DNA from: a virus | IMG/VR virus record: IMGVR_UViG_3300017605_000364 | Location: 1 to 51,505 of that record | Strand: one strand, 5' to 3' | DNA: 51,505 nucleotides | Shown here: one piece after another, positions 1 to 51,505 of the stretch | How positions within the stretch are numbered: the stretch's first letter is position 1 | How the letters are laid out: every line of letters starts with the position of its first letter | Position numbers and translations under genes: made by a program | Notes under the pieces: generated by a model | The model's input: the letters and a program-made list of their open reading frames with translations, nothing else | Database searches by the model: none | Told to the model about the DNA's origin: nothing

Positions 1-7495: not shown

Positions 7496-8035
7496 CTAGC
7501 CGAGCTTGCTGTCGGCCTCGGTCATCTCGACGCCGTTCACGCTGTAGGCGTAGGTGGTCTGCTCGATCTTCGTCGGCGCGTCGAGGCCGTTCAGCTTCGC
7601 CCGGCGCTCGTAGATCTTCATGAGGCGGTCGACCGCAGCGAGCACTGGAGCGTCATCCTCCATCTCGCGCTCGAGCAGCTCATTGGTGACCGGATCGCGC
7701 AGTGGCAGGCCGGTGTCGATGTCGACGATCAACTGCCGCACGACGCCGTCACCGCGGACCATGACGTGCTTGGCCTTGAGTACGCCCATGACCGCCCGCT
7801 CGGCGGCGTCGAGCTTGCTGTTTTCCTGCGCAATGATCGCCTCGGCCGCTGGCCGCTTGATCGAGTCGGCAACCCTGTTGATGATCTGCGAGACGCGAGC
7901 CTGCGTGATGCCGACCTCTTGCGCGATCTCCCACTGCGACCAACCCTCGATCGACAGCGTCCAGACCCGCGCGTCGCGTTCAGCTCGAGCCGAAGCCGCG
8001 CCGCGCACCATACTGCGATCTTGGCCCTGACCCAT
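7496..8035 (-). CDS. Probable terminase small subunit (HTH DNA-binding protein)
   Basis: 179 residues. N-terminal helix-turn-helix WSQWEIAQEVGITQARVSQIINR (about 31-53), followed by helical segments and LMKIYERRAKLNGLDAPTKIE, a C-terminal pattern of phage small terminases that bind packaging sites and recruit the large subunit. Encoded shortly before the large terminase but as its own transcription unit. ATG lies six bases after a TATAGT -10 element, hence leaderless. A general transcription regulator is the alternative. Confidence 0.75.
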   Translation of the reverse strand: MGQGQDRSMVRGAASARAERDARVWTLSIEGWSQWEIAQEVGITQARVSQIINRVADSIKRPAAEAIIAQENSKLDAAERAVMGVLKAKHVMVRGDGVVRQLIVDIDTGLPLRDPVTNELLEREMEDDAPVLAAVDRLMKIYERRAKLNGLDAPTKIEQTTYAYSVNGVEMTEADSKLG

Positions 8036-8041
8036 ATAAGC

Positions 8042-8069
8042 ACTATAAATCTTCGTCCATCAAGGTCAA
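8042..8069 (-). promoter_or_regulatory. Leaderless promoter of the small-terminase gene
   Basis: TTGACC (8069-8064), 16-bp spacer, TATAGT (8047-8042), six bases, ATG. It lacks the TGACRYGTCA palindrome found at the related promoters, so this gene may be controlled differently. Confidence 0.65.
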
Positions 8070-8075
8070 CACAGC

Positions 8076-8118
8076 ACGAAGGGTGACGGCCCCCTGCCAG
8101 GGCGTCACCCTTCGTTTT
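8076..8118. terminator. Strong intrinsic hairpin between replication block and terminase
   Basis: Perfect 13-bp inverted repeat ACGAAGGGTGACG / CGTCACCCTTCGT with a further CCCT/AGGG inside the loop. A T-run (TTTT) follows on the plus strand only; on the coding minus strand the 3' flank is GCTGTG. It sits downstream of the minus-strand replication genes and immediately upstream of the next promoter. Confidence 0.75.
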
Positions 8119-8170
8119 ATCTACTCAGACCCAGCGATACCGTGGCGAAACCGCCGGAGTCGTCTGCAGT

Positions 8171-8335
8171 CTACTCGCCGTCGGCCTCGGCCTCGTCAGC
8201 GTCGCCCTCTCCGGCGCCGCTGTCGCCCGCCGACCCGCCGGCCTCAGGCTCGGCACCGTCGTGCGTCTCCACCGTCGCGTCGAATGCCGTTCCGCTCGCC
8301 TCGGCCGCGGTCACAGCCTCCTCAGGCTCTCCCAT
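8171..8335 (-). CDS. Small, very acidic protein (54 aa)
   Basis: MGEPEEAVTAAEASGTAFDA, then an Asp/Glu/Gly-rich end (GEGDADEAEADGE). No Lys or Arg at all. Start chosen at the second of two close ATGs, giving seven bases from AAAGGA. It overlaps the end of the preceding gene and is the last gene before the terminator. Extreme acidity would suit a DNA mimic or charge-based inhibitor, but this is only a possibility. Confidence 0.55.
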   Translation of the reverse strand: MGEPEEAVTAAEASGTAFDATVETHDGAEPEAGGSAGDSGAGEGDADEAEADGE

Positions 8336-8843
8336 GATCATTTCCTTTCGTCAGCTGCGTACCATCGATCACGGTAGCAAAACCTTCGATCACGTCAAGT
8401 AGCGCCCGCTTGGCCGGCTGGCGCTTAGCGGTCGCCCTGGCCCATCCCAGCGTCTCCCACCGCCCGCCAGGATGCACCAGCAGCGCGCGAGCGAAGCGCC
8501 CATCCTGCCAGGCGCCATAGCCACGCTCGACGCCGCCGACCGGCCCGCCGCGGCGGAATCGCACCGTCACCAGTTCGTGAAATCCTTTCACGTCTGCGTG
8601 GCACGATCTGACGCATCGCACCAGCCAGCCATGCGCCCTGGCCGCCTCGACCACCTGATGAGCCGAGCCGTCCGTAGAATCTGAATCAATTTCATATCCC
8701 GGAACCAGCAGGACGAACTCGACCGGTTCGACCTCGACCGGCACAGCTGCGCGTGCGGCGATCCGCGCATCCAGCGCCGACCACCACATCTCCCGCCACC
8801 AGCCGGCGTGGGCGCGATGCGTGGCCAACCACGGCGCGGTCAT
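8322..8843 (-). CDS. Hypothetical protein of the replication block (173 aa)
   Basis: Begins MTAPWLATHRAHAGWWREMW in an ATGA overlap with rusA. Contains VEFVLLVPGYEIDSD and VRCVRSCHADVKGFHELVTVRF, mixed alpha/beta. No family recognised. Tight coupling to the resolvase suggests a DNA-metabolism or regulatory accessory role, inferred from context only. Confidence 0.65.
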   Translation of the reverse strand: MTAPWLATHRAHAGWWREMWWSALDARIAARAAVPVEVEPVEFVLLVPGYEIDSDSTDGSAHQVVEAARAHGWLVRCVRSCHADVKGFHELVTVRFRRGGPVGGVERGYGAWQDGRFARALLVHPGGRWETLGWARATAKRQPAKRALLDVIEGFATVIDGTQLTKGNDHGRA

Positions 8844-9253
8844 TCCTCCCACACCCGTAGCGACAGCCCGGCCGGATTGTTGGACGTGGCCGGTCGTTTC
8901 TCGCTCACGATCCGCACCACCTGCACGTCATCGACATACAGCCGCGCATCGTCGGGATCGGTGCAGCCCAGCGCGTCGAGCACGTTGCGCTCGAGCTTGT
9001 CGAGGTCGCCGCACTGGCGCTGCGTCACGTCCCCGACCGGCAGGTAGAACACCAGCCCAACCACGATCCGCCCCGACAACGGCTCAGCTCGAGCGCGATC
9101 GGCCATGACCTGCCGGGCGACGTAGGCGACCTGCTGGCGCCAGCGATGCGAGGCCGGCGTATCCCGCACGACGCCGCGGCGCCCGTTGACCACCTGCACC
9201 GAGCCCTTTGTCTTCGGTCGCCCCGGCACGAAACAGTCCAACACCAGCCTCAT
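8840..9253 (-). CDS. rusA: RusA-like Holliday-junction resolvase
   Basis: 137 residues from an ATGA-coupled ATG. RusA features: N-terminal FVPGRPKTKGSVQ (substrate loop with conserved Lys), central QCGDLDKLERNVLDAL with the catalytic Asp pair of D-x-D-N type, and LYVDDVQVVRIVSEK, the second acidic cluster. RusA dimers cut four-way junctions during phage recombination or before packaging. Placement next to helicase and primase genes fits. Family assignment is solid; activity is inferred. Confidence 0.88.
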   Translation of the reverse strand: MRLVLDCFVPGRPKTKGSVQVVNGRRGVVRDTPASHRWRQQVAYVARQVMADRARAEPLSGRIVVGLVFYLPVGDVTQRQCGDLDKLERNVLDALGCTDPDDARLYVDDVQVVRIVSEKRPATSNNPAGLSLRVWEE

Positions 9254-9471
9254 ATCAGGCCGACCGCCCGCCGCAGCCGCGCCAGCTCGCTTTCGCTCAA
9301 CGGCGTTTCGCGCGGTGGCGTGTCGCGCGGTACCGGCGGACGCCCACGAATGCCCGTCCCTCTGTGCCGGTAGTTGTACTGATACACGCGATGCAACTCC
9401 CGACATTTGGCGCACCGGCATTTGTGCGCCCGGTAGCAGTGCAGACTGGGGTGTTTGTGTGGCGGCGGCAC
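9250..9471 (-). CDS. Small zinc-binding protein (73 aa)
   Basis: HCYRAHKCRCAKCRELHRVYQYNYRHR is the CxxH..CRC..CR..H..Y pattern of small actinobacterial and actinophage zinc-finger proteins, followed by a basic Pro-rich stretch and a short helix. GTG start chosen: GGAGG stands five bases upstream, whereas the upstream ATG lies inside the helicase gene. Probably binds nucleic acid; partner unknown. Confidence 0.65.
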   Translation of the reverse strand: MPPPHKHPSLHCYRAHKCRCAKCRELHRVYQYNYRHRGTGIRGRPPVPRDTPPRETPLSESELARLRRAVGLI

Positions 9472-9473
9472 GG

Positions 9474-11144
9474 CTACCTCCGGAACGCCCATGCGGGCAG
9501 GTGCGGGTCGATGCGACCGCTGGCCAGACTCAGCGTGATCAGGTTGGACACCTCACCGGAGCGCGCCCCGTCCGGCACGATGATGCGCAGGCGAGACGCG
9601 AAGGCGCGCATTTTGTCGCTGGGCGGCTTGGCCCGCCAGCTGCGCTCTTTGGTCGCGATCATCTTCTCGCCCGACGTAACTTCGCCCTCGGCCCAGGCCA
9701 TCGCGTAGGACAGATCGGCGATGCCGGTGGCCACCCAGACGCCGGTACCGACGCGGTCCTTGTGCATCGCCGTCACGTCATACGTGCCGGGCTTGAAGCC
9801 CGGCAGGATGGCGATATAGCGCTCACCAGCGGCAATGAACCAGACGCCGGCGCGCGTACGCAGCCACGCCATCGGCGAAGAGTGGAACAGATCCACTTCG
9901 ACGCTGACCAGCGGGCCATCACGGTAGACCTCGTCGTCGGCCAGACCCAGCCCGCTCGCCGCGTCCAGACCCTCATCGTCCAGATCTTCGCCCAGCTCGC
10001 CCTCGACAGCGTCTTTCGTTGCCTGCCCGAACAGCGACACCACAGTGTGCAGACCGTGCAGCCTCGAGGCGCCGACCACGTCCAGCACCAGCGCCTCTGA
10101 CTTGCCAGGGAACGGGCGCAGCACGCGACCGACGATCTGCGTGAACAGACCTTGAGATTTCGTCGGCCGAGCGATCACCACGCAGTCTGCGGCCGGCTCA
10201 TCGAAACCCTCGGTGAGCACCATGCAGCCCGACAGCACCTGTGTCTGACCTGATCTGAATCGGTCGAGCACGGCGCGGCGCTCCCCCGGCGGCAACCCGC
10301 CGTGGATCAGCCCGACCGACCGCCCAGAGGACTCGATGGCGTCCCCGATCACCGTGGCCGAGGAGACCGTCGGCGCGAAGAGCAGAATCCGGCGCTCGTC
10401 GGCGTGCTCCGTGATGGCCTTGGCCACGGCGGTCGGCGCCATGCTGGCCTCGATCGCCTCGCCAAGCTCGCCCTCACGGAAGTCGCCGCCGGACGTTCGC
10501 ACCTTCGAAAGGTCGAGATCGTCAACCTGCACATGCACGCCGCGCGGCCGCACCAGGTAACCCTCATGGATCATCTCGGCGATCGAGCGGGTATAGACCA
10601 CGTCCTGCCAGATGTCGCCCAGCGCGGCGGAGTCGGCGCGGACCATGGTCGCCGTGAAGCCGACCGCCAACGCGCCGTTGCGCTCGAAACACCCGTAGTG
10701 CTCCAAGATGGTGCGATAGGTGGCGGCGGTGGCGTGGTGGCACTCGTCGACCACGATCAGCGACACGTCGCGCAACATCCGCCGGCGCCGCTCATCGCGC
10801 AGCGTCTGCACGGTGGCCACGATGACCCGCGGCAGCGTCTCCCATCGACCGGCCGTCATCACGCCGACGCGCAGGCCCGGCGCCACGGCGGCGAACTTCG
10901 CCACCGCCTGCTCGAGCAGCTCGACCGTGTGCACCAGCACCAGCACACGCCCCGGCAACACGTCGAGCCATTCGAGCCATTCTTTGGCCATATGGGCGAA
11001 AACGACCGTCTTACCGGCCGCCGTCGGCAGCACCACCGCCGGCCGACGCAGCCCGCGCCCACCCTCGTAGACGGAGGCCCACACAGCGTCCAGCGCATCC
11101 CGCTGATACGGTCGCAGAGCCAAGATCCGCCCTGGGTCGGTCAC
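9474..11144 (-). CDS. SF2 DNA helicase (DEAH/UvsW-type)
   Basis: 556 residues. Q-like motif LRPYQRDALDAVW; Walker A LPTAAGKT (about 40-47); DECHHATA box; GFTATM motif III; C-terminal RecA domain with GRVLRPFPGK (motif VI). The last ~170 residues carry no recognised motif. SF2 helicases of this type remodel forks or recombination intermediates. The GTG start overlaps the preceding stop. Part of the replication unit driven from 11415. Confidence 0.9.
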   Translation of the reverse strand: MTDPGRILALRPYQRDALDAVWASVYEGGRGLRRPAVVLPTAAGKTVVFAHMAKEWLEWLDVLPGRVLVLVHTVELLEQAVAKFAAVAPGLRVGVMTAGRWETLPRVIVATVQTLRDERRRRMLRDVSLIVVDECHHATAATYRTILEHYGCFERNGALAVGFTATMVRADSAALGDIWQDVVYTRSIAEMIHEGYLVRPRGVHVQVDDLDLSKVRTSGGDFREGELGEAIEASMAPTAVAKAITEHADERRILLFAPTVSSATVIGDAIESSGRSVGLIHGGLPPGERRAVLDRFRSGQTQVLSGCMVLTEGFDEPAADCVVIARPTKSQGLFTQIVGRVLRPFPGKSEALVLDVVGASRLHGLHTVVSLFGQATKDAVEGELGEDLDDEGLDAASGLGLADDEVYRDGPLVSVEVDLFHSSPMAWLRTRAGVWFIAAGERYIAILPGFKPGTYDVTAMHKDRVGTGVWVATGIADLSYAMAWAEGEVTSGEKMIATKERSWRAKPPSDKMRAFASRLRIIVPDGARSGEVSNLITLSLASGRIDPHLPAWAFRR

Positions 11145-11380
11145 AGGGTGACCCGCACGCGCTCGTCGTACACCACGGGCGGCCCAGCTACCGGACGGTA
11201 GCGGCCAAGCAGGTCCTCGACCGACTCCAGATAGCGCACCTGGCGTACCGCGATCACCAGCCGCTGCGTCGCGATCTTCGACACCCTGGCCGTCCCGTAG
11301 AGCGCCGTCTCCTGATCAACCCGCGCCCTGGCGATCTCAAGATCGCGTAGCGCCCGTCTCATGTCCGCACTGTCCGCCAT
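11141..11380 (-). CDS. Hypothetical helical protein (79 aa), first gene of helicase unit
   Basis: MADSADMRRALRDLEIARAR then VDQETALYGTARVSKIATQRLVIAVRQVRYLE: predicted mostly helical. Start fixed by the promoter: ATG is six bases after TACGGT, giving a leaderless message. Coupled to the helicase by GTGA overlap. No family recognised. Confidence 0.7.
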   Translation of the reverse strand: MADSADMRRALRDLEIARARVDQETALYGTARVSKIATQRLVIAVRQVRYLESVEDLLGRYRPVAGPPVVYDERVRVTL

Positions 11381-11386
11381 GCCTCG

Positions 11387-11415
11387 ACCGTAGGCCGCAC
11401 CTAATGACACGTCAA
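11387..11415 (-). promoter_or_regulatory. Leaderless replication promoter with TGACRYGTCA operator
   Basis: TTGACG (11415-11410), 17-bp spacer, TACGGT (11392-11387), six bases, ATG. Palindrome TGACGTGTCA spans 11405-11414. The stop codon of the upstream Cys-rich ORF is the TGA inside the -35 box. Confidence 0.75.
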
Positions 11416-11591
11416 GAGGTCTGACGTAGGTAGCGTCGGGCGCAACACTCGTCCGGCGTTCCGTCAAGATCCAGCCTACCCCAGCACGGACACCACTTTG
11501 ATCCACAACTGCGGGGCGACTCCCAGCACCGGCATGGATATGGGGCGTCACCAGAGGTGCCAGCGACGAGCCAAACGTGAAAGTTTTTCAT
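11412..11591 (-). CDS. Cys-rich small protein next to the iteron cluster (59 aa)
   Basis: MKNFHVWLVAGTSGDAPYPC then RCWESPRSCGSKWCPCWGRLDLDGTPDECCARRY: eight cysteines with CRC, CG..WCPC and CC spacing that suggests one or two zinc knuckles. Weak ribosome site; a longer form starting at 11639 is possible. Sits between the iteron region and the helicase promoter. Function unknown. Confidence 0.5.
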   Translation of the reverse strand: MKNFHVWLVAGTSGDAPYPCRCWESPRSCGSKWCPCWGRLDLDGTPDECCARRYLRQTS

Positions 11592-11621
11592 ACGATTTTC
11601 GACCTCTCTCACACCATGATC

Positions 11622-11798
11622 CATAACAGATAACACCACGGCGCTTATAAGAGCGCGCCGGTTGTTATGGAGTGCTTACAAGATCTTGATAACAACCCAT
11701 GTTATGGACGTTTCCGCAGGTCAACCATGTTATAACATGATCTTCATAACAGCCCATAACACCTGTTGTTATGTCCCGTTTTGCGAGTGTATGTTATG
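11622..11798. repeat. TGTTATG/CATAACA iteron cluster, candidate replication origin
   Basis: Seven exact heptamers within 177 bp: CATAACA at 11622, 11745 and 11755, TGTTATG at 11663, 11700, 11767 and 11792. There are also GATAACA variants at 11629 and 11688 and the perfect 14-bp palindrome CATGTTATAACATG at 11726-11739. The tract is clearly AT-richer than its surroundings, has no convincing gene, and lies between a RepA-like ATPase/primase pair and the helicase unit. An origin with initiator sites is the best reading; an operator or partition site is the alternative. Confidence 0.65.
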
Positions 11799-11808
11799 CC
11801 CAGCAAGG

Positions 11809-13464
11809 TCAGCCTTCGTAGTGCTCTGGGCCACCTTGCACCCTCTTGTCTGGGTTTGCCGCCAAATCTTCTAATCCATCAAGTTCGATGAAGTAGAACG
11901 CCTCACGGCCCTGCGCCTTAGCGATCCGACCCCTCGCGATCAGCAGATTCCAGGCCCGACCGAACGCCGTCGTGACCGATCCGGGCGTCGCCCCGAAGTT
12001 AGTTCTTTCGATGGATTTGGCCTTGATCCGCGCGTACGTTTCGCCAGAGTCCGCGGTCTCCTGCATCACCGAGATGACCGCCAGTGCCCGTCGGTGCCCG
12101 TCCGGCAGCGCCACCGACGGAGCCACGAACCGCGTGCCGTCGGGCGCCTCGGCGGCGTCGTCGTTGGCGATGAGCACCACCGAGCCGGCGTACTCATTCA
12201 TGGTCAGCAGGAGCGGCGGCGCCTCGGCCGCGTCTTTCTGTTTGGTGGTCTTCACCGAGATGGTCGCTCCGGTCTTCGACACGTCCAGCTCTGTGCCCAT
12301 GGCGCCCCGCACGGCGGTGCTGCCGCGCCCGTGCTCGCCCCGAAGCCCGCGGTGGTGCACCAGCAGCACGCAGGCACCGGTCGCCGCTCTCAGGGCCTCC
12401 CAGGCGCCCACCGCCTGCCCCATGTCCTTTGCCGCGTTCTCCTCGAGCCCTTCGGTAACGCGCGCCTGCGTGTCCAGCACGATCAGGGCTGGCCGCCGCT
12501 TACCGCACCAGTCGACGAACGCCGGCCAGTCCGGACCACCGGTCTGTACCGGCGAGGTCAGCACCGCCACGTCGTGGCGCTCGAGGCCGGCTCGCAGCCG
12601 CCAGGCCTGCAAGCGTGCGTTGGCGCCAGCTGCGCCCTCGGCGAGCACATAGAGCACCAGCCCGCGACTGACTGTCCGTCCGTGCCAGGCTCGCCCGGAC
12701 GCCACGCAGGCGGCCAGCTCGAGCGCTACGAAGCTCTTGCCGTGTCCAGACGGCCCGTTGATCCGGGCCAGGGTGTCGCGGTACAGAAAGTCAGCGACCA
12801 GCGGTACCGGCGGCGGCACCCTGGCCAGCCCCTCATCGTCGAGCACCTCGGCGTCAAAGTCGCGCACCTGCGCGCCGGCCGCCTCGATACGTCGCAGCGC
12901 CTCCGCGCGTACCGCCTGTCGCCAGACCTCGGTAGCCACGGCTACCTCAAACGGGTCGGCCATACCCGCAGCGCCCTGATCGTTATCGGACAGAACAGCC
13001 GCCTGTGCGGCGGTGGCGGCGCGGCGCTGCTCGGCTAAAAAATCGGACAGCCCGGCCGGCAGGCGCTCCCAGGGCAGGACGCTGCCGACGCCCTCGAGCG
13101 CCGGACGAGCGGCCGGCTCGCGGACGTGGCGCTGCACTTTGAGCCAGACCGACCATGCCTCGCCGTAGGTGAACGCTCCGTCGGTGTTGGCCTGCTCGCA
13201 CGCCTCGAGGAATGCCGCCTCGATCTGTTCGGCGTCCACCCGCGCCCATGGCGCCAGCGCGAGCTCATAGAGCCGACAGCCGACCCGGAATGCCGTTTCG
13301 TTGCGGGTACCGGGCACCGCCTCGCGCATCCGGTCGAGCTCGGCCACGATGGCGGCCATGGCGTACCCGTGGCCTTCGACCGCTCCGTGCTCCGGCGCGA
13401 CCGGTCGTACATATGGTCGAGGTCGGAGTAGCTCGAGCAGCCAGGACGCCGCCTCGGCGGTCAT
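11809..13464 (-). CDS. RepA/DnaB-like replicative ATPase with primase-associated N-terminal domain
   Basis: About 551 residues from the second ATG; an ATG 33 bases earlier overlaps the previous gene. N-terminal half (to ~200) is helical and resembles the region following the polymerase domain in actinophage primases. ATPase: INGPSGHGKSFVALELA (Walker A), PALIVLDTQARVTEG (Walker B), VLLVHHRGLRGEHGRGSTAVRGA, typical of RepA/RecA-fold hexameric helicases. The C-terminal ~100 residues (RALAVISVMQ to the end) look like a winged-helix. Follows the primase-polymerase gene and abuts the iteron cluster. Confidence 0.82.
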   Translation of the reverse strand: MTAEAASWLLELLRPRPYVRPVAPEHGAVEGHGYAMAAIVAELDRMREAVPGTRNETAFRVGCRLYELALAPWARVDAEQIEAAFLEACEQANTDGAFTYGEAWSVWLKVQRHVREPAARPALEGVGSVLPWERLPAGLSDFLAEQRRAATAAQAAVLSDNDQGAAGMADPFEVAVATEVWRQAVRAEALRRIEAAGAQVRDFDAEVLDDEGLARVPPPVPLVADFLYRDTLARINGPSGHGKSFVALELAACVASGRAWHGRTVSRGLVLYVLAEGAAGANARLQAWRLRAGLERHDVAVLTSPVQTGGPDWPAFVDWCGKRRPALIVLDTQARVTEGLEENAAKDMGQAVGAWEALRAATGACVLLVHHRGLRGEHGRGSTAVRGAMGTELDVSKTGATISVKTTKQKDAAEAPPLLLTMNEYAGSVVLIANDDAAEAPDGTRFVAPSVALPDGHRRALAVISVMQETADSGETYARIKAKSIERTNFGATPGSVTTAFGRAWNLLIARGRIAKAQGREAFYFIELDGLEDLAANPDKRVQGGPEHYEG

Positions 13465-13474
13465 AGGCTCTGAC

Positions 13475-14026
13475 TCACAGGTACCTCGCGATGTCATGGT
13501 CGGGATCGGTCAGCACGCGGTACGGCCCGCGCAGGGACACCGACGGCGGAGCCACGACGAAACCGCCGCGGCCCCGCACGTCAATGCCCGGCGGCAGGGC
13601 GCCGCGGCGGTTGGTCAGGTCGAAGCTCACGGCGGCCGACAGCGTGTAGTAGTAGTGGGTCCCGCCGGAGCCGGTCGACACGGTGTAGGTGTCGGGCAGC
13701 GGCCCGAAGCGCGCCACCAGCTCGGCGAGACGCTCGCTGCCGCCGTGGTCGGGGTCGACGTCGAGGACCCAGATGCCGCTAGCCGGGCCGGTGACGATCC
13801 CGACGTTGGCCGCCGGCCGCGCCGCCCAGGCCGCGAAGACGTCGGGCGCGGTGGACAGATAGTCGTTCTGCCACACGCGCCCGATGGGGTGTTTGCCGGG
13901 AGACGTGCAGTATTGCCCGTCCTGGCAGGAGCAACAGCCGGCGCTGACGTCGTGCAGTGCGATGACCTTCCAGCCGCGCTGTACGTACGCCGCGGCCATG
14001 GCCGACAAGCTCAAAGATTGCGACAA
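13475..14026 (-). CDS. Bifunctional DNA primase/polymerase (prim-pol domain)
   Basis: 183 residues, only the AEP catalytic domain. Seen: MAAAYVQRGWKVIAL at the start, CCSCQDGQYCTSPGKHPIGRVW (Cys-rich loop), VGIVTGPASGIWVLDVDPDHGG with the D-x-D metal site, TVSTGSGGTHYYY with the catalytic His, and FDLTN...PGIDVRGRGGFVVAPPS. Makes primers or short DNA at forks. TTG start supported by GGAGG five bases upstream. In many phages this domain is fused to the ATPase encoded next; here the two are separate overlapping genes. Confidence 0.85.
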   Translation of the reverse strand: MSQSLSLSAMAAAYVQRGWKVIALHDVSAGCCSCQDGQYCTSPGKHPIGRVWQNDYLSTAPDVFAAWAARPAANVGIVTGPASGIWVLDVDPDHGGSERLAELVARFGPLPDTYTVSTGSGGTHYYYTLSAAVSFDLTNRRGALPPGIDVRGRGGFVVAPPSVSLRGPYRVLTDPDHDIARYL

Positions 14027-14086
14027 AACGACCTCCGTCCGGGCAGGGAACCGCGCGAGGTCTGGGCACGTGCCAGAGCTTGAAGC

Positions 14087-14305
14087 CTAGAGCCGCGCCG
14101 CCCCGCCGAGCCAGATGCCGGAGAGTTGGGCGCGTTGCCGACACGCCGAGGCGTTGACGCAGGCGAGCACGTTCGTGTCTGGCCACCGCTCGATCGTCAC
14201 CATTACAAGCTGCGTGTGCTTCTGGGCGGTGCGGCAGGCCTGACACACTCCGTACCGGCTCACCTCGAGCACGTCCCCCGCCGCCGAGGCCGCGTCGCGC
14301 GTCAT
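14087..14305 (-). CDS. Small Cys-containing protein (72 aa)
   Basis: SRYGVCQACRTAQKHTQLVMV then NVLACVNASACRQRAQLSG: two CxxC/C...C pairs, a likely zinc ribbon. ATGA overlap with the J-domain gene. The nucleic-acid link is inferred from the neighbouring primase. Confidence 0.65.
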   Translation of the reverse strand: MTRDAASAAGDVLEVSRYGVCQACRTAQKHTQLVMVTIERWPDTNVLACVNASACRQRAQLSGIWLGGAARL

Positions 14306-14916
14306 GACGACGCTCCGGCGAGAAGTACGTCTCTGGCGATGTTGAGTCGAGCCATCGCATCCTCGCTACCACCTAGATCGGGATGCAGGCGCTTGGCGGC
14401 CACCCGATAGGCGGCCATTACGCCGCCGCCGCGCAGCATGTCCACCTGCGAGCCCAGGCCGGCCCAGCGGCACAAGTAGTCCGCAGCCTCCACCCGACTC
14501 ATCGTCGAGGGCGCCGCCTCAATCGCTAGCCAGCCGCGATACTGCTGGCCGGAGCTGGACACCCCGTAGCGGTCGACCGCCCGCAGCGCCTGCAGGGACA
14601 GCGCGATGGCGCGCAGGTTGTCGACCCAGTTGAGGTAGCGGTCCGTTGCGTAGGACAGCGGTCCGTGGCGGCTCTCGAAAGAGACACGGACGGCCGGCGA
14701 GTCGACCACGGCGCGCGCGTACAGCATGCCGTCCTGACGAATCCAGCGCTCGTCGGCGTCGACCTGGATAACGACGAGGGTGGCGCCGAGGCGCTCGGCC
14801 TCGTATTCAAGATCGCGTAGCGTGGTGGCGTAGGTCGTCCGGAAGCTGCCGCCCTTGCGCTCGGCTCCGGGCGTAGGTCCGCGCTCCGGCGCCAGCGGTC
14901 GGATCTGGTATCTCAT
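14302..14916 (-). CDS. J-domain-like protein
   Basis: 204 residues. C-terminal AYRVAAKRLHPDLGG then SEDAMARLNIARDVLL is a J domain with the HPD tripeptide on the helix II-III loop. The N-terminal 130 residues are alpha/beta (LGATLVVIQVDADERWIRQD) and not recognised. J domains recruit Hsp70; phage versions may help remodel replication complexes, as lambda does through host DnaJ. Role here inferred from the replication operon. Confidence 0.75.
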   Translation of the reverse strand: MRYQIRPLAPERGPTPGAERKGGSFRTTYATTLRDLEYEAERLGATLVVIQVDADERWIRQDGMLYARAVVDSPAVRVSFESRHGPLSYATDRYLNWVDNLRAIALSLQALRAVDRYGVSSSGQQYRGWLAIEAAPSTMSRVEAADYLCRWAGLGSQVDMLRGGGVMAAYRVAAKRLHPDLGGSEDAMARLNIARDVLLAGASS

Positions 14917-15278
14917 GACGCACCACCGCTCAGCGCCGCCTCGGCCTCGGCGTCGCGACGACGGCTCTCCGCCTCCACCTCGGGTAGGCCGACGGCGATG
15001 ATCGCGCGGATGATCTCGCCCTGCGAGATCTCGTCATGCTCGGCGAGGTCGTCGATGCGCTGGCGCACGGCCGGCTCGACCATGGCCACGATCTGCGCCG
15101 TGAGCTTGGCCCGAGCCGGCGTGGCGCGCTTCCCTCCGCGCTTGACCACTATCGGACGTCCGCGGTGCGGCATCCGACGCCGAGCGCCCTGCAAAGCGCC
15201 GACGGCCATGCACGCATCACCGGCCGCCACGCCGCACGTGCTGCAGGCTGCGTAGTTGGCCCAGTTGGTCTCTGCCAT
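14913..15278 (-). CDS. RHH/helical DNA-binding protein with N-terminal zinc finger
   Basis: 121 residues. N-terminal YAACSTCGVAAGDACMAVGA (Cys cluster), basic middle RRRMPHRGRPIVVKRGGKRA, then VEPAVRQRIDDLAEHDEISQGEIIRAIIAVGL, which reads as a ribbon-helix-helix DNA-binding element. Start set by the promoter (ATG seven bases after TATGGT). First gene of the leftward replication unit and divergent from the rightward early genes, so it is the best candidate for the protein that binds the shared palindrome. Confidence 0.65.
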   Translation of the reverse strand: MAETNWANYAACSTCGVAAGDACMAVGALQGARRRMPHRGRPIVVKRGGKRATPARAKLTAQIVAMVEPAVRQRIDDLAEHDEISQGEIIRAIIAVGLPEVEAESRRRDAEAEAALSGGAS

Positions 15279-15285
15279 GGCGCTC

Positions 15286-15322
15286 ACCATATGTTGACGT
15301 GTCACTAGGAGTCAACTACCGT
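15286..15322. promoter_or_regulatory. Overlapping divergent leaderless promoters sharing one operator
   Basis: Rightward: TTGACG (15294-15299), 17 bp, TACCGT (15317-15322), seven bases, ATG. Leftward: TTGACT (15315-15310), 18 bp, TATGGT (15291-15286), seven bases, ATG. The palindrome TGACGTGTCA (15295-15304) lies in the spacer of one and the -35 of the other, so one protein could switch both. Confidence 0.75.
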
Positions 15323-15329
15323 AGCGGCC

Positions 15330-15659
15330 ATGACTGAGCCGACGCCTCCGCAGCCCGACAGCCAGACCGGTCCAACCGAGCATCAGATCCAGCTGCGTTT
15401 CAATGCTCAGCCGACGCCGGGCCCTGACGGTAAGGCCTGGGTCGGCATCGTCTTCGCCTCCGGCCCGCTGATCGCCGATGTCCGCGTACCCGACGAGATG
15501 GCCGACGCGCTGGCCGACACCATCCCCGCGATCATCCACGAGGCGGCCGCCAACGCGCGGCGGGCGAACCTCGGCCTGATCATTCCCGGTAACGGCAACA
15601 TACCCAAGATTGACCTGTCGAAGATGCGCGATCCGGGCGGCGGTCCCGGCCGTGGCTGA
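15330..15659 (+). CDS. Hypothetical early protein (109 aa)
   Basis: Pro-rich start MTEPTPPQPDSQTGPTEHQI, then QLRFNAQPTPGPDGKAWVGIVFASGPLIADVRVPDEMADALADTIP. Looks like a small beta-rich unit followed by a helix; recurrent in actinophage early regions but without known function. Leaderless ATG from the 15294 promoter. Confidence 0.7.
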   Translation: MTEPTPPQPDSQTGPTEHQIQLRFNAQPTPGPDGKAWVGIVFASGPLIADVRVPDEMADALADTIPAIIHEAAANARRANLGLIIPGNGNIPKIDLSKMRDPGGGPGRG

Positions 15660-15912
15660 CCGCGAAGTGCCGATCATCGTGAGAAAGGCGGAAGGCTGGC
15701 AGCCCGCAGGGGCGAAGCCCGGTACGCCGGAGTGGCGGTTGATGCACCTGCAGGCCGGCGACGATTTCCTGCGCCGAGCGGAGAAGGTTGAGGCCGTCGG
15801 CGGCGGTGGCGGCCCAGCTGCCGCTTTCCTGGTCAGCATGGCGGCCGCCCACTACACCGCCGCCAATGTGCGTTATCGGCCAGCAGCGCCAGAGCAGGAG
15901 GCATCCCCATGA
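15652..15912 (+). CDS. Hypothetical early protein (86 aa)
   Basis: GTG start overlapping the upstream stop by eight bases. Sequence EVPIIVRKAEGWQPAGAKPG, then HLQAGDDFLRRAEKVEAVGG and AAAFLVSMAAAHYTAANVRY: a helical protein with a small-residue-rich helix. No family recognised. Confidence 0.65.
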   Translation: MADREVPIIVRKAEGWQPAGAKPGTPEWRLMHLQAGDDFLRRAEKVEAVGGGGGPAAAFLVSMAAAHYTAANVRYRPAAPEQEASP

Positions 15913-16196
15913 GCGAGCTCGCTCCGCTCCGGCCGATCCTCGCCGACATCCTCGACGGCCTCGCCGTGACCAGATTCCAGATCAACACCATCGCAGGCGA
16001 CGAGGCAGGTTTGCGCCTCTGGCGCGGCGCCGAGACGCTGCGCTGGGCGCACGACTTCGATGAGGAGCCCAGCTACGGCGAGCGCGACGAGCTCGAGCGC
16101 CTGCGCAGTTTCGTGAGCGGCGTCGAGGACATCCTCGGCGACAAGAGCAAACATCCCGGGCGCCAACTCAAGGCCGTCGCCGAACTGCTGTCGTGA
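15909..16196 (+). CDS. Hypothetical early protein (95 aa)
   Basis: Helical, with RFQINTIAGDEAGLRLWRGA and a charged DFDEEPSYGERDELERLRSF segment. ATGA overlaps on both sides tie it to the methyltransferase gene downstream. Not recognised. Confidence 0.65.
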   Translation: MSELAPLRPILADILDGLAVTRFQINTIAGDEAGLRLWRGAETLRWAHDFDEEPSYGERDELERLRSFVSGVEDILGDKSKHPGRQLKAVAELLS

Positions 16197-17728
16197 CCGC
16201 GCCGACCCTTCTCCGCGCCGACGCGCGGGCACTGCCGTTGGCAGACGCCAGCGTCGATCTGATCGTGACGTCGCCGCCGTACTTCGCGCTGCGCTCGTAT
16301 ACCGACGGCGGCGAGCACTACGCCGCGCAGATCGGGTCCGAGGCCAGCCCGACCGACTACATAGCCGCGCTGCTCGAGTGCACCCGCGAATGGGTGCGGG
16401 TGCTCAAGCCGACCGGCTCGCTGTGGGTCAACCTCGGCGACAAGTACTCGACCGGCAACAGTGGACAGTCGGGCATGGCAGCACTGGGCGAGCGCTTCGC
16501 TGGCGGCGGCCATTCCGAGGCCAAGGCCAAGCGCGCCAGTGGTCGCGTGCAGGGCATGGCGCCGAAGTCGCTTATCGGCCTGCCCTGGCGGTATGCGATC
16601 GGCTGCGTCGACCAGCTCGGCCTGATCCTGCGCGCCGAGGTCATCTGGTCCAAGCCCAACGGGCTGCCCGAGTCGGTCACCGACCGCGTGCGCCGCTCAC
16701 ACGAGCAGTGGTTCCACTTCACCCGCTCGCCGCGGTACTTCGCTGCGGTCGACGAGATCCGCGAGGCGCACGTTTGGGGCCGCCAGATTAACCCAGCATG
16801 GTCAGAGGCTCGCGAAGCACTAGAGCGCGATCGCACGCCGACCCCCCGCGGCAACTCACTAAAGACTCTCAACCCGCTCGGCAAGCTGCCCGGCTCGGTG
16901 TGGGAGATCGCTTCGCAGCCGCTCACCGTGCCGAAGGATCTCGGCGTCGACCACTTCGCCGCGTTCCCGATGGAATGGCCGCGGCGCATCATCCTCGGCT
17001 GGTCGCCGGCCGGTATCTGCACCGCGTGCGGCGAGGGGCGGCGGCCGGTTGCAGAGCGAGATGCGATCGACCCTCGGTACCTCGAGTCCAACTCGAGGCA
17101 GGAAGCGCACGAACGGCTAGCAATCCGCGGTGTGTCGAAGTCGAGCATTCTGCGAACTGGATTGCAATCGGGGCAATCGCCAGCGACCAGGATCACCGGC
17201 TACGCCTGCGCGTGCGCCGAGCCGACCGCACCGACCCGTCCGGCGGTGGTGCTCGACCCTTTTGGCGGTACCGGCACCACGGCGCTTGTCGCCTCGACCC
17301 TCGGCCGGCGCGGCATCAGCGTCGACCTGTCCGCCGACTATCTGCGCCTAGCTCGGTGGCGCACCACCGACCCGAAACAGGTCGAGCGCGCCTCACGCCC
17401 GGCCAGGCCGCGCAGGCCTGAGCCCGAAATCATCCCACCACCGCACGAGATAGGCGAGCGCAGAATGATCTATCAATCGGTACCGTGGTGGGCGCTGTCC
17501 GGCGGCGACATGGTCTGGCTGCATGAGCAGCTGTTCCGCGTTGCGCAGCGCACCGATCCGGCCGCGCTGACCCTGCTCGACAGGCTCGATCGTCCGTACA
17601 CGATGACGGTGGCCGTGCTCGAGCTGTCCGCGCCGATGGCGACCCGCGCCGTACCGGACATCGTCGACGTCCTACCGATTCTATTCGACGCCTTCCCGAC
17701 GATGCAGATCATGGAAGATGCCTCTTGA
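16193..17728 (+). CDS. DNA methyltransferase (N4/N6 amino-MTase) with extra C-terminal domain
   Basis: 511 residues. Catalytic motif IV TSPPYFALRSY (about 23-33) precedes the AdoMet motif VLDPFGGTGTTALVASTL (about 348-365) and GISVDLSADYLRLA, the order of beta-class enzymes. Between them a zinc-knuckle-like GICTACGEG and YACACAEP. The last ~90 residues (MIYQSVPWWALSGGDMVWLH onward) are an added domain not needed by the family. Exocyclic amino methylation would protect phage DNA from restriction. GTG start overlaps the upstream gene; its TGA stop lies inside the next promoter's -35. Confidence 0.88.
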   Translation: MTAPTLLRADARALPLADASVDLIVTSPPYFALRSYTDGGEHYAAQIGSEASPTDYIAALLECTREWVRVLKPTGSLWVNLGDKYSTGNSGQSGMAALGERFAGGGHSEAKAKRASGRVQGMAPKSLIGLPWRYAIGCVDQLGLILRAEVIWSKPNGLPESVTDRVRRSHEQWFHFTRSPRYFAAVDEIREAHVWGRQINPAWSEAREALERDRTPTPRGNSLKTLNPLGKLPGSVWEIASQPLTVPKDLGVDHFAAFPMEWPRRIILGWSPAGICTACGEGRRPVAERDAIDPRYLESNSRQEAHERLAIRGVSKSSILRTGLQSGQSPATRITGYACACAEPTAPTRPAVVLDPFGGTGTTALVASTLGRRGISVDLSADYLRLARWRTTDPKQVERASRPARPRRPEPEIIPPPHEIGERRMIYQSVPWWALSGGDMVWLHEQLFRVAQRTDPAALTLLDRLDRPYTMTVAVLELSAPMATRAVPDIVDVLPILFDAFPTMQIMEDAS

Positions 17729-17753
17729 CAACCTACTAACTTTCTACTAGGTT
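17725..17753 (+). promoter_or_regulatory. Leaderless promoter before the 65-aa ORF and C5-methyltransferase
   Basis: TTGACA (17725-17730), 17-bp spacer rich in CTACTAAC-like repeats, TAGGTT (17748-17753), six bases, ATG. This copy lacks the perfect palindrome, so it may escape the common regulator. Confidence 0.7.
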
Positions 17754-17759
17754 TGGCTC

Positions 17760-17957
17760 ATGACAGTTTCAGCGAACTACTACGGAGCAGGCAGCATCGA
17801 AGCCGATGTCGAAGCGCTGAGAATCCTCCGCACGGCCGCCATTGAGTGCCCGTCATGCGGAGTTCAACTCAATCCGGACGGATCGGTCGACAACCTACCT
17901 GACGAGCCAGCCGAGCATTACGGCGACTGCGCCGCACCGGTAGCGTCCGACAAGTGA
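17760..17957 (+). CDS. Small zinc-ribbon-like protein (65 aa)
   Basis: AAIECPSCGVQLNPDGSVDN then EHYGDCAAP: CxxC and a distal H...C give a possible metal site. Leaderless start, and its TGA overlaps the GTG of the C5-methyltransferase. Function unknown; it could assist the methyltransferase. Confidence 0.65.
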   Translation: MTVSANYYGAGSIEADVEALRILRTAAIECPSCGVQLNPDGSVDNLPDEPAEHYGDCAAPVASDK

Positions 17958-20953
17958 AGATCGGCAGTCTGTGCACCGGATACGGCGGCATCGAGATGGG
18001 GTTAGCCCTGGCCGGTGTCGCCGTTTCCGTTGCCTGGGTCGCCGAGATTGATCCCGACCTGGCCGCGCTGCATACCGCGCCGAACCTGGGCGACATCACG
18101 GCGGTCGACTGGGCAGCGATCAGATCCGGTCACGGCCCGATCGACCTGCTGACCGCCGGTTTCCCTTGCCAGCCGGTCAGCGCGGCCGGTCGCCAGCGGG
18201 GCGAAGACGATCACCGCTGGCTCTGGCCATACGTACGCGACGCCATCGCAACCCTGCGACCGCCGCAGGTGCTGCTCGAGAATGTGCGCAACCTGATCAG
18301 TATCGGTAAGGGTGCTCTCTGGGAAGGGATCCTTCACGATCTGGCCCACCTCGGTTACGACGTGCGCTGGCTCACCCTGGGCGCCTGTCATGTCGGCGCC
18401 GCGCATCATCGACACCGTGTCTTCGCCCTGGCCACGCTCGCGACCCGTGACGGCTGGCTCGGCGGCCTGCCCGCGCAACACGTGGCGACCTCGACGTGCG
18501 GCGCCAAGGCCGGCGCTGTCCTGCCGACACCGGCCGCCGTCTCGTACGGCAGCAATCAGGGCGGCGCGGCCGGTCGAGTTGGACCGGTCCGGCACTCCCT
18601 CGACTCACTCGCGCGGCTCGACCTGCTGCCGACACCCGCCGCCCGCGATGGCGACCACCGTGGCGAGGGTGACCAGCGGTACTGGTCGGCGCGCGCCGAG
18701 ACGCGCACCAACGGCATGCCGCTCGGCGCCGCCGTCGCACTGCTCCCGACGCCGCAGAGTCGAGACGGGCAAGGTCGCGGAACGCCGAGCGCCGAGACGG
18801 CCGAGGCGCGGTTCGACGCCGGTCGGCGCAACATCGACGACGCGCTCGCGCTGCTGCCGACGCCGACCAGCAGCGAGCACACGGGCGCCGGGTACGCCGC
18901 TGACGGTGGGCTGAATCTGCGCACGGCCGTCACGCTGCTGCCAACGCCACGGGCGGGTGACGCCGCGCTCGGCGCGAGCTACCACAACAACCGAGGCGAG
19001 CCCGGCGCGATCGCGAGCGCCGTACAGCCCGAGCACTGGGGTCGGTTCGCCGAGGCGGTCGCGCGGCATGAGGCGATCTACGGTCCGGCGCCCGCGCCGA
19101 CCGAGCCGAACCGCAACGGGGCGCCACGTCTGGCGCCAGCCTTCGCGGAATGGCTGATGTGCCTGCCGGCCGGCCACGTCACGGCGAGGCTCGACCGCGT
19201 GCCGGCGCTGCGCGCCATCGGTAACGGCGTCTGTCCGCCACAGGTCGCCGCCGCGTGGCGGCTGTTGACCGGCGAGCCTGTTGACGTATCACTAGGTGCA
19301 GAGGTAGGGTCGGCGACCATGACGCAGGAGCAGGCAGAGCAACCCACATCACCAACGCGCGCGGCGGATATAGCCTTCATCGCCGACCGCGCGGCAGACC
19401 AGTGCCGCGCGATCTGGGCGGCGCACGACGCAGCCGACCAGCAGACGCCTGACGCCCGACTGCACGCCGCCGGGCTGGTCGCCGCGCTGCACCGCCTCGC
19501 CGAGCTCTGGCGCGCCGAGGCCGAATGGTGGCAGGCCAGCAATCGCAAGGGTCGCGTGTCGACCGCGCAGGAACTACGCCAAAGCGCCGCGCGGCTGGCC
19601 GGCGTGGCGGTCAAGCTCGAGCAGATCGCGCAGGTCTACATGGAGTCGATCGATACGGCGATCGACAAGGTCATGAAGCTCGACCAGCCGCCGCAGGTGC
19701 GCGGCGTGCTCGGCGGCGCGGTCGAGGACTACCTGACCGGCAAGACCGACACCTATCAGCCGACCGACCTCCGCCCAGGCTGGGCGAGCGGCGACACGAT
19801 CACCGTTCCGGTCGTTCCGGCCGAGGCGCCTGAACACAAGATCGGAGACACGGTGAACGTGGCCGGCATCGACTTCACGAAGATCGGCAATGATCCGTTC
19901 GCAAAGACGCCCTACATCGAGCGCCCCGACGGCATCGCCGAGGCGCTGGATCGCGCGGTAGACACGCTGCACGGCACGACGCTCGAGGCCGACGCTCCGG
20001 CCAACCCGTTCGTCGCGCCCGGCGCGCCGTCGTCGGCTCCGGTCAAGCCGTGCAGTTGGGGCGACCTGAGCCAGATCGCCGAGCGACGCGCTGCCGTCCG
20101 CGAGCACTTCTCACATTCCGCCGTGTCCACCTATGAGTCCTGCTCACTGCAGCTGCTGCTCAGCGACGCCAGCCGCGAGGGCGCTTTGCCGCCACGGCGG
20201 CCCGCATGGTCGCTGGTGGGCGGCGGCGCGTTCCACAAGGCCATCGAGCGGATCGAGCGCGACTACCTGCTCGGCATCGTCTGGCCGCTCTCCGGCGTCG
20301 AGACGCTCTGGACCGAGGTTTTCGAGGCGGCCATTGTGGAGCAGCGCGACAGTACGCTGCTCTGGCCGGTCGAGACGTGGTATGCCGCCAACGGCGGCAA
20401 AGAGGGTTACGACTGGTGGCGCGTCGAGGGTGGCGACATGATCCGCCGCTACATCGACCACCACGACGCCCAGCGCCGCGCCGCTTTCCCCACGCTGCAC
20501 GTCAGCGAGGCAAGCGTCGCCAAGGGTGTCATGAGCGTAGTACCGGTGATCGAACTGCCGTTCACTATGGACGTCGAGGGTGTGCAATCGCAGGGTTTCA
20601 TCGATTTCGCCGTGCGCGGCGCCAGTCAGCACGACTGGGAAGAGCTGACGGTCATCGACTGGAAATCCGGCCGCCAGGAGCCGTCGGAGCATATCCAGAT
20701 GGCGGAGTACGCCTGGGCGCTGCACAAGCTGCACGGTCCGGCGCGTGGCCCGATCTGGGGTAGCTACTGGATGGCGCGAAAGGGTGAGTACACACCGCCG
20801 GTCAACCTGCTCGCGGACTATCCATGGGCGGAGGTCGCCTATCGGTTCCGCTCGGCCGCTCGAGGCTACGCCGCCGGCGTCTTCACCCCGCACGTCACCA
20901 ACCTGTGCGTCGCCTGCGGGTCGCGTGCCTCCTGCCCGGCAGGCTCGCGATGA
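17954..20953 (+). CDS. C5-cytosine methyltransferase fused in frame to a Cas4/RecB-like nuclease
   Basis: 999 residues in one open frame. Methyltransferase (1-~445): motif I SLCTGYGGIEMGL, PCQ motif GFPCQPVSAAGRQRG with the catalytic Cys, LLENVRN, HRHRVFAL, a target-recognition region with five LPTP repeats, and motif X AIGNGVCPPQVAAAWRLL. A helical middle (~456-640) follows. Nuclease (~715-999): SHSAVSTYESCSLQLLL, GFIDFAVRG and TVIDWKSGRQ (PD-(D/E)XK core), then CVACGSRASC, which with the early Cys gives a Cas4/AddB-type 4Fe-4S set. A promoter at 19281 lies between the parts, with an in-frame ATG at 19319, so a separate nuclease may also be made. Confidence 0.82.
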   Translation: MKIGSLCTGYGGIEMGLALAGVAVSVAWVAEIDPDLAALHTAPNLGDITAVDWAAIRSGHGPIDLLTAGFPCQPVSAAGRQRGEDDHRWLWPYVRDAIATLRPPQVLLENVRNLISIGKGALWEGILHDLAHLGYDVRWLTLGACHVGAAHHRHRVFALATLATRDGWLGGLPAQHVATSTCGAKAGAVLPTPAAVSYGSNQGGAAGRVGPVRHSLDSLARLDLLPTPAARDGDHRGEGDQRYWSARAETRTNGMPLGAAVALLPTPQSRDGQGRGTPSAETAEARFDAGRRNIDDALALLPTPTSSEHTGAGYAADGGLNLRTAVTLLPTPRAGDAALGASYHNNRGEPGAIASAVQPEHWGRFAEAVARHEAIYGPAPAPTEPNRNGAPRLAPAFAEWLMCLPAGHVTARLDRVPALRAIGNGVCPPQVAAAWRLLTGEPVDVSLGAEVGSATMTQEQAEQPTSPTRAADIAFIADRAADQCRAIWAAHDAADQQTPDARLHAAGLVAALHRLAELWRAEAEWWQASNRKGRVSTAQELRQSAARLAGVAVKLEQIAQVYMESIDTAIDKVMKLDQPPQVRGVLGGAVEDYLTGKTDTYQPTDLRPGWASGDTITVPVVPAEAPEHKIGDTVNVAGIDFTKIGNDPFAKTPYIERPDGIAEALDRAVDTLHGTTLEADAPANPFVAPGAPSSAPVKPCSWGDLSQIAERRAAVREHFSHSAVSTYESCSLQLLLSDASREGALPPRRPAWSLVGGGAFHKAIERIERDYLLGIVWPLSGVETLWTEVFEAAIVEQRDSTLLWPVETWYAANGGKEGYDWWRVEGGDMIRRYIDHHDAQRRAAFPTLHVSEASVAKGVMSVVPVIELPFTMDVEGVQSQGFIDFAVRGASQHDWEELTVIDWKSGRQEPSEHIQMAEYAWALHKLHGPARGPIWGSYWMARKGEYTPPVNLLADYPWAEVAYRFRSAARGYAAGVFTPHVTNLCVACGSRASCPAGSR
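19281..19310 (+). promoter_or_regulatory. Promoter with operator inside the methyltransferase-nuclease ORF
   Basis: TTGACG (19281-19286), 18 bp, TAGGGT (19305-19310), eight bases, ATG at 19319. Near-palindrome TGACGTATCA at 19282-19291. It matches the intergenic promoters of this phage and is expected to give a leaderless mRNA for the C-terminal 545 residues. Confidence 0.65.
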
Positions 20954-21219
20954 GCGCCATATCAGACGCACAACTGCCGCCCAGCATCATCTACGGCGAC
21001 GTGATCGCCACCCGCGTCGAACCGTCCGTTGTGATCGAGAAGGCCGACCCGTACACGAAGATCACGCTCGAGGCGCTACAGAGCACGCCCCGATGGTCGG
21101 TGCACATCGACGGTGACCTCCTGCATCTGGGCAGGATGGCCGACGGCACGGCTGTGGCCTACCGCGTGACGGGCTGGGATTCTGTCGAACGCGTGCTGCT
21201 CTGCGAGCGTGTGTCATGA
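20950..21219 (+). CDS. Hypothetical early protein (89 aa)
   Basis: ATGA overlap with the nuclease stop. SVVIEKADPYTKITLEALQS then HIDGDLLHLGRMADGTAVAYRVTGWD suggests a compact beta-rich fold. Not recognised; translational coupling suggests it works with, or is dosed like, the nuclease. Confidence 0.65.
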   Translation: MSAISDAQLPPSIIYGDVIATRVEPSVVIEKADPYTKITLEALQSTPRWSVHIDGDLLHLGRMADGTAVAYRVTGWDSVERVLLCERVS

Positions 21220-21449
21220 GCGCCTACCAGGACGCCCTGACGCTGCTGGCTCAGGGTGACGCCCAGGCCACGCAGCTTATGCAGATGCTGCGCGAGGCCA
21301 ACGATCCGACCAGCAGCCCTGACGACGTCGACGCGATCGAGGTTATCGTCTCCCACCTCGCCATGACCCAGATTGTTCTGGTGGCACAGGTGCATGCGAT
21401 CCTCGCCGTCGCCGACGCCATCCGCGACACCACCGGAGGTAAGTCATGA
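21216..21449 (+). CDS. Hypothetical helical protein (77 aa)
   Basis: MSAYQDALTLLAQGDAQATQ, then SPDDVDAIEVIVSHLAMTQIVLVAQVHAILAVADAIR, two amphipathic or mildly hydrophobic helices. ATGA overlaps both neighbours. A recurrent type of small actinophage protein without assigned function. Confidence 0.65.
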   Translation: MSAYQDALTLLAQGDAQATQLMQMLREANDPTSSPDDVDAIEVIVSHLAMTQIVLVAQVHAILAVADAIRDTTGGKS

Positions 21450-21712
21450 CCGATGCACGCGAGCGGCCCAGCGTGGGCCGAATGGTCCACCTGCAAGTCG
21501 AAGATTGGGAGGTAGGCGCACCCTGCCACGCCGCGGTGATCACTGCCGTACAGACCCACGGCGACGAGGACACCGTGCACCTGACGGTTTTCCGCCCGGA
21601 CGGCGTCGTGCAGCGCCACGAAGTGCGCCACCGGCAGACATCCGGATTCTCCGATGAGTTCGGAACAGAGAGCCGCCCCGCTGGTACCTGGCACTGGCCG
21701 GAGCGCGTCTAG
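21446..21712 (+). CDS. Hypothetical beta-rich protein (88 aa)
   Basis: GRMVHLQVEDWEVGAPCHAA then VHLTVFRPDGVVQRHEVRHR and TWHWPERV: several beta strands, conserved-looking aromatic end. Similar small proteins are widespread in actinophage early regions; function unknown. Ends five bases before the next promoter. Confidence 0.7.
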   Translation: MTDARERPSVGRMVHLQVEDWEVGAPCHAAVITAVQTHGDEDTVHLTVFRPDGVVQRHEVRHRQTSGFSDEFGTESRPAGTWHWPERV

Positions 21713-21716
21713 CCTC

Positions 21717-21745
21717 TTGACACGTCACTAACTAGCTACTAGCGT
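21717..21745 (+). promoter_or_regulatory. Promoter with TGACRYGTCA operator and a true 5' leader
   Basis: TTGACA (21717-21722), 17 bp, TAGCGT (21740-21745). Palindrome TGACACGTCA at 21718-21727. Unlike its relatives it leaves about 22 bases of leader with an AGGGAG ribosome site before ATG 21775, suggesting stronger or differently timed translation. Confidence 0.75.
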
Positions 21746-21774
21746 CAGTCGCAACCGACATAGGGAGTCTTCAA

Positions 21775-22617
21775 ATGCAGCCCAATCCGTTCGTTCCGCC
21801 GCCGCCGCCCGGCTCCGGCCTAGCTCCGCGCACCCGCGATATGGACGGATGCCTTGTGGCGTACCGGCCTACCCGTTTCGAGGCCAACATGCCCGGCCTG
21901 ACTGCGGACGCGAAGCTGTCCGACCGCGTCACCGCCGACGTCTACATTCTGACCACGCCGGGAAACCGCGCCATCCAGATCGGCGGCAGCGAAGGCGGCG
22001 GCGGCAACGCGCCGCGCCCGCACTCGCACACCGTGGTCGCACCGGCCAAGTTCGACGGCGTCTGGATCAACTCGCAGGAGATCGTGCGCGCCTGCGCTCC
22101 CGGTGGCCAGATCGTCACCTCCGGCCTCGTGCTGGGTCGCATCGAGCGCGGCACGCAGGGCAACCGCCCGTGGCGTTTGATCTCCGTACAGGGCACGCCG
22201 GAGGAAGGGCAGGCCATCGCCGTGTGGACGGCGATCATGGCCGGTCAGGCGACCTGGAATGAGCCGACGCCCCTGCCGGGCTTCGCTCCGCCGCCGCCCG
22301 GACAGACCGTCGCCTACACTCCGCCCGTGCCGCAGCCGCAGCCCGTTGCTCCGGCCGCGCCGGTCTACCCGCAGGCCTACCAGCCGCAGGCCGCCAACGA
22401 TCCACAGGCGCAGTTTCAGGCGTGGCTGGCCGCCCAGCAGGCCGCTGCCGCCCCACCGCCCATGCAGCCTCCCGCGCCTCCGGCTGTTGGTCCGGCGCCC
22501 GCTGGCTGGAACCAGGCCGCCTGGGAAGGGCTGCAGCAGGTGCAGCGCGATCAAGTGCTCGCCATGATGGCGGGCCAGCTCGGCGCTCCGCAGCCCGGAC
22601 AGCCGAGCGGTATCTGA
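21775..22617 (+). CDS. Hypothetical protein with beta domain and Pro/Gln/Ala-rich tail (280 aa)
   Basis: Residues 1-~165 form a beta-rich domain (CLVAYRPTRFEANMPGLTAD, VTADVYILTTPG, SGLVLGRIERGTQGNRPWRL). Residues ~170-280 are low complexity, rich in Pro, Ala and Gln, ending with a short helix. A compact N-terminal domain with a flexible tail is reminiscent of single-stranded DNA-binding proteins, but no SSB motif is certain. Strong promoter and ribosome site suggest abundant early expression. Confidence 0.7.
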   Translation: MQPNPFVPPPPPGSGLAPRTRDMDGCLVAYRPTRFEANMPGLTADAKLSDRVTADVYILTTPGNRAIQIGGSEGGGGNAPRPHSHTVVAPAKFDGVWINSQEIVRACAPGGQIVTSGLVLGRIERGTQGNRPWRLISVQGTPEEGQAIAVWTAIMAGQATWNEPTPLPGFAPPPPGQTVAYTPPVPQPQPVAPAAPVYPQAYQPQAANDPQAQFQAWLAAQQAAAAPPPMQPPAPPAVGPAPAGWNQAAWEGLQQVQRDQVLAMMAGQLGAPQPGQPSGI

Positions 22618-22620
22618 GCA

Positions 22621-22674
22621 ATGAACATCCTCGACGCGATCGCCGCCGCCGCGCTGGACGCGATCGGCTCCTGA
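22621..22674 (+). CDS. 17-residue ORF after the Pro-rich protein
   Basis: MNILDAIAAAALDAIGS, four bases after the preceding stop; an amphipathic Ala-rich helix with the internal repeat LDAI. No clear ribosome site of its own, so coupling would be required. May be a micropeptide or chance. Confidence 0.3.
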   Translation: MNILDAIAAAALDAIGS

Positions 22675-22685
22675 CCTCGGGGGAT

Positions 22686-22785
22686 CGAGCGAGGGGAAAT
22701 GGTCGGACGACTGGTTCTCCGAGCGACGCGCTGCCGCACAATCAAAGGCGCGCGGCGTTCGTGACCGACCATCTCCCCTCGCTTG
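22686..22785. repeat. Long imperfect inverted repeat, candidate structured RNA
   Basis: Arms 22689-22706 and 22765-22782 pair over 18 bp with one mismatch and extend two or three pairs outward; a 58-base GC-rich loop separates them. It lies in the gap between two early genes. A 21-codon basic ORF (MVGRLVLRATRCRTIKGARR plus S) starts inside the left arm with AGGGG too close for normal initiation. Could be a regulatory RNA, an RNA processing site or a terminator; there is no T-run. Confidence 0.55.
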
Positions 22786-22830
22786 CTTATATATGTCACC
22801 GTTCGCTACCCCATCGATCGGAGCCTCGAA

Positions 22831-23112
22831 ATGGACAATGACGGCGTATACCCGCGATTCGCCGACGCTCCGGTAACGGCGAGGGAAGCCGAGCTCGCCG
22901 AGGAGCGCGACCGCCTGCAGGCCCGGCTGAGCACCGCCACCGCCCACATCGACGAGTTGCGCGAGCAGCGGGACGAGGCGCGGGCCGCGGCGTTCCGACT
23001 CGCCGGACAGCCGCCGATGATCATCGGCTCGGAGCCTCGTCCGGGCGGCGGCACTGAACGTCCTGGCCGAACTGGTGCGACTCAAAGACGGGCCGCGAGA
23101 CGCCGAGTATGA
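22831..23112 (+). CDS. Coiled-coil protein, probably frameshifted near its C terminus
   Basis: Start supported by GGAG seven bases upstream. Residues ~17-60 are a heptad-like coiled coil (TAREAELAEERDRLQARLST, IDELREQRDEARAA). After EPRPGGG the frame continues into a basic, unconvincing tail and stops, while the next frame opens into a well-formed C-terminal helix region. The natural product therefore probably continues in that frame to 23188. Confidence 0.5.
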   Translation: MDNDGVYPRFADAPVTAREAELAEERDRLQARLSTATAHIDELREQRDEARAAAFRLAGQPPMIIGSEPRPGGGTERPGRTGATQRRAARRRV

Positions 23113-23188
23113 GCGCGCTAAGCCGGCGGCGTGGGAGGCGGCACGGGCGCTACTCCGCGAGCGGGCCGGGCGGGAGCTAACACCATGA
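23021..23188 (+). pseudogene. Out-of-frame C-terminal part of the preceding coiled-coil gene
   Basis: This frame has no acceptable start after the stop at 23018-23020 but reads AAALNVLAELVRLKDGPRDA then EYERAKPAAWEAARALLRER, a pattern common at the end of small actinophage proteins. Joining it to the upstream frame needs a +1 shift in the GC-rich tract at about 23020-23053. Sequencing error, programmed shift or real decay are all possible. Confidence 0.4.
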
Positions 23189-23295
23189 TCCGCTGTCCGT
23201 GGCTCACCCTGCGCGATCTCGCGTTGTGCTTCCGCCTGCTCATGCTGGTTGCGATTGCCGTGCAGGTCGCCGAGATGAGGGATGACCATGGGTGA
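23185..23295 (+). CDS. Small membrane protein (36 aa)
   Basis: MIRCPWLTLRDLALCFRLLM then LVAIAVQVAEMRDDHG: one hydrophobic helix flanked by charged ends. ATGA overlap with the frameshifted gene and overlap with the next micro-ORF. Function unknown. Confidence 0.45.
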   Translation: MIRCPWLTLRDLALCFRLLMLVAIAVQVAEMRDDHG

Positions 23296-23341
23296 GCCGC
23301 TGATCTTTGAGCGTCTCAACCGATCGGAGCGCCCGTCATGA
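23288..23341 (+). CDS. 17-residue micro-ORF
   Basis: MGEPLIFERLNRSERPS; starts inside the previous ORF and its TGA overlaps the next ATG. Part of a run of overlapping micro-ORFs; coding status uncertain. Confidence 0.3.
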   Translation: MGEPLIFERLNRSERPS

Positions 23342-23460
23342 ACCGCGCGCGCCGCCGCCGCTATCGGATGAGCCGCTTCATGCGATGGTGGCTGGCATTC
23401 TGGTGTGAGACAACAATGATGGTCTTTGTGCTGGCGATCATCAGGGAGGCTCGATGGTAA
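23338..23460 (+). CDS. Small basic membrane protein (40 aa)
   Basis: MNRARRRRYRMSRFMRWWLA followed by FWCETTMMVFVLAIIREARW: an Arg-rich N terminus and one hydrophobic segment, a typical N-in single-pass protein. Overlaps its neighbours at both ends. Function unknown. Confidence 0.45.
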   Translation: MNRARRRRYRMSRFMRWWLAFWCETTMMVFVLAIIREARW

Positions 23461-23702
23461 GCGCTCAGCTCGACAAGCTCTACCTCGAGGGCGTGGCGGA
23501 CGTGATCGGCGTCGAAGTGCGCACCGCCTCGAGCTACCGCACGCGTCGCCGCCTACCGGAGCCTGACGGGTACGACAACGACCGCGGACACGCCCGCCCG
23601 TGGTGGCTGCGCGATCGGATTCTCGCCTGGGACGCGGGCAGGCCAGGATCTGGCAATTGGCGCAAGTCGCCGCAGACCGCTCGCGATGTCGACGCAGCGT
23701 AG
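23454..23702 (+). CDS. Excisionase/MerR-like helix-turn-helix protein
   Basis: 82 residues. LEGVADVIGVEVRTASSYRT then RRRLPEPDGYDNDRGHARPW and WLRDRILAWDAGRPGSGNWR matches the winged-helix layout of small AlpA/Xis-type proteins: HTH, wing with P..DG, and a W..D.I..W helix. These are transcription regulators or recombination directionality factors. With no integrase found, a regulatory role is more likely. Overlaps the preceding micro-ORF by seven bases. Confidence 0.7.
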   Translation: MVSAQLDKLYLEGVADVIGVEVRTASSYRTRRRLPEPDGYDNDRGHARPWWLRDRILAWDAGRPGSGNWRKSPQTARDVDAA

Positions 23703-24110
23703 TGCCCGATTCGTTCCTGATCTTGCAGCTAGTTGATCTCTAGAGCATGATCTTTTACAGCCCGGCCTGCATTGTCCCGGTTTCCGCGTCAGCCGTTCGG
23801 CCGGACTTCGGAGCCGACCGTCGTCGGTAAGGGGTCAGATCGGGTACGGCCCCTTACACCGTCCACATTGGACGATATACGCGTCGTGAGACCGGCGGCG
23901 TTATGTCCGCAATGATTGGCATTCTCGCGCCTCGAATGCGGACCCCTATAGGTAGAGAGACTTTTTCCCGCAGGTCGCGCGGGCTTGCATAATGCAGCCC
24001 GCGCTGTACTCTGGGAATCAGGAGCGCAGAGCACCGCCGGACCACGGGGTCGGCGTGAGCACGGCTCCGGGGCCAGCCCGCCGCTGGCCAGATGGGATTG
24101 GAGACCCATC
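23703..24110. other. Structured non-coding region upstream of the DUF2637 gene
   Basis: No credible gene on either strand. Contains several inverted repeats: GTAAGGGG/CCCCTTAC (23827-23857), GTCCA/TGGAC (23861-23873), GTCCGCA/TGCGGAC (23905-23943) and GCGCGGGC/GCCCGCGC (23977-24004), whose loop TTGCATAATGCA holds a possible -10 box (CATAAT). Also TTGATC-17-TACAGC at 23733. Likely promoter/operator or RNA leader; no attP core can be named. Confidence 0.5.
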
Positions 24111-24680
24111 ATGATCCTTTCCGAACTTAAGCGCCTGCGTCTGCTCGTCCTGGTTGTCGTCTGCATGGGCATCGGCTCATCAGTCGCGCTGAACGTGATG
24201 CACGCGCCGCACAATCTCGGTGCTCGCTTCGTTGCCGCCGTGCCTCCGCTGGCGGTCTTCGTGGTCATCGAGCTGATCAGCCGCATCCCGTCGTCCAGCA
24301 AGCTGCTGTCTGCGGGTCGCGTTCTGGCTTCCCTGGTTGTGTCGGGGGTCGGTGGTTCGGTTTCGTACGTGCAGCAGATGGCCTACGTTCGTCAGCTTGG
24401 GTACTCAGGGTGGATCGCAGTGGTCTTCCCCGCGTGCATCGACGGCGTAATGGTGGTCGCAACCCTGTCGCTCGTCGAGGTCGTCCGCAAGATCCGGCAG
24501 GTCAAGGAAGCCCAGAGCGCCACCCCGACAACAGCCGCGCAGATCCGGGCAGCGGCCGACCAGCACGAAGACGCGCGGACCCTGGCCTACCGCAAAGCGG
24601 CAGCGGAGCTCCGTCGGGAGAGTGCGGTTCCGTTGTTGAGCGCGAAGCCCCGCGAGTTGTCGGAGTCGCTGACAAGCTGA
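24111..24680 (+). CDS. DUF2637-type membrane protein
   Basis: 189 residues: about four hydrophobic helices (LLVLVVVCMGIGSSVALNVM; VAAVPPLAVFVVIELISRI; VLASLVVSGVGGSVSYVQQM; WIAVVFPACIDGVMVVATLS), then a charged helical tail. The proline- and charge-flanked PPLAVFVVIELI is the hallmark of DUF2637 proteins of actinomycete plasmids and integrative elements, where they are linked to spread/transfer genes. In a phage it is an accessory gene, possibly horizontally acquired. Last gene of the rightward unit. Confidence 0.72.
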   Translation: MILSELKRLRLLVLVVVCMGIGSSVALNVMHAPHNLGARFVAAVPPLAVFVVIELISRIPSSSKLLSAGRVLASLVVSGVGGSVSYVQQMAYVRQLGYSGWIAVVFPACIDGVMVVATLSLVEVVRKIRQVKEAQSATPTTAAQIRAAADQHEDARTLAYRKAAAELRRESAVPLLSAKPRELSESLTS

Positions 24681-24726
24681 TCAGTCCGCACCAGCGGGCC
24701 GGTTAGCCGCTCGGTACGGTGAAGCG

Positions 24727-24763
24727 AACGGCCCCCCTGTCTAACCGGCAGGGGGGCCGTTTT
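24727..24763. terminator. Convergent intrinsic terminator
   Basis: Perfect 13-bp stem AACGGCCCCCCTG / CAGGGGGGCCGTT with a 9-base loop and TTTT on the plus side. It lies between the rightward early block and the leftward lysis block and could stop both. Confidence 0.85.
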
Positions 24764-24822
24764 GCGTTCAGGGCTCGGCTAGGAGCCGTCGGAGCAGCGC
24801 CGCACAGGCTGCAGCTTCCACT

Positions 24823-26070
24823 TCACGCCGGACTCACCGCCGTTCCGTCATCCCACACGTTGCCCGACCAGACGTTGCCCGTGCGGCCGGTGGCAAAGTC
24901 GGTGATCGGCCCGAAGGGCCCACACTGCCCGCCGGAGCCGCGCTGGTACACGTTCTCCACAAACACCTGGTTGGTGGCGTTGGTCGGGTCGTTGCTGTAC
25001 GGCTTGCCCGGGGTCGCGCCGCCGTACGAGCAGTAGGACACGGTCGGCGAGGCGAGGAGCAGGTTGCGCCGGATCGTGTTGTTCTTGATCGGCGCGAAGT
25101 CGGGGTAGCCGGTCAGATCGGCCGAGCATCCCAGCGAAGTCGCGTCGTTCACGATCGGGAAGTCACAGACGAGGACGTTGTGCGTCGCCGTGGTGCCCTG
25201 CTCTTCGCGCAGCCCGGACCCATGCTGCGCGCCCTGCAACTGCTGGCCGTGCAGCCATGAATCGGTGACGCCGCAGGTCCGGGCGCAATACATGGAGCGG
25301 TTGCCGCCGCGGACCTCGACCCTGATGGCGGTGAAATTGTGGTCGCCGATGCACAGGCACTGATCCCGCGCGCCGTTGACCACCGTCGAGTCGGTGATGG
25401 TGAACGACGCCGACGAGGTGGCCGAGTCGGTGACGTCGGTACCGTTGAGCATCGACATGCGGATGACCACGTTCGCGGCCTGAATGTCCAGCGTCGCGCA
25501 GGTCACCAGTTGGTGGTCGATGACTGTTCCGGCGGCGGTGATGGTGCACGGTCCGGTGTAGCTGGTGAGGACCGCGCCGGCGGGAACGCCGGTGTTACCG
25601 GGTCCGGGCCAGCAGCCGCCCCACGGGTCCGCTCCGCCGGGCACGTTGGTGCCAGCCACCGGGCAGCCGCCAGTCGGACTGGGTGACGGGCTGGGACTGG
25701 GTGTGGTCGGTGTCGGCGAGGGTGTCGTCGGGGTTGGCGACGGCGTATCAGTCGGGCTCGGGCTCGGGCTCGGGCTCGGCGACGGTGACGGACTGGCCGT
25801 CGGGTTGGAGACCGCCACGCAGTCAGTGAGCCAGTTCTTTGCCCTGCTCGACAGACCGGAGGTGCCGGCTGCAATGCGGGCCTTGCACCACGCGTTGAGG
25901 TCGTCTCCGGACAGCCCGGCCGGCACCGTGATGTCGACCGGCGCGGCGGACAGCGGAGTCGGCGCCGAGCCTCCGCCGCTGGCGACCAGGATGGAGAGCG
26001 TCACGACGGCGGCGATCAGCGCAAGCACCAGCGCCGTATAAATCGCATTGAACCGAGGAAAAATTCTCAT
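24823..26070 (-). CDS. Membrane-anchored beta-helix (pectate-lyase-like) protein with Ser/Thr/Pro linker
   Basis: 415 residues. N-terminal membrane segment (AIYTALVLALIAAVVTLSIL), a short folded region with CKARIAAG...LTDC, a ~50-residue SPSPTP linker (~95-145), then repeats such as TLDIQAANVVIRMSMLNGTD, SFTITDSTVVNGARDQCLCI and NNTIRRNLLLASPTVSYCSY typical of right-handed parallel beta-helices, with many cysteines. Predicted to be outside the cytoplasmic membrane of the host or on the virion. Substrate unknown. TAATG overlap with the lysin gene places it in the lysis unit; it may act on cell-surface glycan. Confidence 0.7.
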   Translation of the reverse strand: MRIFPRFNAIYTALVLALIAAVVTLSILVASGGGSAPTPLSAAPVDITVPAGLSGDDLNAWCKARIAAGTSGLSSRAKNWLTDCVAVSNPTASPSPSPSPSPSPSPTDTPSPTPTTPSPTPTTPSPSPSPSPTGGCPVAGTNVPGGADPWGGCWPGPGNTGVPAGAVLTSYTGPCTITAAGTVIDHQLVTCATLDIQAANVVIRMSMLNGTDVTDSATSSASFTITDSTVVNGARDQCLCIGDHNFTAIRVEVRGGNRSMYCARTCGVTDSWLHGQQLQGAQHGSGLREEQGTTATHNVLVCDFPIVNDATSLGCSADLTGYPDFAPIKNNTIRRNLLLASPTVSYCSYGGATPGKPYSNDPTNATNQVFVENVYQRGSGGQCGPFGPITDFATGRTGNVWSGNVWDDGTAVSPA

Positions 26071-26822
26071 TACACGTATCTCCGAGCAGTGTAGAAGCCG
26101 TACAGAGCTCGGATCGACACCTTCGCGCCCGAGTGTGGTGCCTCGACGATCTGCCCGTTTCCGATGTACATGACCACATGGCCGAGGCCTGAATACGGGA
26201 AGACCAGATCGCCCGGACGCAGATCGGAGCGGGACACGTAACGCCCGTAGTGGCTCTGCTCCGCCGCGTTGTGCGGCAACCGTATGCCGACCGATGCGTA
26301 GGCGGCCATGGCAAGCCCGCTGCAGTCATAGGTGTTCGGGCCGGCGGTGCCCCATCGATACCACTTGCCGACCTGGCGGAGCGCGAAGGCGACCGCGCGA
26401 TCAGCCGCGCTGGAGCTGGCCGGAGCTGGCGCCGGCGCTACGGCGGCGACGGACGGCCGTGGTGCAGCGGGCTTACCCGTGCAGACCAACACGATTCGGT
26501 CGCCTGGCCAGATTCGGTCGGGGTTGCCAATGCCGGAGGCTGCGGCGAGCGCAGGGTAAGCCGCAGAACTGCCGCAGAATCGGGCCGCAATGGCGCTGAG
26601 CGTGTCGCCAGCCACTACCCGGTAGGTCGGTGTGGTCAGCGATTCTGTGACCGCTACGGGGCGTACAGCGGGCCGTGGGCCCTCAGCAGGCTCCGCTCTC
26701 AGCACAACGGCGGCCGGCGGAGATTGTGTCTCCGTTGCGGCCGCCGCGTGCACTGGCGTTGCGCTGAGTGTAGCCATGCAGGTGAACAGTGCCGTCAGCG
26801 CGAGCGCGCCCTTTCGTATCAT
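26070..26822 (-). CDS. Secreted LysM-NlpC/P60 peptidoglycan hydrolase
   Basis: 250 residues. Signal peptide MIRKGALALTALFTCMATLS..PVHAAAA; LysM domain YRVVAGDTLSAIAARFCG to WPGDRIVLV (~67-115); Pro/Ala linker; NlpC/P60 domain with catalytic Cys in YDCSGLAMAAY, His in GLGHVVMYIGN and the third polar site downstream. It would cleave peptide stems in the wall after export by the host. ATG chosen because GGAGCG is upstream and the signal peptide starts there. Second lysin beside the GH25 enzyme. Confidence 0.85.
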   Translation of the reverse strand: MIRKGALALTALFTCMATLSATPVHAAAATETQSPPAAVVLRAEPAEGPRPAVRPVAVTESLTTPTYRVVAGDTLSAIAARFCGSSAAYPALAAASGIGNPDRIWPGDRIVLVCTGKPAAPRPSVAAVAPAPAPASSSAADRAVAFALRQVGKWYRWGTAGPNTYDCSGLAMAAYASVGIRLPHNAAEQSHYGRYVSRSDLRPGDLVFPYSGLGHVVMYIGNGQIVEAPHSGAKVSIRALYGFYTARRYV

Positions 26823-26996
26823 GATCGCTCCGGGGTGCCGACCCAGGGCACACGTGCGCACCTCGCCACGGGCCGAAAGGCAATCATGACCGACCCGAGC
26901 TCAGACCTGGATCTATGGACATGAAGCCTCGACGGTACCGGAGCTACTAGCTTGGCGGAACTACCCGCGTGGTGCGTTTGCTTCAAATGGTGCTGA

Positions 26997-27164
26997 TCAA
27001 GCGCTGGGCGGCCGGCGCTGTAGCGTGAAACCGATCGGGCTGGCGCCGGCCAGCGCCATCAGAAACAGGCCGAGAAACAGCAGACTTACCCGGCCGGCGT
27101 CGACGCCGGCCAGCTGCAGAACAAAGCCCACCGCGAAGACGATGGCCGCGAGGATCATGAGCAT
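26997..27164 (-). CDS. Small two-helix membrane protein (55 aa), holin-like
   Basis: MLMILAAIVFAVGFVLQLAG, then VDAGRVSLLFLGLFLMALAG and a basic end. GGGAG ribosome site is five bases upstream. Position between two lysin genes suggests a holin or antiholin. The 174 bp downstream before the LysM gene hold no convincing ORF. Confidence 0.6.
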   Translation of the reverse strand: MLMILAAIVFAVGFVLQLAGVDAGRVSLLFLGLFLMALAGASPIGFTLQRRPPSA

Positions 27165-27173
27165 GGCTACTCC

Positions 27174-27473
27174 CTAGGCTGGCGGAGGCGGACCCGGATT
27201 CACGGTCCGCTCGATGGCGGGCGCGATGCCGGTGGGGTGCCACCAGAGCCGATATGAGGCGAGCGCGGCGCCCGCGACGATCAAGGCGGCATGTACCCAG
27301 GTCACGCCGGTCAGTTGCCCCGTCAGGAGCGCCGTAACCCCTCCGGCGACGATCGACACCGCGATGGCGACGACGCCTTTGAGCCATGACGGCCAGTTCA
27401 CCCGATTGACCGCGGCGACCACGGCGGGCAGCAGGGCGCCGACGATCAGTGCCCACATGTCAAGATCGCTCAT
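27174..27473 (-). CDS. Holin-like membrane protein (99 aa)
   Basis: MSDLDMWALIVGALLPAVVA then VNRVNWPSWLKGVVAIAVSIVAGGVTALLTG and VTWVHAALIVAGAALASYRL: three hydrophobic helices, short and small-residue-rich, as in actinophage holins. Start set at the ATG 12 codons into a longer frame. Lysis role inferred from neighbours. Confidence 0.7.
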   Translation of the reverse strand: MSDLDMWALIVGALLPAVVAAVNRVNWPSWLKGVVAIAVSIVAGGVTALLTGQLTGVTWVHAALIVAGAALASYRLWWHPTGIAPAIERTVNPGPPPPA

Positions 27474-27735
27474 TGGAACTCTTTTCTCGTCTAGCTGCGA
27501 ATAGGACATAAAGGCGCCAGCCGAAGACGCAGTCCTGAGCCAGCAGAACGACCACGACGAGAAACCACGGCACCACGACGTGAAACAGCGCGAGCATCAA
27601 AACGACGTCGAAGCCGACCGCCACCCACGCCAGTCCTGCCTGCAGCCAGGCCATCGACGGCGTTTCGTTGCGGCGCGGATCGCCATAGGCGGCCACGAAG
27701 GCCAGCCCGAACGCCAACGACAATCCGATCAGCAA
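27460..27735 (-). CDS. Membrane protein (91 aa), lysis cassette
   Basis: Three hydrophobic stretches (LIGLSLAFGLAFVAAYG; GLAWVAVGFDVVLMLALF; VVVPWFLVVVVLLAQDCVFG) and a basic tail ending in RREKSSNERS. TTG start assumed; no better start in frame. Overlaps the holin-like gene by 14 bases, an arrangement compatible with holin and antiholin partners. Confidence 0.65.
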   Translation of the reverse strand: MLIGLSLAFGLAFVAAYGDPRRNETPSMAWLQAGLAWVAVGFDVVLMLALFHVVVPWFLVVVVLLAQDCVFGWRLYVLFAARREKSSNERS

Positions 27736-27749
27736 TCCGTAGACCAGTT

Positions 27750-27980
27750 TTACGCGCCGCCTCGCTCTTCCCGCCGCCGCCGTTGGTTCAATGATCTCTC
27801 AAACTCGCGCGTGTACCGCCGGGCGCGCTGGGTCAATTCGGCCGCAGTGCGCTCCGTGCGTGCAACGATGTCGCCCAGATCCTCGGCATCACGCAGCGAG
27901 GCCTCGGCGTTGACGTTGGCCTGTCTGGCTGCGTCTCCGTTGCCGTGCCGGTGCGGACTCCACCACGGCCACCACTTCAT
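27750..27980 (-). CDS. Small helical protein with Trp-rich N terminus (DUF7620-like)
   Basis: 76 residues: MKWWPWWSPHRHGNGDAARQ, then ANVNAEASLRDAEDLGDIVA and a basic helix. The WWPWW start and Ala/Arg-rich single helix are shared with a family of actinophage proteins near lysis genes. Function unknown; peripheral membrane binding through the Trp cluster is possible. ATGA overlap. Confidence 0.65.
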   Translation of the reverse strand: MKWWPWWSPHRHGNGDAARQANVNAEASLRDAEDLGDIVARTERTAAELTQRARRYTREFERSLNQRRRREERGGA

Positions 27981-28243
27981 CCTGTATCCCGTCGCCGTAG
28001 GTCAGCGGTCATGGTCTGAAGTAGCGCCATCATCTCCCGCTGCGACACCGCGAGCTGCTCGACGGATGTGATCAGTTTATCGAAATGCCCAGTAAGCACC
28101 GTATTTGCCTCGGCCGACATCTGGGCGGCCGAGCGCCAGTCGTCGGCGCGCCGACGCTCCGATGTGATCGCGATGCGGGTCATGGTGACGACAAACCCGA
28201 GCAGCGCGGCAGCGGCGCCGGCGGTGATCAGGTTTTCGAGCAT
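27977..28243 (-). CDS. Single-pass membrane protein with cytoplasmic coiled coil (88 aa)
   Basis: MLENLITAGAAAALLGFVVT spans the membrane, followed by ERRRADDWRSAAQMSAEANT and heptads up to a basic end. The layout resembles type II/III holins and Rz-like spanins only loosely. Placed directly after the GH25 lysin. Confidence 0.65.
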   Translation of the reverse strand: MLENLITAGAAAALLGFVVTMTRIAITSERRRADDWRSAAQMSAEANTVLTGHFDKLITSVEQLAVSQREMMALLQTMTADLRRRDTG

Positions 28244-28273
28244 CGCCGGCGCCCTCGCGTTCTGTTGTGCTGG

Positions 28274-29332
28274 CTACTGAGACAGGCGGTTGTGCAGCTC
28301 GTCGGCGACCGCCTCGGCGATCTCTGTCACGGTCGGTCCGCTAGACCCGCCGCCGGCCGGCGGCAGCGCTGCGACCACGGCGGCCGCGACGTCGGCGATG
28401 AGCTTGGCTCGGACGTCGGCCTTGTGCGGCCCGAACGTGCCCGGACGCCACTGTCCGTTTGCATACGGGTCATGGTTGGGATCGTTGGGGTTGCCGTTGG
28501 CCGTGCCGATGCCGGCCGCCACCAACATCCGGCCGACTGGTCCGACCGGATCAACGATCGCCTCATAAGACCAGCCGCTCGCGCTGAGCGTGTCGGGCGA
28601 GATGACGAACTGGCCGCCTTCTGGGTCGATGAGTCGGAACATTTCGGCGTTTCCCTTCGGTGCTGTCGCTGTTGGCGCAACGCCGAGCAGCGTGCGCAGA
28701 TCGTTGATCGTGCCGCGGAACGCGTTCGCGTCGCATATCGGCTGCGTGCCGATGGTCAGCTGCGAGCCGTACTGGAGAAGGGCGGGCGTCTGGCCGCTGT
28801 AGGCCGTCCATCGCGAGCTCGCGTCTCCCGGATATGCGGCGGGATAGTGAGCGACTGGATTGCTGCCATAGTTGGCGTTCCAGAGCGGCGCTGGGCTGCC
28901 CGTGAGCTGGTCGCCGTACTGTCCGCGCGAGGCGTACAGGATGACCTTTTTGGGCTGAGCTGCGATGAGCTGCCGGGTGAACTCGAGGCCGGTCGCCGCG
29001 GTGACGTGGTCGTATGGCCAGTTCTCAAGGTCGACCTGCAGAAAGAATCCCGGGAACGTGCGCCACCACGGCGCAACCGCGTCGAGGTAGCTCAGGAAAT
29101 AGTCGACCTGCTCGGCCGGGCTGGTCGAGCGGACGACGTGGTAGGCGCCGACGAACTCCATGCCGGCGTCGCGCGCTCGAGCGACCGCCTCGCTGGAATG
29201 GGTGTGCTTGATCCAGGTGGCCTCGGTGAACTTGTGCGTGAAGCCGACGATGCCGTCCGCCGCAGCCGCGCGCAGATCCATCGGGCCGCGGTCCCAGTCG
29301 TAATCGCTGGCGTCCCACAGGAACAGGGTCAT
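28274..29332 (-). CDS. Endolysin with GH25 (lysozyme-type) domain
   Basis: 352 residues. N-terminal GH25 barrel: FLWDASDYDWDRGP (start of the family), IVGFTHKFTEATW, MEFVGAYHVVR, and FFLQVDLENWPYD with the catalytic Asp/Glu; VILYASRGQYGDQL. The C-terminal ~100 residues (SYEAIVDPVGPVGRMLVAAG to the end) likely bind the wall or oligomerise, ending with a helix. Cleaves the glycan MurNAc-GlcNAc bond. No signal peptide, so release depends on a holin. AGGAG ribosome site. Confidence 0.85.
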   Translation of the reverse strand: MTLFLWDASDYDWDRGPMDLRAAAADGIVGFTHKFTEATWIKHTHSSEAVARARDAGMEFVGAYHVVRSTSPAEQVDYFLSYLDAVAPWWRTFPGFFLQVDLENWPYDHVTAATGLEFTRQLIAAQPKKVILYASRGQYGDQLTGSPAPLWNANYGSNPVAHYPAAYPGDASSRWTAYSGQTPALLQYGSQLTIGTQPICDANAFRGTINDLRTLLGVAPTATAPKGNAEMFRLIDPEGGQFVISPDTLSASGWSYEAIVDPVGPVGRMLVAAGIGTANGNPNDPNHDPYANGQWRPGTFGPHKADVRAKLIADVAAAVVAALPPAGGGSSGPTVTEIAEAVADELHNRLSQ

Positions 29333-29342
29333 GGCTGCACTC

Positions 29343-29834
29343 CTAGGCTGTGTAGTACGAGCCGCAGACGATGAGGCCGTCACCGTTGCCCCAGGTGAAC
29401 GGAGCGGTCGCGGTGATGTTCGTAACGGCGCTGATGGTGCTCTTGTAGAAGATCGTCACCGTCGAGCCAGAGAGCCTCGTCTCGGCCGGCCACTCCGCCA
29501 GGCCAGCGTCGACCGCCACGGCGACCGTCGGGAACAGGGTGTTGCCGGTGAATGCCCAGTCGGTCGACGGCGCCACCGGCAGCGTGAAGGCCGGAGCTGT
29601 TCCGATGGCGCTTCCCGCGCCGAGCATGAAGCTCCACAGGAAATCTACCGATTTGCCGAGCCTGCGATAATTGGCGACCTGGGTGCCGCCAGTCGTGGTG
29701 ATGTTGCTCAGCGATGGCACCCACGGAGACCACGAACCGGTGAGCGCCGAGGCGATGTCGGCCAGCGTCGACAGGGCCACCGCCCGCACCTTCGCGACGA
29801 CGAAGGTGGGTACGGTGCCAGTCCAGTCACCCAT
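29343..29834 (-). CDS. Minor tail or receptor-binding-associated protein (163 aa)
   Basis: Begins MGDWTGTVPTFVVAKVRAVA and SWSPWVPSLSNITTTGGTQV followed by alternating beta strands to FTWGNGDGLIVCGSYYTA. This is the compact beta-sandwich pattern seen in phage tip or fibre-end proteins encoded after large minor tail proteins. Not catalytic. Assigned by position and composition. Confidence 0.65.
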   Translation of the reverse strand: MGDWTGTVPTFVVAKVRAVALSTLADIASALTGSWSPWVPSLSNITTTGGTQVANYRRLGKSVDFLWSFMLGAGSAIGTAPAFTLPVAPSTDWAFTGNTLFPTVAVAVDAGLAEWPAETRLSGSTVTIFYKSTISAVTNITATAPFTWGNGDGLIVCGSYYTA

Positions 29835-29844
29835 CGTTACTCCC

Positions 29845-32835
29845 TCACAGGGCTAGGACGCCGGGCGTCGCGAACTCGATGGGTGTCGGCTGCCCCGTGG
29901 CGGCGCTGGTCGCAGTGTGCGCCATGGCGGCAGTGCCCAGCACGCCGCGGGTAACCGCGAGCGTCTGCGGGGTGAGCGCCGTCAGATTGTCCCAGTGGGT
30001 CGAGAAGGGCGTCGGGTTGGTCCAGCCGCCAGGGACCGATGAATAGAACGTGATGTACCCAGGTGCGGTGACGTTGACTGCGGAGAGTTGGGAGAGCCAA
30101 GCGGTCGGCTCAGGGTCGCCCGACCTGTACGCCTTCATGCGCGCGATGCGTCCGAAGGCGGAGATCCGCACACGGATCACGTCACCCGGGCTAACGTTGG
30201 AGATCGAGTGGAATACCGGATCGAACTGGGTTTCGGCGTTATTAATGACTTCGTGCAGGTTTGCCGTATAGCCACTACCCGCAATGTCGAAGATGCGGAA
30301 ATCGAGGTAATTACCTCCGACGACGCGAGTGCGCATGCCGTATTGACCGGTACCGGCGCCAGTGCTCGCAACCGGATCGATGTCGAGATAGAAGTCAAAG
30401 TCTGAGCACGTGATATTCATTTTCACTTCGACGGTGCTCGGCACTGCGGTGTGCTCGGTCAGTCCTGTAGTCCCGTCGGTCCTGGCGTTGGCGTTGGCGT
30501 CGTACGTCTGGCCGCTGTCCGCCGTGCCCCAACCGCCGGCCACCACGCGCGTAAAGGTGTCGGCCATCCCCGACGCCGCGCCGTTAATGATCATCTTTTC
30601 GCCGTCGATTCGTATGACCGCCCGACCGCCGTACCAGTCGTCAGAGTCGATCGACAGCGAGGGAGTCGACGAGCCGAACAGCGTGAGATCGCCCGAGGCC
30701 ATGTCGTTATTGAGCATCCATGTCTCCGGGATGGCGTACCCGAGGAACTCGTCGCTGTCGCCAGAAACGGCCGCCGACCGGAATATCCGGTGCGGGCTGA
30801 ACGGTGACAGGTTGAGATCAACATCCCAGACCTTCTGGTCAAAGCTCTCCGTGTAACCCTCGAGCACCTGGTCGATGTCGTCCGGCGGCTGGTCGGCCGG
30901 CGGATGCAGGATGCGTATGCGAGCGCCGATGTCGCAGGCGAGCCAGGCCGATATCAGCGGCGTCGCCGCCAGACGTGCGAAGTTGATCTTTACCGACGGG
31001 TAGCGCGACTCGTCCACCGTGCCATGAACCAGTCGATAGCTGGCCTGGATGGCAAGATCGGGATAGTCGGCGAAGGTGTTGACCTGCCTCGAGGTATCGA
31101 TCTTGCCAGCCTTGCCGGTGCCAGCGCTGCCCGCGGTCTGCACCTGGCGGGAGAATGAGCCGGTCACGCTGCCGTTGATTCTGGTAACGGTGACATCGTT
31201 GCGGATCAGCTGATCATCGTCGATAGGCGTGAAGTCGGGCGACAGCTGGCCGAGCGCGTTGTCCAACGTGAGATCCGGCGCCTGATTGGTGAACGCCGAG
31301 TTGACATAGAGCGTCAGGACGCCAGTGCGGTGCTCGGTCAACACACCGTTGTCGGCGTCGCGGGACTGGCGAGCCACGTTCAGGAACGTGTCGATCGCCC
31401 ACGGTCCCATGGAGATGAGCTGCGGGGTGCCCACGAAGGCGATCGGTACGCCCTCCTGGGCGCACAGCGTGGCAAGGTTGCTGGTCGGAAACCCGCCATT
31501 GAAGCCGCTCAGGCTGGACTGCACCATATTGGCGGCGGCGCTGATCGCGCCCACAACTCCGCCAAAGCCGCCGTTGGCATGGATTGAAGCCATGCCGAAG
31601 GTGACGCTTGGCAGGTTGGGATCGGGCGTATGGCCGACCGAGGTCACCGATCCGAGACTGGCCAGGGCGACCGCCCCATTGCTGCCGAGGCCGCTGCCGC
31701 TCTCGATCCTGGCCGGCACCCAGAACCAGGCAAAATCGTACGATCCAGGTACGCCAGCGGTCGGGACCACGGCTAGGTTAAACATGAATGGAATTGCGTA
31801 GAAATCTACGTCTGCGGCGATGGCCTGGGCGTTGCCCGGTAGCAGTTGCGTGCCGGACGAGTTGAACGCTTGGAGCTGTAGCGTCGCGCGTCCTGGCGTG
31901 CTGGTCGGGTTGAGCGTCGCAGTCCAGCGCACCGCCGTGCCGTCGGTGGTGAAGTCGAACAGCGTGACGGTGGTGGAGGGCTTAGTCGGCACGTTGAGCA
32001 CGGTGCCCAGCCGAAACTGACTCATCGGCGCCGGCGCCGTGTAGTACCCACGAACCGCGTCGCCAGTGGCCAGCGCGAACGTTGGCAATGGCAATGTGCC
32101 CTTGGCGGTGCCGTCGGCTGCCCTCGTCGGCGTACCCGCCACGACGAGCGGTTGCTGGTCGGAGAAGTACGACGCGAATTGACTCGAGGCCGCTCCGTCC
32201 TCCATCGGCCAGAACGCGACGATATCCGTGAGCGCCGCTTTGCCGCGCACCACCGCCGAGCGGATCGGCGTCGAGCCCTGGCCGAGGCGGCGCGTGATGC
32301 CCTCCGCGACGATGCTCACGTATTTGAACTTTCCGGACGTATCTGACTTCAACGGCCATGACGGCACGAAGCCGATAAACCGTGTCCTCGCGCCGGTACC
32401 GGGATCGATGTCGACCCGTAGCGGCGTATTGCGGCCGAACTGTCCGAACCAGGGCCCGGCCGGGTTGCGCGGCGAGAAGATCCCCGGGATGTTGTACGGA
32501 GGGATGGCGAAGTTTTTCAGCGTCAGCGCGCAGGAGCTCGGCGGCGCCTCTGACTGCTCGTCCTGGCGGCCGCGCTTGATAACGATGCGATTGGCCCAGA
32601 GCACATAGGCCGTGATGTCGGTCCAGATGTAGGTGGACGGGTTGGCGTTGGGATCGGCGCCGAGCGCGATATATACCCGGATCGCCAGATTTGTGCCCGG
32701 ATAGGTGACGACGGGCAGCGAGGTCGAGTTGGTCGTATCGCCGCCCAGTCCGCCCGCGGCCGCGTCCCTGCCACCGTGGCCGTAGCCACGGTGAATAGCG
32801 CGACGGATGCGCAGCGAGCGGGTGGGCGTCGGCAT
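29845..32835 (-). CDS. Large minor tail protein (996 aa)
   Basis: Basic, Gly-rich start, then VYIALGADPNANPSTYIWTD and WANRIVIKRGRQDEQSEAPP as in actinophage minor tail proteins of the baseplate hub region. A beta-rich middle follows, then a C-terminal jelly-roll/LamG-like segment (residues ~745-960). It overlaps the previous gene by one base. Probably builds the tail tip or adsorption apparatus. A carbohydrate-binding role for the C-terminal domain is inference. Confidence 0.75.
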   Translation of the reverse strand: MPTPTRSLRIRRAIHRGYGHGGRDAAAGGLGGDTTNSTSLPVVTYPGTNLAIRVYIALGADPNANPSTYIWTDITAYVLWANRIVIKRGRQDEQSEAPPSSCALTLKNFAIPPYNIPGIFSPRNPAGPWFGQFGRNTPLRVDIDPGTGARTRFIGFVPSWPLKSDTSGKFKYVSIVAEGITRRLGQGSTPIRSAVVRGKAALTDIVAFWPMEDGAASSQFASYFSDQQPLVVAGTPTRAADGTAKGTLPLPTFALATGDAVRGYYTAPAPMSQFRLGTVLNVPTKPSTTVTLFDFTTDGTAVRWTATLNPTSTPGRATLQLQAFNSSGTQLLPGNAQAIAADVDFYAIPFMFNLAVVPTAGVPGSYDFAWFWVPARIESGSGLGSNGAVALASLGSVTSVGHTPDPNLPSVTFGMASIHANGGFGGVVGAISAAANMVQSSLSGFNGGFPTSNLATLCAQEGVPIAFVGTPQLISMGPWAIDTFLNVARQSRDADNGVLTEHRTGVLTLYVNSAFTNQAPDLTLDNALGQLSPDFTPIDDDQLIRNDVTVTRINGSVTGSFSRQVQTAGSAGTGKAGKIDTSRQVNTFADYPDLAIQASYRLVHGTVDESRYPSVKINFARLAATPLISAWLACDIGARIRILHPPADQPPDDIDQVLEGYTESFDQKVWDVDLNLSPFSPHRIFRSAAVSGDSDEFLGYAIPETWMLNNDMASGDLTLFGSSTPSLSIDSDDWYGGRAVIRIDGEKMIINGAASGMADTFTRVVAGGWGTADSGQTYDANANARTDGTTGLTEHTAVPSTVEVKMNITCSDFDFYLDIDPVASTGAGTGQYGMRTRVVGGNYLDFRIFDIAGSGYTANLHEVINNAETQFDPVFHSISNVSPGDVIRVRISAFGRIARMKAYRSGDPEPTAWLSQLSAVNVTAPGYITFYSSVPGGWTNPTPFSTHWDNLTALTPQTLAVTRGVLGTAAMAHTATSAATGQPTPIEFATPGVLAL

Positions 32836-33407
32836 CAGTTCAGGCTCTCGAGCGCGTAGTCATGCACGAGAATCGAGTTGCTACCCGAGTTGACCGACCA
32901 TTTGCCGAAAAAGTCGACCACGTTGGCCACGGTCGAATCGAAGCCCGTACCGACCGCCGGCGCGCTCGCCTGCCACGGCAGTGCGCCGATTCCGCCAGCA
33001 CTCTGCAGCGGTGAGCCGATGACGGCCTCCGACTCCCAGACGCCGTTAGCCATAATGTTCGCCGAGGTGCCCGATCCGACCGCGCGCACCGTCAGCAGTA
33101 GCTCGAGCCACCAGGACGTGTTGGTCTTGGCGACGACGTTCAGCGCGAAGGCCTGCGAGGTCGTCACGATGATCGGAGTCGAATTGAACCGCACGTCGAG
33201 CGTGAGGGTGCCGGGCGTGGTGACCACGGTCGAGATGCGCCCGTGCGCAGTGATCCGAAACTTTTTGCCGATCACGTCGATGAAGTTAGCCGGCAAAGTG
33301 TATTTGGCCTGCCCCAGCAGGAGTGATGTAGCCGTGGTCGAGGCGGACAGCGCCGGGCCGTCGGCCTGCTGTCCGATCAACAGATTGGCGTAGCCGTCAG
33401 ATGGCAT
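32835..33407 (-). CDS. Tail-associated beta-rich protein, paralogue of the gene at 41946-42536
   Basis: 190 residues. TLPANFIDVIGKKFRITAHG, VVTTPGTLTLDVRFNSTPII and GTGFDSTVANVVDFFGKWSV align with TVPAGFFVPGKTLEINMRGD, IVTTPGTITFQVMVGAVIAF and GTGFDSTAAQKIDIFAGFSI in the head-region protein. Such single-domain jelly-roll-like proteins decorate phage particles. This copy lies between tape measure and the large minor tail protein. Confidence 0.7.
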   Translation of the reverse strand: MPSDGYANLLIGQQADGPALSASTTATSLLLGQAKYTLPANFIDVIGKKFRITAHGRISTVVTTPGTLTLDVRFNSTPIIVTTSQAFALNVVAKTNTSWWLELLLTVRAVGSGTSANIMANGVWESEAVIGSPLQSAGGIGALPWQASAPAVGTGFDSTVANVVDFFGKWSVNSGSNSILVHDYALESLN

Positions 33408-33419
33408 GAGGCGCCTTTC

Positions 33420-35750
33420 TCAGGATGCCGTAGCGGTGGGTAGGTTGGTGATACCGAGGATGTCCGGACGGCCGCCCTTGGCCCGTACAGCCTGCGCAAT
33501 GAGCCAGATAATCGCGTCGCCGAGCTGCGAGCCGTCAGAGCCAACCGTGACATGCATGTTGCCGCCGCCACCGCCGCCCGCGCTGGCCATGCGCATCGAA
33601 TCGCCGTAGCTGTGCACCATCGAGCCGTACGGCAGGTCGAGCAGCTCTGGCCCGTCCTCGCCGACCCAGGTGCGGCCGCCGCGCTGGCCACCACTGGCCG
33701 CCCCTATGATGCCGCCGCTGCGGTTGCCGCGGTTGACGCGGTGCGCCTCGACGTCCGTCTCGTGGATCTGCTGTAGCGCCTGCTGGATGTTCGTTTTGAC
33801 CGTTATTCCGATTTCCTTTGGAATGAGGTCAATTGAGGCGGTGACCTGATCGAGCTGGTTGACGTACTCCGCCGCGGCCTGCGCGTTCAGGCCAAGCGCG
33901 GTCAGTTGCGCCATGAGCTTCTGTTTCAGGCCATCGGTCGACTCATTGTTTTCGGCGAGCTTGACGGCCAGGGCCTCATAGTCGCGGACGAGGTCGCGCA
34001 CGGAGGCGGCGTTGTCGCGTCCGGCCTGCGTGTTGCGATCGAGCGTGCCGGCGCCCTTTTCTCCCGCGTCGCGCTGATCTTTGAGCTGTTTCGTGAACCG
34101 CTCGATATCGTTGGCGACCTTGTCTTGCGCCTCGCCCATGGCGAAAGCGTCGTCAATGATGCTTTTAAGGCTCTTGTCGAGATCGTCGAAGCTGGTCGCC
34201 GCCGCCGCGGCCGCCGCGCCCAGTGACTGCGTCGGGCCGGTGGCGTCCTCAGTGGCGGCCTTGTATTGCGGCAGGGCGCTGATGAGCGTATCGACCGACA
34301 CGCCCATTTTGTCGGCCATGTCGTGAATGATCGAGAGAGCTCGCGCGCCCTCGCCGTTGGCCTGCAGCTGGGCGAGCGAGGCGTCGAACGCTTTCACGCG
34401 CTCGGCGTCCTGATCGAACGAACCGCCCAGGCCGACCAGTGATGCCGACGTGATGCTGATGTCGTTGAGCACCTTATTGAAGCCGGACGCCGACGCCGTC
34501 TGTAGCGCGTGGGTCAGATCATCGGCGTTGTCGCCGAAGACGCGCGCGCCCTCGCCCGCGAGTTTGGCTTGGCCATCCCACTTCTCGAGTGAGCGTGTCG
34601 TGTCGTCGATGTTGGCGGCAAGTGGCTTCCATACGGTCTCATTGAGCACCGTGCCAGCGATCTGCAGCGCCACGAACGCCGCGGCCATCTTGCCGACGCC
34701 GACGATGGCGCCAGCCGTCGCCCGCTGGAAAGCGCTCGTACTGAGAGACATTTCGAGCAGGGCGGCCCTGGTCGCCACGATGCGGGGCGCCAGCACCAGC
34801 AGCGACGCGGCGAGCGCGCTTACGCCGGCCACGACAATCGTGATAGGTCCGGGCAGCGTCTGTACTGTGCGCGCGAATCCGACCAGCACGTTCTGACCGA
34901 ACGCGACGACGGGCAGGAACTCTTTACCGATGACGGCCTTTGCGTTCTCCACCTCGGCGGTCGCGATGCGGGTAGCGTTAGCCAGGCCGGTCGAAGTGTC
35001 GGCAAAATCGCCCTGCGTGGTGGCCGTCTGCTCCATGATCTCTTTGAGCGTGGCCGTCGCTTTGTCCTGCATGGTCAGCTGCGAGGTGGCGGTCTTTCCG
35101 GTTGCGGCGAGCGCTTTCTGCTCGATCGTTACGGCGTTGATCGACACGCCAAACCGCCGGATCGGCTCCGTCTCACCGCGCAGCGCCGCCTGTACGGCGA
35201 CCAGCGTCTCGCCGACATCGACGTTGAAGACCGAGCCCATGTCCGCGGCGCGCTTAGTCAAGTTGATCGTCTGCTCAGCGACCTGGTCGGCGGTGAAGCC
35301 GAAGTTTTTGAGCATCGCGCCCAGCGGGGTTGCCGCCTCATTGAATGCCCGTGTGCTCAGGCCGAAGGCGGCGGCGTTGTTATTGCCCCAATCGTGAATG
35401 ATTTTCGCACTTGCGCCGAAAGTCTTGTCGACCGCGTTGAGCGACTCATTCAGGTTGCTGGCCGCCGCAATGGTTGACGAGACAAGCTCTTTGACCTTCT
35501 GGGCGCCGCGCTGGATCAGGTCGGCGACGAGGATTCCGCCCGCGATTTTGCCGACGTCGGCGAAGGCCAGCCCGAGAGAGTTGGTCTTTTTCTTGAGAGT
35601 CTCGACGGCGGCGCCGGCCGAATCGGCGCCGCCGTCCACAGAGGCAGCCAGCTTTTTCGCCCGCGCGGTCGCGCTGTCGAAACCCTGCGCCGACATGTCT
35701 TTCGACGTGACGCGGATCTCGACAACGTTGGGACCGGTGGGCGTCGTCAT
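33420..35750 (-). CDS. Tape measure protein
   Basis: 776 residues, the longest gene of the tail module. N terminus VVEIRVTSKDMSAQGFDSAT, long helices, VDKTFGASAKIIHDWGNNNA (TP901-type tape-measure core), a hydrophobic segment PITIVVAGVSALAASLLVLA, and a C terminus with GGRTWVGEDGPELLDLPYGS, as found in many actinophage tape measures. At about 1.5 angstroms per residue it would set a tail near 115 nm. The gene follows the tail tube and chaperone-like genes. Confidence 0.9.
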   Translation of the reverse strand: MTTPTGPNVVEIRVTSKDMSAQGFDSATARAKKLAASVDGGADSAGAAVETLKKKTNSLGLAFADVGKIAGGILVADLIQRGAQKVKELVSSTIAAASNLNESLNAVDKTFGASAKIIHDWGNNNAAAFGLSTRAFNEAATPLGAMLKNFGFTADQVAEQTINLTKRAADMGSVFNVDVGETLVAVQAALRGETEPIRRFGVSINAVTIEQKALAATGKTATSQLTMQDKATATLKEIMEQTATTQGDFADTSTGLANATRIATAEVENAKAVIGKEFLPVVAFGQNVLVGFARTVQTLPGPITIVVAGVSALAASLLVLAPRIVATRAALLEMSLSTSAFQRATAGAIVGVGKMAAAFVALQIAGTVLNETVWKPLAANIDDTTRSLEKWDGQAKLAGEGARVFGDNADDLTHALQTASASGFNKVLNDISITSASLVGLGGSFDQDAERVKAFDASLAQLQANGEGARALSIIHDMADKMGVSVDTLISALPQYKAATEDATGPTQSLGAAAAAAATSFDDLDKSLKSIIDDAFAMGEAQDKVANDIERFTKQLKDQRDAGEKGAGTLDRNTQAGRDNAASVRDLVRDYEALAVKLAENNESTDGLKQKLMAQLTALGLNAQAAAEYVNQLDQVTASIDLIPKEIGITVKTNIQQALQQIHETDVEAHRVNRGNRSGGIIGAASGGQRGGRTWVGEDGPELLDLPYGSMVHSYGDSMRMASAGGGGGGNMHVTVGSDGSQLGDAIIWLIAQAVRAKGGRPDILGITNLPTATAS

Positions 35751-35753
35751 TGG

Positions 35754-36179
35754 CTACCCCGCCAGCTCGAGCGGGGCGACGTTCAGCGTGGCCTCGATCT
35801 CCTCTGGCGTCATATCGCGCGAGCCGGCCTGTAGCGCCCGCTGCACCGCCTCGAGCCACGCCACGGCGAGCGCGTTGACCATGGCCGGCTCTTGACTCTC
35901 GACGCCCTCGAGCGTGGTGGACACGCGGCGGCCGGCCGGCTCCTCGAGGTTCCAGTCGACCAGCACGGCGGCGAACGCCTCGTAGAGGTCGCTCATCGCC
36001 GCAATGTCCTCGGCGGTGGGTGGGTCGGAGACCTCGCGATCGGCCAAGCCCGCGATGCGCTTGTAGGCCGCCACGGAGCCAGCCCGCACGGTCATCCAGA
36101 GGCCCTCGAGCTCGCCGTCGAAGATGATGCGGTAGAGCTTGCGCGCAACGACGAAGCCGCCGGTTTCGGTGAGCGGCAT
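35754..36179 (-). CDS. Probable tail assembly chaperone
   Basis: 141 residues: FVVARKLYRIIFDGELEGLW, MTVRAGSVAAYKRIAGLADR and a helical, acidic end. Size and place directly before the tape measure match the first chaperone (lambda gpG-like). No room for the usual frameshift extension (gpGT) before the tape-measure start four bases later, so this phage seems to use a single product. Confidence 0.75.
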   Translation of the reverse strand: MPLTETGGFVVARKLYRIIFDGELEGLWMTVRAGSVAAYKRIAGLADREVSDPPTAEDIAAMSDLYEAFAAVLVDWNLEEPAGRRVSTTLEGVESQEPAMVNALAVAWLEAVQRALQAGSRDMTPEEIEATLNVAPLELAG

Positions 36180-36183
36180 CGGC

Positions 36184-36591
36184 TCAGGCCCAGGTCGGAA
36201 CGGTGCCGTCAGCGAGCACACCCGGCGCCGTCCAGGTGAGCGAGCCATCCTGGCCGCGGGTGAGGGCGTAGTCGGTGAACAGGCATTCGTTGGGCAGGGT
36301 GTCGCCAGAGACGACGATGCTCACGGTGCGGTTCACCGACGTGCTCGGCACGGTCTTGAAGACCGAGTGAGCCGAGGTCGCCGCGTCGTTGAAAACACCG
36401 TTGAGCGTGATCGAGAAGTCGGCGAGCAGGAGCAGGCGCTCCATGGCTGACTTGTCGATGCCCGTCACGTCCTGCACGCCGCGCGGCACGCTGAACTGCA
36501 GGTTGGTGATGTCGTTCTTGATCGCCTGCGGAGTGCCGCCGCTGTCATCCACAGACAGCGTCGTCCAGCCGAGGCCAGCTTCTTTAGCCAT
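36184..36591 (-). CDS. Tail tube-like protein, shorter of two (135 aa)
   Basis: MAKEAGLGWTTLSVDDSGGT, then VTGIDKSAMERLLLLADFSI and TLNGVFNDAATSAHSVFK, ending PGVLADGTVPTWA. The DVTGIDKSAxERL and FNDA segments recur in the 251-residue protein four genes upstream, so both share the tail-tube fold. This one lies next to the chaperone gene, the usual position of the major tail protein. Confidence 0.8.
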   Translation of the reverse strand: MAKEAGLGWTTLSVDDSGGTPQAIKNDITNLQFSVPRGVQDVTGIDKSAMERLLLLADFSITLNGVFNDAATSAHSVFKTVPSTSVNRTVSIVVSGDTLPNECLFTDYALTRGQDGSLTWTAPGVLADGTVPTWA

Positions 36592-36811
36592 TGCTCACTT
36601 CCCCTTCGGCCCCTCTGGGCGCATAGATGATCTCGACGTCGCCGAGCGCGCCGACGATTGAGAGCAGTCGGTCGTCGCCGAACAGCTGAACGTAGACCCG
36701 CGCCGGCTCGCCCGGGCGCAGGTCGATGATCATTCTCTCGGTCTGGTTCGGATCTATGCCCAGATCGCGAATGGCCTCACGAAACACGTCAGACATCACG
36801 GTTACGGCCAC
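36584..36811 (-). CDS. Hypothetical tail-region protein (75 aa)
   Basis: MAVTVMSDVFREAIRDLGID then RMIIDLRPGEPARVYVQLFG and LGDVEIIYAPRGAEGEVSNG. GTG start has AGGGG seven bases upstream. Small alpha/beta protein between tail tube-like genes; may be a neck or tube accessory. Confidence 0.65.
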   Translation of the reverse strand: MAVTVMSDVFREAIRDLGIDPNQTERMIIDLRPGEPARVYVQLFGDDRLLSIVGALGDVEIIYAPRGAEGEVSNG

Positions 36812-36815
36812 GGCT

Positions 36816-37256
36816 TCACCCCTGCTCGATCGCTGTCTTGAGACGGTCCTGATGTTCGGCGAAGTCGTCGACCCAATCGTCCGCTTTGACCTGCCGCGGC
36901 TCAGTGCGGCGCGGGTTGCCGCGCCAGTCGCCGTCGCGCACCACATAGAGCGCCGGCCGCTCGAGCGGCACGTGATGCTTGACAAAGCACCGCTGACCGG
37001 CGGGAAATGTGAACGTTACTAGCGTTTCGCGCACTACCACGGTGAAGGCGCGTCCGCTGTGAAGGCGGATGTACTGGGCCTGCTGGCGGCCGAGGTCGGT
37101 GGCCACGTCCACCGCCGTCGACCAGCCATTGCGGTAAGCGTCGCAGTCGACCTCGAGGCAGGTCGCTACCCGCATATGCGTCTCGACCGGCTGCAGAATC
37201 TGGTACGTCTTGATCGCCTGCGGAGGCAGCGGCGACACGATCCGGTTGACCATCAT
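36816..37256 (-). CDS. Conserved structural-region protein (146 aa)
   Basis: QILQPVETHMRVATCLEVDC, WSTAVDVATDLGRQQAQYIR, FTFPAGQRCFVKHHVPLERP, ALYVVRDGDWRGNPRRTEPR and DWVDDFAEHQDRL form a pattern that recurs in actinophage tail modules. Three cysteines. Function unassigned. Starts in a TGATG overlap. Confidence 0.7.
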   Translation of the reverse strand: MMVNRIVSPLPPQAIKTYQILQPVETHMRVATCLEVDCDAYRNGWSTAVDVATDLGRQQAQYIRLHSGRAFTVVVRETLVTFTFPAGQRCFVKHHVPLERPALYVVRDGDWRGNPRRTEPRQVKADDWVDDFAEHQDRLKTAIEQG

Positions 37257-38011
37257 CAGAACGTCACGGCCGTAGCGTTGCGGGTGGCCATCACGTGGAA
37301 GACGGCGCTCGAGAAGGTGCCGGTGGTGACCACGCGCAGCCACCGCTTGATGTTGATAGCGGCCGTAGCGAGGCGCTGCGTGGTGCGGCCGGTCGCTGCG
37401 GTGAACGTCCAGCCAGCCACATCGGTGTAGGGGTCGCCTACGGCATTGTCGTCCGAGCTCTGGATCTTCACCGTCACCGAGGTACCGGCGAAGCTGAACA
37501 CCTGCAGGTAGGCCTGGCCACCGAACGCGCCGGGCGACACCGAGCCGAGGTCGACGCCCGTTCCGTTGGTGGCTGCCACATCGGTACGCTGGCCGGCCGT
37601 GAGCTGCGTGCCCCACTCGAGACCGAAGCCGTTGCTCAGGCTCTGGACGGCAAAGGTGAGCATGCCGTCGGCGGCGCGGGTCGGATCGTAGTTGATCTGT
37701 TTCGCGACCATGCACGCCGCGCTACCGCCGAGCGCCGTGCCGCGGCAGTAGGTCTCAATGACGTCGTTGAGCGTCAGCGGCGCGAGCACGAAGTGAGCAC
37801 CGACCGGCAGCGTATTAGCGTCGTTGAAAAAGCCTGAGTAGTTGATCGCGCCCTCGCGGACCAGGCCAAGACGCTCATGCGCCGACTTGTCGATGCCGGT
37901 CACGTCGCCCGCCTTCGGGCCGCCGCGGATCTGCTGAATCGAGCCGACATCGCCGCTCAGGTTGTAACCGTCGACGTACAGATTGTCGCCTAGGCCTGTT
38001 TGCTTAGCCAT
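37256..38011 (-). CDS. Major tail (tube) protein
   Basis: 251 residues: MAKQTGLGDNLYVDGYNLSG, DVTGIDKSAHERLGLVREGA, INYSGFFNDANTLPVGAHFV and, at the end, a C-terminal beta domain (VKIQSSDDNAVGDPYTDVAG to TRNATAVTF) that may be an Ig-like surface decoration. The first part resembles phage tail-tube proteins. Its relation to the shorter tail tube-like protein suggests a duplication with one copy gaining the C-terminal domain. Confidence 0.8.
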   Translation of the reverse strand: MAKQTGLGDNLYVDGYNLSGDVGSIQQIRGGPKAGDVTGIDKSAHERLGLVREGAINYSGFFNDANTLPVGAHFVLAPLTLNDVIETYCRGTALGGSAACMVAKQINYDPTRAADGMLTFAVQSLSNGFGLEWGTQLTAGQRTDVAATNGTGVDLGSVSPGAFGGQAYLQVFSFAGTSVTVKIQSSDDNAVGDPYTDVAGWTFTAATGRTTQRLATAAINIKRWLRVVTTGTFSSAVFHVMATRNATAVTF

Positions 38012-38018
38012 CGTTCAC

Positions 38019-38489
38019 CTATGCCGTTTCTGCCCAGGCGTCATCGATAATGAGAGGGATCGTCATTGTGTAGGCGCGGAACGCCGCGTTGTCCTGCGTC
38101 ATGTAGCCGGCGTCGCAGGACAGCGGCACGCCGGCCATGCCGCGCAGGTCGACGCAGCGGCACAGGCCGCCCAGCGTGAAAGCGCCGGCGTACTCCGCAT
38201 AGAGCGACGACGCCGCGCCCATGAGCTTTGGGTCGATCGCGTCCTGCGGCTCATACATCATGTTGATCGTGAGTCGGGATTGCCAAACCAGTAGCGCCGT
38301 GGTGGCGGCCAGGCCGGATTGAAAGCCGATCGCTGGCCCGATGCGCTGCAGCCAGAACGACGCGGCCAATCCCTGGCCGGGCTTGGCCTTCGGTTCGTGA
38401 CCGTTGACAGCGTCGAAGACGCCCAGCGCCATCGCATGCGACTCGAGCGCGGCGAGCAGGTTGTTGGCTGCGGCTTCGTCGATGGTCAT
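38019..38489 (-). CDS. Probable tail terminator / tail completion protein (156 aa)
   Basis: MTIDEAAANNLLAALESHAM at the start, GLAASFWLQRIGPAIGFQSG and SRLTINMMYEPQDAIDPKLM in the middle, ending AYTMTIPLIIDDAWAETA. Order (after the gp10-like gene, before the tube) and size match tail terminator proteins. ATGA overlap. Confidence 0.65.
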   Translation of the reverse strand: MTIDEAAANNLLAALESHAMALGVFDAVNGHEPKAKPGQGLAASFWLQRIGPAIGFQSGLAATTALLVWQSRLTINMMYEPQDAIDPKLMGAASSLYAEYAGAFTLGGLCRCVDLRGMAGVPLSCDAGYMTQDNAAFRAYTMTIPLIIDDAWAETA

Positions 38490-38932
38490 GAGACGCCACC
38501 GCCCAGCCGTGGCAGGTAGTGATTCAGGGTGTACTGGATCAACGCCGTCGCCTGCCCGCGCAGCTGCTGGGTGGCGCGGCGGAAGCTCGCGTAACCCTTG
38601 AATCGCGTCGTCTGGTTGCGCCGCGAGGTGCCCTCGAGCCACGGCCCGTAGATGATGCCGCGGTCATGTACCCAGGTGCCGACGCCCGGCGGGAACTGCT
38701 GCACGGTGATCTGTGTCTCGTAGTACGGCGTCGGGTGGCGGATCGAGCGGTCGAGGTTCTGCTGCACGTTGGCCAACCCCTGCTCGCCGACGCGCCGCTC
38801 GGCCTCGCGCAGAAACTCAGCGATGATCGGCGCAGCAGGGTTGCCGAACAGCGTAGGCGCGGCAACGTTCGATCCGCCAAACAGCGGGCCGGAAAGGATC
38901 ACGTCAACCGAGAAGTCTGCGCCGACGCTCAT
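38486..38932 (-). CDS. HK97 gp10-like head-tail closure protein
   Basis: 148 residues. FLREAERRVGEQGLANVQQN, YYETQITVQQFPPGVGTWVH, YGPWLEGTSRRNQTTRFKGY then a helical end: the YG-WLE motif after a beta strand is characteristic of HK97 gp10/neck proteins. ATGA overlap with the adaptor gene. Confidence 0.75.
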   Translation of the reverse strand: MSVGADFSVDVILSGPLFGGSNVAAPTLFGNPAAPIIAEFLREAERRVGEQGLANVQQNLDRSIRHPTPYYETQITVQQFPPGVGTWVHDRGIIYGPWLEGTSRRNQTTRFKGYASFRRATQQLRGQATALIQYTLNHYLPRLGGGVS

Positions 38933-40002
38933 ATCGCCTCCGTCCGCGACAGCGTGCCGAACGTGCCGATGACCTGCGCCCAGAGCTCGGCTAGGCCGCT
39001 CGTACCGCCGCGCCCGCGGCTGGACGTGCTGGCCGCCCCGACGCCCGGACTGTAGGGCTTGCCGTAGGCCGCCTGTTCCTCCTGCACGGTGTTCTGCGCG
39101 AGCGCGATAGACAGGTTCTTGACCGGCTCCGGCGGGCGGTTTTTCAGGATCGGCGCGGCGTCGGCATGGCTGGCCGCGGTGGTGCCGAGCACGGCGCGGC
39201 TCACGGTCAGCGTGCGCGGCGCGTAAATGGTGCTGCCGTTGTGGCTGGCCAGTACCGTCGCGTCGGTCGCTCGGCGCACGATCAGGGTGTTACCCGTGAT
39301 GTCGACGATCTGCATGCGCTCGGCGTCTAGCAGAATCGTCTCTTCCATGAAATATTTCGTGCCGTCGGTCACGGCGACGGTGACGTTGGCGGAGCTCGCC
39401 GTCATCGGCGTCTGCAGCGTCTGCGCCGTGGTCAGCATCGACCGCCGCGTGACGATCATGCGCTCATTGTCGATCTGCAGGAGCTGGCCGGTGCCGATGC
39501 CGCTGAACGGTGACGAGTCGGTGCAGGCGATCGAGGTCACCGAGGCGTTGATCGCTCCGACCAGGGCGCCGGCCGGATCGGTGGCGGCGCTATGGCCGAA
39601 GGTGCCGGTAAGCGCGATCGCCCGCTGGTGCGTCGTGCCGCCCTGCCAGGTCGACGACGTGCCTATGTTGATCTCGACACGGTCAAAGGGTGGGCCGGAA
39701 TCGGCCGGCTCGAGCAGGACGGAGCTGAGCGGGATCGCCACGCCGCCGGCGCTGACCGCCGTGAGCGAGATGACCTCTTGATCGCCATTGAGCCAGATGC
39801 GCCACGGATAGGCGTATTGGTAGTTAGGGAAATCGACGTACTTCACGCCCACGGTCGGGTAGAAGTGGTGCAGAACCGCGCTGTCGATCTGGTCGGTTGC
39901 CGCACCCAGGGCGCGCTTGATCCGGTTGACAGTCCGCGCAGACTCCGCGGCGTCGGAGGCGTACATAACGTCTTCGACTGTGGCATACCAGACAGCGCCC
40001 AT
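38929..40002 (-). CDS. Head-tail adaptor/connector with inserted beta domains (357 aa)
   Basis: N terminus MGAVWYATVEDVMYASDAAE, then RIKRALGAATDQIDSAVLHH is the helical part of head-tail adaptors. It is followed by beta-rich regions with LLQIDNERMIVTRRSML and ILLDAERMQIVDITGNTLIV, two related repeats each ending near VLGT or VLAS, as in actinophage connector proteins. Located between head and tail genes. Confidence 0.7.
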   Translation of the reverse strand: MGAVWYATVEDVMYASDAAESARTVNRIKRALGAATDQIDSAVLHHFYPTVGVKYVDFPNYQYAYPWRIWLNGDQEVISLTAVSAGGVAIPLSSVLLEPADSGPPFDRVEINIGTSSTWQGGTTHQRAIALTGTFGHSAATDPAGALVGAINASVTSIACTDSSPFSGIGTGQLLQIDNERMIVTRRSMLTTAQTLQTPMTASSANVTVAVTDGTKYFMEETILLDAERMQIVDITGNTLIVRRATDATVLASHNGSTIYAPRTLTVSRAVLGTTAASHADAAPILKNRPPEPVKNLSIALAQNTVQEEQAAYGKPYSPGVGAASTSSRGRGGTSGLAELWAQVIGTFGTLSRTEAI

Positions 40003-40076
40003 ACCTTCGCCTTGCTTTCTGGCCTACGGCTCGCGCCGAGGTGGGCAAAACATGAAGTTGTCTCACGCAGCGTAGA

Positions 40077-40262
40077 TCAGCGCCCCGGCGGAATCCAGTC
40101 GTCAGGGTAGAGAAAGCCGTCGAAGCGGCAGTGTCGGGCGCCCATGATTGCGTCCTCGAGCGGCTCGCCGTCGTTGGGGCAGGCTAGCGGTGGCCGGCGC
40201 TGCTCGTCCTGCACAACCTGCGCGTTCTCCCGCAGAATGTTGATCAATCCTCGCCAGGACAC
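40077..40262 (-). CDS. Zinc-ribbon peptide, paralogue of the end of the LamG-repeat protein
   Basis: 61 residues. LACPNDGEPLEDAIMGARHC then RFDGFLYPDDWIPPGR matches LACPNDGQPLLEGPEGQFFC, PVDGWNYPRD at the C terminus of its upstream neighbour. The upstream helix (ENAQVVQDEQRRPP / EARMEAQRASQAVP) is also related, so this is a tandem duplication of the terminal domain. Confidence 0.7.
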   Translation of the reverse strand: MSWRGLINILRENAQVVQDEQRRPPLACPNDGEPLEDAIMGARHCRFDGFLYPDDWIPPGR

Positions 40263-40263
40263 G

Positions 40264-41916
40264 TCATCTCCATTCGTCGTCGCGGTCGCGCGGGTAGTTC
40301 CAGCCGTCCACCGGGCAAAAGAATTGTCCCTCCGGTCCCTCGAGCAGTGGCTGTCCGTCGTTGGGGCAGGCCAGGGGCACGGCCTGGCTGGCGCGCTGCG
40401 CCTCCATGCGTGCTTCCGTGATGATGTCGAGGTACGCGTACCAGCCGACGCCGCGGGTGTGCCCCACGGTCCTCACGGTCGCGTCAAAGGCCGACCCGCT
40501 CGCGCTGGCCAGCCCAGCCGTGGGCGCCGCTGTGCCGCCGGTCGAGACGGTGGCGTTGAACGCGGTTCCCGTCGCCGCGGCCTGGCCAGCTGCAGGCGCT
40601 ACAGAGGCGCTGGGCGCCTTCGCCGAGCCGGTGGCGTTGGTGACCTCGGCCGACGCGTTAGTGGCGTTGACGGTCGAGACGGTGGCGTCAAAGGCCGAGC
40701 CGGCGCCGGAGGCGAGTCCGGCGTTGACCGTGATCGCGACGGATGGCGATGGCGCCGAGCCTGTGGCATTGGTGACGCCGGCCGCCGGCGCGACCGACGG
40801 CGTTGGCGCCTTGGCCGACCCGCTCGCGCTGATGCTCTGGGCCGCAGGCGCTACCGAGGCGGTCGGCGCCTTCGCCGTACCTGTGGCGTTGGTGACCTGC
40901 GCAGCTGGCGCTACCGAGGCGGTCGGAGCTGCGGCCGAGCCGGTGGCATTGGCGACGCCCGCCGAGGGCGCTACAGAGGCCGTGGGCGCCTTTGCGGTAC
41001 CTGTGGCGTTGGTGACCTCCGCAGCTGGCGCTACGGAGGCGGTAGGGCTGGCCGCCGTGCCGGTGGCGCTGGTGACGCCAGCCGATGGCGCGATCGAGAC
41101 GGTCGCCGCCGAGGCTGTGCCAGTGGCGTTGGTGACCTCGGCCGGCGCGTTGACCACCGAGGCGGCCGAGATGATGTCGGTGGACCGCGGCGTCTGGTAG
41201 AACCGCGTCCTACTCGGACCGCGCCCAGGGTGGCGGCTGGCCGAGATGGCGCCCTGAGCGCCGAGGAAATCGAACGCCGGCGGGTCGGCCGATGCGGTGA
41301 TGGTGCCGGTACGGCCAGTCTCGTTACCGCCTCCGCCGGTCAGATCCTGGATAGAGGTGGGAGCGGACAGCATGAAACGCGCGGCCCACTGCGGATTGCC
41401 CGCCATGAAATCTTTCAGAGCCGAGGTGCCAAGCGCCTCGATGGTCAGGTCGGCGAGCTCGGATGTCCATACACCTGCGACGGCTACGTCTCCGGCGGAG
41501 CTGGCAAAGCTGGTACCCGCTCCGACCTGCAGCGAGTTGGACGTGCCAGGGTCGGTCTGATTGATCGCCCCGACGGCCTCGCCGTGCGACCATGCCCCGC
41601 CGGTTGTGTAGTCCCTGAGGTGGCAACGGAAATGGGCCGAGCCGGCTGGCTTGGTGAGAGCCAGCCAGTACCAGTGGGAAGCGGTCAGGGTGCCGAAGCC
41701 GGACGAAAAGTCATTGTCGCCGAACAGGTGTGCGGTATCCATGCCAAAGGCCCGGCGCTCGGTCCCGCTGTTCAGGACCGACGTCAGGCCACTGTTTAAC
41801 GACGATGCGGGCGTGAGCCACAGAACCATCATGGTGAACGCGCCATTGCTCACATTGGCGGCGTTGCCGATGGAGAAGTCGACGTGAGAGTTGGCGGCGC
41901 CGAAGTTGAGACTCAC
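40264..41916 (-). CDS. LamG-like domain, eleven ~20-residue Ala/Thr/Val repeats, and a C-terminal zinc ribbon
   Basis: 550 residues from GTG with GGAGG seven bases upstream. Residues 1-~225: concanavalin/LamG-like (LNFGAANSHVDFSIGNAANV, HWYWLALTKPAGSAHFRCHL, VAGVWTSELADLTIEAL). Residues ~255-485: eleven degenerate units of the type APAAEVTNATGTAKAPTASV. End: short helix and CPNDG...CPVDGWNYP ribbon. A binding head on a repetitive stalk with a terminal anchor suggests a virion fibre, probably on the head or neck given neighbours. Fold of the repeats is unknown; ligand binding is inferred. Confidence 0.7.
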   Translation of the reverse strand: MSLNFGAANSHVDFSIGNAANVSNGAFTMMVLWLTPASSLNSGLTSVLNSGTERRAFGMDTAHLFGDNDFSSGFGTLTASHWYWLALTKPAGSAHFRCHLRDYTTGGAWSHGEAVGAINQTDPGTSNSLQVGAGTSFASSAGDVAVAGVWTSELADLTIEALGTSALKDFMAGNPQWAARFMLSAPTSIQDLTGGGGNETGRTGTITASADPPAFDFLGAQGAISASRHPGRGPSRTRFYQTPRSTDIISAASVVNAPAEVTNATGTASAATVSIAPSAGVTSATGTAASPTASVAPAAEVTNATGTAKAPTASVAPSAGVANATGSAAAPTASVAPAAQVTNATGTAKAPTASVAPAAQSISASGSAKAPTPSVAPAAGVTNATGSAPSPSVAITVNAGLASGAGSAFDATVSTVNATNASAEVTNATGSAKAPSASVAPAAGQAAATGTAFNATVSTGGTAAPTAGLASASGSAFDATVRTVGHTRGVGWYAYLDIITEARMEAQRASQAVPLACPNDGQPLLEGPEGQFFCPVDGWNYPRDRDDEWR

Positions 41917-41945
41917 GCGCCCACCTCCCTATCAGGGCCGGTGGG

Positions 41946-42536
41946 TCAGTTCCATGCGATGAGCCTGTACTGACGCGACCGCACGCCGTTGCCGGCGTTG
42001 CTGATCGAGAAGCCCGCGAAAATGTCGATCTTCTGAGCGGCCGTCGAGTCGAAGCCGGTACCGAGCGCTGGCGTGGTGTTCGGACCCATGAGGGTCGGAA
42101 TGTCGGATGCTACGGAGTCGGCGACTGCGGTATTGGAGATGCAGTTAGAGGTGATCTTCGCCTGGCCCATGAGCTTCGCCTGCGTGCCGCCGCCCTCGAG
42201 CTGGCACGTCAGGTCGATGTCGAGCCAGAATGGCAGCGTCGTGTGCGCCGTGGTCGAAAACTGAATGGCGCCCGTGGTGAAGGCGATCACCGCGCCGACC
42301 ATCACCTGAAACGTGATCGTTCCCGGCGTGGTGACGATGTTGGACATATCGCCACGCATGTTGATCTCGAGCGTCTTGCCCGGCACGAAAAAGCCAGCTG
42401 GGACGGTGTATTTGCACGCCGCCGCGGCGTCGGTGCCGTCGACGCCGAACACTGACTTAGCCGTGGTGAACGTGGTCTGTAGCGGGCTGTCCGCCTTCTG
42501 GCAGACGAGACACTCACCCCAGGTCTGCAGGCTCAT
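41946..42536 (-). CDS. Beta-rich virion protein, paralogue of the gene at 32835-33407
   Basis: 196 residues. N-terminal GECLVCQKADSPLQTTFTTA, then the shared jelly-roll-like domain ending in RSRQYRLIAWN. GGGGAGG ribosome site. Probably a capsid or neck decoration or fibre tip; the tail copy may play the same part at the tail. Confidence 0.65.
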   Translation of the reverse strand: MSLQTWGECLVCQKADSPLQTTFTTAKSVFGVDGTDAAAACKYTVPAGFFVPGKTLEINMRGDMSNIVTTPGTITFQVMVGAVIAFTTGAIQFSTTAHTTLPFWLDIDLTCQLEGGGTQAKLMGQAKITSNCISNTAVADSVASDIPTLMGPNTTPALGTGFDSTAAQKIDIFAGFSISNAGNGVRSRQYRLIAWN

Positions 42537-42549
42537 CGGACCTCCCCGG

Positions 42550-43029
42550 TTAGAGCGCGAACGCCATCAGGCCGGCGGCGTTCCAGATGATCGTAAAGGT
42601 TCCCGCCGTGACACTCTGCGTGCCGCCGAAGTAGTTGAAACAGACGCCCTGTTTGGCCACGGTGCCGCCGGAGATCGTGTTGTCGTACACCAGGCAGCCG
42701 AAGGTGCCGATCAGCGTCACCGCACCGCCGCCGGCCAGGTCGGTCGCGTCGAAGGTGCTCAGCGCCGTTGTGGCCGTGAACGTCTTGCCGGCCAGAGCGC
42801 GGCCGCCGCTGACCCAGTTCGTTGCGTCGGTGACCTCGTTAGCCAGCGTCCATGTGCCGGTATTGAATCCGGTCGAGGCGACCGCAGCGTTCTGGTCCGG
42901 AGTGACGGAGTTGTTAAAGAGCGCGACGTTGACCGTGTCGGAGTCCAGGCCGGTGTAGCTAGTCCCGGAGGCCTGGAACATCGGCCCGTTGACCCACTCC
43001 TGAAAGATCTTGCTGTTAGACCAGGCCAT
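42550..43029 (-). CDS. Virion protein candidate (159 aa)
   Basis: MAWSNSKIFQEWVNGPMFQA, YTGLDSDTVNVALFNNSVTP, ALAGKTFTATTALSTFDATD and FGCLVYDNTISGGTVAKQGV: a beta-rich sequence recurrent in actinophage head-decoration regions. Its end reads FTIIWNAAGLMAFAL. Function inferred from position only. Confidence 0.65.
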   Translation of the reverse strand: MAWSNSKIFQEWVNGPMFQASGTSYTGLDSDTVNVALFNNSVTPDQNAAVASTGFNTGTWTLANEVTDATNWVSGGRALAGKTFTATTALSTFDATDLAGGGAVTLIGTFGCLVYDNTISGGTVAKQGVCFNYFGGTQSVTAGTFTIIWNAAGLMAFAL

Positions 43030-43348
43030 GCGAGCCCCCTCGAGCGGTGGCGGTCGGAGCGTAGACCGCGACGTCATTGCCGTCGTCGCGCGTGGTGACC
43101 ACGGCCATCACGGGGCGGCCTTCGCCGTCGAGCTGCACGAGATCGCCGTTGACGTAGTCCTCACGCATGACGGCCTCGACCTTGCAGCGCTGGCCGGCCG
43201 GCACCATCGGCGCGGTGAGACCGAACAGCCCGCGGCAGGAGTGAAAGCGCGTGTGCGGCTGCGCCTCGCGCGTGACGTCGGTCGCCGTGCAGTTCGGGCA
43301 TCCCCAGCGCTGCTCCGGCGGCTGCAACAGCACGCCAGCGGCCCTCAC
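43016..43348 (-). CDS. Conserved structural-region protein with zinc-finger motif (110 aa)
   Basis: GTG overlaps the upstream stop. PPEQRWGCPNCTATDVTREA, QPHTRFHSCRGLFGLTAPMV, then REDYVNGDLVQLDGEGRPVM and AVVTTRDDGNDVAVYAPTAT. CxxC with H..C makes a likely zinc ribbon; the whole pattern is common in actinophage head modules but unassigned. Confidence 0.7.
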   Translation of the reverse strand: MRAAGVLLQPPEQRWGCPNCTATDVTREAQPHTRFHSCRGLFGLTAPMVPAGQRCKVEAVMREDYVNGDLVQLDGEGRPVMAVVTTRDDGNDVAVYAPTATARGGSHGLV

Positions 43349-43794
43349 AGCGCCACCAGCGTCGCAGCGTCGTCGATCGGTGCCCAGGTGACATACCACG
43401 TGATCGCGCCGTCCGTGCCGGAGCTCACCTGCTCGATAGTGCCCGTCTCGAGGATGATGAACGGCGCCTTTGTGCCCTTGCTGCCGACCGCGATGGCGTC
43501 CGACGCCAGACCTGTCAGCACGAAGACCTCGCCGAGGATCGTGTCGACGGTACCGATGTCGGCCGCCGTGCAGAGATCCTTTGTGCTGCCCGCGGTCGGG
43601 TGGTGCTGCAGCTTGTAGGTGTTGGCCACAGTGATAGCCGTAGTCACGCGCCCTACGATCGACGTCACAGCGACCAGTCCGCCAGCAATAGCGAACAGCC
43701 CAGTTGTGGCGTTCGTCAGGGTGCCGGTCGCCTTCGTGGCCAAGATCCCGAGGCCGATGCTCCGGATCTGCTGCGGCGTCTGGATGTAGGACAT
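43345..43794 (-). CDS. Head-decoration-like protein (149 aa)
   Basis: MSYIQTPQQIRSIGLGILAT, VTSIVGRVTTAITVANTYKL, DIGTVDTILGEVFVLTGLAS and WYVTWAPIDDAATLVAL: a beta-rich single domain. Sequence type recurs near capsid genes of actinophages. Function inferred from context. Confidence 0.65.
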   Translation of the reverse strand: MSYIQTPQQIRSIGLGILATKATGTLTNATTGLFAIAGGLVAVTSIVGRVTTAITVANTYKLQHHPTAGSTKDLCTAADIGTVDTILGEVFVLTGLASDAIAVGSKGTKAPFIILETGTIEQVSSGTDGAITWYVTWAPIDDAATLVAL

Positions 43795-44076
43795 CTACTC
43801 GCCGGTAGCCTTCTCCGCGCGCGCGCGTTGCGCGGGCGTCAGGGCTGCGTCGAGCGTCATCTCGAGCGCGGCCAGCCGCTCGGCGGCAGCGTCGAGCGCG
43901 CCGGTCAGGCTGACGACGGTCGTCTCAAGCGTCTCGACGCGCTGGCTCAGGCCCTGGATATCGCTGGCGGCGTTCTCCCGGCCGGCGTCAGTGCCCAGCT
44001 CGCGCAGCGCTGCGCTGACGTCGCGCTCGCGCAGCGGCAGGCGAGCGTCGAGGCGCTCGCGCCATGTTCCCGACAT
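43795..44076 (-). CDS. Coiled-coil protein of the head module (93 aa)
   Basis: Heptads in IQGLSQRVETLETTVVSLTG and ALDAAAERLAALEMTLDAAL; charged ends. ATG chosen over an upstream TTG because AAGGGG is nine bases before it. Could trimerise a fibre or act in assembly. Confidence 0.6.
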   Translation of the reverse strand: MSGTWRERLDARLPLRERDVSAALRELGTDAGRENAASDIQGLSQRVETLETTVVSLTGALDAAAERLAALEMTLDAALTPAQRARAEKATGE

Positions 44077-44091
44077 ATCGGCCAACCCCTT

Positions 44092-44556
44092 CTAGCGGAC
44101 GTGGTAGTAGACGCGGTACGCCTTGGCGGTGACCAGCAGCGGCGTATAGACGTCGAAGCCGTTCACGTCCAGCGCGAGCGCGCCAGCGCCAGCCACTACG
44201 GCGCTGTCTGTTTCGTTGACCACCGTCAGCACCACGGCGGCGGGCGCCACGGTGAAGGCGGACGTGAACCGTACCGTCGCGGTCTTGCCGGCGCTCTGGC
44301 CGCCGCCGCCGGTCACGGGGTTGAGCAGGAAATTGCCGCGCATGTCGGTGCAGTCGGTCACGGTGACGGTGGGCGCGGCGCCCGCTGCGGTGGTGCCGGA
44401 GATGGTTCCGGCGGTGACGACGCCGACGGCGGCGGCGACGAGCTGTGCACCGCGGTCAGGGATGCGATAGACCTCGAGTCCGCTGGTCTTACCGAAGAAG
44501 ACGAGGTCTCCTCCGACCCAGTCACTGCGGACCTTGGCGTTACCGGTTGCCGGCAT
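44092..44556 (-). CDS. Virion surface protein candidate (154 aa)
   Basis: MPATGNAKVRSDWVGGDLVF, FGKTSGLEVYRIPDRGAQLV, then a Thr/Val/Ala-rich beta domain. Good GGAGG. Recurrent near actinophage capsid genes; likely head decoration or fibre. Confidence 0.65.
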   Translation of the reverse strand: MPATGNAKVRSDWVGGDLVFFGKTSGLEVYRIPDRGAQLVAAAVGVVTAGTISGTTAAGAAPTVTVTDCTDMRGNFLLNPVTGGGGQSAGKTATVRFTSAFTVAPAAVVLTVVNETDSAVVAGAGALALDVNGFDVYTPLLVTAKAYRVYYHVR

Positions 44557-44749
44557 GGCGTGGCCTCCTGTTTAGGGTGGTTGGTTCCACCTGGCGTGAC
44601 GATGCCGGCGCGGCCGGCGGCGGTGGTGCGGGCGGTGCGGGCGGCGACGGGTCCGGCCTGAGCCTGTTGGTGGTGCGGCAGAATGTCGGTTGCTGGATAA
44701 GGCAGGCAACCGAGCCACAGACCGGACACGCGTCGTCGAGATTGACCAT
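44540..44749 (-). CDS. Small CxxC, Pro-rich protein (69 aa)
   Basis: MVNLDDACPVCGSVACLIQQ, followed by a Pro/Ala tract (PSPPAPPAPPPPAAPASSRQ) and a basic end. Begins two bases after the preceding stop and overlaps the next gene by 17 bases. The CPVCG..C knuckle resembles other small head-module proteins. Confidence 0.55.
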   Translation of the reverse strand: MVNLDDACPVCGSVACLIQQPTFCRTTNRLRPDPSPPAPPAPPPPAAPASSRQVEPTTLNRRPRHAGNR

Positions 44750-44751
44750 GG

Positions 44752-45300
44752 TTAGACGTTAGCCGCGCCCGGGTTGAGCAGGTTGGGCAGTGCCGTCGGC
44801 TTACGCTGCTGGTACAGATCGTGCAGCAGGTAGAGCATGCAGGCCAGCTGCGGCGTGGCCGTGGTGATCGAGGCGACGACTGACACGTGCGTGTAGGTGT
44901 CGGCGAGCGAGTTGGCCGGCACGTGGATAGCAACGATCTTCTGCATCGCGCCGTACGTGGCGCCGACCACGACGCACTCCGACGCCTCGGACTGGGTCAC
45001 CTTGACCCAGCTTTCGTCGTTGTCGAGCGTGGTCTCAGCCTTGATGTGGTAGTACGTCGGGCCGCGGCTGCCCGCGACGCCGCCGGAGTCGAGATCCGCC
45101 GTAGTGCCGCCGGTCGAGGCCGTGTGCTGCTGCACGTCCAGCGTCAGATCCTCGGCGCCGCCCGCCGCACCGAAAAACACGAACGTGATGCCGGAGGCAC
45201 CGTTCATGCTGATGCGCTTGCCGGTCGCGCCGTTGGCCGTGTCGATGTCGACCGGCACCCAGGCCACGCCGATGTCGAAAACCCGTCCCAGAGCTTCCAT
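44752..45300 (-). CDS. Capsid-adjacent protein, possible decoration protein (182 aa)
   Basis: DIGVAWVPVDIDTANGATGK, GITFVFFGAAGGAEDLTLDV, DESWVKVTQSEASECVVVGA, QKIVAIHVPANSLADTYTHV then MLYLLHDLYQQRKPTALPNL. First gene after the major capsid hairpin. Widely conserved sequence type in actinophages directly downstream of the capsid gene, believed structural. Confidence 0.7.
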   Translation of the reverse strand: MEALGRVFDIGVAWVPVDIDTANGATGKRISMNGASGITFVFFGAAGGAEDLTLDVQQHTASTGGTTADLDSGGVAGSRGPTYYHIKAETTLDNDESWVKVTQSEASECVVVGATYGAMQKIVAIHVPANSLADTYTHVSVVASITTATPQLACMLYLLHDLYQQRKPTALPNLLNPGAANV

Positions 45301-45399
45301 GATCTTTCTTTCTCCTACTCTCCGCCCGGGGCGCTACTGCCGGGTTAGCTGTCGGTGCGGCCTACCGGTCGGAGGGATTCTCCGCCTCGGCTTAGAGCG

Positions 45400-45456
45400 C
45401 CCCTGCGAGCCTTGCCGCTGTGCCATCCCCGCGGATCGGGGCAAGGCTCGCAGGGG
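45400..45456. terminator. 17-bp perfect stem-loop downstream of the major capsid gene
   Basis: CCCCTGCGAGCCTTGCC (45400-45416) pairs perfectly with 45440-45456 around a 23-base loop that can itself fold. No T-run on the coding strand. Likely slows or processes mRNA so that capsid is made in excess of downstream genes. The 170-bp gap holds no gene. Confidence 0.65.
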
Positions 45457-45470
45457 AATCTAGGGTGGGC

Positions 45471-46991
45471 TTAGCGAACGGCCAACTGGACGAACGCGGT
45501 GAGGGTCGCCGATGCATTGTTGCGCGGCGTGATCGGCTGCATGAGCCACGGGCGACCGTCGACGCGCTCGATGATGCGGTACGCGGTCTGGTCGTTCTGG
45601 AACTTGAAGTGCGGCGAGGACATCGCCGACATGACCTGGCGGTCGCCGATCAGGTAGTACGAGAGGTCGACGAAGTTGATGTCTCCGACCTGACCCAGTA
45701 CCGGCGTCTTCTCGGTGAAGATCACCGGCCGGCCCAGGATCGTCATGGGCGGACCAACGACGCCGTTGTTCAGCCAGATCGCCGAGCCACCGGTACCGAC
45801 GGCGAGCGCCATGAGCGCCAGCGCCGGGAACGTGTCGATGGAGGCGATCCAGACCGCCCGGCCGAGCGAGGCCGGCAACATCCGGGCGTACATCTTGACG
45901 ATGTTCTCCCAGACGATCGAGGCCGACGCCTGGCCGGTCTCCTTCGCGACGCTGACGTTGGCCAGGTTGCCGGAGTTGACGAAGCCCAGCGGCATGCCGA
46001 CGCCGTTGCCGTTGATGAAGGCGTCGTCCTCGTAGAAGCCGAGCGCCTCGGGGAAAATCTGGTCGAGGAACGCCTGGAATGACGAGATCGAGTCCGACAT
46101 GAGCTCATTCGGGACCTCGGTGTAAGCCGTAAGCTTCTTGGCGTCGAGCACGATGCGGCCGAAGCTGGCCTGTGACGCGGTGAGCGCCGCGCCCTCCTCG
46201 GTCCAGTAGCCGACGATGCCGCCGTACACCGAGCCAACGTTGGTGGTCGAGTCGATGGCCGGGAACGGTACGCGCAGGGTCTCCATCGGGATTACCCGCG
46301 CCCGCGGGCGCACGACGGAGGTTTCCAGGCTCACCCGCAGCAGCTCGGAGCGCAGCGTCTCGGGGATCAGGAATCCACCCTCGGACGGCACGGTCGAGCT
46401 GAACGCGTTGCGGATGCGCTGCAGCTTGGCCTGGCGGTCGGCGGTCGAGTTGCCGAGGTGCCAGATCGTCTGGAAATACTCGGCCGAGTTGGTGAACTCA
46501 CGGTCGAGCGCGGCGCCCATCGCCCGCGGGTTGTGCAGGCCCTGGCGCGCCTCGAGCGTGCTGCCCATCAGCGACATGTTGCCGGGCTCGCCGACGCCGC
46601 GAAGGTCAGGCCGGCGGATCGGGGCGGCGCCCTCGAGCTCGCCCGACTTGATCATCTCGGCCATGACCATCTGCACCTGCTCCTGCACCTGCGCGGCGAT
46701 GGAGAGGTCGCGGTTGTGCACGGCGCGGGCGTAGTTCTGGATGAACTCGCCGAACGCCTGCGGCTTGGCCATGAGCTTCGCCATGACGGTCGCGTCGGTG
46801 AGCATCCCCTGCAGCTCGGCCTCGCTGGTCGGGATCTTGACGTCCTCGGCCGTGTCGACCGTCGGCGGTGCCGCGCGGTTGAAGATGCGCCCGACCTCCG
46901 CCGGGTCGATGCCGGCACGCTCGAGCATGGCCAGCTGAGCACGCGACTGCGCGATCTGCCTCTGCCCTCGGGCGGTCGAATACGGATTCAC
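45471..46991 (-). CDS. Major capsid protein (HK97 fold) with N-terminal scaffold-like region
   Basis: 506 residues. N-terminal ~150 residues are helical and charged, like a delta/scaffold domain removed during maturation. HK97 core: SSTVPSEGGFLIPETLRSEL, VPFPAIDSTTNVGSVYGGIV, YWTEEGAALTASQASFGRIV, LDAKKLTAYTEVPNELMSDS, FYEDDAFINGNGVGMPLGFV and, near the end, HFKFQNDQTAYRIIERVDGR. GTG start overlaps the protease stop, with GGAGG seven bases upstream. Assembles the icosahedral shell. Confidence 0.95.
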   Translation of the reverse strand: MNPYSTARGQRQIAQSRAQLAMLERAGIDPAEVGRIFNRAAPPTVDTAEDVKIPTSEAELQGMLTDATVMAKLMAKPQAFGEFIQNYARAVHNRDLSIAAQVQEQVQMVMAEMIKSGELEGAAPIRRPDLRGVGEPGNMSLMGSTLEARQGLHNPRAMGAALDREFTNSAEYFQTIWHLGNSTADRQAKLQRIRNAFSSTVPSEGGFLIPETLRSELLRVSLETSVVRPRARVIPMETLRVPFPAIDSTTNVGSVYGGIVGYWTEEGAALTASQASFGRIVLDAKKLTAYTEVPNELMSDSISSFQAFLDQIFPEALGFYEDDAFINGNGVGMPLGFVNSGNLANVSVAKETGQASASIVWENIVKMYARMLPASLGRAVWIASIDTFPALALMALAVGTGGSAIWLNNGVVGPPMTILGRPVIFTEKTPVLGQVGDINFVDLSYYLIGDRQVMSAMSSPHFKFQNDQTAYRIIERVDGRPWLMQPITPRNNASATLTAFVQLAVR

Positions 46992-48289
46992 TGCATTGCC
47001 TCCCTAAGGGCGTTGACGAACGAAATGTGATCGATGGGCGGTGGTAGCGCCGACGCCTCCGGCGGTGGCATGACCGGCGCGGGAGGTTCCGGAGGCGTCG
47101 GCGCGTCGTTGGCCGCGAGCAACATAGCGGCGCGGAACAGATCGGGGTCTGGCGGTGGTAGCGGGCCAAGCGCGGTAATGATGCCCTCGCTGAACGCCTC
47201 GACCAGTGTTTGAGACCGGTCAGCGATCAGCGCAGCGAAGTCGACCGGCGGCGGAGTGTCCGGCGGCGCTGGCGCGTCGGCCGCGGCGGCGGCCATGCCC
47301 ACCTGAAACTCGTCGATGTCCACAGGGTTATCCACAGGTGGGGACAGCGCCGCCTTGATGGTGTCACCGATGCTCGACCAGTCGACCTGGGCCGCCGGCG
47401 CCATACCTGGCATGTCCGGCATGGTCATGTCGTCGGCCTCGTCGGGGTCCGGGCTGGGTACGCCGAGGTAGGCGGCGAGCGCCTCCTGCGCTTCGTCGAC
47501 GATGCTGTCGACCGCCGTGAACCAGCCCATAGCCTGCGACACCATCGACACGTCCGCCGTGCTGGTCGCTGCGGCCTGTGGCTTGGCGTCGACGGGCGCA
47601 GGCAATGGTGGCGGTGGGGCGGCGGCGCGGCCGGCGTGGTTGAAGATCGAAAGGTCCCAGGTCGACAGCGGCATGGCCGCGCTGTTACGCGGGCGCGGCT
47701 GGGCGACCTCGTCCGCGAGGCCGGCCTTCACCGCCTCTTTTGCGTTGTACCAAGTCTCACTTTTCATGCGCTCACGCCAGGTGTCGGCCGGCTCGCCCGT
47801 GCGCTGGGCGTAGACATCGGCGATCTGGGCGCTGACCTTGTCGAGCAGGTCGGCCGCCTTGCGCATGTCCTGCGAATTGCCGATCGCCACCATGTGACCC
47901 TCGTGGATCATCATGGTCGCGTTCGGCGCCATGATGACCTTGTCGCCGCCCATGGCAATCACGGAGGCGATGGAGGCGGCGACGCCCTCGACGTGCACGG
48001 TGACGTCCGCGGCGTGGTTGCGCAGCGCGTTGTGAATGGCCATCCCGTCATAGACCTCGCCGCCGGGCGAGTTGAGATAGACATCGATGCTCTTGCTCTT
48101 GAGAGCCTTCAGCTGCTGCACAAAGTCGCTGGCCGTAATGCCCCACATGCCGATTTCGTCGAAGATCCAGACCTCGGCGACGTCCGGCGTGGCGGCATTA
48201 GTGACGATGCGCGCCCAGTCGGCGCGGTTGGGTGGTGCGTCGGGACGCGTGCTAGCACGGTTGAACACCTGTGCGCGGCGCCGCATCAC
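46988..48289 (-). CDS. ClpP-like prohead protease
   Basis: About 433 residues. S14 domain (~15-200): VYLNSPGGEVYDGMAIHNAL, the Ser motif VEGVAASIASVIAMGGDKV, catalytic His in ATMMIHEGHMV, and acidic partner downstream (ETWYNAKEAVKAGLADEV). C-terminal ~230 residues are Pro/Ala-rich with acidic helices, possibly a scaffold. It matures capsid, portal and MuF proteins; it could also cut the RVYKRD linkers of the giant protein. GTG chosen for its GGAG seven bases upstream; ATG 48307 is possible. Confidence 0.88.
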   Translation of the reverse strand: MMRRRAQVFNRASTRPDAPPNRADWARIVTNAATPDVAEVWIFDEIGMWGITASDFVQQLKALKSKSIDVYLNSPGGEVYDGMAIHNALRNHAADVTVHVEGVAASIASVIAMGGDKVIMAPNATMMIHEGHMVAIGNSQDMRKAADLLDKVSAQIADVYAQRTGEPADTWRERMKSETWYNAKEAVKAGLADEVAQPRPRNSAAMPLSTWDLSIFNHAGRAAAPPPPLPAPVDAKPQAAATSTADVSMVSQAMGWFTAVDSIVDEAQEALAAYLGVPSPDPDEADDMTMPDMPGMAPAAQVDWSSIGDTIKAALSPPVDNPVDIDEFQVGMAAAAADAPAPPDTPPPVDFAALIADRSQTLVEAFSEGIITALGPLPPPDPDLFRAAMLLAANDAPTPPEPPAPVMPPPEASALPPPIDHISFVNALREAMQ

Positions 48290-48349
48290 CAAAGGTCTCC
48301 GCCCCATGTGAGTTGTGCTCACGTTACAGCGGCGGTGATCAGGGCGCAA

Positions 48350-48619
48350 TCAGGCAGCGGTGGCGTCGGTCGCCATGGCCCACTCAGGGAAGGGCGTAGC
48401 GGAGTCGAGCTGCTCCCACTGGATGCCGTGGTCGCCTTCGTGCGGCTGGCGGTGGTCAAAGCGGTTCCACCAGATGTCATCCGGTATGCCGCCGTCGGCG
48501 AGCGGGAACGCCGCGCACTCCTGCGTCGGCTCGGCCTCGGCGGCGTTGTCGTCGGTGCGGTCGAGCGGCGACACCCAGTGAGTGCAGTTCAGACACTGCG
48601 GCGTCGGTCGGCTGGTCAT
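48350..48619 (-). CDS. Conserved small Cys protein (89 aa)
   Basis: QCLNCTHWVSPLDRTDDNAA, ECAAFPLADGGIPDDIWWNR, FDHRQPHEGDHGIQWEQLDS. CxxC plus distal Cys and the FDHRQPxxGDxGI motif recur in actinophage head regions. ATGA overlap with the giant zincin gene. Function unknown. Confidence 0.7.
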   Translation of the reverse strand: MTSRPTPQCLNCTHWVSPLDRTDDNAAEAEPTQECAAFPLADGGIPDDIWWNRFDHRQPHEGDHGIQWEQLDSATPFPEWAMATDATAA

Positions 48620-51505
48620 GTCGTCGTCTCCCTCTCGATCAGACCAAAGACGTCTTTCGACAGCTTGGATGCCTTATCGCCGTTGTGCATCACGTCCGAG
48701 AAGGCCTCGGCCGTAAATTCGTGAACGTCTGTCGCTGCATAGTTGGAAATGCTGGTCGGCCCGGCGCCGATTCTGGCGTGAATCGTCGCGATGCGGAGTA
48801 GATCTTCATTATGTCCGACAACGACATGGCCCATCTCGTGCAACGCTACGCCGCGTGGCGTAGGAGCTGCCAGGTCGTGAGCGGTGCCGGCTGCGGCCAG
48901 GTTGGCGCGGTATCTTTCGTCCGCCATGCCAACATTGAACGAAATGCGCGAATTCGTCGAGTGCGTCGTGGTAACCGCATAGGCCGCACCGGACTCCGGA
49001 GCTGGATGCGACGAAATGTCCCCGCCACGGCCATAGGTGTCGATGACGCCCAGCGGCGCTCGAGGGAAACGCTCGGCGGCCTCGAGCACTCCGGTGGCGT
49101 GCTCTTTCGCGGTCGGAGCCGTCATGCCGGTGAAGCTGACCGACACCGGATGACCCATGGTGTCGCCCAGCGCCGTCTCGAGCGCAGATGCGACCTCGTC
49201 AGCCGTGCCGGCGGCTTTGATGGCTGCGTGGTGATCGACGCCGCCACCACCAGAGCCGAACCGCCCGCGGTCGTCGCGCTTGTAGACACGACCGTCCGGG
49301 CGCAGGTAGGTGATCGCCTTCGGGCCATACTGCGAGTCGACCTGCGACATGACCTCTTTGGCCAACGGCGCGGCGTGCGCGCCCCTCGAGACGACGTCGG
49401 CGAAGGCTTCGGCGAAGGCCTCGCCATGGTTGGTGGCGGCGTAGTAGCCGATCTGATTGACCGTGAAGTCACCCGCCGACACCTGCTCGTCCGGGCGGTA
49501 TTTGAAGCCGCGGCCGCTCTCTTTGCCGCCGGCGTCGAGCGACATCCGGTCGGCCGTGTCGCGCATGATCCGCTCTGGACCGTCCAGCTTCACTCCGCCG
49601 CCGTGCTCGTCCCGCGTCGGTGCGCCGTGCGAGTGAGCTATGGCGTGGCCGTACTCGTGAGCTCCGGTGTGCGTGTAGTCGCCCAGCGCGCCAGAGCGGC
49701 CGAACTCCGCGTGTTGTTTGTCGAGAAGGCCTTTATAGTTCGATTCGTTATAGCGTGTGCTGAATGTGATGGTGAGGTCTGCTCCCGCGCCGTGCTTCAT
49801 CTCGCCATAGGCCGTCATGTCTTCGGTGTCGATCTTCGTCAATCTGACGCCGCTGGAGAATCGCTCGGCGCCCCTAAGCACGCCCTCCATGTGCTGACGG
49901 GCGAGGTCGACGTCGAGGCCGGTCAGGTTGACCGACACGGGATGGCCGAGGCGGTCGCCGAGCTCCCGACTGGCCACGGCGCCGACCTGCTCGGCGGTCT
50001 GCGCCTCGGCCAGGCTGTGCCGTATGCCACCGCCGCCTGAGCCGAACCGCCCCCACTCGTCACGCTTGTAGACGCGGCCGGATGGGCTGAGCCAGGTCAA
50101 CGCCCTCGGCTCGGCGGCGATCTTCGCGTTGAGCGCATCCATGATCTGGTGCGACAAAGGCGAGGCATGCTCACCTTTAGTCATGACGTCGGCAAAGGCC
50201 TCGGCCGGGAGTTCGTGCATATTGCTCTGCGAGTAGAACGAAATCTCCCGTAGTGCGAACGCTCGTTGATTCTGCCGGTGCTCGCCGGCCTGCTCTTCGG
50301 TCAGCTGGCCGGGCTTACGCGGACCGACGCCGAGGCGACGCTTGCCCGGTGCGGGCGTCGGCTCTGGTACGTGCTTGTCAACGTAGGCTTTCTGCAGTCG
50401 CTGAGCTTCATACAGCGTGCCGTAGTGCTCGTGCAGCACGTGGCCAAACTCGTGAAGCGCCATTCCCTGCACGTCGCCGAACGCGAAACTGCCGCGCGCT
50501 TGCCTCATATGCAAGATCTCGTTTGCGCGCTGGGCGACCTCGCCGCGCGTGTTGAACTCAATTTCGTATTTGCCGCTGGCTGTACTGTCGGCATGCAGCG
50601 TGTGCGCCCAGGTGAAGTCGCCCTGATCGCGCTCAGCCGGAAATTCAGCGGACCGCACAGCACCGAGCGGTGCGGTCGGGAAGCGCTCGAGGCCGCGCAG
50701 CACGCCCTCGGAGTATTCACGGGCGAGCTGCGGCTCGGCGCCATGGAAGTCGAAGGGGATGTCTTTGCCAGTGATCCGCTTTGCCTCCGCAGTAGCCGCC
50801 ACGCCGACCGCTTCGGCCGTCCTGGCGGCGGCGAGCTCTGGCCGCACGCCGCCGCTACCCGACCCGAACCGCCCGCGGTCGTCGCGCTTGTAGGTGCGGT
50901 CGAGCGGGCGGAGCCAGGTGATCGCCTGCGCATCCTCTGGATAGAGAGCGGCGATCTCGTTATAGATCGCCCGCGAGACGTGCGACGCGCTCGATCCGTT
51001 GTGGACGACGTCGGCGAAGGCCTCGGCACTGAGCTCATGCTGGTTGGTGGTGGCGTACTCAGAGATCTCGCCACGGATGAAGTCGGCCGTGGTCTTGCCG
51101 CCAGGGTTGAGCTCGGCGGCGATCTTTTTGGCCGGCACCTTCGGCGGTCCCGACCCGCCGCCGACAAGCGGATGTTGCTGCTGGGTCAGAACGTGGCCGA
51201 ACTCATGCAGCGCGACGCCCTGCATGGTCGCCGCGACGAGGTGCGGCGAGTGCACGGATGACGTCGTAAAGGCATCTTCGGCCGATTGATCCAATACCTT
51301 CTGATATTTATCGGGATGAGCGGAATACTGCGCGTTGAAGTTGATTGAGCCCTTTTCGTAGCCCATGCCGCTATAGGCCATGGTCTGCGCGACGTCGGCG
51401 CCGTAGTGCATCGCCCCGGGGTTGTCGGGATCGAAATCGCTTACGGTGCTCAGCGGCGCATGCGGAAAGCGCTCGAGGCCGCGCAGCACGCCCTCGGAGT
51501 ATTCA
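48616..51505 (-). CDS. Giant zincin-array protein, C-terminal part with four metalloprotease modules (5' end off the window)
   Basis: The frame is open to the window edge (962 codons). Counting from the in-frame GTG at 51489, zinc motifs are HEFGH at 95, HEFGH at about 346, HEYGH at 611 and HEMGH at 884. Each is followed some 40-90 residues later by YA/S-T/S..E..AEAF(A/S)D. Modules are joined by RTYKRDDRGRF (198-208), RVYKRDEWGRF (472-482) and RVYKRDDRGRF (734-744), each with GSGSGG or GSGGGG. Each module opens with a helical VASxxxxxG segment and an xGVLRGxERF repeat. The internal GTG is not a likely start: it lies inside a module. Probably one gene with the left-end CDS. Enzyme activity and targets are inferred. 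Confidence 0.8.
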   Translation of the reverse strand, partial: EYSEGVLRGLERFPHAPLSTVSDFDPDNPGAMHYGADVAQTMAYSGMGYEKGSINFNAQYSAHPDKYQKVLDQSAEDAFTTSSVHSPHLVAATMQGVALHEFGHVLTQQQHPLVGGGSGPPKVPAKKIAAELNPGGKTTADFIRGEISEYATTNQHELSAEAFADVVHNGSSASHVSRAIYNEIAALYPEDAQAITWLRPLDRTYKRDDRGRFGSGSGGVRPELAAARTAEAVGVAATAEAKRITGKDIPFDFHGAEPQLAREYSEGVLRGLERFPTAPLGAVRSAEFPAERDQGDFTWAHTLHADSTASGKYEIEFNTRGEVAQRANEILHMRQARGSFAFGDVQGMALHEFGHVLHEHYGTLYEAQRLQKAYVDKHVPEPTPAPGKRRLGVGPRKPGQLTEEQAGEHRQNQRAFALREISFYSQSNMHELPAEAFADVMTKGEHASPLSHQIMDALNAKIAAEPRALTWLSPSGRVYKRDEWGRFGSGGGGIRHSLAEAQTAEQVGAVASRELGDRLGHPVSVNLTGLDVDLARQHMEGVLRGAERFSSGVRLTKIDTEDMTAYGEMKHGAGADLTITFSTRYNESNYKGLLDKQHAEFGRSGALGDYTHTGAHEYGHAIAHSHGAPTRDEHGGGVKLDGPERIMRDTADRMSLDAGGKESGRGFKYRPDEQVSAGDFTVNQIGYYAATNHGEAFAEAFADVVSRGAHAAPLAKEVMSQVDSQYGPKAITYLRPDGRVYKRDDRGRFGSGGGGVDHHAAIKAAGTADEVASALETALGDTMGHPVSVSFTGMTAPTAKEHATGVLEAAERFPRAPLGVIDTYGRGGDISSHPAPESGAAYAVTTTHSTNSRISFNVGMADERYRANLAAAGTAHDLAAPTPRGVALHEMGHVVVGHNEDLLRIATIHARIGAGPTSISNYAATDVHEFTAEAFSDVMHNGDKASKLSKDVFGLIERETTT
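51069..51505. repeat. Right-end copy of the diverged repeat shared with the left end
   Basis: Partner of the repeat at 1-437. The last 37 bases also match 50683-50719 in the neighbouring module exactly, so the right edge lies in sequence repeated at least twice locally. Confidence 0.85.

What the first reader, a model, noticed from the sequence alone, without database searches (positions are those of the whole stretch)
48616..51505. Tandem array of at least six gluzincin-like metalloproteases encoded between MuF and prohead protease
Seen: six HE(F/Y/M)GH motifs in two gene parts (919-933, 127-141, 51193-51207, 50440-50454, 49645-49659, 48826-48840). All five modules that are complete past the motif also carry a YA/S..T/S..E..AEAF(A/S)D signature. 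Known: HExxH with a distal Glu in an EFxAEAF context is a gluzincin zinc site, found in ATLF-like toxin domains and in single MuF-associated toxin domains. Inference: a repeated polyprotease packaged in the head and delivered with DNA, or a surface-exposed polyenzyme acting on host targets. I know of no described phage protein with this many zincins in series.
Basis: partly seen in the sequence, partly recalled or inferred. Interest (0 to 1): 0.88.

Follow-up and report, generated by a model that had tools for sequence, protein, structure and literature searches.

The report
Phage string of tagged metalloprotease cargo

Summary
Six HExxH motifs lie exactly where stated, in one gene cut in two by the contig ends (window 1-2046 and 48616-51504, minus strand), between a MuF-like gene and the prohead protease. 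All modules are homologous, and all visible ones keep HExxH plus Tyr-x6-Glu. A model of module F (pLDDT 93.5) resembles Pro-Pro endopeptidase and lethal factor. The count is less certain: modules B and C both map to one module of a 91%-identical, circularly permuted relative, so the true number is five or six. Tandem zincins are not new as such: published polyvalent proteins hold one to five. In relatives the same tag, in the same capsid-gene slot, precedes an ADP-ribosyltransferase, a papain-fold Gln-amidase and a GNAT. Nearly the same tag (MARxYKRDxxGRFAxGGG) stands at the N-terminus of small basic proteins in about 100 other viral loci, mostly beside capsid genes. Best explanation: a beads-on-a-string array of head-packaged polymorphic effectors, each with its own head-loading or cleavage tag. 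Packaging, processing and protease activity are inferred. A new variant of a known kind; the tag is the most interesting part.

The parts
1..2046 (-). 5' part of the array gene (682 aa to contig end): tag, domain N, tag, zincin A, tag, zincin B (cut by contig end)
48616..51504 (-). 3' part of the array gene (962 aa + stop): zincin C (cut at start), tag, D, tag, E, tag, F
688..1317 (-). zincin module A (HEFGH at 919-933)
   Evidence: HMM domain E 2e-60
1..594 (-). zincin module B, truncated (HEFGH at 127-141)
   Evidence: HMM domain E 2e-49
50938..51504 (-). zincin module C, truncated at its N-terminus (HEFGH at 51193-51207); 92% aa identical to B
50116..50853 (-). zincin module D (HEFGH at 50440-50454)
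   Evidence: HMM domain E 4e-65
49324..50037 (-). zincin module E (HEYGH at 49645-49659)
   Evidence: HMM domain E 4e-50
48622..49251 (-). zincin module F (HEMGH at 48826-48840); structure modelled
   Evidence: AF2 pLDDT 93.5; PPEP/lethal-factor fold
1969..2007 (-). tag 1 RVYKRDSDGQFSS, before domain N
1348..1386 (-). tag 2 RVYKRDDHGRFGS, before A
595..633 (-). tag 3 RVYKRDERGRFGS, before B
50860..50898 (-). tag RTYKRDDRGRFGS, before D
50038..50076 (-). tag RVYKRDEWGRFGS, before E
49252..49290 (-). tag RVYKRDDRGRFGS, before F; disordered in the tandem E-F model
1381..1971 (-). domain N: non-zincin, no family match, sits behind tag 1
3078..3806 (-). tagged GNAT-like acetyltransferase gene between portal and MuF-like gene; tag RVYKRDDHGRFGS at 3720-3758
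   Evidence: Pfam PF00583 E 0.001, just below cut-off; phrog_1249 acetyltransferase E 0.001; tag
2050..3102 (-). MuF-like head gene (weak assignment)
   Evidence: phrog_595 E 5.8e-7, a family also matched by the MuF-type gene of L126; no Pfam match
3760..5220 (-). portal protein
   Evidence: phrog_2662 E 5e-65
5537..6934 (-). terminase large subunit
   Evidence: phrog_2 E 2e-32
48350..48619 (-). small conserved 89-aa gene after the array, no family match
   Evidence: present in G001
46988..48349 (-). ClpP-like prohead protease
   Evidence: phrog_2976 head maturation protease E 2.5e-85
45471..46991 (-). major capsid protein
   Evidence: phrog_10 E 4e-45

Best explanation
The gene encodes a beads-on-a-string effector array of a (probably actinobacterial) tailed phage. 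Each bead is a PPEP/lethal-factor-fold zinc endopeptidase, or in domain N and in relatives another enzyme, preceded by the same short disordered tag R[VT]YKRDxxGRFGS-Gly-rich. The tag most likely directs each bead into the prohead, as the capsid-targeting peptides of T4 internal proteins do, and/or is the place where the chain is cut into single enzymes, most simply by the ClpP-like prohead protease encoded next to it. The diverged proteases are then injected with the DNA and cut several host proteins, for example defence or regulatory factors. Shown here: homology, catalytic signature, predicted fold, tag repetition and predicted disorder, cargo swapping in the same slot, capsid-gene linkage. 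Inferred: packaging, cutting at the tag, protease activity, host targets.
For: Modules are homologous but strongly diverged (22-38% identity) while HExxH is invariant in 50 modules and the Tyr and Glu are at least 90% conserved. Fold: the top 26 PDB hits are all PPEP-1/PPEP-3, probability 0.87-1.0, followed by lethal factor. In BFVD, phage MuF-like and minor capsid proteins match at E down to 1e-5. In the relative G001 (about 91% DNA identity) the same slot holds tag-zincin-tag-zincin-tag-Gln_amidase (PF15644, above cut-off), tag-ADP-ribosyltransferase (PF03496, above cut-off) and tag-zincin. Further tagged ARTs and zincins occur as separate genes in L001/L079, L009 and L082, so each bead carries its own tag whether fused or free. 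Tags are about 82% identical within the window, although the search pattern fixes several positions, and fall in the pLDDT<50 segments of the tandem model. A very similar tag is N-terminal (103 of 120 within 5 residues of a Met) in about 107 other loci; 79 of 108 tagged loci hold terminase, portal, MuF, scaffold or capsid homologues. In L126 the order is terminase, portal, MuF, small gene, tag gene, scaffold, capsid.
Against: No direct evidence of packaging, tag cleavage or proteolysis. No immunity gene was recognised. No integrase was found among 20 scanned ORFs, although MuF toxins are typical of temperate phages. Foldseek PDB E-values do not reach 0.001, and Pfam ATLF is below its cut-off (15.6 vs 27.4 bits). 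The tagged genes' position inside the capsid cluster is only slightly above expectation within the short fetched loci (60 of 68 vs 54.4). Homologous zincins also sit inside MuF-zincin-SAP-ART proteins, where a processing role is possible.
Confidence: 0.62

Rival explanations
1. The zincins are processing enzymes: they cut the polyprotein (and other capsid proteins) at the tags, releasing single domains before or after injection, as proposed for MPTase domains of polyvalent proteins and P1 DdrB.
For: Iyer et al. 2017 propose this for such domains (PMC5512222). Zincins sit in the middle of MuF/VG15 polyproteins with SAP and ART domains. Tags are predicted disordered and would be accessible.
Against: Most tag-bearing loci have no zincin nearby (HMM hit in 5 of 107), so the tag is not a zincin-dependent element. 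One processing enzyme would suffice; five or six copies diverged to 22-38% identity suggest different substrates. A ClpP-like prohead protease is already present.
Confidence: 0.18
2. The zincins act in the recipient but the chain stays one piece: a polyvalent protein injected whole, with the tag as a mere flexible spacer.
For: The polyvalent class includes proteins transferred unprocessed (N4 vRNAP, TraC1; PMC5512222). Gly-rich tails behind the tag look like spacers.
Against: A spacer need not keep R-x-Y-K-R-D-x-x-G-R-F. The same sequence is N-terminal in free-standing genes and would have no spacer role there.
Confidence: 0.12
3. The array is a structural or surface polymer (head decoration, binding) in which the zinc sites are vestigial or used on the cell surface.
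For: Repetition of one domain is common in surface proteins (general knowledge); the gene lies among structural genes.
Against: The catalytic residues are conserved in every module while the rest diverges. Relatives replace zincins by ART and Gln-amidase domains, which usually act on intracellular targets. No adhesion family of note matched.
Confidence: 0.05

Closest known systems
Pro-Pro endopeptidases (PPEP-1/Zmp1, PPEP-3) and the lethal-factor catalytic fold (Pfam ATLF PF07737; MEROPS M34-like)
   Same: Foldseek top hits; HExxH; catalytic Tyr and metal-ligand Glu seven residues apart (Y171/E178 in module F; the Tyr is Y178 in PPEP-1 by PDB titles; the Glu spacing in PPEP-1 is from my own knowledge).
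   Different: 12-17% identity, TM 0.35-0.53, below the Pfam cut-off; repeated in tandem with tags; phage head locus; substrate unknown.
MuF polymorphic toxins (Jamet et al. 2017, PMC5576092)
   Same: Phage head locus, exchangeable enzymatic domains; 20% of MuF toxins carry a metallopeptidase, ART is also frequent.
   Different: Effectors are on separate genes, not C-terminal to MuF, many per gene, each with its own tag; temperate lifestyle and immunity gene not found.
Polyvalent proteins with zincin-like MPTase domains (Iyer et al. 2017, PMC5512222)
   Same: Large virion-linked multidomain proteins with one to five MPTase domains, ART and GNAT domains; fold linked there to lethal factor.
   Different: Classic examples combine unlike domains in one chain; here five or six copies of one domain form a homotypic array, with a conserved tag before each.
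T4 internal proteins and Alt with capsid-targeting sequence cut by the prohead protease gp21
   Same: Short N-terminal peptide shared by otherwise unrelated head cargo, including an ART (analogy, from general knowledge).
   Different: No sequence similarity tested or claimed; here the peptide also recurs inside a fused chain; targeting and cleavage unproven.

Membership tests
PPEP/lethal-factor-fold zincins | HExxH zinc motif | tested here: met
   All six window modules; invariant in 50 modules
PPEP/lethal-factor-fold zincins | Distal Glu ligand and catalytic Tyr seven residues before it | tested here: met
   Y-x6-E in all five modules complete past HExxH; Y171, E178 at least 90% conserved in 50
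PPEP/lethal-factor-fold zincins | Three-dimensional fold | tested here: met
   Model pLDDT 93.5; PPEP and lethal factor are the only high-probability PDB matches, though E is 0.0055 at best
PPEP/lethal-factor-fold zincins | Zinc-dependent peptide cleavage | not testable with these tools
   needs assay
Pfam ATLF (PF07737) | Gathering score | tested here: not met
   15.6 bits vs 27.4; described by fold and active-site signature, not filed as a member of this Pfam family
MuF polymorphic toxins | MuF domain fused N-terminal to the toxin domain | tested here: not met
   MuF-like gene 2050-3102 is separate; relatives of the zincin are fused to MuF in L021, L022, L027
MuF polymorphic toxins | Exchangeable toxin domains at one locus | tested here: met
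   G001 has Gln_amidase and ART in the same slot
MuF polymorphic toxins | Temperate phage / cognate immunity gene | tested here: inconclusive
   No integrase among 20 scanned ORFs; no immunity family recognised
Polyvalent proteins | Several different functional domains in one chain, encoded with virion genes | tested here: met
   G001: two zincins plus Gln_amidase in one ORF; the window gene has zincins plus domain N
Polyvalent proteins | Transfer into the recipient with the DNA | not testable with these tools
   needs virion proteomics or injection assay
Capsid-targeting-sequence cargo (T4 type) | Shared N-terminal peptide on unrelated head cargo | tested here: inconclusive
   Tag is shared by zincin, ART, Gln_amidase, GNAT and small basic proteins; that these are head cargo is inferred from gene position only
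Capsid-targeting-sequence cargo (T4 type) | Peptide needed for head entry and removed by the prohead protease | not testable with these tools
   needs experiment

The most novel reading that the evidence does not exclude
R[TV]YKRDxxGRF-(G/A)-Gly-rich is an undescribed head-loading (and possibly cleavage) tag shared by several tailed-phage lineages and by many unrelated cargo proteins. In the window phage it has been multiplied so that one polyprotein yields five or six independently loaded, diverged proteases together with other effectors.
Probability: 0.4. Interest if true: 0.8.

Novelty: new variant of a known kind. Interest (0 to 1): 0.62.

Why it matters
If the tag is a head-loading or cleavage signal, it gives a sequence handle for finding phage-delivered enzymes across metagenomes and a transferable peptide for studying how protein cargo enters phage heads. 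The array shows that a phage may deliver a battery of diverged proteases at once, which makes their bacterial targets, perhaps defence proteins, directly searchable.

Tried and rejected
tblastn of the array and of two tagged basic proteins against named phages: no hits. Streptomyces phage Dagobah, nearest named portal, has no gene between portal and Clp protease, so the cargo slot is empty there. A literature search for the tag letters gave nothing relevant. Short-peptide tblastn hits in Microcystis phages lie in SelO/YdiU genes and were judged chance; Nocardia phage P3.1 is a plausible real tag. A zincin search in bacterial genomes gave only five distant loci, so no host follows from it. A position test of tagged genes within capsid clusters was weak because the loci are short. 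Rfam and tRNA scans were empty. Domain N could not be assigned. The idea that tags are zincin cleavage sites was set back because most tagged loci lack a zincin.

Full report
OBSERVATION. The window is a whole IMG/VR virus record of 51,505 bases. On the minus strand one gene is cut by the contig ends: 682 codons at 1-2046 and 962 codons plus stop at 48616-51504. Modules are homologous: pairwise BLASTP E down to about 1e-29 at 22-38% identity, B-C at 92%; HMM domain E of 2e-49 or better for each.

HOW MANY MODULES. B is cut by the left end and C by the right end. They overlap over 434 bp at about 88-90% DNA identity, with 117 bp exact at the left end. The relative G001 (IMGVR_UViG_3300014325_000005, 49,368 bp) is about 91% identical and circularly permuted: the window reads through G001's ends at about 24937-25056, and both window ends fall on one single G001 module. 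So the contig is close to a full genome and breaks in the array. Either B and C are two strain forms of one module (five zincins) or a recent duplicate (six or more). The C end shares 39 bp with D, which fits recombination between modules or a chimeric contig end. I leave this open.

CONTEXT. Order on the minus strand: terminase 5537-6934, portal 3760-5220, tagged GNAT-like gene 3078-3806, MuF-like gene 2050-3102, the array, a small gene, ClpP-like prohead protease 46988-48349, major capsid protein 45471-46991. The MuF-like assignment is weak (phrog_595, E 5.8e-7; no Pfam match). The host is not known; the nearest named portal is from a Streptomyces phage, and a DUF2637 match also fits actinobacteria, so 'actinobacterial' is a guess.

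FOLD. A model of module F with 50 relatives has pLDDT 93.5 and pTM 0.92. The only high-probability PDB matches are PPEP-1, PPEP-3 and lethal factor (best E 0.0055, TM 0.35-0.53). Viral matches are phage MuF-like and minor capsid proteins and solo proteins named lethal factor. Pfam ATLF is below its cut-off. HExxH lies on the helix 132-145; E178 lies in the helix 176-193, with Y171 in the loop before it. This is the arrangement of this fold, but I had no coordinates to measure the metal site.

THE TAG. Each module whose start is visible, domain N and the GNAT-like gene are preceded by R[VT]YKRDxxG(R/Q)F(G/S)S and a Gly-rich stretch. Within the window the tags are about 82% identical, though the search pattern fixes Y, R, D, G and F. 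In a model of two modules in tandem the two tag regions (residues 1-18 and 255-282) have pLDDT below 50 (only 10 sequences, pTM 0.50).

CARGO SWAPPING. In G001 the same slot encodes tag-zincin-tag-zincin-tag-Gln_amidase (PF15644, 25.5 vs cut-off 24.1), then a gene with tag-ADP-ribosyltransferase (PF03496, 39.8 vs 23.4), then tag-zincin. L001 has four tagged zincins and a tagged ART, L009 at least two zincins and two ARTs, L023 five tagged zincins, L082 a zincin and an ART. The beads occur both fused and as separate genes, each with its own tag. The bead, not the gene, is therefore the unit. This is the strongest evidence that the zincins are effectors and that the tag does something.

THE TAG ELSEWHERE. 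120 in-frame tags in 107 loci were examined; 103 lie within five residues of a Met, which the pattern did not require. Most start MAR[TSN]YKRD and continue into small, basic, Gly-rich proteins. 79 of 108 tagged loci contain homologues of terminase, portal, MuF, scaffold or capsid genes, and all 68 tags in loci with two or more such genes are on the same strand. In L126 the order is terminase, portal, MuF-type, small gene, tag gene, scaffold, capsid, the same slot as here. Nocardia phage P3.1 has two such genes (MARNYKRDGKGRFAK) between portal and capsid maturation protease. In L154 the tag sits behind a portal domain, before a short C-terminal region. Only 5 of 107 tagged loci have a zincin match, so the tag does not depend on zincins. 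In another lineage, a Flexilinea MAG (L085), five zincin genes stand in a row upstream of a terminase-like gene (my reading of the sequence), and three share a different N-terminal peptide, MGGGRxxxGxxIYRRVxGxYxR.

KNOWN WORK. Iyer et al. 2017 (PMC5512222) describe polyvalent proteins, 36% with one to five zincin-like MPTase domains related to lethal factor, and suggest processing or effector roles. Jamet et al. 2017 (PMC5576092) describe MuF toxins, 20% with a metallopeptidase domain. So phage-delivered zincins and multiple zincins are known. I found no report of this tag in the held library, nor of a homotypic array of five or six; both statements are limited to what I searched.

MECHANISM AND CONFIDENCE. 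I hold most likely (0.62) that the beads are head-packaged effectors loaded, and probably separated, through the tag. Rivals: zincins as processing enzymes (0.18), an uncut polyvalent protein with spacers (0.12), structural or surface polymer (0.05). Packaging, cutting and activity are not shown.

VERDICT. Real and well preserved; a new variant of phage polymorphic/polyvalent effectors.

Noticed in passing
L089-L198 (e.g. L126:9235-9735, L155, L162): N-terminal tag MARxYKRDxxGRF(A/S)xGGG on small basic Gly-rich proteins in over 100 viral loci, sometimes two such genes in a row, mostly by capsid genes; no family match for the one scanned (L126).
   Followed up: partly
L085:7221-14152: Five zincin genes in a row upstream of a terminase-like gene in a Flexilinea MAG; three share another N-terminal peptide, MGGGRxxxGxxIYRRVxGxYxR.
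   Followed up: partly
L036:15430-15700 and L079:1749-2180: Short domains before a tag (MITFEDARQVV..., MDFDAARGVV...) that look to me like small immunity-type proteins fused ahead of the effector; Pfam gave no match.
   Followed up: no
window 17954-20953: 999-aa ORF with a C5-cytosine methylase at its start and a PD-(D/E)XK nuclease at its end.
   Followed up: no
window 16193-17728: N6/N4 DNA methylase with two matched stretches in one ORF.
   Followed up: no
window 1381-1971: Domain N behind the first tag seems to hold two diverged copies of a roughly 80-residue unit; no family match.
   Followed up: no
window 24937-25056: The window reads continuously across the two ends of G001, so that record looks like a circularly permuted genome although it is not classed as having end repeats.
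   Followed up: yes
L084:3-10502: Nocardia abscessus contig with a single 3500-aa open frame holding three distant zincin modules.
   Followed up: no
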